Source: Stenomitos frigidus ULC18
GTDB lineage: Bacteria > Cyanobacteriota > Cyanobacteriia > Leptolyngbyales > Leptolyngbyaceae
NCBI RefSeq assembly: GCF_003003795.1
Contig: NZ_PVWK01000153.1
Span: 1-37,717 of the forward strand
Length of the DNA stretch: 37,717 bases
Direction: 5' to 3'
The notes under the pieces were generated by a model. The model was not told where the DNA came from. It ran no database searches and saw only the letters and a program-made list of their open reading frames with translations. A program made the translations under genes and the position numbers. Positions 1 through 37,717 of this stretch are shown piece by piece. Position 1 is the first letter of the stretch; the number at the start of each line of letters is the position of its first letter.

Positions 1-74
1 TTGTGCCTTACTTTTTGCAAGAACATAAGAATATTCTAGAAGCTTGGGTAAATTCTTTGCCAGAAATCTCCTAA
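1..74 (+). CDS. C-terminal tail of an unknown gene (partial)
   Basis: The third forward frame is open from the window edge to a TAA at 72-74 and would give about 23 residues ending in NSLPEIS. The composition looks protein-like (VPYFLQEHKN then ILEAWVN), and the stop lies about 90 bases before the next gene on the same strand. Nothing in so short a tail identifies a family. It could be a chance open frame. Confidence 0.35.
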   Translation, partial: VPYFLQEHKNILEAWVNSLPEIS

Positions 75-165
75 GTAGACACGGAATCGGTAGCACGGTA
101 GAGAGAAGACCAGAGAAAGGTCTATCTTTAGAACAAGCTCTGTTAGAGGGAAAGGTGGCAGCAGT

Positions 166-1365
166 ATGGATTTGTTGGAGTATCAGGCGAAGGAATTATT
201 TCGTGAGATGGGCATCCCGGTGTTGCCGTCTCAACGCATCGATCGCCCCAAGGATCTCAAAGGGCTGACCATTCCCTACCCAGTGGTGCTTAAATCGCAG
301 GTGTATATTGGTGGTCGCGGCCGCGTGGGTGGTGTGCGCTTTGTGGAAAATACGATCGATGCCGTAGCCGCAGCACAGACAATCTTCAATTTGCCGATCA
401 TGGGCGAATATCCCACTGTCCTACTGGCAGAAGCGAAGTACGATGTCGATCGCGAGTTTTATCTAGCAGTTGTGCTGAATCGATCGATTTGCCGCCCTGT
501 ACTATTGGGTTCACAAAGTGGCGGTATTGATGTGCAAACTGCACTTGAGCAGATGCAGCATGTAGTGGTCGAGGAGGACTTTTCGCCGTATTACGCTCGT
601 CGCTTGGCGCTGAAGATGGGGCTTAAGGGTGCCCTCATCGAATCAGTTAGCGGCATGCTGGAGAAAATGTATCGGCTGTTTGTCCAGCATGATTTAGACC
701 TTGTAGAAATTAATCCGCTGGGTGTGACCGCCACTGGTGAGGTGATGGCACTCGATGGCAAAATTACCGTGAATGATGACGCTCTGGCGCGTCATCCCGA
801 CTTGTCAGCCCTGATTGCCAAGTCAGATGTTAACCAACCTGGACACCTGAGCACGTCTCCTGTCGTGATGGAAGCGGATGGGCAGGTGGGAATTCTGTGC
901 AACGGAGCGGGGCTGATGATGGCAACGATGGATGCCGTTTCGCAGGCCGGTGGTAAACCAGCCGTCTTTCTCAATATTGGTGGTGAAACGCAATGGGATG
1001 CCTCACCCACTGCTTTGCGTGACCAGCTAGAGCGTGGGCTAGAGCAGATGGTGCAAACAAAACAGGTGCGAGTCTTGCTGATTAACCTGGTCAGTGGGCT
1101 GATTCCCTGTGATGAAATTGCCGCAGTGATTGCCAAGGCTTTGATGAGTCGGGTCCGTAAGCCTCGTAGGATTAGTGAGCTCAGTCCTGACGCGCTGATT
1201 GCACAAGCAACGCGGTTTCCTCAGTTGGTTGTGCGTCTGGTCGGTCGCGATCGTGATCTGGCTCGATCGCGACTGGAAAGTGTTCACGTGCCCCTCATTG
1301 ATAGCCTTAATGAAGCCGTTACACAGGCTGTAGCGCTGGCAAACGCGGCGATTCGAAATTCGTGA
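166..1365 (+). CDS. sucC: Succinyl-CoA synthetase (ADP-forming) beta subunit
   Basis: SucC with SucD converts succinyl-CoA, ADP and phosphate to succinate, ATP and CoA in the TCA cycle. The 399-residue product opens with MDLLEYQAKELF, typical of the family, followed by an ATP-grasp fold: the glycine-rich GGRGRVGGV loop near residue 50, the metal-binding EINPL near 182, and LDGKITVNDDAL near 196. The C-terminal half has the CoA-ligase-like NGAGLMMATMD and FLNIGGE segments. Length fits the family (about 390). ATG 166 follows an AAAGGTGG ribosome site. The alpha subunit sucD is not next to it; the following 34 bases lead straight into a pseudogene. The beta assignment is firm; physiological pairing cannot be judged here. 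Confidence 0.9.
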   Translation: MDLLEYQAKELFREMGIPVLPSQRIDRPKDLKGLTIPYPVVLKSQVYIGGRGRVGGVRFVENTIDAVAAAQTIFNLPIMGEYPTVLLAEAKYDVDREFYLAVVLNRSICRPVLLGSQSGGIDVQTALEQMQHVVVEEDFSPYYARRLALKMGLKGALIESVSGMLEKMYRLFVQHDLDLVEINPLGVTATGEVMALDGKITVNDDALARHPDLSALIAKSDVNQPGHLSTSPVVMEADGQVGILCNGAGLMMATMDAVSQAGGKPAVFLNIGGETQWDASPTALRDQLERGLEQMVQTKQVRVLLINLVSGLIPCDEIAAVIAKALMSRVRKPRRISELSPDALIAQATRFPQLVVRLVGRDRDLARSRLESVHVPLIDSLNEAVTQAVALANAAIRNS

Positions 1366-1399
1366 GTAGGGGGCAACGTCTTAAGGGAGCGCTCGATCG

Positions 1400-1638
1400 A
1401 TGAAACGCCTTGTTGTCTGCTGTGATGGCACCTGGAATAAACTGGCAAACCCTTGCCCCACCAACGTGGTCAAAATTGCACAGGCGGTGGAGCCGATGGC
1501 CAGTGATGGGGTGCCCATGCAGAACTACACGAGATTGTGAGACAGCGCTGGTGTGGTAGCCCTGACTACCGTCCGAAAAATCTTGCCGCGCATCAAAAAG
1601 ACCTAGATGCTTACTGCCAGTCTTTGAATGGGTCTTGA
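1400..1638 (+). pseudogene. DUF2235 family protein remnant with large internal deletion
   Basis: An ATG at 1400 after AAGGGAG begins MKRLVVCCDGTWNKLANP, the hallmark N-terminus of DUF2235 proteins (alpha/beta-hydrolase-like, related to Tle1-type phospholipase effectors). This frame stops at 1540 after 46 residues. A different frame, open across 1520-1638, encodes a plausible C-terminus of the same family (LHEIVRQRW, then DYRPKNLAAHQ) and ends at TGA 1636-1638. The two ends are joined near 1515-1525 with loss of the whole middle of a normally 300-400-residue protein and a frame change. That is best explained by a deletion. It is very unlikely to be functional. Confidence 0.75.
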
Positions 1639-1683
1639 AGGCGTCTTCTGAAGCTGCCGATCGACGCCTTCAACGGCTCCTCA

Positions 1684-3447
1684 CTACGGGCGCATGAAGA
1701 CGCCCCAGGGAGCAAAGGCATTATCGATACCAGTGTGAGCGGGTGCCAGTTCGGGGTGGTGGCGGCGCAGAACGGTCAACATTGTGTTCTTTTCAATCCA
1801 GTCCAACCCAAATTGAGTGTAGACTTCAGCCCGGTAGTCTTTGGTGAAAAAGCGATCGCTCTTGAGCCGTCGGGACGCCATCAGAATAAACACCCGAAAT
1901 GCCGTATCACTGAAGCCAAAGCCTTCCGGCAAATCTTCTGCATACAAGCCAACCATCAAATCCACACTGTCTACATTATTGTTGTAGACTTCGCGCAGTT
2001 CCTTTGCCCACTGTGGGTTGCTGGTAATCTCCTCAAATGAATTCACGCGGCCACGGCCGAGCAATTCACGAAAGCGGTTGTAACGGGGCACTCCCCGCTC
2101 TCGATCGCGCAAAATATCCACAGCGGCCAGATCAAATGCTTCCCCGTTCTCCTTCACCAGTTGCCGTAGGAAGTGGGGGTAGTTGTGCAGAGTCACGGCT
2201 CCTGGATTCATGATGCCAAACGAGTAGAGCAGATCTGCCATCGGTATGGATTCCATCAGCCCACGAGCCTGTTTGCCGAATAAATCAAACAGCGTGTTCG
2301 TTTGAATCAGTTTGCCAGTCTTAATCGAATGAAATTCATACTCATCGCGCACCAAAGGATGCATCCGATAGACAGAAGTGAATTCTTCAGTCAGGTAGTA
2401 CGGCGCGCTGTGGTGATCCGTGGACGAACCCACAATGCCACTCAGAATTTCGCTGTCGCCAATTCGTCCAAAAATGCGTTTGAAGTCAGGCCCCAGAATG
2501 CCCCACCAATTAGCATGGAGCGAAATCTTAGTGGCAGGGTGGGGCAAAATGGCCGGAGTCCATTCCACCGTATGAATTTTTGCGGTTAGCGCGGCAATAA
2601 TCAGGCGAGCATGGTCAAACAGTTGATCATCCTTCCAGTCTGGGTATTCCCGCTTGAGATGATCGCAAACCACATTGTGTTCTTTGACAAACAGGGTATG
2701 TAGTAATCCCATTGCCAGCCACCAGGTGCCTGGATTGCCCACCCGATCGATGCCCGTTGCCGGATCAACTGGAAGCAACCCATCGTCCCCAAGCTGCATT
2801 TTTCCATCCACATGAGAACGCAGCTCATCAATACGCTCCTGACTGCTGCCGTAAATTTGTGAGGCATCCCACCAATGCGTTTCGTGATTAATAAAGGTCG
2901 CAGGATGCTTTGTATCACCTGTGCGTGTGGGATCATCCAGCGTTTTGTCGATCGCCAGGGGTTGATGATGCTCCTGCTCCCAGGTGTCATCGGCAGGTAG
3001 AGGCACATTGATTTTGTGACCTGGTTGGTTACTGCCATGGCTGAACCAATCGTGCGTTTCAAACTGAATCCAGGCAGCAGCCAACAAATTCAAAATCGTA
3101 GCGGGTTTGAATGCTTCACGTGCCAATAGTTTGCTGCTGACTAGGCGAGGACTTGGTGTGAGCAAGTTTGCCTCATCCACGTTGGCCTCTTCTAAGGGCA
3201 CATTGCGTCCAAACCGGGTGCCCACCATGCCCATTTCTGGATGGTTAAGATCGTTATAGCTGCCATCAGCTGTGCGGGCAGTCAAGTGACGACCATCGGG
3301 GCTGGGAGCAGGTGCTTGGGGCAGTTTCTCTTTCTGCGGTAGCTGTGATGTGTCATGAAGATTCTGATCTCGCAGCACTTGACGAAACTTAAATAATTCG
3401 AGTAGGGCTAGAGGGGTTGGTAGCCGATGCCAGGGCGTTTTAGACAT
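1684..3447 (-). CDS. Cyclooxygenase-like haem dioxygenase (animal haem peroxidase superfamily)
   Basis: This 587-residue protein belongs to the peroxidase-cyclooxygenase superfamily, in the branch with plant alpha-dioxygenase and cyanobacterial linoleate 10S-dioxygenase. Visible landmarks are the distal haem His132 in THDWFSHG, the IHTVEWTPAI helix near 291, and SVYRMHPL near 358, where Tyr360 and His363 match the catalytic Tyr385 and proximal His388 of COX-2 (YHWH). Keeping the tyrosine points to fatty-acid oxygenation rather than simple peroxidation. There is no signal peptide, so it is likely cytosolic or peripheral. ATG 3447 has a GAGG about 10 bases upstream with a HIP1 octamer between them. 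It is divergent from the catalase-like gene at 3854. Substrate and regiospecificity cannot be read from sequence. Confidence 0.85.
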   Translation of the reverse strand: MSKTPWHRLPTPLALLELFKFRQVLRDQNLHDTSQLPQKEKLPQAPAPSPDGRHLTARTADGSYNDLNHPEMGMVGTRFGRNVPLEEANVDEANLLTPSPRLVSSKLLAREAFKPATILNLLAAAWIQFETHDWFSHGSNQPGHKINVPLPADDTWEQEHHQPLAIDKTLDDPTRTGDTKHPATFINHETHWWDASQIYGSSQERIDELRSHVDGKMQLGDDGLLPVDPATGIDRVGNPGTWWLAMGLLHTLFVKEHNVVCDHLKREYPDWKDDQLFDHARLIIAALTAKIHTVEWTPAILPHPATKISLHANWWGILGPDFKRIFGRIGDSEILSGIVGSSTDHHSAPYYLTEEFTSVYRMHPLVRDEYEFHSIKTGKLIQTNTLFDLFGKQARGLMESIPMADLLYSFGIMNPGAVTLHNYPHFLRQLVKENGEAFDLAAVDILRDRERGVPRYNRFRELLGRGRVNSFEEITSNPQWAKELREVYNNNVDSVDLMVGLYAEDLPEGFGFSDTAFRVFILMASRRLKSDRFFTKDYRAEVYTQFGLDWIEKNTMLTVLRRHHPELAPAHTGIDNAFAPWGVFMRP

Positions 3448-3853
3448 TGCGCGATCGCCTCACAAATAATTAGGCAATAAAAAAATTAACACAGCCGTTT
3501 TCTGTTAGCAGCGCCCGTTAAAAGCGCTGGCAGACGCACTCTAGCAAGTTCTGGCGGCAGTAACAGCACCCTTTCGGGTACTATCAGATTTGCAATGAGC
3601 TTTGTAGAATAGCGTGCATGAATAGCCGAGAACAGAACAGAACCGGTTCACATTAGCGCTGAGTTGCCCTAATGCCTTATGCACCTATGCACGAGTTGGT
3701 TGCGCTTCTTTCGCCTCCACTGACTATGACTGGTCGAGAACCGAGCAAGTGGCTTTTCGACGAAATACTACCGTTATCTAACGGGCTGTCGCTCAAGCTT
3801 TGGGCATTTATTAATATTCACTCAATAAAACTTATTGCTAGATTGTAACAACG
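3448..3853. other. Divergent intergenic region with a small hairpin
   Basis: This 406-base gap separates two divergent genes and must hold both promoters. No convincing open frame is present. The only clear structure is a perfect 6-base stem, CAGCGC at 3509-3514 and GCGCTG at 3524-3529. I could not fix a sigma-70 pair with confidence. Confidence 0.5.
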
Positions 3854-4777
3854 ATGCAAAGCTTTGAGAAGATTACACAACCTAAAAGTGGGGACCAGGA
3901 GAACGATTCTCTACCCACTGACTACCCATCCTGGAAGGCTGATGAGAAGCAGAGCTTTCTGTGGCATCAACGCATTTTGCTCTCTCAATACGAGCGATTT
4001 CCTGCCCTTAAAAAGATCGATGTCATTGGTTTATTCCTGACTGTCTTGAACAAAAAGATGGATTGTCTGGCCGATGAAGCGCCACGACATTGGAAAAAAG
4101 CCATTCATGCTCACGCCAGTGTGGCGGAAATTCGATTTGTTCCAGCTGCAGAGACGCCCTTTACAGGCTTATTTAGGGGCGCTGATTATGGGCTCTTACG
4201 GCTGTCCTTGACGGGAAATCCAGCCGATCGCGGTTTTGCACCTGGGCTTGCGGTCAAGTTCTTCCTTGATGGACAACCGTCAGCCAATTTCTCGGCGCTG
4301 GTTTCGCTGGATGGACAAGGTAAAAACTACAACTTTTTTGCTAACGAGTTTTCTAACATCGTCCCTGTTGTCAATCGTCTGGGTCCGAAACTAATCAATC
4401 TAATCTTCAGGCGAGCCTCTCACTTTCCGACCAAGCTTGACCTTCAAAATTTAGGAGTGGTTCGTCAAGATGGGCAGGTAGAAACAACGCCTCACTATCC
4501 CTTACGCCTCTTCTTAGTGCCCAATGACAACGTTCAGTTTGCTGAAACGCCACCCCATGATTTTAGAACGGATCTAGCCACAATCGCGCCGGGAACGTCG
4601 CTGTTTTCAGTCTATGGGGTTGACCCAGCAAACGTTAGCGACGATCGAGTTGATCAACTAGAGGATCGACAAAACGCTCAACTGATGGGCTCGATCGAAA
4701 CAACGTCTGCATTTGTCGCTTCTGACTATGGCGATCGGCGACTGTTCTTTAGGCATCAGCGCTTTCGTAATCAATAA
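3854..4777 (+). CDS. Catalase-like fold protein, candidate hydroperoxide-processing partner of the dioxygenase
   Basis: The 307-residue product aligns by eye with the start of the catalase barrel. IHAHASVAEIRF (84-95) matches the catalase VHAKG...F strand, putting His85 at the distal haem position. It is followed by GLFRGADYGLLRLSLTG and RGFAPGLAVKFF, the equivalents of RFSTV and RGFAVKFY. The C-terminus ends in SDYGDRRLFFRHQ. I find no R-x-x-x-Y haem-ligand motif and the chain is shorter than catalase-related allene oxide synthases (about 370), so haem binding is uncertain. Its divergent position beside the dioxygenase recalls Nostoc punctiforme, where a catalase-related hydroperoxide lyase neighbours a 10S-dioxygenase. 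There is no strong ribosome site before ATG 3854. Confidence 0.75.
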   Translation: MQSFEKITQPKSGDQENDSLPTDYPSWKADEKQSFLWHQRILLSQYERFPALKKIDVIGLFLTVLNKKMDCLADEAPRHWKKAIHAHASVAEIRFVPAAETPFTGLFRGADYGLLRLSLTGNPADRGFAPGLAVKFFLDGQPSANFSALVSLDGQGKNYNFFANEFSNIVPVVNRLGPKLINLIFRRASHFPTKLDLQNLGVVRQDGQVETTPHYPLRLFLVPNDNVQFAETPPHDFRTDLATIAPGTSLFSVYGVDPANVSDDRVDQLEDRQNAQLMGSIETTSAFVASDYGDRRLFFRHQRFRNQ

Positions 4778-4852
4778 ACGTAACGGCTATCAGGAGGCGT
4801 TTGATGCGATCGGATAGGGCTTCTCAAAACCCAACATAACGAGGTGAGTGGA

Positions 4853-5284
4853 ATGACCATTACAACAGCAGACATGACTAAAATGTCTCAGACTGAGCTA
4901 GATGATTTATACAAGAAAAGTCCGATAGGTGCTTTGCCTGATGGGGATAGCCAGGGTACTGCAATGGTGATCCCAGGCTCCTTATTCAGCAAGGTTCTGA
5001 TGCCCTTGATTAAGGGCTTAGCCTGGAGAGGAAAAGTGTTTCATCGTGACTCTGCATACTTGTTCAACAAAGTTTCTCCGTTTGGCATTCAATTAGTGAA
5101 AGCGCAGATCTATAAAGGTGATAGTTGGGTTGATGGCGGAGAAGCCATTGTGTTGGATTATTCCAAAACCTCTTTTGTTGCCCAAAAGATTCGAGACGAA
5201 ATTCGAGAAGTCGCACCAGGTCTTTATCTGGGGCAGGCGTATTGGGGCAAGACGAGAGTTTTGAATTTCATCCTGGAATTCTAA
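4853..5284 (+). CDS. Conserved small protein of the haem-enzyme cluster, function unknown
   Basis: A 143-residue soluble protein without cysteine pairs, membrane segments or a signal peptide. I chose ATG 4853 over the in-frame GTG at 4844 because GAGG at 4841-4844 sits 8 bases before the ATG and would overlap the GTG. A central block reads GDSWVDGGEAIVLDYSKTS (about 90-108), followed by RDEIREVAPGLYLGQAYW (about 114-131). The density of charged and aromatic residues looks like a conserved binding or catalytic surface. I recall similar proteins beside haem peroxidase genes but can name no function. It lies 75 bases after the catalase-like gene on the same strand, so co-transcription is likely. 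Confidence 0.75.
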   Translation: MTITTADMTKMSQTELDDLYKKSPIGALPDGDSQGTAMVIPGSLFSKVLMPLIKGLAWRGKVFHRDSAYLFNKVSPFGIQLVKAQIYKGDSWVDGGEAIVLDYSKTSFVAQKIRDEIREVAPGLYLGQAYWGKTRVLNFILEF

Positions 5285-5340
5285 GCGGAGGTTCGTTAAA
5301 GGATGTTTGAGACGGATAGAAAACCTTGTCACTCTGTTGT

Positions 5341-5381
5341 CATCCCGTCCGTGATTGTGAAAATCACGGGCGGATGGGATG
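5341..5381. repeat. Imperfect hairpin carrying a repeated AATCACGGGCGG motif
   Basis: CATCCCGTCC...GTGATT pairs with AATCACGGGCGGATGGGATG through 6- and 3-base stems with a mismatch, a 4-base bulge and a final 6-base stem around a short GTGAA loop. It starts 57 bases after the preceding stop codon and could end transcription, but it has no T-run. AATCACGGGCGG recurs in a second copy near 5485, which favours a dispersed repeat over a dedicated terminator. Confidence 0.5.
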
Positions 5382-5428
5382 AAACCCGTTGATGGAAGTT
5401 AAAAATTAAATCCAGTCATAGCTGTAGC

Positions 5429-5444
5429 CTCGCTCGCGAGCGAG
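5429..5444. repeat. Perfect 16-base palindrome CTCGCTCGCGAGCGAG
   Basis: The 16 bases are fully self-complementary and are flanked by TAGC on the left and GCTA on the right, extending the dyad with a small bulge. It lies in the 360-base gap between the small conserved gene and the duplicated-domain gene. The form is that of dispersed cyanobacterial palindromes. No open reading frame is credible in this gap. Confidence 0.6.
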
Positions 5445-5644
5445 ACGCTATAAATTATCCAAATGAATCCTTAACTTTCATTCAATCACGGGCGGGTGAC
5501 GCCACGATCGAGGGTGTTTCGAACATCCTCTTAAAAACGGAAGGCTAATGAAACAAGGACGCGATCGGTGATGAGTGCTTTCCCATCATCCCACCGGTTA
5601 ATCAGAGTTCTCATCAAAGTTCTATTAAAACTGAGTTATGGATC

Positions 5645-6955
5645 ATGGCACACCAAGTTCCACTCACTATCATTACTAAGATCAAGCCTGATGGCATGAG
5701 TCAGCTCAAGCAATTGCTAGGGATGATGAGCAAAGAGGTGGAAGCGAACCCGATCGTGCCCTTCGCACGGTTCAGCCAGGTTCATTTTGCCCGCTTCGTG
5801 ATTCTGGAAGAATCTCGCGATCCCAATAACAAGGTGATTCAAGCCAGCCTTGCCTTTTCCAGTGAAATTGATGCGCCGTTAGAAGCGTACTTCAACGATC
5901 TGGTGGATCTTGCAGGGGAGGGTCTGGATGAGATCTACACTCATTGCGTTGGGTATCCAGATCCCGGTGAGCGCACTCGACAGAGCCGTTTAGCCTACCT
6001 TTATGCCCATCAGGTCGAGGTTCAGGCGTTCTATGTCAATACGGTCAATCGGACGGTGCAGCAAGTGCAGCAAGAAGCAAAACTGCGTGAGCAGGTCGAA
6101 ACGTTTGCCGATCAACAACAGGCAAAGCAGGCGTGGTTAGGATGGGATGGCATTAAGGTGCGTCAGGCAATCCAAGCGTTTGTCAAAGATGAGCGATCGC
6201 TCCATTGGGCGTTGGCTCCAGCCTCGTCACCCAGTCTGTCACGACGGCTTGGGGAAACCATCCATTTCCTTTCAGGACTGCTGCTCATCCTGGTGCTGGG
6301 CTTAGCCTTTCTGCCGTTCGCTCCTCTTTACGCAGCCATTCTGCGCTTCAAGGAAACACGGGATGCCCAGCAGGATCGGCTCCGGCTCAGTGGTAAAGAA
6401 CGGGATGAACTGGCGATTCGAGAAGACCATGCGGTGCAAAATCAGTTCAGTGCAGTGGGGTTGATCAAACCGGGTCTCTTTCGCCTTGCGACCGTCAGAG
6501 TGCTGCTGTGGCTCGTTAATTTCACGGCGCGTCATGTTTTCAATCATGGCAACCTTGCCGGGGTGCCCTTACTCAATCTGGATGGCGTAGACACCATTCA
6601 TTTCGCGCGCTGGATCATCATTGATGAAGGACGGCGCGTGTTGTTTCTGAGTAACTATGACGGCAGCTTGGAAAGCTACATGAATGACTTTATTAACAAG
6701 GTTGCCTGGGGGCTGAATGCCGTCTTTAGCAACGGAGTTGGGTATCCCAAGACGCGGTGGTTGGTGTTGGATGGCGCGAAAGATGAACAGGCATTCAAGG
6801 CGTTTCTCCGGCAGCGTCAGATTGTGACCCAGGTTTGGTATACGGCTTATCCACAACTGACAGCGGTCAATTTGGAAAACAATGCCGCGATACGTGCCGG
6901 ACTGAGCCAACCCTTGAACCAAACCGAAACAGACGCGTGGCTGCGTCGCTTGTAA
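5645..6955 (+). CDS. Membrane-anchored protein with an internally duplicated alpha/beta domain, function unknown
   Basis: 436 residues in three parts. Residues 1-150 form a soluble domain with QVHFARFVILEE near 45 and ending ...CVGYP at 101-105. One hydrophobic stretch, about 206-234 (GLLLILVLGLAFLPFAPLY), looks like a single transmembrane helix. Residues 270-436 repeat the first domain, with TIHFARWIIIDEG near 317 and ...NGVGYP at 363-368. The shared HFAR...VGYP frame and the strand/helix rhythm suggest a tandem ferredoxin-like or dimeric alpha/beta-barrel arrangement, the fold also used by DyP peroxidases and chlorite dismutases. I see no haem-ligand motif. It precedes the DyP gene by 59 bases and is probably co-transcribed with it. 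A role as membrane docking or accessory factor for the haem enzymes is inference. Confidence 0.75.
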   Translation: MAHQVPLTIITKIKPDGMSQLKQLLGMMSKEVEANPIVPFARFSQVHFARFVILEESRDPNNKVIQASLAFSSEIDAPLEAYFNDLVDLAGEGLDEIYTHCVGYPDPGERTRQSRLAYLYAHQVEVQAFYVNTVNRTVQQVQQEAKLREQVETFADQQQAKQAWLGWDGIKVRQAIQAFVKDERSLHWALAPASSPSLSRRLGETIHFLSGLLLILVLGLAFLPFAPLYAAILRFKETRDAQQDRLRLSGKERDELAIREDHAVQNQFSAVGLIKPGLFRLATVRVLLWLVNFTARHVFNHGNLAGVPLLNLDGVDTIHFARWIIIDEGRRVLFLSNYDGSLESYMNDFINKVAWGLNAVFSNGVGYPKTRWLVLDGAKDEQAFKAFLRQRQIVTQVWYTAYPQLTAVNLENNAAIRAGLSQPLNQTETDAWLRRL

Positions 6956-7014
6956 GCCATTGATCGACAAACAACGTGCGCGATCGTCCGACTCTCATTC
7001 TTTAGGAACACTGC

Positions 7015-8460
7015 ATGATGTCCACCCTCGAACTCCAAGATATTCAAGGCATTATCATTCGGGGCTACTCTAACCTGGATGCGGCTTGTTTTGTGTTGTT
7101 GGGCATTCAGGACGCGGCAGCAGCCCGACGCTGGCTCGGTACGCTGACTGATCGCATCCAAAATGGTCAGGATCATCCGTCCGAAACCTGCCTGAATCTT
7201 GCCTTTACCTATGATGGTTTGAGCGCGTTGGGACTGGATCAAGCCATGCTGGATACTTTTCCAACAGAGTTTCGGGAAGGGATGACGCCACCTTACAAAA
7301 GCCGCGTGCTGGGCGATCATGGAGACAATGCACCCGCTGTGTGGGATTGGGGCGGCACCCACTCGCCATCCATCCACATCTTGCTGCTGCTGTATGCCAC
7401 GGATGATGCGAGGCTTATGACCTTCTATGAAGCTTTTGCAGAAGCCTTCGCCAGCAATGGCGTGACGCTGATCCGCAGATTAGACACCTTCACATTGAAA
7501 GATGAGCACGGCGGCTTTCGGGAGCACTTCGGGTTTCGAGACGCGATCGGGCAACCCATTGTGGAGGGACTCAGCAAAACGGGATCACCCGACAACACGA
7601 TCAAAGCGGGCGAATTTATTCTGGGCTATCCCAATGAGTATGGCTTGTTGACAGAAACCCCCACCGTCAGCGCCCAACACGATCGGCAGAACCTTCTACC
7701 AGAGGGGCAAAACGGCTTTGGAGGGCATGATCTGGGGCGCAACGGGAGCTATGTCGTGTTCAGACAATTGAGCCAAAAGGTACAGGCCTTCTGGCAATTT
7801 TTGGAGGGTGCGACTCAACACGCCGATGGCACCAGTGATCCGGATGCTCGCGTGCGGTTGGCCTCCAAGCTTGTGGGACGTTGGCCCAGCGGGACGCCCT
7901 TAGTGAAAGCGCCGGATCACGATCGCCCAGACAGCGGCGATAAAGATGAGTTTGCCTACCATGATGCTGATCCTCATGGCTTCAAATGTCCGATGGGTGC
8001 CCATATTCGACGCTCCAACCCGCGCGACTCGCTTGCCCCCCAACCCGGCACGCCAAAATCGATCGCGGTGAACAAAACCCATCGACTGTTGCGGCGCGGT
8101 CGCACCTATGGAACGCCTTTGACCGACTCGTTAAAGCCCCAGGACCTGTTGCAAACGGAGGACTCTGGCGAGAGAGGACTGCACTTCATTTGTGTGAGCG
8201 CAAATATCGCCCGTCAGTTTGAGTTTGTTCAGCAGACCTGGATGAACAGCCCCAAATTCAACGGGCTTTATAGCGATACCGATCCGCTGGTGGGCGATCG
8301 TGCTCCCGGTGATGCCGGAGCCGCTACCCATTTCACCGAACAGGCTCAACCCCTTAGAAAACGTGTGACGGGTCTTCCCAACTTTGTTGTAGTGCGTGGA
8401 GGGGCTTACTTTTTCTTGCCGAGTATCCGAGCCTGTCGGTATCTCGCATCCCTTGCCTGA
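7015..8460 (+). CDS. DyP-type haem peroxidase
   Basis: DyP peroxidases use hydrogen peroxide to oxidise dyes, phenols and other substrates. The 481-residue length fits the long class that includes the Anabaena enzyme. The proximal haem ligand is His330 in CPMGAHIRRSNPRD. The distal arginine lies in THRLLRRGRTYG (Arg360 or Arg361). The distal GXXDG motif reads GFRDA (173-177): the catalytic Asp176 is kept and the last glycine is alanine. There is no signal peptide, so it is cytosolic unless docked to the upstream membrane protein. AGGA at 7004-7007 sits 7 bases before the ATG; a second ATG follows immediately. Family assignment is firm; the substrate is unknown. Confidence 0.9.
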   Translation: MMSTLELQDIQGIIIRGYSNLDAACFVLLGIQDAAAARRWLGTLTDRIQNGQDHPSETCLNLAFTYDGLSALGLDQAMLDTFPTEFREGMTPPYKSRVLGDHGDNAPAVWDWGGTHSPSIHILLLLYATDDARLMTFYEAFAEAFASNGVTLIRRLDTFTLKDEHGGFREHFGFRDAIGQPIVEGLSKTGSPDNTIKAGEFILGYPNEYGLLTETPTVSAQHDRQNLLPEGQNGFGGHDLGRNGSYVVFRQLSQKVQAFWQFLEGATQHADGTSDPDARVRLASKLVGRWPSGTPLVKAPDHDRPDSGDKDEFAYHDADPHGFKCPMGAHIRRSNPRDSLAPQPGTPKSIAVNKTHRLLRRGRTYGTPLTDSLKPQDLLQTEDSGERGLHFICVSANIARQFEFVQQTWMNSPKFNGLYSDTDPLVGDRAPGDAGAATHFTEQAQPLRKRVTGLPNFVVVRGGAYFFLPSIRACRYLASLA

Positions 8461-8673
8461 GGTTTCCTTTCTCTTGACGCTGTGCCATCGCAAAAACGGC
8501 GTCGCTGAATCTGGGGATGATTTGTGCATTCCTGCCTCGGCTGTAAGGGCGTTATAGCCAAGGCACACAAGAAACGCGAAACGCCCCGACGAAATTCATC
8601 GCTCAAATCAGCAACGCCCCAAACGCTCATGCCTCACCATGCCCATGTCATTCTCCTTTGAAGCCTTTCAGCC

Positions 8674-9900
8674 ATGAACTCAAATACCAGTCGTCCGGTG
8701 CCACCTGCCAATACTGGCTCCGCTTTTTTGAATTGGGTTAGCAATACAGCCACCTTCCTGTTGCAGATGGAACGCCGGATTGATCCCTGTTTCCGACCCG
8801 CGTTCGATGCCGTCCTGCGAGATCCGATCGCGAGCCTGACCACGGCGCTGATCAATATGAAGCGCCCCGACGAAGGCTTGAAAATTGCTGAGGAAAAGCC
8901 GCTGCCGGATGAAGAGGCGTACCTCGACTCTATTATCACCACCTTTGAACAGCAGATGCGTGGACTCTGGAAACCTGGAGGCTTTGAGCGGGGTGGCAAC
9001 ACAAAAACGCAGGGCATTGTGCGTGGCGAGTTTATTGTTCATGACGATATCCCAGCAGCGTTCCGGCACGGCATCTTCGCTCAGCCACAGACGTTCCGTG
9101 CCTGGGTGCGGTTTTCTGGTCCCGGCCCCTACGTCACACCAGATATCGACGATGTGGGTTTTATGAGCATCAGCATCAAGTTGATGGGTGTGCCTGGCCC
9201 GAAGTTGATGGATGAGGAGCAGTTCACGCAAGACATGTTCGGTGTTTCCACACCAACCTTCGTCACACCGGACACCAAGGCAAATGCGCAGTTGCAGATT
9301 GAAAGCCTGAAAAACGCGCAACTCTTTTATTTCGTCAACCTCGATCGCCCCCACATCCTGGATCTGATCATGCAGTCGCTGTGGATCAAGACACAGAGCA
9401 GTCCGTTTGAAGCGCCCTACTTTAGCTGCGTTCCCTACCTATTGGGAGAGGGGCAGGCAATGCAATATTCAGTATGGCCAACAACAACGAAACGGACGCC
9501 CATTCCACGGCTGCCTTGTCGTCCTCCTGATGACTATCTGCGCGATGCGATGGTTGCTACGCTGGCTGAAGAAGCTGTGGAGTTTGACATTCGCCTGCAG
9601 CTGCAAACCGATCCACATCGGATGCCGATCGAAAACAATGCTGTGCTCTGGCCTGAGAAGCTGTCGCCTCGCGTTTCGGTAGCAACGCTACGCCTCCCTC
9701 AACAGACATTCGACTCGCCAGCGCAAATGGAGTTTGCCAAACGTCTCTCCTACAATCCGTGGCACTGCCTTCCCGAACATCGACCGCTGGGCAATCAAAG
9801 CCGTGCTCGACAACGGATGTATGCGGAACTTTCGAAGCTGCGGCAGACGATGAACGCTGTGCCTCACTACGAACCAACGGGAGACGAGGTCTTTGAGTAA
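8674..9900 (+). CDS. Catalase family protein (y4iL-like catalase-related haem protein)
   Basis: This 408-residue protein has the catalase-like core of the y4iL group: GIVRGEFIVHDDIP (114-127), TFRAWVRFSGPGP (140-152), ISIKLMGVPG (166-175), and the late segment VSVATLRLPQQTFDSP followed by NPWHCLPEHRPLGN. The proximal haem motif R-x-x-x-Y is present as R379-Q-R-M-Y383. At the distal site, where catalases have His in HAKG, the sequence reads RGGNTKTQG, so Asn109 appears to stand in place of His; this depends on a by-eye alignment. Such proteins often act on organic hydroperoxides rather than disproportionating peroxide. It is the last gene of the rightward block, 213 bases after the DyP gene. 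Confidence 0.82.
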   Translation: MNSNTSRPVPPANTGSAFLNWVSNTATFLLQMERRIDPCFRPAFDAVLRDPIASLTTALINMKRPDEGLKIAEEKPLPDEEAYLDSIITTFEQQMRGLWKPGGFERGGNTKTQGIVRGEFIVHDDIPAAFRHGIFAQPQTFRAWVRFSGPGPYVTPDIDDVGFMSISIKLMGVPGPKLMDEEQFTQDMFGVSTPTFVTPDTKANAQLQIESLKNAQLFYFVNLDRPHILDLIMQSLWIKTQSSPFEAPYFSCVPYLLGEGQAMQYSVWPTTTKRTPIPRLPCRPPDDYLRDAMVATLAEEAVEFDIRLQLQTDPHRMPIENNAVLWPEKLSPRVSVATLRLPQQTFDSPAQMEFAKRLSYNPWHCLPEHRPLGNQSRARQRMYAELSKLRQTMNAVPHYEPTGDEVFE

Positions 9901-10100
9901 GCGGTTCGCAGAGTCATGCAGCGGCATCGTAGGTGATGCGATCGGTGTCAGAATCATCGATGAGCAAAGCTGTCTGAGTGGTTGGCATCTGGCTTTTGGG
10001 TTCAAGGCTAGTTAAAAGCCGCGATCGTCCAAAGCCGCGATGGTTAGCTTGATTGCGCTACACAACACAGCAATGACGCTGAATGAGCTGTAACGACAGC

Positions 10101-10487
10101 CTAAGCGGATAGTCGTACATCTTCACTGATCAAGGCTTGGGCGACTTCAGGCGCAATAGAAAGCCATTGAGGGTTCGTCGCTTTGCCGTGCTGCCACTCA
10201 AACACGACCTGGCTAAAAGCAGCCAAGCTGAACTCTCGATAGTCTGAGGCGTAGTGCTCAATCCAGACTAATTTGGCAGGATTGAGATGAAACTCTTGCA
10301 CAATCTGATCGACCAGCTTTTCAATCACGAAGGGATTAAACCAACCGATCTCAAACCCCATGTCAGTGATCAGGACGGTGTGTACTTTGGTACGCGCCTG
10401 AAAAATGCGGAGATGACATTGCAGTAGCCAGGTACCAGAGACTTGACTGGGCATTTGACATGAGTAGGGCTGATCGATGATTTTCAT
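10101..10487 (-). CDS. Conserved hypothetical protein (128 aa)
   Basis: I chose ATG 10487 because the longer frame would start at a TTG with a poor leader. The protein begins MKIIDQPYSCQ and contains HTVLITDMGFEIGWFNPFV and KLVWIEHYASDYREF, and ends near FEWQHGKATNPQW. It is soluble, with no signal peptide and only a single cysteine (in PYSCQM). I recognise the pattern as a conserved cyanobacterial hypothetical, often seen beside small zinc-ribbon and receiver genes, but no function is known to me. It follows the zinc-ribbon gene on the same strand by about 80 bases. Confidence 0.7.
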   Translation of the reverse strand: MKIIDQPYSCQMPSQVSGTWLLQCHLRIFQARTKVHTVLITDMGFEIGWFNPFVIEKLVDQIVQEFHLNPAKLVWIEHYASDYREFSLAAFSQVVFEWQHGKATNPQWLSIAPEVAQALISEDVRLSA

Positions 10488-10568
10488 AACGTCTAGGGCT
10501 TTAAGTAGTGGTAAGAATGAGAGCGTTGCTGTCAGCGGGCTAGGCAAAAAGTGAAACTGGTGAATGGC

Positions 10569-10760
10569 TTAAAGTGTGGCAAGCGATCGAGGTAAAGGGC
10601 AGGACGCAAACCGACGTTCGAACGAAGACGAAAGCAACATGAGACTGGGAGATGACTCGATTAAGGGCATCTCCTGCCAGCAGCTACGGCAGAACCAGTA
10701 CACTTCATGGTGGCGAACGTGGCGAAGCATTGAGTTAGAGCAGCAGGGGCAAGCGTTCAT
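10569..10760 (-). CDS. Small zinc-ribbon protein (63 aa)
   Basis: ATG 10760 is preferred because AAGGG lies about 7 bases upstream and the protein then begins MNACPCC. Cys4/Cys7 (CPCC) and Cys24/Cys27 (FCRSCW) form two CxxC knuckles separated by a short HVRHHEVYW strand, the layout of a compact zinc ribbon. The tail after residue 32 is Ser/Leu rich and unlikely to be structured. Small proteins of this form are common in cyanobacteria and of unknown role; nucleic-acid or protein binding is likely. A tandem TGGAGA repeat sits about 100 bases upstream. Confidence 0.65.
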   Translation of the reverse strand: MNACPCCSNSMLRHVRHHEVYWFCRSCWQEMPLIESSPSLMLLSSSFERRFASCPLPRSLATL

Positions 10761-10856
10761 CGTAAAACCCTTATTAATTAAGCGAACCAAGAGCGTCAGT
10801 CAAAAAGAGCTTTAGGTAATGCTTCAATTTGCTCTGAGCTGAACATAGAAGAAAAT

Positions 10857-10878
10857 TCTGGAGAAACTCTGGAGATGG
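10857..10878 (-). promoter_or_regulatory. Tandem TGGAGA site C, 11-base period
   Basis: TCTGGAGAAAC (10857-10867) is followed directly by TCTGGAGATGG (10868-10878). The two share TCTGGAGA at exactly 11 bases. It matches the doubled TGGAGAAA of sites A and B and lies about 100 bases upstream of the zinc-ribbon start. Spacing of one helical turn suits a dimeric OmpR-type regulator. Confidence 0.55.
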
Positions 10879-10952
10879 CAGAACGTTTGACGACGTTTTG
10901 TTGCGAAACGTCTTCTTGAAACGGCGATCGAAAGGCTTCTTCCAGCAGCAGC

Positions 10953-11327
10953 TTACCAACCCATGGCCTGAGCAATTTGCTGAACGAGATCGATCGGCTG
11001 AAAGGGCTTCAAAATGGTGAGTACGATGCCCAATTTGGGAAAGAGCTGTGGGTTGGGGAGGTAGCTGTTCGCCGTAAGTAACACAACCGGGATGGGCTGT
11101 GTTGTCGGATCAGAGCGGAGGTATTGCAGGAAGGCAAACCCATCCATCTCTGGCATCATCACATCCAGCACGATCGCATCGGGTTGATCAGCTTGAGCTT
11201 GCTCTAAGGCTTCACGCCCTGAGGCAGCGGTTAACACGTCCCAACCACCCAGCCGTTGTAGACAGAGCGCCACGACTTCCCGAATGCTGGCTTCGTCATC
11301 TACGACTAAAATTCGCTTGGTGGCCAC
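10953..11327 (-). CDS. Single-domain response regulator (receiver only)
   Basis: A CheY-like receiver of 124 residues that accepts a phosphoryl group from a histidine kinase or Hpt domain and has no output domain. It shows KRILVVDDE (acidic pair), the phospho-acceptor Asp in AIVLDVMMPEMDG, the switch Thr in VVLLTAN and the Lys in LKPF. I placed the start at GTG 11327 rather than ATG 11357: GGGGGTG lies 8 bases before the GTG, and the product then aligns residue for residue with its paralogue at 12308-12685 (VATKRIL against MTTKRIL). The upstream ATG has AGGTT only about 2 bases away. The beta4-alpha4 region has diverged from the paralogue, so partners may differ. Confidence 0.85.
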   Translation of the reverse strand: MATKRILVVDDEASIREVVALCLQRLGGWDVLTAASGREALEQAQADQPDAIVLDVMMPEMDGFAFLQYLRSDPTTQPIPVVLLTANSYLPNPQLFPKLGIVLTILKPFQPIDLVQQIAQAMGW

Positions 11328-11430
11328 TTCAAGCACCCCCAGCGTATGCGGTGGCATAACCTGATATGAACAGAGTATTTTTCACTCGCCTGACCGTTGC
11401 CATGAAGAACTGACTTACTGCAGTTTCAGC

Positions 11431-11491
11431 TTAGAAACAAAAGATGGAGAAAGTATGGAGAAAGCGTCTGAATGCTTAACAAAAGCTTAAG
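11431..11491 (-). promoter_or_regulatory. Site A: paired 11-base-period direct repeats upstream of a receiver gene
   Basis: ATGGAGAAAGT (11444-11454) and ATGGAGAAAGC (11455-11465) are in tandem, then CTTAACAAAAG (11475-11485) and CTTAAG (11486-11491), again 11 bases apart. The first 33 bases (11431-11463) are identical to 12126-12158. It lies about 100 bases upstream of the receiver gene. Two sets of helical-turn repeats at fixed spacing look like an OmpR/PhoB-class binding array; that the local winged-helix regulator binds it is inference. Confidence 0.6.
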
Positions 11492-11659
11492 TCGGTGCCG
11501 CTCGACCGGAGTGGTACCGAAACGTTTATCAAAAAAAATGAGCGCGACCCGATCGCACTCAGGCTAAGTTGCCTATACACTGCTCGTCTTCACCATTACT
11601 GACTGTTTTTGCTTCCCCACCCGCATCAATGACCAGACGACGAAAAGCGTGCGCTGACT

Positions 11660-11983
11660 TTAAACATTAGAAAAATGACGACTCAGCCAGACGGCATTTT
11701 CGCGCAGGATATGCAGAATGCTGCCACGCACCAGCATTTCCATCCGTAGCCGTGCCTGTAACCGCGTATAGTGGTTACCTTGAATGGCGCTGGACGATGC
11801 CTGTACACCTTCAACGTGGCGAGGGGGCACCTGGCTAAAAATATGGGCAATCAGCTTTTGACGCAATTCAGGCATCGCAAACGCTGACTGATATGGATGA
11901 ACAGGATACTCGTCCAAAACGTCCTCAATAGTTTGATTGACTCCTGCCAAGGTTAGATTGAGCAATCCTTGCAACATTTTCAC
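11660..11983 (-). CDS. ComFB-like small conserved protein, tentative
   Basis: A 107-residue all-helical soluble protein. It starts MKMLQGLLNLTLAGVNQ, has a central VLDEYPVHPYQSAFAMPELRQ cluster split around residue 30 and a QVPPRHVEG segment, and ends with the basic helix RLQARLRMEMLVRGS. The order acidic helix, YP motif, then hxxxPPRYV is reminiscent of late competence protein ComFB, a family with c-di-GMP-binding members in cyanobacteria, but the zinc-ligand cysteines of some members are absent and the resemblance is weak. It has its own upstream repeat array (site B, about 150 bases away) and lies between the two receiver genes. The gene is likely real; the family is a guess. Confidence 0.6.
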   Translation of the reverse strand: MKMLQGLLNLTLAGVNQTIEDVLDEYPVHPYQSAFAMPELRQKLIAHIFSQVPPRHVEGVQASSSAIQGNHYTRLQARLRMEMLVRGSILHILRENAVWLSRHFSNV

Positions 11984-12125
11984 CTCTCCATTTAAGGCTG
12001 ATGATTACCAAACGATTGATGCTGGAAGCGATCGGTCTTAATCTCAAGCAATGGGCATAGCCTGACAAGGTAGTGCTAGCCCGTTAAGATAACTGACCTT
12101 GAACTCCACTTGCTAAAGATTCAGA

Positions 12126-12186
12126 TTAGAAACAAAAGATGGAGAAAGTATGGAGAAACTGCCTGAAATCTTAAAGAAAGATTAAG
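12126..12186 (-). promoter_or_regulatory. Site B: second copy of the paired direct-repeat array
   Basis: ATGGAGAAAGT (12139-12149) and ATGGAGAAACT (12150-12160), then CTTAAAGAAAG (12170-12180) and ATTAAG, keep the offsets 0, 11, 31 and 42 seen in site A. It lies upstream of the ComFB-like gene. The rest of the 324-base gap to 12307 shows no open frame I trust. Confidence 0.6.
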
Positions 12187-12307
12187 GTTGGCAAGGATTG
12201 CCTGAGGCTTGCGCCTTAAAGAACCCAAGCATGCCAACTCCGTATGTGGGCTTGCAGTGCCATGGCCCTACGATCATTGCCGACCGTTATCAATCTACCG
12301 TCCTTCG

Positions 12308-12685
12308 TTAATCCCACCCCAGCAATTGACTAATTTCCCTGGCAATCTGAATAGGGTCGAAGGGCTTGACAATTAATCCCGCTGCTCCGAGCTGCTTGTA
12401 TTCTGCCTGTTCAGTAGGTTGCACTTTAGCAGTCAGAAAGATCACTGGGATGGCTTGAGTTTGTGGATTCGCTTGCAGTTGCTGAAAGGTTTCTACCCCG
12501 TTCATTCCCGGCATCGACACATCCAGCAGAATGGCATCCGGTTGCTCTACGGCGGCGATTTGAATGGCTTCCGTTCCCGATGCTGCAGACAGCGCTTCCC
12601 ATTTGGCGAGCTTGACCAAACACATGCGTACGACTTCGCGAATGCGGTCTTCGTCGTCCACGATTAAGATGCGTTTTGTTGTCAT
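12308..12685 (-). CDS. Single-domain response regulator (receiver only)
   Basis: A 125-residue CheY-like receiver with no output domain: KRILIVDDEDRIREVV at the N-terminus, the phospho-acceptor Asp in AILLDVSMPGMNG, the Thr in VIFLTAK and the Lys in IVKPFDP. It lies 67 bases after the large kinase on the same strand and is its most likely partner, either as a phosphate sink or as a shuttle to an Hpt domain. It is paralogous to the receiver at 10953-11327, with LGW at both C-termini. Confidence 0.9.
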   Translation of the reverse strand: MTTKRILIVDDEDRIREVVRMCLVKLAKWEALSAASGTEAIQIAAVEQPDAILLDVSMPGMNGVETFQQLQANPQTQAIPVIFLTAKVQPTEQAEYKQLGAAGLIVKPFDPIQIAREISQLLGWD

Positions 12686-12752
12686 GACTTTATCTTGTTA
12701 CCAACGCTGTTTCTGCTACCCACTCTGCTTCTGAAGACGCGGCTAACGGCTT

Positions 12753-15700
12753 TCACCGGGTTTGCAACGGCAAGGCAAAGAAAAAGGTGCTGCCTTGCCC
12801 CCAATGGCTCTCAACCCAGATTCGACCGTCGTGCTGCTGCACGATCGACTGGCAGATGGCCAAGCCTAAGCCAGTGCCACCTTGATCACGGGAATCAGAC
12901 GCATCCACCTGCTGAAAGCGACCAAAGATACTTTCTAGTTTATCGGTTGGAATGCCGCGCCCTTGATCCTGCACCGAGAAGAGGATGTAAGGGGTAGGGA
13001 GTGGGGAGTGGAGCGTGGAGGGGTTTTTGAAGTTTTGAATAGTCTCCCCTACTTCCCCTGCTTTCCTTGCCGCCCTGTCCGCTACGACAGCGCTGAGCCA
13101 AACCGTACCGCCGGATGGGGAAAACTTGATCGCGTTGCTAAGAAGATTGGTAAACGTTTGGATGATGCGATCGGGGTCAACCCAGATTTGTAGCGATAAG
13201 GGCTGTACCACCAACTGAACGCCTGCTTCCTGAGCGCTGTTTTGCATGACTTCCAGCGATCGCTGCATCAGGTCACCAGCATTGCACCAGACCCGCACCA
13301 ATGAAATTTTGCCGCTTTCTAACTTTTCTAGATCCAGCACATCGTTGACCAGTCGCACCAGACGTTCGGTGTCGGTGGCGGCAATCTCAATCATGCGCTT
13401 CATGGCAACGGGTTCATCATCCATCATGCCTGTCGCTAACAAACCCAACGAACCGCGAATAGAGGTTAGGGGCGTACGCAGTTCATGGCTGACGATCGAA
13501 ATGAACTCATCCTTCATTTTCTCAACCTTCTGCCGCTCGGTAATATCCTCACCAATGCTGATGCTACCGACAATGGCTCCGTCAGAACTTTTTAGCATCG
13601 TGTTGTTCCAGGCAATCAAGCGTTCTTCACCGGAACGGGTCAGAATGGCATTCTGATGATAGGGATGAGCATTTTGGGTTAAAACTTCTGCAAAAACAGT
13701 TTGCATGGACGGCTGAGTAGACGGTGGCAAGAAGTTTTCAAACCAGTTCTTGCCGATCACTTCTGAATCAAGGTACCCAGTCAGGCTCAAGAAAAATGGA
13801 TTGACGTAGTTGACAGTGCCCTCCTGGTTCAGACCAACCACAATCAACTGCACGTTATTTAGCAGCGATCGCCAGCGTCGTTCGGCTTCACGGATCACGG
13901 CTGTGGCTTGCTGCCGTTCCTTCAGCTCAACCTGAAGCTGTCCGTAGAGTTCGGATTGCTGAAGGGCGATCGAGAGTTGACTGGCAATTTGTTGCAAGAG
14001 CTCGATTTCCCAAACCTGCCAATGGCGTGGAGTCGCATTTTGGTAGATGGCCAGCAAACCCCAGAGCGTGGTGCCGGAAAAAATCGGCGCGACCGCATAC
14101 GCTTTCGCCTGGAACTGTTCTAGCAAGGCAATGTGGCAGGAGTGTAGCCCAGCCGCATAAATATCTGGAATCACAAACGTTTCGTGCCGTTGAAAGCGAC
14201 CGCCCTTCGTGTCTTGTAGATGTGTATCCTCACAAACTTTTTGAACCTCTGGTTCTACCAGTTTGACCCAACCGTCACTGACCGATTCGGCAATGAAATC
14301 GCCACTCCAATCAGGCTGAAAGTGGTAGACGGCAACGCGATCGCCCTGTAAGGTTTGCCTTACCTCTGCAACTGCTGTGTTGAGAATGGCGTTGAGATCC
14401 AGGGATTGCCGAATCGCCTGGGTCACGTTCCAGCGCAACTGTTCCTGTCTGGTTTGCTGCTGGAGAGTTGCTTCCGTCTGTACCTGTTCCTTCAGCACGG
14501 CGAGCAGGCGATCGTTAATGGCGGTTAGCTCTGCGGTTCGTTCTGCAACCCGTTGCTCTAACCCAGTGTTGAGTGACTGTAAGCCAGTCTCGGTTTGTTT
14601 GCGCTGAGTGATGTCCTTAAAAACGAGGGCAACTTTTTGGCTTGATGGTTGCCCAAGTCGGAACGCATACACATCAAACCAGCGGTTCAATGGCATAGCG
14701 CCATTTTCAAACCGAATTGGTTCGCCTGTTAGCGCCACGTTCCCAAAGATCTCAAACCAATGGTCTTCGAGATTGGGCATTAATTGACGCGCTGTTTTAC
14801 CGACTACCTGTGCCAATCCCGATTGCTGCTCAAAGGCTGGATTCGCTTCCAGAAAGCGATAATCGTATGGCGTGTTGGTTGCATCAAACAGCATTTCAAT
14901 CACGCAAAAGCCTTCGTCAATGGATTCAAACAGTGTTCGATAGCGATACTCCGATTGGCGCAGGGCTACTTCAGCTTGTTTGCGCTCTAGCAATTCAGTC
15001 TGTACCTGTTCAAACAATGCCGCTTGCTGAAGGGCGATACTGACCTGCGCTGAAAGCTGCCGCAGCAGGCTGATCTCTGAATCCTGCCACGGGCGCGGCG
15101 CAGTACAGTGGTGAGCCACAAGCAAACCCCATAACTCGTCATTTTTGAGAATGGGAACAACCAGGTTTGCCCTTACTTGAAATTGCTCTAAAAATTCAAT
15201 ATGGCAGGGGCTAATAGCAGCATTGTAAATATCAGCTTTGGCTGTCACCAACCCCTGCTTAAACGGTTCGACATAGGTCTCGCCAATACAGGGGTCATAG
15301 ATATTAAAGGGAAAGATTGACAGGGCTGGATCCCCAACTGACTCAACGGTAACCGTTCCGCCCCACTCAGCCGAAAACTGAAAGAAAATCACACGATCGG
15401 TCTGAAGGAACTGCCGCACCTCATCAACCGTGGTTTGCAAGATATCCTGTAAATTGAGCGACTGTCGAATCCGTTGGCTCATCTGCATGACCAGTCGCTG
15501 CTGCTCAAATTGCTGCTGGGTGTGTAGCCGTGCTGCTTCAATGACTCCATTCACCGCCAGATGCAGCTTCCCTGGGGTAATCTCCCTCTTGATCAAATAA
15601 TCTTGTGCGCCTGCTTTCATTACCTGCACCGCGATCGCTTCATTGCCCTGACCTGTAACAATAATCACTGGCAGGTAAGACTGTTGGGTTACGGCTTGCA

Positions 15701-15920
15701 ATTGAGCCAGGAATTCCAGTCCGTCTCGATCGGGGAGGTGATAATCCAGCAGCACGACATCGGGTTTCTGTTGCTGCCATAGCTCTAGTCCGCGTTGAAC
15801 TGAAGCTGCTTCTAAAAACGTGTAGGAATATTCACTATCGCGGAGCAAATAGCGCTGGTAGAGTGCTTGGTCTTCTGGGGAGTCATCGACAATGAGGATA
15901 ATCCGTGATCTTTGACTCAT
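12753..15920 (-). CDS. Hybrid histidine kinase with two cyanobacteriochrome-like GAF domains
   Basis: 1055 residues: receiver 5-125 (acidic pair 12-13, Asp59, Lys111), GAF1 about 145-300, PAS 320-440, coiled coil 440-495, GAF2 about 497-655, PAS 680-795, HisKA (His812 in SHELRTP), HATPase (N-box Asn925/Asn929, G1 DQGRG 985-989, G2 near 1014). GAF1 has DPCI (Cys211), like the DXCF motif, plus CH at 239-240. GAF2 has a Trp at 551, THLQDTKGGRF and CH at 595-596 followed by LEQFQAKAY, very close to red/green cyanobacteriochromes such as AnPixJ. Both therefore probably bind a bilin, making this a light sensor kinase. ATG 15920 follows GGGGGA. About 30 extra residues split the HATPase. It is flanked by receiver genes on the same strand. 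Confidence 0.85.
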   Translation of the reverse strand: MSQRSRIILIVDDSPEDQALYQRYLLRDSEYSYTFLEAASVQRGLELWQQQKPDVVLLDYHLPDRDGLEFLAQLQAVTQQSYLPVIIVTGQGNEAIAVQVMKAGAQDYLIKREITPGKLHLAVNGVIEAARLHTQQQFEQQRLVMQMSQRIRQSLNLQDILQTTVDEVRQFLQTDRVIFFQFSAEWGGTVTVESVGDPALSIFPFNIYDPCIGETYVEPFKQGLVTAKADIYNAAISPCHIEFLEQFQVRANLVVPILKNDELWGLLVAHHCTAPRPWQDSEISLLRQLSAQVSIALQQAALFEQVQTELLERKQAEVALRQSEYRYRTLFESIDEGFCVIEMLFDATNTPYDYRFLEANPAFEQQSGLAQVVGKTARQLMPNLEDHWFEIFGNVALTGEPIRFENGAMPLNRWFDVYAFRLGQPSSQKVALVFKDITQRKQTETGLQSLNTGLEQRVAERTAELTAINDRLLAVLKEQVQTEATLQQQTRQEQLRWNVTQAIRQSLDLNAILNTAVAEVRQTLQGDRVAVYHFQPDWSGDFIAESVSDGWVKLVEPEVQKVCEDTHLQDTKGGRFQRHETFVIPDIYAAGLHSCHIALLEQFQAKAYAVAPIFSGTTLWGLLAIYQNATPRHWQVWEIELLQQIASQLSIALQQSELYGQLQVELKERQQATAVIREAERRWRSLLNNVQLIVVGLNQEGTVNYVNPFFLSLTGYLDSEVIGKNWFENFLPPSTQPSMQTVFAEVLTQNAHPYHQNAILTRSGEERLIAWNNTMLKSSDGAIVGSISIGEDITERQKVEKMKDEFISIVSHELRTPLTSIRGSLGLLATGMMDDEPVAMKRMIEIAATDTERLVRLVNDVLDLEKLESGKISLVRVWCNAGDLMQRSLEVMQNSAQEAGVQLVVQPLSLQIWVDPDRIIQTFTNLLSNAIKFSPSGGTVWLSAVVADRAARKAGEVGETIQNFKNPSTLHSPLPTPYILFSVQDQGRGIPTDKLESIFGRFQQVDASDSRDQGGTGLGLAICQSIVQQHDGRIWVESHWGQGSTFFFALPLQTR
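12987..13076 (-). repeat. Intergenic-type GGGAGT repeat inserted in frame in the kinase gene
   Basis: Codons 949-978 lie between two conserved strands of the HATPase domain, where relatives have only a turn. The + strand here reads GGGGTAGGGAGTGGGGAGTG and later blocks of CCCCTACTTCCCCTGC, matching the GGGAGT-type repeats normally intergenic in cyanobacteria (compare GTGGGGAGTCGGGAGTCG after the rdgB gene). The insert keeps the frame open and ends just before the G1 box. Confidence 0.65.
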
Positions 15921-16071
15921 GACTCATCCCCCAGGTATCAGGCAATATGATGACTTCAAACCGATATTTTACCAAGGTCTTCATGAGATAAGCCTCAATG
16001 AAGGGCAACGTAAACACTCCGCCAATCCCAAACCCAGCTACCGCTTTGACGTGATGGGAGGATGGGATTGC

Positions 16072-17937
16072 TCACCCTCCTACTAGCCTCTTCGATCGAC
16101 CTTCTAAGCGATTAAGCACACGGGCAACTAACTCCGGTTCCAGAATCGGCTTGCGAATATAGTCATCGCCTCCAGCCGCGAATGCCTGAACAATCATGTC
16201 TGCCTCCTGGTGAGCCGTCAAAAACAGGATCGGCAGGTTGCCCCATTGAGGGTCATGCCGCACCACCTGACACAGTTCAATGCCATTAAACCCTGGCATT
16301 TCGATATCCAAAAGCAACAGATCGGGAGCAGTGCTAGTCAACACGTCCCAAAAACGATCGGGATCGAGCAAGGTTGTCACCTGCAAGCCCCAGGGTGATA
16401 GCACCGCTGATAACTGATGCAGAATGACCGGATCGTCGTCTACAGCCATGACCGTACCTGTCAGTGATGACCGTGCACTAAGCGTCTGGGCAATAGCTTG
16501 AAAAATTTGCTCCACCGTAGCAGGCTTTTGCAGAAAGGCTTGTGCCCCTAACCGGACTGCAGCAATGCGATCGTGAAACTGATCGCGTTGTGTAAGAACC
16601 AGTACTGGAATCTGGGGATACTGTCGCCTCAATGTTGTCAGCCAGGTTAGACCAGCTTCATGCCCGTCTGCAACAGTCAGATCGAGCAAAATCGCCTCTG
16701 GTCGATTGCGATCAAGCAGGCGTTGTGCCGCTTCTAGATTGGAGGCCATGATGAGGTGGAGCGATCGACCCGTTGCTTCTGCCTGCAAGCGTTCGGTTAG
16801 CGCCACGTCATCATCAATCACTAGCACCCGTGGCAGTTGGGAAAGCCCTTGCAGAGCCGATGCCATCGTCTGAGGCGGTTGACTCATTTCCTGTCGCAAC
16901 GCCTCTATCCATTGCGCTATTTGCTGAATTTCAGCGGCCTCCAACGCCAGATCAGGATGCAATAATGTTTCAATTTGCCTCGCCAGCACCGACCCCTGCG
17001 GGAAGCCATACACGCCCAGCGACCCCACTAATTTATGCACAGTCTGCTTTGCCTCCTGATGCAACTCAGCCGTTAAGTGGCCCGTTCGTGATGCATCAAC
17101 GACTTGATCTAGCAAGTCAATCTGGGCAATGAAAGAATCTTTAAACCGCTCCCAAAGTTCAAGCATAGCGGCATCAGTTGCTTCTAGGGAAAAGCCTGGT
17201 GCTGCCTTCAGAGGCTCTTCCTTCTTTGTCGGAGCCACGGTTTCGAGCGCTTTCCGTGGGGACGCTAAACCTGGACGCAGGCGATAACCAAAGCCATACA
17301 TCGTCTCAATTAAGTCCTGGCTGGCTCCAGCCGCCTTCAACTTCTGCCGAATCGCTTTGATATGGCTACTGATGGCACTTTCGGTTGGGGTCGCTTCCAA
17401 AGCCCAAAGGTGTTCAATCATGGCAGAGCGACTGAAAATCTGTTGGGGATGCAACAACAGCAATTCCAGAATGCCATACTCCTTCGGCGTTAAGTGTAAA
17501 AGCTGCCCTCCATAGAAAATTTCATTGGTTAGGCCGTTAAGCTGCAGATCACCCCAGGTCACAACAGAGGTTGTTGTGGTTCTGCCACGTCTCAGCAAGG
17601 CACGGATCCGTGCCAGGAGTTCTGGCATATGAAAGGGTTTGACCATGTAATCGTCTGCCCCAGCATCCAGCCCCATCACGCGATCGCTTAACCGATCTCT
17701 TGCTGTCAATAGGAGGATGGGCAATTGACACCCCTGATTGCGCAGTTGTCTGCAAACGCTAATGCCATCGATCTCAGGAATGCCGATGTCTAATAGTAAG
17801 AGGTCATAACCAACCTGCTCGGCTAACGCCAAAGCCGATCGACCATCTTCTGCAACCTCAACAACATGATGGGTGCTCAATGCCTCCTCAATCAGGAGGC
17901 TAATGGCTGGGTCATCCTCCACCAATAAAATTTTCAC
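16072..17937 (-). CDS. OmpR-type response regulator fused to Hpt and two further receivers
   Basis: 621 residues in the order receiver (Asp50, Lys100), winged-helix DNA-binding domain about 125-222 (LTPKEYGILELL, then MYGFGYRL), linker, Hpt about 255-350 (His301 in TVHKLVGSLG), receiver 2 about 370-485 (Asp419), receiver 3 about 495-612 (Asp544, Lys596). It can therefore bind DNA and also pass phosphate through His301, but has no kinase domain, so it needs a partner; the 1055-residue kinase 151 bases downstream is the obvious one. The start is GTG 17937 (MKILLVEDDP); an overlapping ATG is out of frame. Receiver 2 lacks the usual MP after its Asp (LDLTVADG) and may be altered. Direct-repeat arrays nearby are candidate targets. 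Confidence 0.9.
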   Translation of the reverse strand: MKILLVEDDPAISLLIEEALSTHHVVEVAEDGRSALALAEQVGYDLLLLDIGIPEIDGISVCRQLRNQGCQLPILLLTARDRLSDRVMGLDAGADDYMVKPFHMPELLARIRALLRRGRTTTTSVVTWGDLQLNGLTNEIFYGGQLLHLTPKEYGILELLLLHPQQIFSRSAMIEHLWALEATPTESAISSHIKAIRQKLKAAGASQDLIETMYGFGYRLRPGLASPRKALETVAPTKKEEPLKAAPGFSLEATDAAMLELWERFKDSFIAQIDLLDQVVDASRTGHLTAELHQEAKQTVHKLVGSLGVYGFPQGSVLARQIETLLHPDLALEAAEIQQIAQWIEALRQEMSQPPQTMASALQGLSQLPRVLVIDDDVALTERLQAEATGRSLHLIMASNLEAAQRLLDRNRPEAILLDLTVADGHEAGLTWLTTLRRQYPQIPVLVLTQRDQFHDRIAAVRLGAQAFLQKPATVEQIFQAIAQTLSARSSLTGTVMAVDDDPVILHQLSAVLSPWGLQVTTLLDPDRFWDVLTSTAPDLLLLDIEMPGFNGIELCQVVRHDPQWGNLPILFLTAHQEADMIVQAFAAGGDDYIRKPILEPELVARVLNRLEGRSKRLVGG

Positions 17938-18411
17938 ATTGATACCCGCTGGCTCTAAGTCAACAGAAGCGTTGTTGGGAAAAAATTACCACTTTAAGAA
18001 TATAGATATTACTACTTAAAAAAAGAGATATCTGACTTTGCTTTCCTGCTTGAGGCAGTCATTCAACAGGCGCTTCAAACCCCTGTAGCAATCAACACCT
18101 GTGGCAATCAACATTAAATTAATTGGTTATCAAGCGGCAAGACAACGCCTGCCAACTGCCGTTACAGCATTGTATCGCTTCACTCATGTAAAAGCATTTG
18201 CACACAACAGGCGTTCCTGACTCTATGCTCTCAACCATCAGCTACACCCAATGAGCGCTGTACAGTGAACCGGATCATTGGAAGCCTCTTGTCTTCAAGA
18301 TCACCTGGTAATAGTACAAATGTTTTGCTCGATCGCTAAACTAGCAGTGCCAGGACGTATACTAAAACTTGCTTGCCCTCGATCAAAATGCTCTAGCAGG
18401 AACTCCATATC
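17938..18411. other. 474-base intergenic region with a doubled 16-base repeat
   Basis: This divergent gap carries the promoters of the 621-residue regulator and the 18412 gene. The A/T-rich part near 17990-18030 is the likely promoter area for the leftward gene. CCTGTAGCAATCAACA (18082-18097) is followed by CCTGTGGCAATCAACA (18098-18113), a tandem pair differing at one base. No open frame is credible. Confidence 0.5.
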
Positions 18412-18852
18412 ATGACCACTCCTAAAAACGGCGTCAAAACCGTTGACGCTGCAGTACCAGAAGCAGCAAGTGTTGACTCAGCCACTCGTGAGCTTGATGA
18501 ACCCATCCTTCATGTCCCAGAAGCGTCTGCAGCCCCCGATTTGAAGGTGTCCCTAACAGCTGATGAAGAGATCACGCAGGCAATTCAAGTGCTATCGAAT
18601 CTCGCAACCTTAAAGCTGAAAACTCAGGAGTCTAAAGACCAATCGCTCGCAGTCCTGAGGAAGATTGAGTCATTGTTTAAGCTGGAGGAGCCGATTTCGC
18701 CGCAAGACCTTGACGAGCTTAAAACTGGATTCAAAACCTTGAACAAGTTTGCTCTGGCGGTTAATCAGTACTACGAGACTAAAACAAAGGCAGAAGCCGC
18801 GAAACAAGTGCTTGATGCTATTTTAGGCAGCTTTAAGTCGAGCACAAACTAG
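18412..18852 (+). CDS. Unknown helical protein (146 aa)
   Basis: I do not recognise this family. Residues 1-48 are Ala/Pro/Val rich and probably disordered; residues 49-146 are predicted by composition to be helical, with charged heptad-like runs (DEEITQAIQVLSNLATLKLK and, near the end, YYETKTKAEAAKQVLDAIL). There is no cysteine, signal peptide or membrane segment. AGGA at 18398-18401 lies 10 bases before ATG 18412. It is 120 bases upstream of the FAD oxidoreductase gene on the same strand. Codon use and composition resemble the neighbours, so the gene is probably real. Confidence 0.65.
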   Translation: MTTPKNGVKTVDAAVPEAASVDSATRELDEPILHVPEASAAPDLKVSLTADEEITQAIQVLSNLATLKLKTQESKDQSLAVLRKIESLFKLEEPISPQDLDELKTGFKTLNKFALAVNQYYETKTKAEAAKQVLDAILGSFKSSTN

Positions 18853-18971
18853 CGTTCTTGATGCATACGTTAACAGAGCTAGTGGTCGATTTAAACTGTG
18901 CTTATTTTCAGCGATTCAGTCATTGATGTGCTACAACCTGTGCCAGTGATGGTGATGGTGATGGGTTCGCT

Positions 18972-21041
18972 GTGAAACGATTTTTGCTCTTTCGAAAACG
19001 AGCTTCTTTGAAGCGATCGCGACTCCAAACGCATGCTTTTTGGCGCAAACAAGTCTGGGGCAAACAAGCCTGGAGCAAACAAGGCTCACTTTTACAAAAG
19101 CGCCTCTGCTCACGGCTAGGGATACGGTTAATAACCCTGATGACCATGGGCTTTGTGCTGGGTTTCACGGTTTCTAGCCTCTTCCTGCTTTCTCCTCAGG
19201 AGTTACAGAGCGATTCAATCGACATTGGTACGCCTGAGCCTTTGGTCGCGTTCACACAGCCCGTACCGCTCCCATTACTGGAGAATGGTCGCCCTCAACT
19301 GTCACCGCTTCCATTGGCACAGGAAGTATGGCAATGTGAGGTTGTGGTTGTGGGAGGCTCACTCGGTGGTGTTGCGGCAGCGGCTCATGCCATGCAGTCG
19401 GGAGCTATCACCTGCCTGATTGAACTTACACCCTGGCTCGGCGGACAAATTAGTGCTCAAGGGGTGTCAGCGATCGACGAATCGCGCTTGATGTGGGAAA
19501 GCGGCACCTTTTCGCCAAGCTGGACGAGCTTTAAGGCGTTAATTCAACAGCAAACCGTGACGCTGCCTTCCTGGGTTCCGGTAAGAAGTGAGCAACGGGT
19601 TGAAGATCTCAATAGCTGCTGGGTTGGACGGCTCTGTTTTTCGCCCCACGCAGGTGCTGCTGCGGCCCAGAAACTGCTCAAGGCGGCGGCGGTTAGCGCT
19701 CCTGGCAGCCGATGGGGTACCAGCATTGCCTTTAAAGGGGCTGAGTTTGATGCGACAGGTCAGCTGATTACGACGATTAATGCAGTGCGTCGCCTTCCGC
19801 ATCGGTCTGACTATGTACCTGAAGGGTGGTTTTCAACAGAGTTAGGGCGCTGGTATTCCTGGCAAACCGATGATGTGTTTGCCAAACAGTCTCTGCGTCT
19901 CCACGCACCTCCCGGCAAACGACTGCTGGTTATTGATGCGACTGATACGGGGGAATTGGTTGGTTGGGCAGGCATTCCGCATCATCTTGGTACTGAAGCG
20001 AAAGCAACGACGGGAGAGCCCAATGCTTCCCTGAAAGCCAATCCCGATTGCACTCAGGCGTTTACCTATCCCTTTGTCCTGGCGCTCCATAATGACCATG
20101 GAGCGAGTTTGAAAGCCTTGGCGCGTTTGCAGCCAGATTATTCGCGGCAAGAGCATCAGCGAGAATTTTCGGTCAAGCGTTATCCCATGTTTCAGGGGTT
20201 ACATAACTTTTTCAACTACCGCCGGATTATCAGCACAACCCGCAATAACCCGTTCTATGACACATCAGTGCTGGGGGATATGACGGTTGTGAACTGGAAT
20301 CGTGGCAATGACTGGAACTGGATGAATCCACCGCTAATCCTGACAGAGCAACAACTTGATACGTCTGGACAGCGCCAGAACTGGAAAGGCGGACTGGAAA
20401 CAGTCGCGCTGAGAAGCGCTCAAGAGCATGCGCTGCTCTTTGCTGAATGGTTGATGAAGACACAAGCAAAACTCCAGTTTCCCCTCATGCTGATGAGAGG
20501 CTCTGACGCTCCAATGGGCACGACGTCAGGCTTGAGCATGGTGCCCTACATCCGAGAGGGCCGACGGATTAGCGGGCGCAGCGCGTATGGACAGCGTGAA
20601 TTTATGATTCGAGAGATGGACTTGCGAAAGGACTTAGCCGGTGGACGTGACTTCAGCCGCACCGCGATCGCTGTGACTCACTACGCGATCGATCTGCATG
20701 GCTGCCGCTATCGCAACTGGCAAGCCTCTGATGAAGCGGCCAGTGCCCCAGTAAAAGAGTCTGACATCCGCCCACTCCACATCCCGCTAGAAAGTTTAAT
20801 ACCGCAAGGCGTGGATAATCTCTTGATCGGTGGTAAAAGCATTGCCGTTACGCATATTGCGAATGCGGTCACGCGAACGCATTACAGTGAATGGAGTATT
20901 GGAGCAGCGGCTGGAGCAACCGCAGGTTGGCTGGTAACAGAAGCCCCGCACAACCTGGCACCGGCAGCAATCACGGCCAAACGGTTAATGCCTACCTTGC
21001 AGCGCTATCTCACGTCTCAGGGACTGCGCTACCGTTGGTAG
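18972..21041 (+). CDS. Membrane-anchored FAD-dependent oxidoreductase
   Basis: 689 residues from GTG 18972, the only in-frame start after a TGA; the next is ATG 19140 (residue 57), which lacks a ribosome site and would remove the basic N-terminus. Residues 1-50 are strongly basic and 52-73 are hydrophobic, so this is a signal anchor or uncleaved signal. The nucleotide fold begins at 122 with CEVVVVGGSLGG (GGSLGG in place of GxGxxG), then the ribose-binding Glu in CLIELTPWLGG. Later segments (LLVIDATDTGEL, and LIGGKSIAVTHIANA near the end) are typical of the FAD_oxidored family. The substrate is unknown. No redox partner is adjacent. Confidence 0.8.
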   Translation: MKRFLLFRKRASLKRSRLQTHAFWRKQVWGKQAWSKQGSLLQKRLCSRLGIRLITLMTMGFVLGFTVSSLFLLSPQELQSDSIDIGTPEPLVAFTQPVPLPLLENGRPQLSPLPLAQEVWQCEVVVVGGSLGGVAAAAHAMQSGAITCLIELTPWLGGQISAQGVSAIDESRLMWESGTFSPSWTSFKALIQQQTVTLPSWVPVRSEQRVEDLNSCWVGRLCFSPHAGAAAAQKLLKAAAVSAPGSRWGTSIAFKGAEFDATGQLITTINAVRRLPHRSDYVPEGWFSTELGRWYSWQTDDVFAKQSLRLHAPPGKRLLVIDATDTGELVGWAGIPHHLGTEAKATTGEPNASLKANPDCTQAFTYPFVLALHNDHGASLKALARLQPDYSRQEHQREFSVKRYPMFQGLHNFFNYRRIISTTRNNPFYDTSVLGDMTVVNWNRGNDWNWMNPPLILTEQQLDTSGQRQNWKGGLETVALRSAQEHALLFAEWLMKTQAKLQFPLMLMRGSDAPMGTTSGLSMVPYIREGRRISGRSAYGQREFMIREMDLRKDLAGGRDFSRTAIAVTHYAIDLHGCRYRNWQASDEAASAPVKESDIRPLHIPLESLIPQGVDNLLIGGKSIAVTHIANAVTRTHYSEWSIGAAAGATAGWLVTEAPHNLAPAAITAKRLMPTLQRYLTSQGLRYRW
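19041..19085 (+). repeat. Three tandem 15-base repeats inside the oxidoreductase N-terminus
   Basis: TGGCGCAAACAAGTC, TGGGGCAAACAAGCC and TGGAGCAAACAAGGC follow one another without gaps and encode W-(R/G/S)-K-Q-(V/A/G) three times in the basic leader. An 18-base (GTGATG)3 run lies just upstream at 18946-18963. Slippage expansion in the leader is the simplest explanation. Confidence 0.75.
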
Positions 21042-21085
21042 GGGCACACGGCCACAAGGTTTGTTGGCTGACGAATCGCACTGCC

Positions 21086-21451
21086 TTAGAAAACAGTTAA
21101 CGATCGCGTGGCTTCGATCAAAGCAGGTACGGCGTTGGCATCCCAACGACCTTCACCGCGTCGTCCAGTCAACAAAATCAAGTGCAGGCTGTAGTCATGC
21201 GGGTAACCGTCAGCTTCTAGCCAGAGGCGATCGCTTTCTGCTTCACAGGCGATCGCCTCCTCATCCATTAACTCACTGCTCATATGAGCCATTGTCTCTG
21301 CCAGTTGATGCAACAACCGACAGAAATCATGGAGCTCTGCTTCTGTCAGCTCCAGTGCCCAGTCCTCCGTTCCGACTAAGCCTTTGAAGATCTCTGCCTC
21401 AGCATCCCAGCCTAGCCGCCAACCAAGACCACTTTTGACCAACCGCGCCAT
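21086..21451 (-). CDS. DUF1818 family protein
   Basis: A 121-residue cyanobacterial protein of the DUF1818 family, for which structures but no biochemical function are known to me. It opens MARLVKSGLGWRLGWD, has the family's GTEDWALELTEAELHDFC and HPIE-like central acid helix (MSSELMDEEAIACEAESDRL), and ends in GRRGEGRWDANAVPALI. It is cytosolic, without membrane segments. Its ATG lies 2 bases after the stop of the preceding gene on the same strand, so the two are translationally coupled. Confidence 0.85.
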   Translation of the reverse strand: MARLVKSGLGWRLGWDAEAEIFKGLVGTEDWALELTEAELHDFCRLLHQLAETMAHMSSELMDEEAIACEAESDRLWLEADGYPHDYSLHLILLTGRRGEGRWDANAVPALIEATRSLTVF

Positions 21452-21453
21452 CG

Positions 21454-22032
21454 TTAAGGCTTTGGTGCTGGCGCGATCGCGGGTATACGAGAGCTTGGGG
21501 CTGCTGCGGGACGAGAGGATTGAGATGTCGCTGGTGAGAAGGTATCTACTAAAGCCTGTACTAATGCGTCACGCTGCGATCGGTTGAGCTGTTTAATCGC
21601 GGCTCGATCACCATCCGCTGGGTTCGTCCGCAGCGTTGCACGGCTAGGATAGCTCGTCTCGTCAAAGGCGCCGTTGAGCCCCAACCCCAGGTAGTCTGCC
21701 AACGTCAGCTTCCAGTCAAAGCGGTAGAGCGGCGATCGTCCGGCCACATAAAGGTGATAGCGCACAAAACGACCGACTAGCGTATTCTCTGCTTCAACTT
21801 TCCCGGTTTCCTTGCTGACGTACTGATTTTCTTTGGGTAGCGACGGCACTCGCTCATAGACAACTTGCCAAACACCCTCTGGTCGCACTCGTTGAGCCAG
21901 GGCAGATGTTTGAGTCAGCACATCAGGTAGAACTGCCAGAGTCGTCACAATGAGCAAGCCACTCATCAGCGCCATTAGACTGATGCTTAGGCGTCGAAGC
22001 CCCATCCGTTTTTTGGTCATACGATCGCCCAT
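21454..22032 (-). CDS. Secreted or membrane-anchored conserved hypothetical protein
   Basis: 192 residues, with a basic start (TKKRMGLRRL) then a hydrophobic run (LMSGLLIVTTLAVL) and ALA before QRVRPEG near residue 46, a good signal peptidase I site. The mature part has WQVVYERVPSLPKENQYVS and PLYRFDWKLTLADYLG and ends in a Pro/Ala/Ser-rich tail. ATG 22032 and ATG 22020 are both possible; neither has a clear ribosome site. I know no function; similar proteins look restricted to cyanobacteria. It is coupled to the DUF1818 gene. Confidence 0.75.
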   Translation of the reverse strand: MGDRMTKKRMGLRRLSISLMALMSGLLIVTTLAVLPDVLTQTSALAQRVRPEGVWQVVYERVPSLPKENQYVSKETGKVEAENTLVGRFVRYHLYVAGRSPLYRFDWKLTLADYLGLGLNGAFDETSYPSRATLRTNPADGDRAAIKQLNRSQRDALVQALVDTFSPATSQSSRPAAAPSSRIPAIAPAPKP

Positions 22033-22054
22033 TCAATATGTTGGGAGAGATTGG

Positions 22055-22114
22055 TAGGGGCGGGTTTAACAAGATCGTTTCGCTGTTAGCGGTTGGCTTG
22101 TTAAACCCGTCCTA
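22055..22114. repeat. 60-base palindromic element (GGGTTTAACAAG type)
   Basis: CGGGTTTAACAAG (22061-22073) pairs perfectly with CTTGTTAAACCCG (22097-22109), and flanking TAGG/CCTA extends the dyad with a small bulge. The form matches dispersed cyanobacterial intergenic palindromes. It lies between the rpoZ end and the start of the secreted-protein gene, both leftward. Confidence 0.65.
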
Positions 22115-22259
22115 TAGTTTGCTAGCGGATAGTAGTTTACTAGTCGATCGGTATATTGACATACAGCCTTCTCTACATAGGGTGGTGTTACCGTCAGCGT
22201 CGCGCACCAAGCAAACAGGCTTCTCGTATGTCAGTACAGAGAGGCCGTAACTTTAGACG

Positions 22260-22487
22260 TTACTCACCAATAATTTCGGGTTGAGTCAGTTCATCCGACA
22301 TCTCAATAATGGCTCGCATGACTGGCTTCATCATGGGATCGTCAACACTGTCGAAATCTTCAAACCGTCTACGCTTGGCCCGATTTGCCACCTGAACCGT
22401 AATCCGATAACGATTGGAAGCGGCTGAAATCAACTCGTCAGCCCGACGCATCAACTGAGTGCTATCGAACGCGGCACGCTTTTGCAT
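22260..22487 (-). CDS. rpoZ: DNA-directed RNA polymerase subunit omega
   Basis: The 75-residue sequence [19 protein letters not shown]...[17 protein letters not shown]...LTQPEIIGE is the cyanobacterial omega subunit, which stabilises the beta-prime subunit and influences sigma factor recruitment. Length and both termini fit. The gene stands alone, 227 bases from the next leftward gene and divergent from rdgB. An AGGT lies about 7 bases before its ATG. Confidence 0.95.
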
Positions 22488-22665
22488 GAAATTACCTGAT
22501 TAGTGAAGACATTATGCTCTAGTCTATCAAGAGTGTATGACTTCCGCTGTAACCAGACCAAACTGGGTGCAGCATCTAGTCACAAAGCTTGGCTGAAAGC
22601 CTGTTGACAGTTGGCTTCAGGTGATTGAAAACAGGTAAGTCGGGTGGATCGAGGTAATTGAACTG

Positions 22666-23235
22666 ATGACAGTGTTAGTTGTAGCCACAGGTAATCCAGG
22701 CAAGCTCAAGGAAATGCAGGCGTATTTGGCAGGGCTCGATTGGGCCTTGGCGCTGAAGCCAGACGCTTTAGAGGTTGAAGAAACAGGCGCTACGTTTGCC
22801 GAAAATGCTTGCCTGAAAGCCTCACACGTAGCACAAGCCACCGGAGAGTGGGCGATCGCTGACGATTCAGGGCTAGAGGTCGATGCGCTCGACGGTGCGC
22901 CAGGCGTTTATTCTGCCCGTTACGGCCATTCAGATGCCGAGAGAATTGAGCGACTGCTGAATGAATTAGGCAATGAGTTGAATCGTGAGGCACGGTTTGT
23001 CTGTGTCATCGCGATCGCCCGACCCGATGGTGCGATCGCCCTGCAAGCAGAAGGCAGTTGTCCTGGTAGGATTCTCCACAGTCCTCGCGGTACAGGTGGT
23101 TTTGGCTACGATCCCATCTTTTATGTCCCGAACCAGGGGTTAACGTTTGCCGAGATGTCAACCACTCAAAAACGTACCATTAGCCATCGTGGGAAGGCAC
23201 TGCAGGCGCTGCTACCCCGGCTCAAGTCACTGTAG
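22666..23235 (+). CDS. rdgB: Non-canonical purine NTP pyrophosphatase (ITPase, HAM1/RdgB)
   Basis: The enzyme hydrolyses dITP, ITP and XTP to monophosphates, keeping deaminated purines out of nucleic acids. The 189-residue product has the family landmarks in order: TGNPGKLKE near residue 7, the metal/base-binding DDSGLEVDALDGAPGVYSAR near 66, GGFGYDPIF near 146 and SHRGKAL near 173. It is cytosolic. ATG 22666 is the first start of the frame with the N-terminal strand intact. GTGGGGAGTCGGGAGTCG lies right after its stop. Confidence 0.95.
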   Translation: MTVLVVATGNPGKLKEMQAYLAGLDWALALKPDALEVEETGATFAENACLKASHVAQATGEWAIADDSGLEVDALDGAPGVYSARYGHSDAERIERLLNELGNELNREARFVCVIAIARPDGAIALQAEGSCPGRILHSPRGTGGFGYDPIFYVPNQGLTFAEMSTTQKRTISHRGKALQALLPRLKSL

Positions 23236-23350
23236 GCGTGGGGAGTCGGGAGTCGAGTAAAAAGCCAAACTCAAAACTTAAGACTCTTTGACTAGCTGAT
23301 CGCTGTAATCCACAACATGCTTTCTTTATAGCCCTAAGTCTGAAACTTTC

Positions 23351-23384
23351 ATTTCATGAGAACTTCAATTTCATGAGAACTTCT
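23351..23384. repeat. Tandem 17-base repeat in the sugar transferase leader
   Basis: ATTTCATGAGAACTTCA (23351-23367) and ATTTCATGAGAACTTCT (23368-23384) are adjacent and differ only in the last base. It forms part of the 422-base leader between rdgB and the sugar transferase gene, which holds no credible open frame. Confidence 0.75.
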
Positions 23385-23390
23385 CCGTAA

Positions 23391-23419
23391 TGCTCCGGAC
23401 TCAGTAATGATCCGGAGCA
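23391..23419. promoter_or_regulatory. Perfect 9-base-stem inverted repeat 1
   Basis: TGCTCCGGA (23391-23399) and TCCGGAGCA (23411-23419) are exact complements around an 11-base loop. No T-run follows on either strand, which argues against an intrinsic terminator and leaves an operator or leader structure. Confidence 0.55.
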
Positions 23420-23507
23420 AGAGAGCCTACTAAGTAGAAGACTACAGGGATTGGTTATGCCAGCTCTACGCATCTTCACGCTTCAAAGGCAGTTCGAACT
23501 TCACTCC

Positions 23508-23537
23508 AACTTTACAAAGTATTAGCTATGTAAAGTT
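23508..23537. promoter_or_regulatory. Perfect 9-base-stem inverted repeat 2
   Basis: AACTTTACA (23508-23516) and TGTAAAGTT (23529-23537) are exact complements separated by 12 bases, about 120 bases before the sugar transferase start. The half-site spacing (about 21 bases centre to centre, two helical turns) suits a dimeric repressor or activator. Confidence 0.55.
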
Positions 23538-23657
23538 GCTGAAAAGATTAAGTCCGTGGATCAACGGGTACGATCTTTGCCCATGAAGTAGGAACTATAG
23601 TTTAGCCATAGCTTCTAAGTAATTGTACGGTTCGCAATCCCACACGCTGAAACGGTT

Positions 23658-24332
23658 ATGCAATCAACGTTACCTACCGCATTGGATGATCCATCGACGT
23701 TGGCTTCCGCTGCTCTTCAGGTGCCACATCGATCGGTCAACTCGATCTCTAAGCGGCTTCTAGATATTGTCGGTAGTCTTGTTGGCTTGTTGATTCTAGC
23801 GATCCTTTTCATTCCGCTGGCGATCACCATTAAGCTCGATAGTCCTGGCCCCATCTTGTATGCCCAACAACGCTATGGCTTGTTAGGGCAGCCGTTTCGG
23901 ATCTACAAATTCCGCTCCATGGTGCAGAATGCGGACGACCTGAAGTCGCAGGTGAAGAACGAAGCAAGCGGACTCATCTTTAAAAATCAGGACGATCCCC
24001 GCGTGACAAAGATTGGGCGCTTCTTGCGTCGTAGCAGTCTGGACGAGTTTCCTCAGTTTTGGAATGTGTTGCTGGGTGAGATGAGCCTGGTTGGCACACG
24101 ACCACCAACGGCTGATGAAGTGTCTCGCTACAAACCTCATCACTGGCAGCGGTTGAGTGTCAAGCCTGGGATGACGGGTGAGTGGCAAGTAAACGGTCGA
24201 TCGACCGTTAAAGACTTTGAGGATATTGTGAAGCTTGATTTACGCTACCAGGCTCAGTGGCATCCCTTTTACGATGTAACTCTGATTGCTCGCACGATTT
24301 ACGTCATTGTGGCTAAGGTTGGTGCTTTTTAA
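23658..24332 (+). CDS. Undecaprenyl-phosphate sugar phosphotransferase (bacterial sugar transferase family)
   Basis: Enzymes of this family move a sugar-1-phosphate from a nucleotide sugar to undecaprenyl phosphate, the first step of exopolysaccharide or O-antigen assembly. The 224-residue product has the short single-helix layout: an N-terminal tail, one membrane helix at about 38-60, and a cytosolic catalytic domain with PFRIYKFRSM near 82, RRSSLDEFPQFWNVLLGEMS near 123 and KPGMTGEWQVNGRS near 168. GTRPP replaces the usual GPRP. No other polysaccharide genes lie nearby, so the acceptor pathway is unknown. The long leader carries two inverted repeats. Confidence 0.9.
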   Translation: MQSTLPTALDDPSTLASAALQVPHRSVNSISKRLLDIVGSLVGLLILAILFIPLAITIKLDSPGPILYAQQRYGLLGQPFRIYKFRSMVQNADDLKSQVKNEASGLIFKNQDDPRVTKIGRFLRRSSLDEFPQFWNVLLGEMSLVGTRPPTADEVSRYKPHHWQRLSVKPGMTGEWQVNGRSTVKDFEDIVKLDLRYQAQWHPFYDVTLIARTIYVIVAKVGAF

Positions 24333-24606
24333 GCAGGTGCCAGAACAGCGAACTAGAACAGTAAGCTTTTAGTCTTCAACATTTTTGGTCTTTAAGTTTC
24401 GATTCCCTAGCGTTGAACGCCCCTTTTTTGGGTAGAGATGGACGGCTGCTTTTCCCTACAAAGCCTTTACATCTGCAAAATTTTTCATTATGACGCTGGT
24501 TGAGAAAGTTTTATTTACAGCGGTTCTCGATCGAGTAAGCCACAGTTCAATCAAGACGGGTGTGGGGTGTAGGGTATCGGGTGTGGTGAATATGAAAACA
24601 GCTGTA

Positions 24607-24636
24607 AGAGGGCGCAAACTGCGCCCTCTTTGTTTT
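24607..24636 (+). terminator. Rho-independent-type terminator
   Basis: AGAGGGCGCA and TGCGCCCTCT form a perfect 10-base GC-rich stem with a 3-base loop, followed on the + strand by TTGTTTT. It is 275 bases after the sugar transferase stop. It also sits 58 bases past the end of the small leftward frame at 24694-24768 and might act in both directions. Confidence 0.75.
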
Positions 24637-24693
24637 GGTGATACAGTGCGCTGGTTTTACAGTCAGGTCGATCGCCAGGAACTCTCGATGCGG

Positions 24694-24768
24694 TTACTTA
24701 CCTAAAATCTCTTTTGTAAGAACGATAAAGAGCAAGACGAACACAATTGAAGCAAGAATCATTGACAC
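24694..24768 (-). CDS. Possible 24-residue single-helix membrane peptide
   Basis: A GTG at 24768 is preceded by AGGAGAG with a 9-base spacer. The product is VSMILASIVFVLLFIVLT followed by KEILGK: one hydrophobic helix with a basic tail, the form of the tiny subunits of photosystems, cytochrome b6f and NDH-1. It matches none of those I can recall (PetL, PetN, PetM, PsaM, PsbT, Psb30). An ATG two codons later is an alternative start. Ribosome site, composition and a hairpin downstream support it; conservation is untested. Confidence 0.5.
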   Translation of the reverse strand: MSMILASIVFVLLFIVLTKEILGK

Positions 24769-25176
24769 GACTAAACTCTCCTGAACCGACTTTCACGGGC
24801 AGCCCTTACAGCCAAACAATGACAGCCAAACAAGCACATCCAGATTATTGTGCAACAATCCGGTTCTTCGCGAAGTCTTTTCAAGCTTCTTTGCGAAGTC
24901 TCTTCGATCGCGCCAATTTGCCTTAGGCGAACGTTTGTATTACGAAACAAATGTATTATACAGATGGGCTTTGGAGTCGTCCTGGAGTAAAGCGCTTGTA
25001 GACAGGGCTCTCGTCATTCGGTTGCTCTGCATGATCACCCATTAAATTGTTGCTAATTCACCATTTGGTTGCATCATGGTGTCTGTAAAAGACCAGTGGG
25101 TAAGAGTGCATATGCGATCGCGTCGGTACGGTTGTAAAGCAGATTCAGTTATAGCAGGCAGGTAGGAACGCTCAGC
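24769..25176. other. 408-base intergenic region with a doubled TTCTT(C/T)GCGAAGTC repeat
   Basis: A 19-base unit at 24864-24882 recurs at 24887-24905 with two differences (23-base period), each containing GCGAAGTC. ATTGTGCAACAAT, a short palindrome, lies just before it. One forward frame is open over 24848-25045, but it lacks a ribosome site and spans the repeats, so I do not call it. Confidence 0.45.
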
Positions 25177-26388
25177 ATGGTTTTACTGCTCACAGATGTT
25201 TTTCTGCTGCTGACTCAGGTCTTGCTTTGGATTGTGGTTGGGTTAGTCACCTGGTTTGTACTGCTCAAAGCGCTGCCAAGAGCATTTCTCGGCCTGTTGG
25301 TGCTGCTGCTAATTTTGAGCCTTTTGGCAGTGTCTTTTTTCAGCGGGCCATCGGTCTTTGATGATTCCGATATTTTTCGGACGCTCTGGTACCTGATTTC
25401 GTTGATTTTTCGGCCGCTCAGTCTGGGAGTCATTTTGCTCCTGATTTTGTTGACTGGCACCAAGGTCAACAAGGTTGTCGGTAGAGTCATTAACACTGCG
25501 CTGGTACTTTTGCTGGCTTGTTGTCTACCCATCGTGTCCTATTTCATGGCTCAGGAGTTGGAATGGGAAGGGATTCGCATGATCCAACCAGCGGCTGCAC
25601 AAGTCACGGGTGATAGCCGGGTCATTGTCCTTTTGGGACGAGACACCACACGTCCCTTTTTAGGACCCAGAACGACCTGCCCGCCTCTGCGACCGACGCA
25701 GGGAGGCATGCCTGCCACACCTGCTACGCCACGACCACCTGATGGTGAACAACCCATGTCAGCGGAGGCCTTTCGGGTGCTGACGCAGGCACCGACTCAA
25801 CTGCCGATTCAATTAACGGATAAAGCCGATCGCCTTTTCTATGCAGCTGAATTGTATCGACAAAACCCCAACAGCCAGATTGTGATTAGTGCGCCGCGCA
25901 GGCTCGATCGCAAGACGAAGGATGGTGAAACCAAAGAAATGGTGTCTGAAGCCAAAGACATCCAGACGTTCCTCAATCAGTCGTTGAATGTTCCCTGTGA
26001 AGCGATGCGGTTTCTCGATCACGATGGCGTCAGTATCCGCCGGAGCGCTGAGAACGTCAAAAAAATTCTGGATGACAATAAAATCAATTACGGCAATCAA
26101 TTGACAGTGATCAACACGGCCATGAGCACAGAGCGCACTTACCGTACCTTTCGAGAAGTGTTTGGCTTTTACCCTGTGGCACGACCAACCGATTTCTACA
26201 CGTTGCCAGCTCGTTCCAAGCTGGACAATTTGGCACCAGAGCGCGATTTGGTTGAACCCCAACTTCAGGCAACCGATTTTTTGCCTAGCATAGACGCTCT
26301 GACTTTGGGTTCACAGGCGATCGAAGAATTTTCCAGCTCCATCTATTACTTTCTGCGCGGCTGGATTAAGTTTAGGGATCTGGGCTAA
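25177..26388 (+). CDS. DUF218 / YdcF-ElyC-SanA family membrane protein
   Basis: 403 residues. The first 125 hold about four hydrophobic helices (7-30, 36-55, 68-92, 105-125). A cytoplasmic or periplasmic DUF218 domain follows: RVIVLLGRDT near 148, ADRLFYAAELYRQNP near 218, SEAKDIQTFLNQS near 252, DGVSIRRSAENVKKIL near 277 and TVINTAMSTERTYRTF near 305. Relatives (ElyC, SanA) affect envelope polysaccharide lipid-carrier metabolism and barrier function. A Pro/Thr-rich insert (about 155-190) breaks the start of the domain and is unusual. AGGAA lies 9 bases before ATG. It is next to, and probably expressed with, the ABC exporter. Confidence 0.8.
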   Translation: MVLLLTDVFLLLTQVLLWIVVGLVTWFVLLKALPRAFLGLLVLLLILSLLAVSFFSGPSVFDDSDIFRTLWYLISLIFRPLSLGVILLLILLTGTKVNKVVGRVINTALVLLLACCLPIVSYFMAQELEWEGIRMIQPAAAQVTGDSRVIVLLGRDTTRPFLGPRTTCPPLRPTQGGMPATPATPRPPDGEQPMSAEAFRVLTQAPTQLPIQLTDKADRLFYAAELYRQNPNSQIVISAPRRLDRKTKDGETKEMVSEAKDIQTFLNQSLNVPCEAMRFLDHDGVSIRRSAENVKKILDDNKINYGNQLTVINTAMSTERTYRTFREVFGFYPVARPTDFYTLPARSKLDNLAPERDLVEPQLQATDFLPSIDALTLGSQAIEEFSSSIYYFLRGWIKFRDLG

Positions 26389-26498
26389 TGAGGTGGTTTA
26401 GCGATGCTAAACGGTGATGATTTGTCCTCAACGGTGGCCAGCGATCGCTGACTCAATTCGTTTAGGATGAGAGAGTTTACGCACTGATACACCAAATA

Positions 26499-28259
26499 AT
26501 GGCTCAATCTCGGCTGCGAAAATTGGGGCAATACCTCCTCCCCCATTGGAAAGCAGCAGTCTTAGGCGTTCTGGTACTGTTCGTTGTGAATTTTTTAGGG
26601 GTGCGCATTCCCCTTCAAATTCGTGATGCGATCGATAAGCTTCAGGTGACGTTCAGCTTCGATCAGGTTTTCTACTACGTGGTGCTTGTCCTGGCGATGG
26701 CAACCATCATGTGGCTTGTGCGGATGATCTCGCGCACGCTGCTGTTTGGGGTTGGTCGTCAGGTTGAGTTTGACTTAAAGCAGAAATTGTTTGCCCATCT
26801 GCTTGCGCTAGAGCCATCGTATTTCGCCATCAATACGGTTGGTGATTTGATCAATCGAGCGACGAGTGATGTCGATAATATTCGCCGTCTGCTGGGGTTT
26901 GCGGTGCTCAGTGTGGCAAACACGCTGTTCGCATACGGGCTGACTTTACCCGCAATGCTCAAGATCAATGTCAAAGTCACGCTCCTGTCTCTGTCGGTCT
27001 ACCCGATCATGCTGATTTTGGTGCAGATGTTCAGCACACGCCTTCGGCAGCAGCAGATTGTGGTGCAGGAGCAGTTGTCTGATCTCAGTGAGCTCATTCA
27101 AGAAGATATGAGCGGCATTTCCCTGGTGAAGATTTATGCTCAGGAAGAAAACGAGCGAGAAGCCTTTCAGCGACGCAATGAAGAATTGCTAGAAGCAAAT
27201 TTGTCGCTGGCACTGACACGAAGTACGCTGCTGCCGCTGTTGCCTGGGCTGGCAAGTGTAGGTTTGCTGGTCGTGCTGCGGTTTGGGGTAAGCGCGATTA
27301 ATGAAGGTGCTATTACCGTTGGCGATTTTGTTGCCCTCTTACTTTATGTCGGTCAACTAGCTTTTCCTGCGGCCTTGCTGGGGTTTACGATTACGGCGTA
27401 CCAACGGGGTGAGGTGAGTGTCGATCGCATTGAGGCGATTCTGAATGTGAAGCCCAAAATCTGCGATCGACTAGATGCGATTTCCCTGCCGCGATCGCAG
27501 ATAAAAGGTGAATTAACCGCGCAAAACCTGACGTTTGCCTTTCCGGTAGCCAGTGGTAGCGTCAGCAGACCGGCTCTGCAGCAGGTGAACTTTACCATTC
27601 AGCCACAGGAAACCGTTGCCATTGTGGGGCCGATTGGGGGTGGTAAATCAACACTGGCAAACGCGTTGCCTCGGTTGCTGGACATTGCTCCAGGGCAACT
27701 CTTTTTGGATGGCTACGATATTACTCAGGTCAGACTTTCGGATCTGCGCGGCGCGATCGCTTACGTTCCGCAAGACAGCTTTCTTTTCAGCACGACGATT
27801 AAGAACAACATTCGCTATGGAGAGCCGGGCGCAGACGAAGCTGCCGTTGTTTATGCGGCCAAGCAAGCTCAAATCCACAGTGAAATTCTCAACTTTCCGC
27901 ATCAGTATGAGACGATCGTGGGTGAGCGTGGGATCACGCTGTCGGGTGGTCAACGGCAACGCACTGCCCTCGCGCGAGCGTTGCTGGTCGATGCCCCGAT
28001 CCTGATTCTAGATGACGCTCTTTCTAGTGTGGACAACCAGACGGCAACCCAAATTTTGCGCAACCTTTCTGAAGGCACCAACCGCAAAACAGTGCTCTTT
28101 ATCTCTCACCAACTGTCTGCTGCTGCCAGTGCCGATCGCATTTTTGTGATGAACCAGGGTGCGATCGTGCAGTCTGGTAGTCACGCGGCCTTGATCGCAC
28201 AGGACGGCTTGTATAAAACACTGTGGAACCAGCACCAGCTAGAGGAAGTCTTGCAATAA
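26499..28259 (+). CDS. ABC exporter half-transporter (MdlB-like, fused membrane and ATPase domains)
   Basis: 586 residues: a six-helix export domain (about 15-300, with the coupling-helix region TSDVDNIRRLLGF near 122) then the ATPase. Walker A is GPIGGGKST (377-385), the signature is LSGGQ (481-485), Walker B is ILILDD (501-506), and the H-loop His537 is in ISHQ. The residue after the Walker B Asp is Asp506 where most ABC ATPases have the catalytic Glu, as in the degenerate half of heterodimeric exporters such as TM287/288. It therefore probably pairs with a second half-transporter, which is not in this window. It is an inner-membrane protein with unknown cargo. Confidence 0.88.
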   Translation: MAQSRLRKLGQYLLPHWKAAVLGVLVLFVVNFLGVRIPLQIRDAIDKLQVTFSFDQVFYYVVLVLAMATIMWLVRMISRTLLFGVGRQVEFDLKQKLFAHLLALEPSYFAINTVGDLINRATSDVDNIRRLLGFAVLSVANTLFAYGLTLPAMLKINVKVTLLSLSVYPIMLILVQMFSTRLRQQQIVVQEQLSDLSELIQEDMSGISLVKIYAQEENEREAFQRRNEELLEANLSLALTRSTLLPLLPGLASVGLLVVLRFGVSAINEGAITVGDFVALLLYVGQLAFPAALLGFTITAYQRGEVSVDRIEAILNVKPKICDRLDAISLPRSQIKGELTAQNLTFAFPVASGSVSRPALQQVNFTIQPQETVAIVGPIGGGKSTLANALPRLLDIAPGQLFLDGYDITQVRLSDLRGAIAYVPQDSFLFSTTIKNNIRYGEPGADEAAVVYAAKQAQIHSEILNFPHQYETIVGERGITLSGGQRQRTALARALLVDAPILILDDALSSVDNQTATQILRNLSEGTNRKTVLFISHQLSAAASADRIFVMNQGAIVQSGSHAALIAQDGLYKTLWNQHQLEEVLQ

Positions 28260-28591
28260 TTGGTGTCCGCTGGTTGGCTGAATCAATTTGCCCTTGGTCA
28301 GGCGTTCCATTTGACGCTTTATTTCGTTTTGACGTGATGACGCGAGTTTCCTGAAGACGACGGGTAGTCTAGGGTATCAATCTAATGACTAAGTCTTAAA
28401 GAATACTGGGTGGATGACGTGTACTGATCGCATTCGACTCGATACAAGCACGTTGTCCTCGGTCTCGATAGTCAAGTTTGATACTCGTGTCTGCTTTTCG
28501 TAGAAAACGTCTGGAAACCTCACGTTTAGTGATGAGTTCACAATAGCCAGCCTTATAATCACTTACTTAACGAACCGAGGGAGGGGTCACC
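28260..28591. other. 332-base intergenic region, nothing clear
   Basis: No credible open frame, perfect hairpin or repeat was seen. It presumably holds the promoter of the DUF928-cyclase pair. GAGGGAGGGG at its end is the ribosome site of the next gene. Confidence 0.4.
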
Positions 28592-29377
28592 ATGACCTGT
28601 ACAAAACATTCGCGCTACTACACCATCCTTTCCCTATCCTTGCTGGTGCCGTGCGTGCTGCTTGTAGAACTACCAGCTAACGCACAGAAGGCTGTCACCC
28701 GTTCTACGATCGTGTCGCCATCCAAGGTCAGCCTTAACTTCAAAGTGCCGAAACGTGGTGCACCGCGATCGACGGCAGGTGGAGCCAGTCGTGGTTCTTG
28801 CTTGAGGGGCAGCAATCAACCAACGAAACAACGGCTGACGGCGGTAGTGCCACGGACTCGACTGGGTCTCACTTTTGCTGAACGTCCCAGCTTTTTTGTC
28901 TATGTGCCTCAGTCCCCGGCTCAAACAGCAGGGTTTCTCTTACTCAGCGATGATGACACTGAAGTGGTCTACGAAACGACGTTTGTCTTGCCGCCTAAAG
29001 GGGGGATCGTACGTTTTGACCTGCCCGAAAAGGCTCCAGCACTACAAGTAGGTAAGCAGTATCACTGGTTTGTCACAACGCTCTGCGATGCCACCAGTGG
29101 TTTAAGTGGTAGCCCCACGGTAGAAGGATGGATTGAGCGATCGACTCCTGAAGTGGCGCTGACGAAAGCACTCCAAAAGACCCTACCTGGTAATCGCCCC
29201 AATCTTTATGCGGAGGCTGGCATTTGGCACGAAACATTAGCATCCCTTGCCGATCTCCAGCAGCAATATCCACAAAATTCCAAGGTTCTCAACGACTGGC
29301 GTGACGCGCTGAAATCCGTTGGCTTAGAAGCCGTCGCGACAGAACCACTCCTTAATTGCTGTAAAGCAAAGCCATAA
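28592..29377 (+). CDS. DUF928 domain secreted protein
   Basis: 261 residues with a signal peptide: basic start, hydrophobic SLSLLVPCVLLVEL, and likely cleavage after ANA near residue 31. The mature part carries the DUF928 pattern: GLTFAERPSFFVYVPQS near 91, YETTFVLPPKGGIVRFDLP near 127, YHWFVTTLCD near 155 and a C-terminal helical part (WHETLASLADLQQQYP). The family is cyanobacterial and of unknown function. GGAGGGG lies about 6 bases before the ATG. It ends 7 bases before the CHASE2 cyclase gene, a pairing I recall as recurrent, so it may supply an extracytoplasmic signal to the cyclase; that is inference. Confidence 0.85.
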   Translation: MTCTKHSRYYTILSLSLLVPCVLLVELPANAQKAVTRSTIVSPSKVSLNFKVPKRGAPRSTAGGASRGSCLRGSNQPTKQRLTAVVPRTRLGLTFAERPSFFVYVPQSPAQTAGFLLLSDDDTEVVYETTFVLPPKGGIVRFDLPEKAPALQVGKQYHWFVTTLCDATSGLSGSPTVEGWIERSTPEVALTKALQKTLPGNRPNLYAEAGIWHETLASLADLQQQYPQNSKVLNDWRDALKSVGLEAVATEPLLNCCKAKP

Positions 29378-29384
29378 CTGCTAA

Positions 29385-31628
29385 ATGTGGAAAACGTTGA
29401 GACAAAAGGTTTGGTATTGGCGCGGGATGATTATCGCCGTTCCCAGCGTTACAGCTGTGCTTTTGGGCCTTCGTGCGCTGGGACTACTCCAGGCATTGGA
29501 GTTTCCAGTCCTGGATCAGTTTTTGCTCATGCGTCCTCAGGAGGCGATCGACTCTCGGTTAGTCATTGTTGAAATCAACGAAGCTGATGTCCAGAAGGTT
29601 GGTCATTGGTCGCTCACAGATGCAGAACTGGCTAGGGTGCTAGAGACGATCAAGCAACAAAAACCAGCAGCGATCGGGCTAGACCTCTACCGTGATTTGC
29701 CGGTTGAGCCCGGCCGCCAAACGTTGACCAAACTCTTTACAACTACGCCGAATCTCATTGGTGTGCAGAAAGTTGCTAGCAACAGCGATAGCTCTCCTGT
29801 CAATCCCCCTCCTGTGCTCAAGCAGCGTGATCAGGTCGGTGCGAATGACCTGCCGCTAGATGGCGATGGCAAAGTGCGTCGAGGCTTATTTTACCTAGAA
29901 GACCAGAAAGACGAAACCGTTTTTAGCTTTGGGTTTAAGCTGGCAGAGCTTTACTTGAAAAAGAAAGGCATTGAGCCGGAACTGACACCCAACAATGAGA
30001 TAAAGCTTGGTGCAGCAGTCTTTCCCACGTTTAATGCCAATGATGGCAGCTATGTCGGTGCCGAAGCCGGTGGCTACCAGGTCATGCTGAACTATCGAGG
30101 CACCAGACAGCAGTTTCAGACCATCACGCTAACAGATGTGCTGGAGCAGAAGGTGCCGCCGAATCTCATGCGCGATCGCATTGTGCTCATCGGTGCTACA
30201 GCTGAAAGTCTGAAAGACCTCTTCTATGTGCCCTATAGCAGCAGTTTAACCGCGCCAAAGCGCATGGCAGGCGTCATTATTCATGCCAACCTGATTAGCC
30301 AGATTCTCAGTGCGACGCTGGACGAACGGATGCCCACGCTAAGAACCTGGAGCGAACCACTGGAAGCGCTGTGGATTTTAGGATGGGCAACCGTTGGTGC
30401 GATCTTAAGCTGGCGACAACGGTATATTGGCAAGCCTGGTATTCGTCCCTGGAATACAGTGAGCGTCCTCGTTGCAGGCATTTGCCTGGTGACTGCCAGT
30501 TATGCGACCTTTTTACAGGGGTGGTGGATTCCGGTTGTGCCACCCTTTATGGCGTTGATGGGAGCATCGATCGTGATCACGGGTTATGTCGCCCGGTCTG
30601 CGGCTGAAATGCGCCGCACGTTTGGGCGCTATCTAACCGATGAAGTGGTTGCCAGTTTGCTCGAAACACCCAGTGGGTTGACTCTCGGTGGAGAACGGCG
30701 CAAGGTCACGATTCTAATTTCAGACTTGCGTGGGTTTTCTGCCATCTCTGAAAGTCGTCCACCTGAACAGGTCGTGACCATTCTCAACCTTTATCTAGGC
30801 ATGATGTCTGATACAGTCACCCGGTACAACGGCACCATCAATGAATTCATTGGGGATGGCATTTTTGTTATGTTTGGTGCGCCCATTTATCGAGAGGATG
30901 ATTCGGAACGTGCGGTAGCCTGCGCGATCGCCATGCAGTCGGCAATGGCAGAGGTCAATCGGCAAAACCAGCAGCTTGGGCTACCCGCGATCGAAATGGG
31001 CATTGGCATCAACACAGGCGAGGTTGTGGTCGGCAACATCGGCTCTCAGCGACGTGCCAAATATACGGTGATTGGCAACCACGTCAACTTAGCGGCGCGC
31101 ATCGAATCCTACACCGTGGGCGGACAGATTTTGATTTCGGAAGGCACGTTCCATGATGCTGGCGATCTTGTGCAGGTCGATGGTCACATTCAGGTTGAAC
31201 CTAAGGGCATCAAAGAACCCATTAAGCTCTACAACGTCAGCGGCATTGGCGGCAAACACAATCTCTTTTTGCCCGAAGAAAAAGAGGAATTCGTGACGCT
31301 GGCGTCCGCAATTCCGGTGCGCTACACCGTTCTAGAAGGCAAACATGCAGTAGGCACCCTGTTTGAAGGTACATTAGTCAGCCTTTCAGACAAGAGCGCC
31401 GAACTGCGATCGGATCACTTCCTCACCCCACTCAGCAACCTCAAACTCAACCTGCCCGATCTCTTACAAAGTGACACCGAACTGGATGACCTTTACGCAA
31501 AGGTCTTAGACAAAGCAGCAACTAATCCCAACTGTGTGCGGATTCGGTTTACAGGCATGCCCATTCGCTTTGCTGGTTTAGCGCCTGAAGTAAGTGCAGC
31601 GCTCGATCAACTGCGGCGATCGACCTAG
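29385..31628 (+). CDS. CHASE2-domain class III nucleotide cyclase, probably guanylate cyclase (Cya2-like)
   Basis: 747 residues: helix 15-35, extracytoplasmic CHASE2 domain about 40-310, three helices about 326-400, then the cyclase domain 435-615. Metal ligands are Asp447 (ISDLRGF) and Asp491 (FIGD); Asn568 and Arg572 (VNLAAR) are the transition-state residues. The purine-specifying position, four before Asp491, is Glu487, where adenylate cyclases have Lys; Glu here is the guanylate-type residue, as in Synechocystis Cya2. The second position is Thr561, as in many bacterial adenylate cyclases, so the call is mixed. Residues 645-730 look like a degenerate PilZ domain without RxxxR. Length matches Cya2 (about 750). 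It is 7 bases after the DUF928 gene. Confidence 0.88.
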   Translation: MWKTLRQKVWYWRGMIIAVPSVTAVLLGLRALGLLQALEFPVLDQFLLMRPQEAIDSRLVIVEINEADVQKVGHWSLTDAELARVLETIKQQKPAAIGLDLYRDLPVEPGRQTLTKLFTTTPNLIGVQKVASNSDSSPVNPPPVLKQRDQVGANDLPLDGDGKVRRGLFYLEDQKDETVFSFGFKLAELYLKKKGIEPELTPNNEIKLGAAVFPTFNANDGSYVGAEAGGYQVMLNYRGTRQQFQTITLTDVLEQKVPPNLMRDRIVLIGATAESLKDLFYVPYSSSLTAPKRMAGVIIHANLISQILSATLDERMPTLRTWSEPLEALWILGWATVGAILSWRQRYIGKPGIRPWNTVSVLVAGICLVTASYATFLQGWWIPVVPPFMALMGASIVITGYVARSAAEMRRTFGRYLTDEVVASLLETPSGLTLGGERRKVTILISDLRGFSAISESRPPEQVVTILNLYLGMMSDTVTRYNGTINEFIGDGIFVMFGAPIYREDDSERAVACAIAMQSAMAEVNRQNQQLGLPAIEMGIGINTGEVVVGNIGSQRRAKYTVIGNHVNLAARIESYTVGGQILISEGTFHDAGDLVQVDGHIQVEPKGIKEPIKLYNVSGIGGKHNLFLPEEKEEFVTLASAIPVRYTVLEGKHAVGTLFEGTLVSLSDKSAELRSDHFLTPLSNLKLNLPDLLQSDTELDDLYAKVLDKAATNPNCVRIRFTGMPIRFAGLAPEVSAALDQLRRST

Positions 31629-31716
31629 TGTAAGTCAGGCTAGGCGACTAGCGACCCGACTCGCAAGGAACACACTTGCAACCACAGCGCGATGGTCGGG
31701 TTCACTGCAACGCAGG

Positions 31717-31950
31717 TTAGGCGTTAACTTTCGACTTTCCAGCCGCAAGCGCTTTCACATCGTCGGTCGTGAGGGGATTGCCACCCAATCCCCAGTCGCC
31801 ACTCTTAACCTCTTCGATCACTACCCATGTCACTGAACGCAAGTTCTCACCTTCGATGGACACCATCGTATCCGTGAGCTTGCGGATCATCTCTTGCTTT
31901 TGCGTTGGCGTGAAAACGCCTTCGATCAGTTTTACATTCACTAGGGGCAT
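31717..31950 (-). CDS. 4-oxalocrotonate tautomerase family protein
   Basis: Small tautomerases use an N-terminal proline as catalytic base or nucleophile. The start is ATG 31950, giving MPLVNVKL with Pro2 directly after the initiator; GGAG lies 7 bases upstream. The longer frame from 31989 would bury the proline. The 77 residues include the family's VFTPTQKQEMIRKLTDTM helix and VTWVVIEEV strand. It assembles as a hexamer or trimer of dimers in known relatives. Its promoter overlaps a palindrome shared with the divergent TetR gene. The substrate is unknown. Confidence 0.88.
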   Translation of the reverse strand: MPLVNVKLIEGVFTPTQKQEMIRKLTDTMVSIEGENLRSVTWVVIEEVKSGDWGLGGNPLTTDDVKALAAGKSKVNA

Positions 31951-32001
31951 TGGTTTTCTCCAGTTTGTTGAAGGGTTTGTTGGGCGCAAAGGACAATAAA
32001 A

Positions 32002-32013
32002 ACGACCGTTCGT
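32002..32013. promoter_or_regulatory. TetR-type operator copy 1 (ACGACCGTTCGT)
   Basis: A 12-base near-palindrome, 10 of 12 positions symmetric (ACGA...TCGT), lying downstream of the tautomerase promoter near +11 to +22. The exact sequence recurs 35 bases away. Binding by the adjacent TetR protein is inferred. Confidence 0.65.
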
Positions 32014-32030
32014 TCTTTTGTCGTTCTTTG

Positions 32031-32059
32031 ATTATTACGACCGTTCGTGCTATTGTCAA
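32031..32059 (-). promoter_or_regulatory. Sigma-70-type promoter of the tautomerase gene
   Basis: On the minus strand TTGACA (32059-32054) and AATAAT (32036-32031) are separated by exactly 17 bases. The -35 matches consensus 6 of 6 and the -10 matches 5 of 6. Operator copy 2 fills the spacer next to the -10, so a bound repressor would block polymerase. Confidence 0.7.
32037..32048. promoter_or_regulatory. TetR-type operator copy 2 (ACGACCGTTCGT)
   Basis: Identical to copy 1 and placed inside the promoter spacer of the tautomerase gene. A weaker rightward pair, TTGATT (32028-32033) and TATTGT (32051-32056), also spans it, so the same site could repress the TetR gene. Confidence 0.68.
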
Positions 32060-32081
32060 GTCGTGAGTGTTAATTTAAGTT

Positions 32082-32744
32082 ATGAGTGTTGCTTCATCGT
32101 CAAAAACTAACTCCGCAGGCGGCGATCTCCCTCGCTCAAAAGGTCAATCCAGCCGCGATACCATTCTGCTGACTGCAGCGAAACTGGCAACAACAAAAGG
32201 GCTGACTGGTTTGTCAATTGGAGACTTAGCGGCTGAGGTTGGAATGAGCAAGAGTGGTCTCTACGCGCACTTCAAATCCAAAGAAGAGCTGGAGTTGGCG
32301 ACGATCGAAACGGCAGCCGTGATTTTTGATCGTGATGTGCTTCAGCCTGCGATGAGGGCGTACGCGGGTGCGGAACGGCTTAAGTCGCTAGCTAATGCCT
32401 TTCTTTCACATCTCGAACGCAAAGTTTTTCCGGGTGGGTGTTTTTTCGCTGCAGTCGCTGCGGAACTCGATACACGTCCCGGTTTAGCGCGCGATCGGGT
32501 TGTCAAGGTGCTAGAGCAGTGGCTTGCTTTCTTGCGGCAGTGCCTTCTTGATGCGCAGGCATTGGGGGAGATCGATCCCAATACGGAAGTTGATCAGGCA
32601 GTATTTGAAATCGAGGCGATGCTGTTGGCTGCGAATTTCCTTTTTGTCATGACGAACAACCCGATTCATCTGGCACAAGCGCGCAAGGGTGTGGAAAATG
32701 TCTTAGCACGACTCGCGATTGGTGCAGCGTCGAAGACGAAATGA
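32082..32744 (+). CDS. TetR/AcrR family transcriptional regulator
   Basis: 220 residues. The helix-turn-helix is at about 25-70 (RDTILLTAAKLATTKG, then SIGDLAAEVGMSKSGLYAHFKSKEEL), the classical TetR layout, and the C-terminal ligand domain contains FPGGCFFAAVAAELD near 116, seen in several TetR regulators. It diverges from the tautomerase gene over a 131-base gap holding two copies of a 12-base palindrome. Such regulators usually repress themselves and the divergent gene until a small ligand binds. The ligand may be a substrate or relative of the tautomerase. Confidence 0.9.
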   Translation: MSVASSSKTNSAGGDLPRSKGQSSRDTILLTAAKLATTKGLTGLSIGDLAAEVGMSKSGLYAHFKSKEELELATIETAAVIFDRDVLQPAMRAYAGAERLKSLANAFLSHLERKVFPGGCFFAAVAAELDTRPGLARDRVVKVLEQWLAFLRQCLLDAQALGEIDPNTEVDQAVFEIEAMLLAANFLFVMTNNPIHLAQARKGVENVLARLAIGAASKTK

Positions 32745-32885
32745 TTGTCATAGGTAGTCGATTGCCTTGCCAGATTGATTCCATCACGCTTGTAATTTCA
32801 TCGCCACTTGTCCGTTAGAGCGTGTTGGGTAGATCAATCAACATCTGGGCGCAGACTGACGAGAACGGATCAGTCCAGGAGTGGG

Positions 32886-32917
32886 GGTGAAAGCCATGAT
32901 TTTGCATGGCTTTCACC
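32886..32917. repeat. Perfect 13-base-stem hairpin
   Basis: GGTGAAAGCCATG (32886-32898) pairs exactly with CATGGCTTTCACC (32905-32917) around ATTTTG. No T-run follows. It lies 142 bases after the TetR stop and 70 bases before the next start. It could be a terminator lacking the tail, a leader structure, or a short mobile palindrome. Confidence 0.65.
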
Positions 32918-32986
32918 GCAACGGTGCCAGTGGAAAGGCGGAATGTGGGATCATAAGCCCATAACGGCAGTAAGCGGAGTCTGACC

Positions 32987-33799
32987 ATGCACCTATCTGA
33001 GCAAGATTCGGCATTGTACTACGAGCTTATGTGGGCGCTACAGTTTCATGTCAAGCAATCACTGAAGCTCTTTCCCAAGATCAAGACGATCGAGGAATAT
33101 GCGAAAGAGGTTCCTGTAGAAGACAAAAGCAAAGTGCGAGAAGTCATGTATGCCGATCACACCTTGATTGACACATTTCTAAAGGACAATCCGCAAGACT
33201 TTTCGTCCGAAAAGCTGGCGATCGTTGAGCAGTGGAAAAACCTTATTTCAGGCGACTTCTACATCGAGCGGATACTCAAGAAGTACACTATTTTCATTGC
33301 AGAGGATGATCAGGTCTACGGAGTTTGGGGGTTGCAAAATGATTTCGATGAAATGTTTCATCCCAGTCAGTTGCCCTTACTCGTTCGAGCTGTTCTCCTA
33401 CCGTTTAAGGACAAGATCATTTATGACGGGCTGCTGCAAAGCTACAACATTATGTTTGGTGGCGGTATTTCGGGCAGCTTAAAGGAAACGTACCTTGCTG
33501 CGAAACAGCGGGGCACCATCATTGAACGCTTCACTGATCGCCATGCTCCAGAACCCATCACGGTCTCGGCTCAAGCTTTAAAGGACTGGACACCCGAACT
33601 GGCAGAGCTTGTTGCTAGAGCCAGCAAATTGCGCGGTGGCGGTGGTCAACCTGTCGTTTACAGCCCTGTGTTTAGCCTGATTAAAGCCAGCCTTGAATTG
33701 GGTCATGCAGCAACTATCAATCCCAACGACCAGCAGCAGCTGTGGAAATTATTGGGGAAAGTTGAACAGGCGGTAAGGAAGATAGAACGATCGCTATAA
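32987..33799 (+). CDS. Conserved hypothetical protein (270 aa)
   Basis: I do not recognise this family. The protein is soluble and rich in charged helices. Notable segments are YELMWALQFHVKQSL near 12, ISGDFYIERILKKYTIFI near 88, LPFKDKIIYDGLLQSYNIMFGGG around 140-160, and a basic C-terminus. There are no cysteine clusters, membrane segments or signal peptide. The FGGG turn followed by SGSLKETYLAAKQRG suggests a nucleotide- or substrate-binding loop, but that is conjecture. GGAG lies 8 bases before ATG. The gene ends just before the IS256 remnant (stop 33799, left inverted repeat 33805), so its 3 prime region may have been altered by the insertion. Confidence 0.75.
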   Translation: MHLSEQDSALYYELMWALQFHVKQSLKLFPKIKTIEEYAKEVPVEDKSKVREVMYADHTLIDTFLKDNPQDFSSEKLAIVEQWKNLISGDFYIERILKKYTIFIAEDDQVYGVWGLQNDFDEMFHPSQLPLLVRAVLLPFKDKIIYDGLLQSYNIMFGGGISGSLKETYLAAKQRGTIIERFTDRHAPEPITVSAQALKDWTPELAELVARASKLRGGGGQPVVYSPVFSLIKASLELGHAATINPNDQQQLWKLLGKVEQAVRKIERSL

Positions 33800-33804
33800 A
33801 AGGA

Positions 33805-34157
33805 GGGACTGTAAATTAGTTTGTGTCAAAGGTCAAAACAAGATCTAATGAACTAACCTACCCAGACACAAACCATGACCTTTCGACCCGAACTGATTGA
33901 CGAACTGCTCAAAGAATACCGAAACCCCGAAGACTTGATGGGAGAAGGCGGGATCGTCAAGCAACTGACTAAAGCCCTAGTCGAGCGCTGCTTGAGTGCG
34001 GAGTTGAGCACCCATTTGGCAGAGGAGCAGGGACAGCCAGAGGTTGAACGCCCCAGAAATCGCCGCAATGGCGTCAGTAAGAAGACCATTAAGGGCGCAG
34101 TTTGGCGAAGTCGAGAGTGGGGTGCCGCGTGACCGCAATGGCGCCTTTGAGCCGCAT
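33805..34157 (+). mobile_element. IS256-family insertion sequence remnant (left end only)
   Basis: The left terminal sequence begins GGGACTGTAAATTAGTTTGT at 33805, typical of IS256 ends, and GTTTGTGTC (33819-33827) recurs inverted as GACACAAAC (33865-33873) just before the transposase start. The element stops at about 34157, 18 bases before the end of the DUF697 GTPase gene. No matching right end is seen, so the rest was lost by deletion. Confidence 0.8.
33875..34157 (+). pseudogene. IS256-family transposase fragment, frameshifted and truncated
   Basis: The N-terminus MTFRPELIDELLKEYRNPED...LVERCLSAELSTHLAEEQG is typical of IS256-family (mutator-type) transposases. At about 34098 an extra C in GGCG(C)AGTTTGGC shifts the frame: the annotated frame then runs to a stop near 34132, while the next frame continues the family sequence as QFGEVESGVPRDRNGAFEPH up to about 34157. 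The catalytic DDE region (normally 300 residues further on) is absent. It is non-functional. Confidence 0.85.
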
Positions 34158-34174
34158 GTTACTCACTCGCATCT

Positions 34175-35689
34175 CTACAAATCTGGCAAGCCAAGCTGCT
34201 GGCTGAGTTCTTGGCGCAAACGATAGACGATCGTGTTGGGTTCTAGCTGGTTGAGAATGTCTTGAATCACGGTGTTGGGGCCTTGTGTTCCCCAGCTACA
34301 GCCTTGTTCCAGGTAAACCTGTACCGCACGACCAACCGCATACGCCCCATAGCCCGCAATGCCACCCTGAACGATCGCAGTACTCGCATAGGCCGAAAAG
34401 CTGGTCGAAGCGTCCAAGCCTCCCGTCGCTGCCGCCGCACTTTTGCCCATACCCAGCAGCAGACCGCTCCCAAACTCAGACAGCATCAGACTACCGGAGC
34501 TAAGCAGAATCGTTTTCCAGAGCTTTCTGGCTTCATGACGCGTAACGGGCAACCCGTAGAGTTCAGACAGCGCGCGAATCATTGCCAGATCGGAAACCGC
34601 ACCGCCGACTAAATCGATGACCGCGATCGGATTGATGCCCACCGCGATCGCCTTGTAGCGAGCAAACTTCCAGATCAGAGCCTCTGCCTCAGTATTGCGA
34701 ACATCTAAAATTTTGCTGGCTAAGGCTGCCTCAGCATCCCTTGCCTGAAAGAGGGCATTGAGCGCCAACAGCGTGCGGCCTTCCTGCCGCAGAATGGCGA
34801 GAATTTTCTGCTTGAGGCTATCGATTTGTACAGGTGAAGCCTCCCACTCGTAGGTCGCGCGACCATTCACCTCGACCCGCACCTGCATCGGAGCCGGATC
34901 AGCCGCAACAAGAATAATCTCATTCGCCGACATCAACCGCTGGAGCTGCATCCCATCAACGCTTTTAGCGGCAAGCTGCTGCAAGTTCTGATAAATGGCT
35001 TGTCGCGTCTGGTCGGGATATAAATCGATCTTGTTGAAAACCAACAAGAGGGGCTTGTGCGCCCGTCGCAAGTCACAGAGCGCCTGATACTCAGTGCGCG
35101 TAATGTCGCCAGCGACAACAAACAGAATCAGATCCGCTTGCCGAGTAATCTCCTGCGCCATCTGTGCCCGCGCCTGTCCATCAATTTCATCCAGTCCTGG
35201 CGTATCAATAAACTCAACGGTCAAACTGTTAGTCGGAACTGTCAGTGCAGCCGTCGTTGTCGCACTTTCTGCGTTGCCTGTTAATGACCAGTAGACCGAT
35301 CGTGGTGCCTGAGTCACACCATTCAACGGGCCTGTAGGGAGAATTTTTTGACCTAGCAGCGCATTCAATACTGCCGATTTCCCGCGACTGACCAACCCAA
35401 ATACAGCAATGCGAACCACCTGACTGTCAAGCTTATTCAGCGTGACGGTGAGTTGCTCGACATCACTACGGAGCGTTTCGCGATCGACCCCACTGGGCGG
35501 ACGATTTTTCTCAGACCGGAAGAACGCATTGTAGCGATTCAATGCCTGCCGTAAGCTACTACGGGCACGATTGAGAGACAGTTCTTGCGGGTCAACGCCA
35601 CTCGTCGATCGCGGGGTAGGTTCAGTGGGAGGAAAGGGAGGTTGGGTCAAGGCTCGGCATAGAACGACGGACGCTAGCTCCATTCTCAT
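34175..35689 (-). CDS. DUF697 family GTPase, intact G motifs (dynamin/Era-like)
   Basis: 504 residues. The G domain has G1 GLVSRGKS (98-105), G3 DTPG (162-165) and G4 NKID (219-222), so GTP binding and hydrolysis are likely intact. A helical C-terminal DUF697 domain (about 335-470) has hydrophobic, glycine-rich stretches (GINPIAVIDLVGGAV, then GGIAGYGAYAVG) that suggest membrane association. The start at ATG 35689 overlaps the upstream GTPase gene by 68 bases in another frame; there is no later ATG before the G domain, although a TTG at 35647 exists. Such proteins are common in cyanobacteria and poorly characterised; membrane remodelling or stress roles are guesses. Confidence 0.85.
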   Translation of the reverse strand: MRMELASVVLCRALTQPPFPPTEPTPRSTSGVDPQELSLNRARSSLRQALNRYNAFFRSEKNRPPSGVDRETLRSDVEQLTVTLNKLDSQVVRIAVFGLVSRGKSAVLNALLGQKILPTGPLNGVTQAPRSVYWSLTGNAESATTTAALTVPTNSLTVEFIDTPGLDEIDGQARAQMAQEITRQADLILFVVAGDITRTEYQALCDLRRAHKPLLLVFNKIDLYPDQTRQAIYQNLQQLAAKSVDGMQLQRLMSANEIILVAADPAPMQVRVEVNGRATYEWEASPVQIDSLKQKILAILRQEGRTLLALNALFQARDAEAALASKILDVRNTEAEALIWKFARYKAIAVGINPIAVIDLVGGAVSDLAMIRALSELYGLPVTRHEARKLWKTILLSSGSLMLSEFGSGLLLGMGKSAAAATGGLDASTSFSAYASTAIVQGGIAGYGAYAVGRAVQVYLEQGCSWGTQGPNTVIQDILNQLEPNTIVYRLRQELSQQLGLPDL

Positions 35690-37319
35690 CCAAAATACGA
35701 ACTTCTTGGCGATCGCTCAATGCCGACGCTGTCTTGAGCGGGATGAGCAGCGGTTCTGCTAACACTGCTGGGCTAATTTCAGAGGGAACAGTATCAATCG
35801 CCTGTGACGGAAACTGAGAAGGACTCTGTGACGGCTGGTTCGTAGAGGCAACAAGCCGCTCCATTGCCTGCCCGACAAAACTTTGGAGAAACGTTAACTG
35901 CTGGTTTTTCTGGAAAACAGACTGCAAAATGTCGCTGAGACGCTCGATCGCCAGCGGGCTAGCTTCCGTTAGCGTAAGGTTCGGCTCTTGAGCATGGAAA
36001 TATTCAATCAGGCTGAGCCCAACGATTCGCGTGAGATACGCGGCACTCACGCCCTGAATGCAACCGCCTGCTACGTACGTCAACACGTTCACCTTCAGGA
36101 AGCCCGCGATCGTCTGGGTTGATAGCTCCACCAGCCCCAACTTCAGCATCAGGCTACCAATGGTCGCTGCCATTTTCTGCGCCTGCTGGAGTGAAAACTT
36201 CTGCCGATACAGCGTGCCTAAGTCAAGGATCATTTGCGCGTTCACAGCCGCCGTTGCCAGCACATCCAAGGTCGGCACGGGGCAAACAAAGGCAGTTCCG
36301 GCAGCAACCCACTGAAACTGTTCTACGACAGGCAACGCTCGCGTTCGGCGCACATCATTTAGCACCAGCTTTGCCTGGTGTTTCAGCGTCACTGCACGGT
36401 TTAAGGCACTTGCCATCACCAACTGCTGGCCTTCCTGCGCCAAAATCTGCTCAAGCCGTTGAGTGAGATCAGCCCAATCTGGCGCTTGCTCTTCTAACCA
36501 CTCAGTGATGGAGCCATCCGTTTGATGCTGCCGGACTTTGATCGGTTTGGGTGCAGTAGCGATCGCCACCACATCGGCAGCAGCCAGAACGCTCTCAAGG
36601 TGGGAGTAGAGTTGGCTGAGAATGGTGTCGCGATCGCTCGGCAAATACTGATCCAGCTTATTAAAAACCAGCACAGTGCGCTTAGTGGCAACCACCCGTT
36701 TTACGGCTTGCAGTTCCGATGCGGTCATATCTCCAGTGACCACAAACAGCACTAAATCTGCCGTAATGGCTTGTTGGAGCCCCAACGTATCACCGATCAG
36801 GCCAGGCGCTGTAGTCGCCGTAAAGCTGGGTACTTCGCTGAAATGCAGCACTCTAGAAGGGTGATCAACCCACGCAGACTGTAGCAGCTGGAGTAATGCA
36901 GTTTTGCCAGTGCCCTTCGCACCCATAACCGCTATACGCAGCTCCTCGCGATTCAACTCGTGGCGAAGCTGAGAAATTTGTGACTGTAACCGCGACACGC
37001 GGGGTTGAGCCGCTGTACAAGCAACTTTCTCCGCTGGGTCTTCGACCTCTTCTTGGAGCTGAGTCATCACCTGCGTCGCTTCTGCCAGCGTTCGCTTGAC
37101 CGTCACAGAGTCAACCTTCAACGGTGCTTGAGGCGTGACCTTTTTCCGATCGGCTTGCTTGTGCAACCATTGCACTCCCGCCGCCCCCATGAGCGCAAAG
37201 GCCGCATACATGCCCCACTCTCCAACAAACAAATGAAGCAGGTCTAAAGCCCCAAGACTGAGCGCCAAGAGACCACCACCAATTATGAGAGGGCGTTTCA
37301 CGTTAACGGTCATAGTCAA
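35622..37319 (-). CDS. DUF697 family GTPase, G3 motif altered
   Basis: 565 residues. Two N-terminal hydrophobic helices (about 10-27 and 34-52) anchor it to the membrane, and a coiled coil (about 75-125) leads to a G domain with G1 GAKGTGKT (133-140) and G4 NKLD (220-223). The G3 DxxG reads TAPG (170-173), so the magnesium-coordinating Asp is replaced by Thr170 in my alignment. The DUF697 part follows (about 320-480) with VCPVPTLDVLATAAVN and VNVLTYVAGGCIQGVSAAYL, then a Pro/Ser-rich tail. With the downstream intact GTPase it looks like an active/degenerate pair expressed together (68-base overlap). The last 398 bases of the window lie upstream of it. Confidence 0.82.
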   Translation of the reverse strand: MTMTVNVKRPLIIGGGLLALSLGALDLLHLFVGEWGMYAAFALMGAAGVQWLHKQADRKKVTPQAPLKVDSVTVKRTLAEATQVMTQLQEEVEDPAEKVACTAAQPRVSRLQSQISQLRHELNREELRIAVMGAKGTGKTALLQLLQSAWVDHPSRVLHFSEVPSFTATTAPGLIGDTLGLQQAITADLVLFVVTGDMTASELQAVKRVVATKRTVLVFNKLDQYLPSDRDTILSQLYSHLESVLAAADVVAIATAPKPIKVRQHQTDGSITEWLEEQAPDWADLTQRLEQILAQEGQQLVMASALNRAVTLKHQAKLVLNDVRRTRALPVVEQFQWVAAGTAFVCPVPTLDVLATAAVNAQMILDLGTLYRQKFSLQQAQKMAATIGSLMLKLGLVELSTQTIAGFLKVNVLTYVAGGCIQGVSAAYLTRIVGLSLIEYFHAQEPNLTLTEASPLAIERLSDILQSVFQKNQQLTFLQSFVGQAMERLVASTNQPSQSPSQFPSQAIDTVPSEISPAVLAEPLLIPLKTASALSDRQEVRILDENGASVRRSMPSLDPTSLSSH

Positions 37320-37717
37320 TCAATGGAGTGGTAGGGTCATTCAGCAGAACGACCGTTTTTACTGAGACCAACGACCAATAGCCGCATGACATCGCACTAC
37401 TTAGCGGTCGTCCTGTAACTTAGGAGATTTCTAGCAGACAAAACACCTGTAGGAGAACGTTTGCTACCAAAGCGATGGGCTGGATGCAAAGATGCTGGCA
37501 AAACCTACCCCCTACCAAGCAGTACATATTTTCTTAGAAATCACCTTATACCAATTCCATGTGAACTCGCATACAAACGTAGGTTGGGTTGAGTCAAACG
37601 AAACCCAACAAAATCAAGAGCCTGTTGGGTTTCACGCTGTTCAACCCAACCTTGTATCTTGAGGCTTAGGTAACCCGTCCCAACCTGGGTAGAAAAAACC
37701 GCTTTGTAGCTTGGGTG
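37320..37717. other. 398-base right-edge intergenic region
   Basis: It holds the leftward promoter of the GTPase pair and the nested palindromic repeat at 37581-37652. No credible open frame is seen. The window ends inside the gap. Confidence 0.45.
37581..37652. repeat. 72-base nested palindrome (GTTGGGTT type)
   Basis: Outer arms AGGTTGGGTTGA (37581-37592) and TCAACCCAACCT (37641-37652) and inner arms GAAACCCAACA (37600-37610) and TGTTGGGTTTC (37623-37633) are perfect complements, with symmetric 7-base loops between. Because all four arms share GTTGGGTT or its complement, two small hairpins can also form. This form is typical of dispersed cyanobacterial miniature repeats. Confidence 0.7.

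Follow-up and report, generated by a model that had tools for sequence, protein, structure and literature searches.

Gene neighbourhoods around a DyP-type peroxidase in Stenomitos frigidus ULC18 point to a candidate modular haem-enzyme system for lipid oxidation

Bacterial lipid peroxidation has so far been known from single enzymes or pairs. Here, we report a gene block in a 37,717-nucleotide stretch of Stenomitos frigidus ULC18 (the window; contig NZ_PVWK01000153.1) that we read from its sequence, at a probability of about 0.5, as one version of a modular set of haem enzymes that oxidises lipids peroxidatively. Gene neighbourhoods show a constant core of a tandem-domain protein (DUP) and a DyP-type peroxidase (DyP), often with a small protein (SML) and a catalase-like protein (CAT2), beside one exchangeable haem oxygenase. 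If such a core is conserved across about a dozen phyla while its oxygenases interchange, orphan enzymes would gain a common context, DUP and SML would each define a protein family, and the cellular role of bacterial alpha-dioxygenases (alpha-DOX) would become directly testable.

All six genes of the block are real. A preliminary description had placed them together at 3854 to 9900; five lie there on the forward strand, and its COX-like dioxygenase is a haem dioxygenase but of the alpha-DOX type, encoded outside that interval on the reverse strand.

1684 to 3447, reverse strand: fatty-acid alpha-dioxygenase by homology (haem protein, the "COX-like" gene), 587 aa; PF03098 and similarity to 4kvj
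3854 to 4777, forward strand: CAT1, 307 aa, catalase-like by eye only
4844 to 5284, forward strand: SML, 146 aa, calycin-like beta-barrel protein by AF2 fold and 4mve
5285 to 5644, no strand: SML-DUP spacer, 360 bp, with short inverted and direct repeats
5645 to 6955, forward strand: DUP, 436 aa, ferredoxin-like tandem protein (dimeric alpha/beta barrel type) whose halves flank a hydrophobic helix
7015 to 8460, forward strand: DyP-type haem peroxidase, 481 aa; TIGR01413 and 8re3
8674 to 9900, forward strand: CAT2, 408 aa, catalase-fold protein by family profile to 3e4w and 1u5u

Two features of the window's layout speak against the proposed system: the dioxygenase gene is divergent, and SML and DUP are separated by 360 bp. 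No clear promoter or terminator was found in that spacer. Promoter-like (9 versus 6.3 shuffled) and terminator-like (10 versus 8.9 shuffled) sites in 1400 to 10200 were near background and uninformative, and scans of the window found no RNA families or tRNAs. A Pfam scan of ten window proteins placed a response regulator at 10953 to 11357.

With DUP as the anchor, recurrence of the block was surveyed in 87 distinct loci (92 loci, less L001 to L005, dropped as repeats of the window, L012, L018, L013, and L021). These span about a dozen phyla, with mycobacteria and cyanobacteria among them. The genome-contig loci were the best 80 of 292 by similarity to the window DUP, and their frequencies lean to the relatives of that protein; many surveyed loci were MAG contigs ending near the block. 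Neighbours were counted within a 6-kb cut by searching with profiles of the six families and with others built from neighbour clusters. DyP closely followed DUP, in the same orientation, in 86/86 scorable loci, fusions included, at 12 to 193 bp between profile matches (not gene ends); the unscorable 87th (L054) ends in DUP, and the DyP of L072 is cut by the locus end. Within 6 kb, SML was present in 49/87 loci and CAT2 in 44/87 (best 80 of 292 plus others). Fusions or single open frames joined P450-DUP-DyP (L007 and L008), DUP-DyP (L010 and partly L011), DUP-DyP-CAT2 (L086), and SML-DUP (L035). Genes near the loci included those for GMC oxidoreductase, alpha/beta hydrolase, and patatin. By these comparisons, the block represents a genuine gene module whose clustering is mostly strong and widespread, and the DUP-DyP pair, recurrent in many bacterial phyla, is apparently undescribed so far. 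The recurrent clustering in unrelated genomes that had been named as support was found strongly for DUP with DyP and well for SML and CAT2. Of the 87 loci, the window itself and L012, L018, and L020 carried the exact window gene set, while the contig of L021 stops short of where CAT2 could appear; the fixed six-gene assembly first envisaged was rejected for a modular one. An alpha-dioxygenase with CAT1, GMC, and patatin genes was found without DUP-DyP in two further loci (L118 and L119).

DUP consists of two copies of one domain, and the likeness noted earlier between the halves of this membrane protein was confirmed (BLASTP E 2e-16; hhalign E 6e-31), with one hydrophobic stretch (residues 208 to 226) between them. 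The window DUP had no Pfam or NCBIfam match. Its AF2 model (pLDDT 94.2; pTM 0.92) resembled WhiE-ORFI 9lmn (VIA; Z 14.5, rmsd 4.0, 226 aligned), and the Foldseek superposition on WhiE-ORFI/SchA-like proteins was loose (TM 0.37, rmsd 8.7). WhiE-ORFI and AbxO (9ltx; Z 12.0), both tandem ABM/SchA-like, likewise have two tandem ferredoxin-like domains, but they are polyketide proteins by title and only 9 to 12% identical to DUP; WhiE-ORFI/SchA-like chains were not among the PDB matches listed for the DUP profile (A1). Neither DyP nor chlorite dismutase was among the structure matches listed, an absence not counted as evidence, and kinship to CSC1/ERD4 was rejected, the weak PDB sequence matches (E 0.0045) being taken as chance. 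H47, D76, and H319 were invariant in 59/59 rows (63 rows were used for the tree and 59 for structure and invariant residues).

The earlier call of a DyP peroxidase holds: the window protein scored 102.3 bits against TIGR01413, just above the cut-off of 100.5, its nearest solved chain was 8re3 (E 3.5e-59), and D176, H330, and R360, which we take to be the catalytic residues, were retained in 80/80 aligned DyPs (80 of 86 were aligned). It shares family and conserved Asp, His, and Arg with known DyP-type peroxidases; unlike them, it always adjoins DUP or is fused to it.

Alpha-dioxygenases oxygenate free fatty acids with O2 at C2, and the resulting 2(R)-hydroperoxide decays to CO2 and an aldehyde one carbon shorter. 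The window dioxygenase matched PF03098 (E 1.5e-114) and, over residues 4 to 582, rice alpha-DOX 4kvj (E 5e-121); the next-best families were lactoperoxidase (8.7e-28) and prostaglandin synthases (5e-15 at best). In the 4kvj alignment, window H132, H292, T297, Y360, H363, and R527 correspond to rice H157, H311, T316, Y379, H382, and R559, so that the catalytic Tyr (Y360), proximal and distal His (H363 and H132), and the residues positioning the carboxylate and alpha-carbon (H292, T297, and R527) are present (roles of the rice residues from the available part of PMC8720084). By homology and active-site residues, the gene is a fatty-acid alpha-dioxygenase, sharing full-length similarity and catalytic and carboxylate-binding residues with plant (rice/Arabidopsis) and cyanobacterial (LepDOX, CalDOX, and CsDOX) enzymes. 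Those enzymes were studied singly in the part of PMC8720084 available, which mentions no operon, neighbour genes, or catalase, whereas the window alpha-DOX sits in a gene block. Substrate and catalytic residues were retained in 32/32 evaluable COX-like rows, and Arg replaces the distal His in 10/33 aligned alpha-DOX-like rows.

The two proteins first called catalase-like fared differently. The window CAT2 alone had no Pfam match and no PDB match at E<=10, but the alignment of its family (A4; 41 rows, 5 of them CAT1) gave a profile matching the catalase-fold chain 3e4w (which we take to be MAP2744c; E 4.8e-12) and coral allene oxide synthase 1u5u (E 4.2e-9), and 9/41 rows matched Pfam catalase; kinship through the family therefore supports CAT2 as catalase-like. 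The motifs of catalases and cAOS are a distal His and a proximal R-x-x-x-Y. The proximal R-x-x-x-Y is present in the window protein, with Tyr in 36/36 rows (36 of 49 matches aligned), while the distal position is Asn109, aligning with the His of 3e4w and 1u5u; that column holds N in 26 rows, Q in 5, and H in 5, so that the distal His is absent in 31/36. A catalase fold without it would presumably not dismutate H2O2. CAT1 resembles catalase by motifs judged by eye, lacks a Pfam, NCBIfam, or relevant PDB match, and reached 0.1% probability against CAT2 by hhalign with 7 rows; on sequence it is not demonstrably a catalase. In the searches made, it turned up in a few cyanobacteria only (of 386 cyanobacterial genomes, 3 gave strong matches and 2 weak ones).

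SML had no Pfam or NCBIfam match (window protein) and no significant PDB sequence match. The AF2 model of residues 7 to 146 (pLDDT 84.8; pTM 0.81) matched Tcur_1030 (4mve; Z 14.0, rmsd 2.4, 127 aligned), which alone stood out, as FABP/lipocalin matches (Z about 6.5) were background; no account of the function of 4mve was found. The barrel is calycin-like, and our guess is that SML is a candidate lipid carrier (alignment, 40 of 48 matches).

Within 6 kb, the 87 loci carried alpha-DOX/An_peroxidase (27), RoxA-like (14), P450 (15), or no recognised oxygenase (31); this cut omits the alpha-DOX of L016, which lies some 5 kb past DyP and ends outside the limit, and a COX-like fragment of L037. The latter locus has a RoxA-like gene too, hence two oxygenase types, and is labelled alpha-DOX on the DUP tree. 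The 27 alpha-DOX include L023 (26% identity to the window's, other flanking motifs, key residues aligning) and seven longer proteins 34 to 36% identical to the window's. L017, whose DUP is 80% identical to the window's and next nearest to it by path on the tree after that of L012, carries a divergent RoxA-like gene, not an alpha-DOX. Minimum gains/losses on well-supported DUP-tree branches were 7 for alpha-DOX, 4 for RoxA, and 5 for P450, partly inflated because early-ending contigs score as losses. The free variation of neighbours that had been proposed as evidence against a shared system was seen in part: the oxygenase is exchanged, CAT1 is rare, and alpha-DOX, CAT1, and SML can occur without DUP-DyP. 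SML was present in 40/41 alpha-DOX or RoxA-like loci versus 9/46 others (Fisher p 7e-15) and in 0/15 P450 loci (p 6e-7), as was CAT2 (0/15; p 6e-6), all three p values being too small because the rows are related.

The RoxA-like family matched NF040606, a di-haem cytochrome c peroxidase model, in 10/10 proteins and RoxC/RoxB in 3/10 by E-value, one member at 36 bits versus a cut-off of 150; two CXXCH motifs lay 210 to 250 residues apart in 9/11, the other two being cut short. A fatty-acid 10S-dioxygenase of P. aeruginosa belongs to the di-haem group of RoxA (PMC4496055, in the part available). The RoxA-like partner shares the di-haem cytochrome c peroxidase family with the P. aeruginosa oleate 10S-DOX/diol synthase and rubber oxygenase RoxA, but it is absent from the window, and the one member listed with its score falls below the curated cut-off. 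Its N-termini carry a signal or membrane helix by eye, and DyP and alpha-DOX do not; a single physical assembly is therefore doubtful for the RoxA form.

In the system we propose, alpha-DOX would be the window's front end, turning a fatty acid into the 2(R)-hydroperoxide and then CO2 and a Cn-1 aldehyde. DUP may sit on the membrane via its hydrophobic helix and hold DyP there, as DUP-DyP is one polypeptide in some species. SML may carry the lipid, CAT2, its distal His for H2O2 dismutation lost, may rearrange or cleave the lipid hydroperoxide, and DyP would use peroxide, either oxidising a product or balancing the haem enzymes. If these roles hold, DUP-DyP would serve every form for docking and peroxidase activity, with the oxygenase as a variable front end, and the core with SML and CAT2 could handle hydroperoxides or aldehydes from interchangeable haem oxygenases. 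The preliminary idea of making and processing hydroperoxides fits the predicted identities, but not as a constant set, since the partner oxygenase is exchanged. More tentatively, DUP-DyP might be an undescribed, phylum-crossing, membrane-docked peroxidase "socket" for three unrelated haem oxygenases, a general bacterial lipid-peroxide (oxylipin) signalling/processing machinery; we regard this wider claim as possible but doubtful.

It is rather unlikely that the block serves peroxide/aldehyde defence, with DUP-DyP and CAT2 detoxifying H2O2 and organic hydroperoxides of a nearby oxygenase and no specific product. The core's indifference to oxygenase type and the conserved DyP residues would suit it, but a CAT2 without distal His in 31/36 rows is odd for a detoxifying catalase, and SML and CAT2 accompany partners of the dioxygenase type but not P450. 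We also consider it unlikely that regulated systems for signalling or conflict (immune-like) use the core as their oxidative output, lipid clusters being one use of it. Some of the 31 oxygenase-free loci adjoin kinase/AAA, TIR, SIR2, nSTAND, or CHAT genes (some contigs end); in L079, L087, and L091, a kinase-AAA frame stops about 20 to 30 bp short of the DUP match, with NACHT also in the L079 and L087 proteins. Among their neighbour ORFs (51 of 78 Pfam-scanned, 25 commonest families listed), TIR_2 and SIR2_2 each occurred in 3/51, CHAT in L010, and nSTAND1 in L077 beside a patatin-family ORF. In PADLOC, the L079 kinase matched mad6 (1.3e-59) and PD-T4-6 kinases, which may be generic, and the L056 TIR protein matched PDC-S66 (3.4e-8) and ThsB. 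However, none of the six window proteins had a PADLOC match at E<=0.001, on which a known defence system was rejected, nor had the Rhizobium DUP-DyP fusion; TIR, SIR2, CHAT, and STAND domains were absent from the ten Pfam-scanned window proteins, and peroxidase, DyP, catalase, and P450 were not found in the available parts of conflict-system surveys.

In 2014, Brash reportedly described a Nostoc punctiforme 10S-DOX with a catalase-related hydroperoxide lyase. It is improbable that the locus belongs to this established oxylipin pair of cyanobacteria, a linoleate 10S-dioxygenase and a lyase. The same two superfamilies stand side by side, and the COX-family Nostoc 10S-DOX with a separate catalase-related lyase partner is already known (PMC13049297 and PMC9579011, parts available), but the window enzyme is nearer plant alpha-DOX (5e-121) than prostaglandin synthases (5e-15) and retains three alpha-DOX substrate residues, and these active-site residues disfavour the 10S-DOX pathway. 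The Nostoc enzyme, compared by description only, is described in those parts as closer to COX than fungal DOXs and is apparently another dioxygenase class, and the citing papers, as available, mention no DUP-, DyP-, or SML-like genes. The earlier statement that no pathway with this set is described stands for the gene set, for which no description was found in literature of partial journal coverage, including the available parts of PMC11719350, PMC13049297, PMC9579011, PMC8720084, PMC8195603, PMC7159879, and PMC4496055, but not for a COX-family dioxygenase/catalase-related pair. A chance neighbourhood of unrelated haem genes is highly improbable: CAT1 and the dioxygenase differ between relatives, but 86/86 DUP-DyP adjacency, the fusions, and SML and CAT2 recurring across phyla refute chance for DUP-DyP and make it very unlikely for SML and CAT2, so that chance may apply only to CAT1.

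The distribution in cyanobacteria also weighs against the proposed system. Full-length DUP was found in 5/144 relatives and in 2/386 genomes sampled across the phylum, with 4 partial matches (three being G333, G380, and G479), and one genome (G388) carried a broken DUP-DyP remnant. In genome G442 alpha-DOX and SML lay about 3 Mb apart, and SML occurred without DUP-DyP in two cyanobacteria (L115 and L117). A search for SML on plasmids returned one weak Nocardia match.

A gene for a duplicated-domain protein (DUP) and one for a DyP-type haem peroxidase (DyP), joined where present by a small calycin-like barrel protein (SML) and a catalase-fold protein (CAT2), form a predicted functional unit (probability, about 0.95). 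The window is contig C52 of genome G000, and its genes are arranged as follows:

1684-3447, minus strand, dioxygenase, ~400 bp from, and divergent to, a five-gene plus-strand run
3854-4777, plus strand, CAT1, first gene of the run
4844-5284, plus strand, SML
5645-6955, plus strand, DUP
7015-8460, plus strand, DyP
8674-9900, plus strand, CAT2, last gene of the run

Among the six proteins, Pfam matched the dioxygenase and, weakly, DyP, and NCBIfam matched DyP. The preliminary description had bounded a six-gene block at 3854-9900, which leaves the dioxygenase gene outside. Within the SML-DUP spacer, short repeats, both inverted and direct (AATCACGGGCGG), lie at 5340-5500. The same genome has another, diverged pair of DUP and DyP genes (DUP 33% identical) at G000:C152 (L124:480-4558), accompanied by a divergent catalase-like gene with the distal His kept.

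Species genomes were scanned with DUP (292 relatives; best 80 of 292 loci kept), and the kept loci were pooled with plasmid and genome hits, giving 87 distinct loci after removal of five repeats. These came from Cyanobacteria, Chloroflexi, Actinobacteria, alpha-, beta-, and gammaproteobacteria, Myxococcota, other former Deltaproteobacteria, Acidobacteria, Bacteroidota, Gemmatimonadetes, Nitrospira, Planctomycetota, and Armatimonadetes. DyP was downstream of DUP in all 86 scorable loci (12 to 193 bp between profile matches), and where SML lay upstream (48 loci), it ended within 250 bp of DUP in 44, the window (373 bp) being outside these. Fusions or single open frames join DUP to DyP, CAT2, SML, and P450. 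On plasmids of Novosphingobium and Sulfitobacter, P450, DUP, and DyP are in one polypeptide (L007:5814-10145 and L008:5790-10652; 1443 and 1620 aa).

The DUP halves are copies of a single domain (BLASTP E, 2e-16; hhalign E, 6e-31) separated by a hydrophobic stretch, and H47, D76, and H319 were invariant in 59/59 rows. The structure, predicted with confidence (pLDDT, 94.2; pTM, 0.92), comprises a pair of ferredoxin-like domains plus a helix of 41 residues. It shares its two-domain arrangement with WhiE-ORFI (Z, 14.5; rmsd, 4.0; 226 aligned) and with the polyketide decarboxylase AbxO (Z, 12.0), although the Foldseek superposition was loose. As a single tandem chain is matched by both halves, the two are probably packed on one side of the membrane, and the helix may therefore dock the protein rather than place a half on either side.

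By sequence comparison, the window dioxygenase is an alpha-dioxygenase (alpha-DOX). Its closest solved structures, over the full length, were the rice (E, 5e-121) and Arabidopsis (E, 9.5e-116) fatty-acid alpha-dioxygenases; lactoperoxidase (8.7e-28) and the prostaglandin synthases (best E, 5e-15) trailed far behind. The catalytic Tyr and both haem His aligned, and H292, T297, and R527 correspond to rice H311, T316, and R559 near the fatty-acid head (roles according to PMC8720084, which gives C10-C14 acids as substrates of cyanobacterial LepDOX and CalDOX). Substrate and catalytic residues were conserved in 32/32 evaluable rows of a 33-row alignment of COX-like proteins (28 rows taken at DUP loci and 5 in cyanobacterial stretches that lack an intact DUP; L037 partial). 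Arg replaced the distal haem His in 10 of the 33, nine actinobacterial and one from Ktedonobacter (L028, L030-L032, L035, L041, L067, L088, L089, and L019).

The oxygenase beside the core is exchangeable. Within 6 kb, alpha-DOX/An_peroxidase occurred in 27 of 87 loci (SML in 26 and CAT2 in 21 of these), a RoxA-like gene in 14 (SML in 14, CAT2 in 11), P450 in 15 (none with SML or CAT2), and no recognised oxygenase in 31 (SML in 9, CAT2 in 12); L037 has a RoxA-like gene and, past this cut, a COX-like fragment. Oxygenase labels switched many times over the DUP tree, partly because short contigs were scored as having none. L017 (DUP 80% identical to that of the window) carries a divergent RoxA-like gene where alpha-DOX would stand, and the closer relatives L012 (84%) and L018 (83%) carry alpha-DOX. 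Two CXXCH motifs were found in 9/11 RoxA-like frames (the other two incomplete); 10/10 members scanned matched the di-haem cytochrome c peroxidase model, and 3 matched RoxC/RoxB. That group includes the Pseudomonas aeruginosa fatty-acid 10S-dioxygenase and rubber oxygenase RoxA, according to PMC4496055. In a cyanobacterium without DUP-DyP (L117), SML directly adjoins a RoxA-like gene (42% identical to that of L047). Of the three partner types that replace one another, two fall within groups that include proven dioxygenases of fatty acids or polyisoprene, which is our main argument that the module would handle oxygenated lipids; we put the proposed lipid-peroxide mechanism at even odds. The earlier proposal of a membrane-docked assembly for organic hydroperoxides was right in spirit but has to be recast: the core, DUP-DyP, is modular, and the oxygenases beside it are interchangeable.

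Against this reading we count a patchy cyanobacterial distribution: full-length DUP was found in 5/144 relatives and in 2/386 genomes sampled across the phylum (plus four partial matches), and among the latter 386, alpha-DOX was found in 6, SML in 4 (weakly in 1 more), and CAT1 in 3 (weakly in 2 more). Alpha-DOX and SML are widely separated in G442, and in G388 DUP-DyP is a broken remnant (L120:8028-9297; G388:C19), with the alpha-dioxygenase and CAT1 kept on a different contig. The core may instead be a general oxidative tool not dedicated to lipids, as suggested by neighbourhoods without a recognised oxygenase that are reminiscent of bacterial conflict systems. Kinase-AAA proteins immediately precede DUP in three myxobacterial loci (L079, L087, and L091), CHAT, TIR, SIR2-like, nSTAND1, and patatin neighbours occur in others (L010, L056, L065, L077, and L084), and some neighbours of these types matched PADLOC models. 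DyP is spread over three reading frames in one contig (G015:C96; L125:2012-3436, the same as L013), which could be decay or assembly error.

The preliminary description counted two catalase-like proteins and was otherwise sound, its coordinates aside. CAT2 bears this out, its family profile matching 3e4w and coral allene oxide synthase, but no profile (Pfam, PDB sequence search, or hhalign) linked CAT1 to catalases. In the CAT2 column aligned with the distal His of those two proteins, only 5 of 36 rows keep His, whereas 26 have Asn and 5 have Gln, and this loss disfavours an ordinary catalase; the proximal R-x-x-x-Y was kept in 36/36. SML is predicted to fold as a calycin-like barrel (pLDDT, 84.8), and its sole structural match well over background was Tcur_1030 (4mve; Z, 14.0), for which a literature search turned up no paper; from fold and company, our guess is a lipid carrier. 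In two cyanobacteria (L118:3314-11223 and L119:4286-11296), alpha-DOX, CAT1, a GMC oxidoreductase, and a patatin follow one another on one strand with no DUP-DyP nearby (Pfam scan of both patatins and the L118 GMC protein), possibly a self-contained fatty-acid alpha-oxidation operon.
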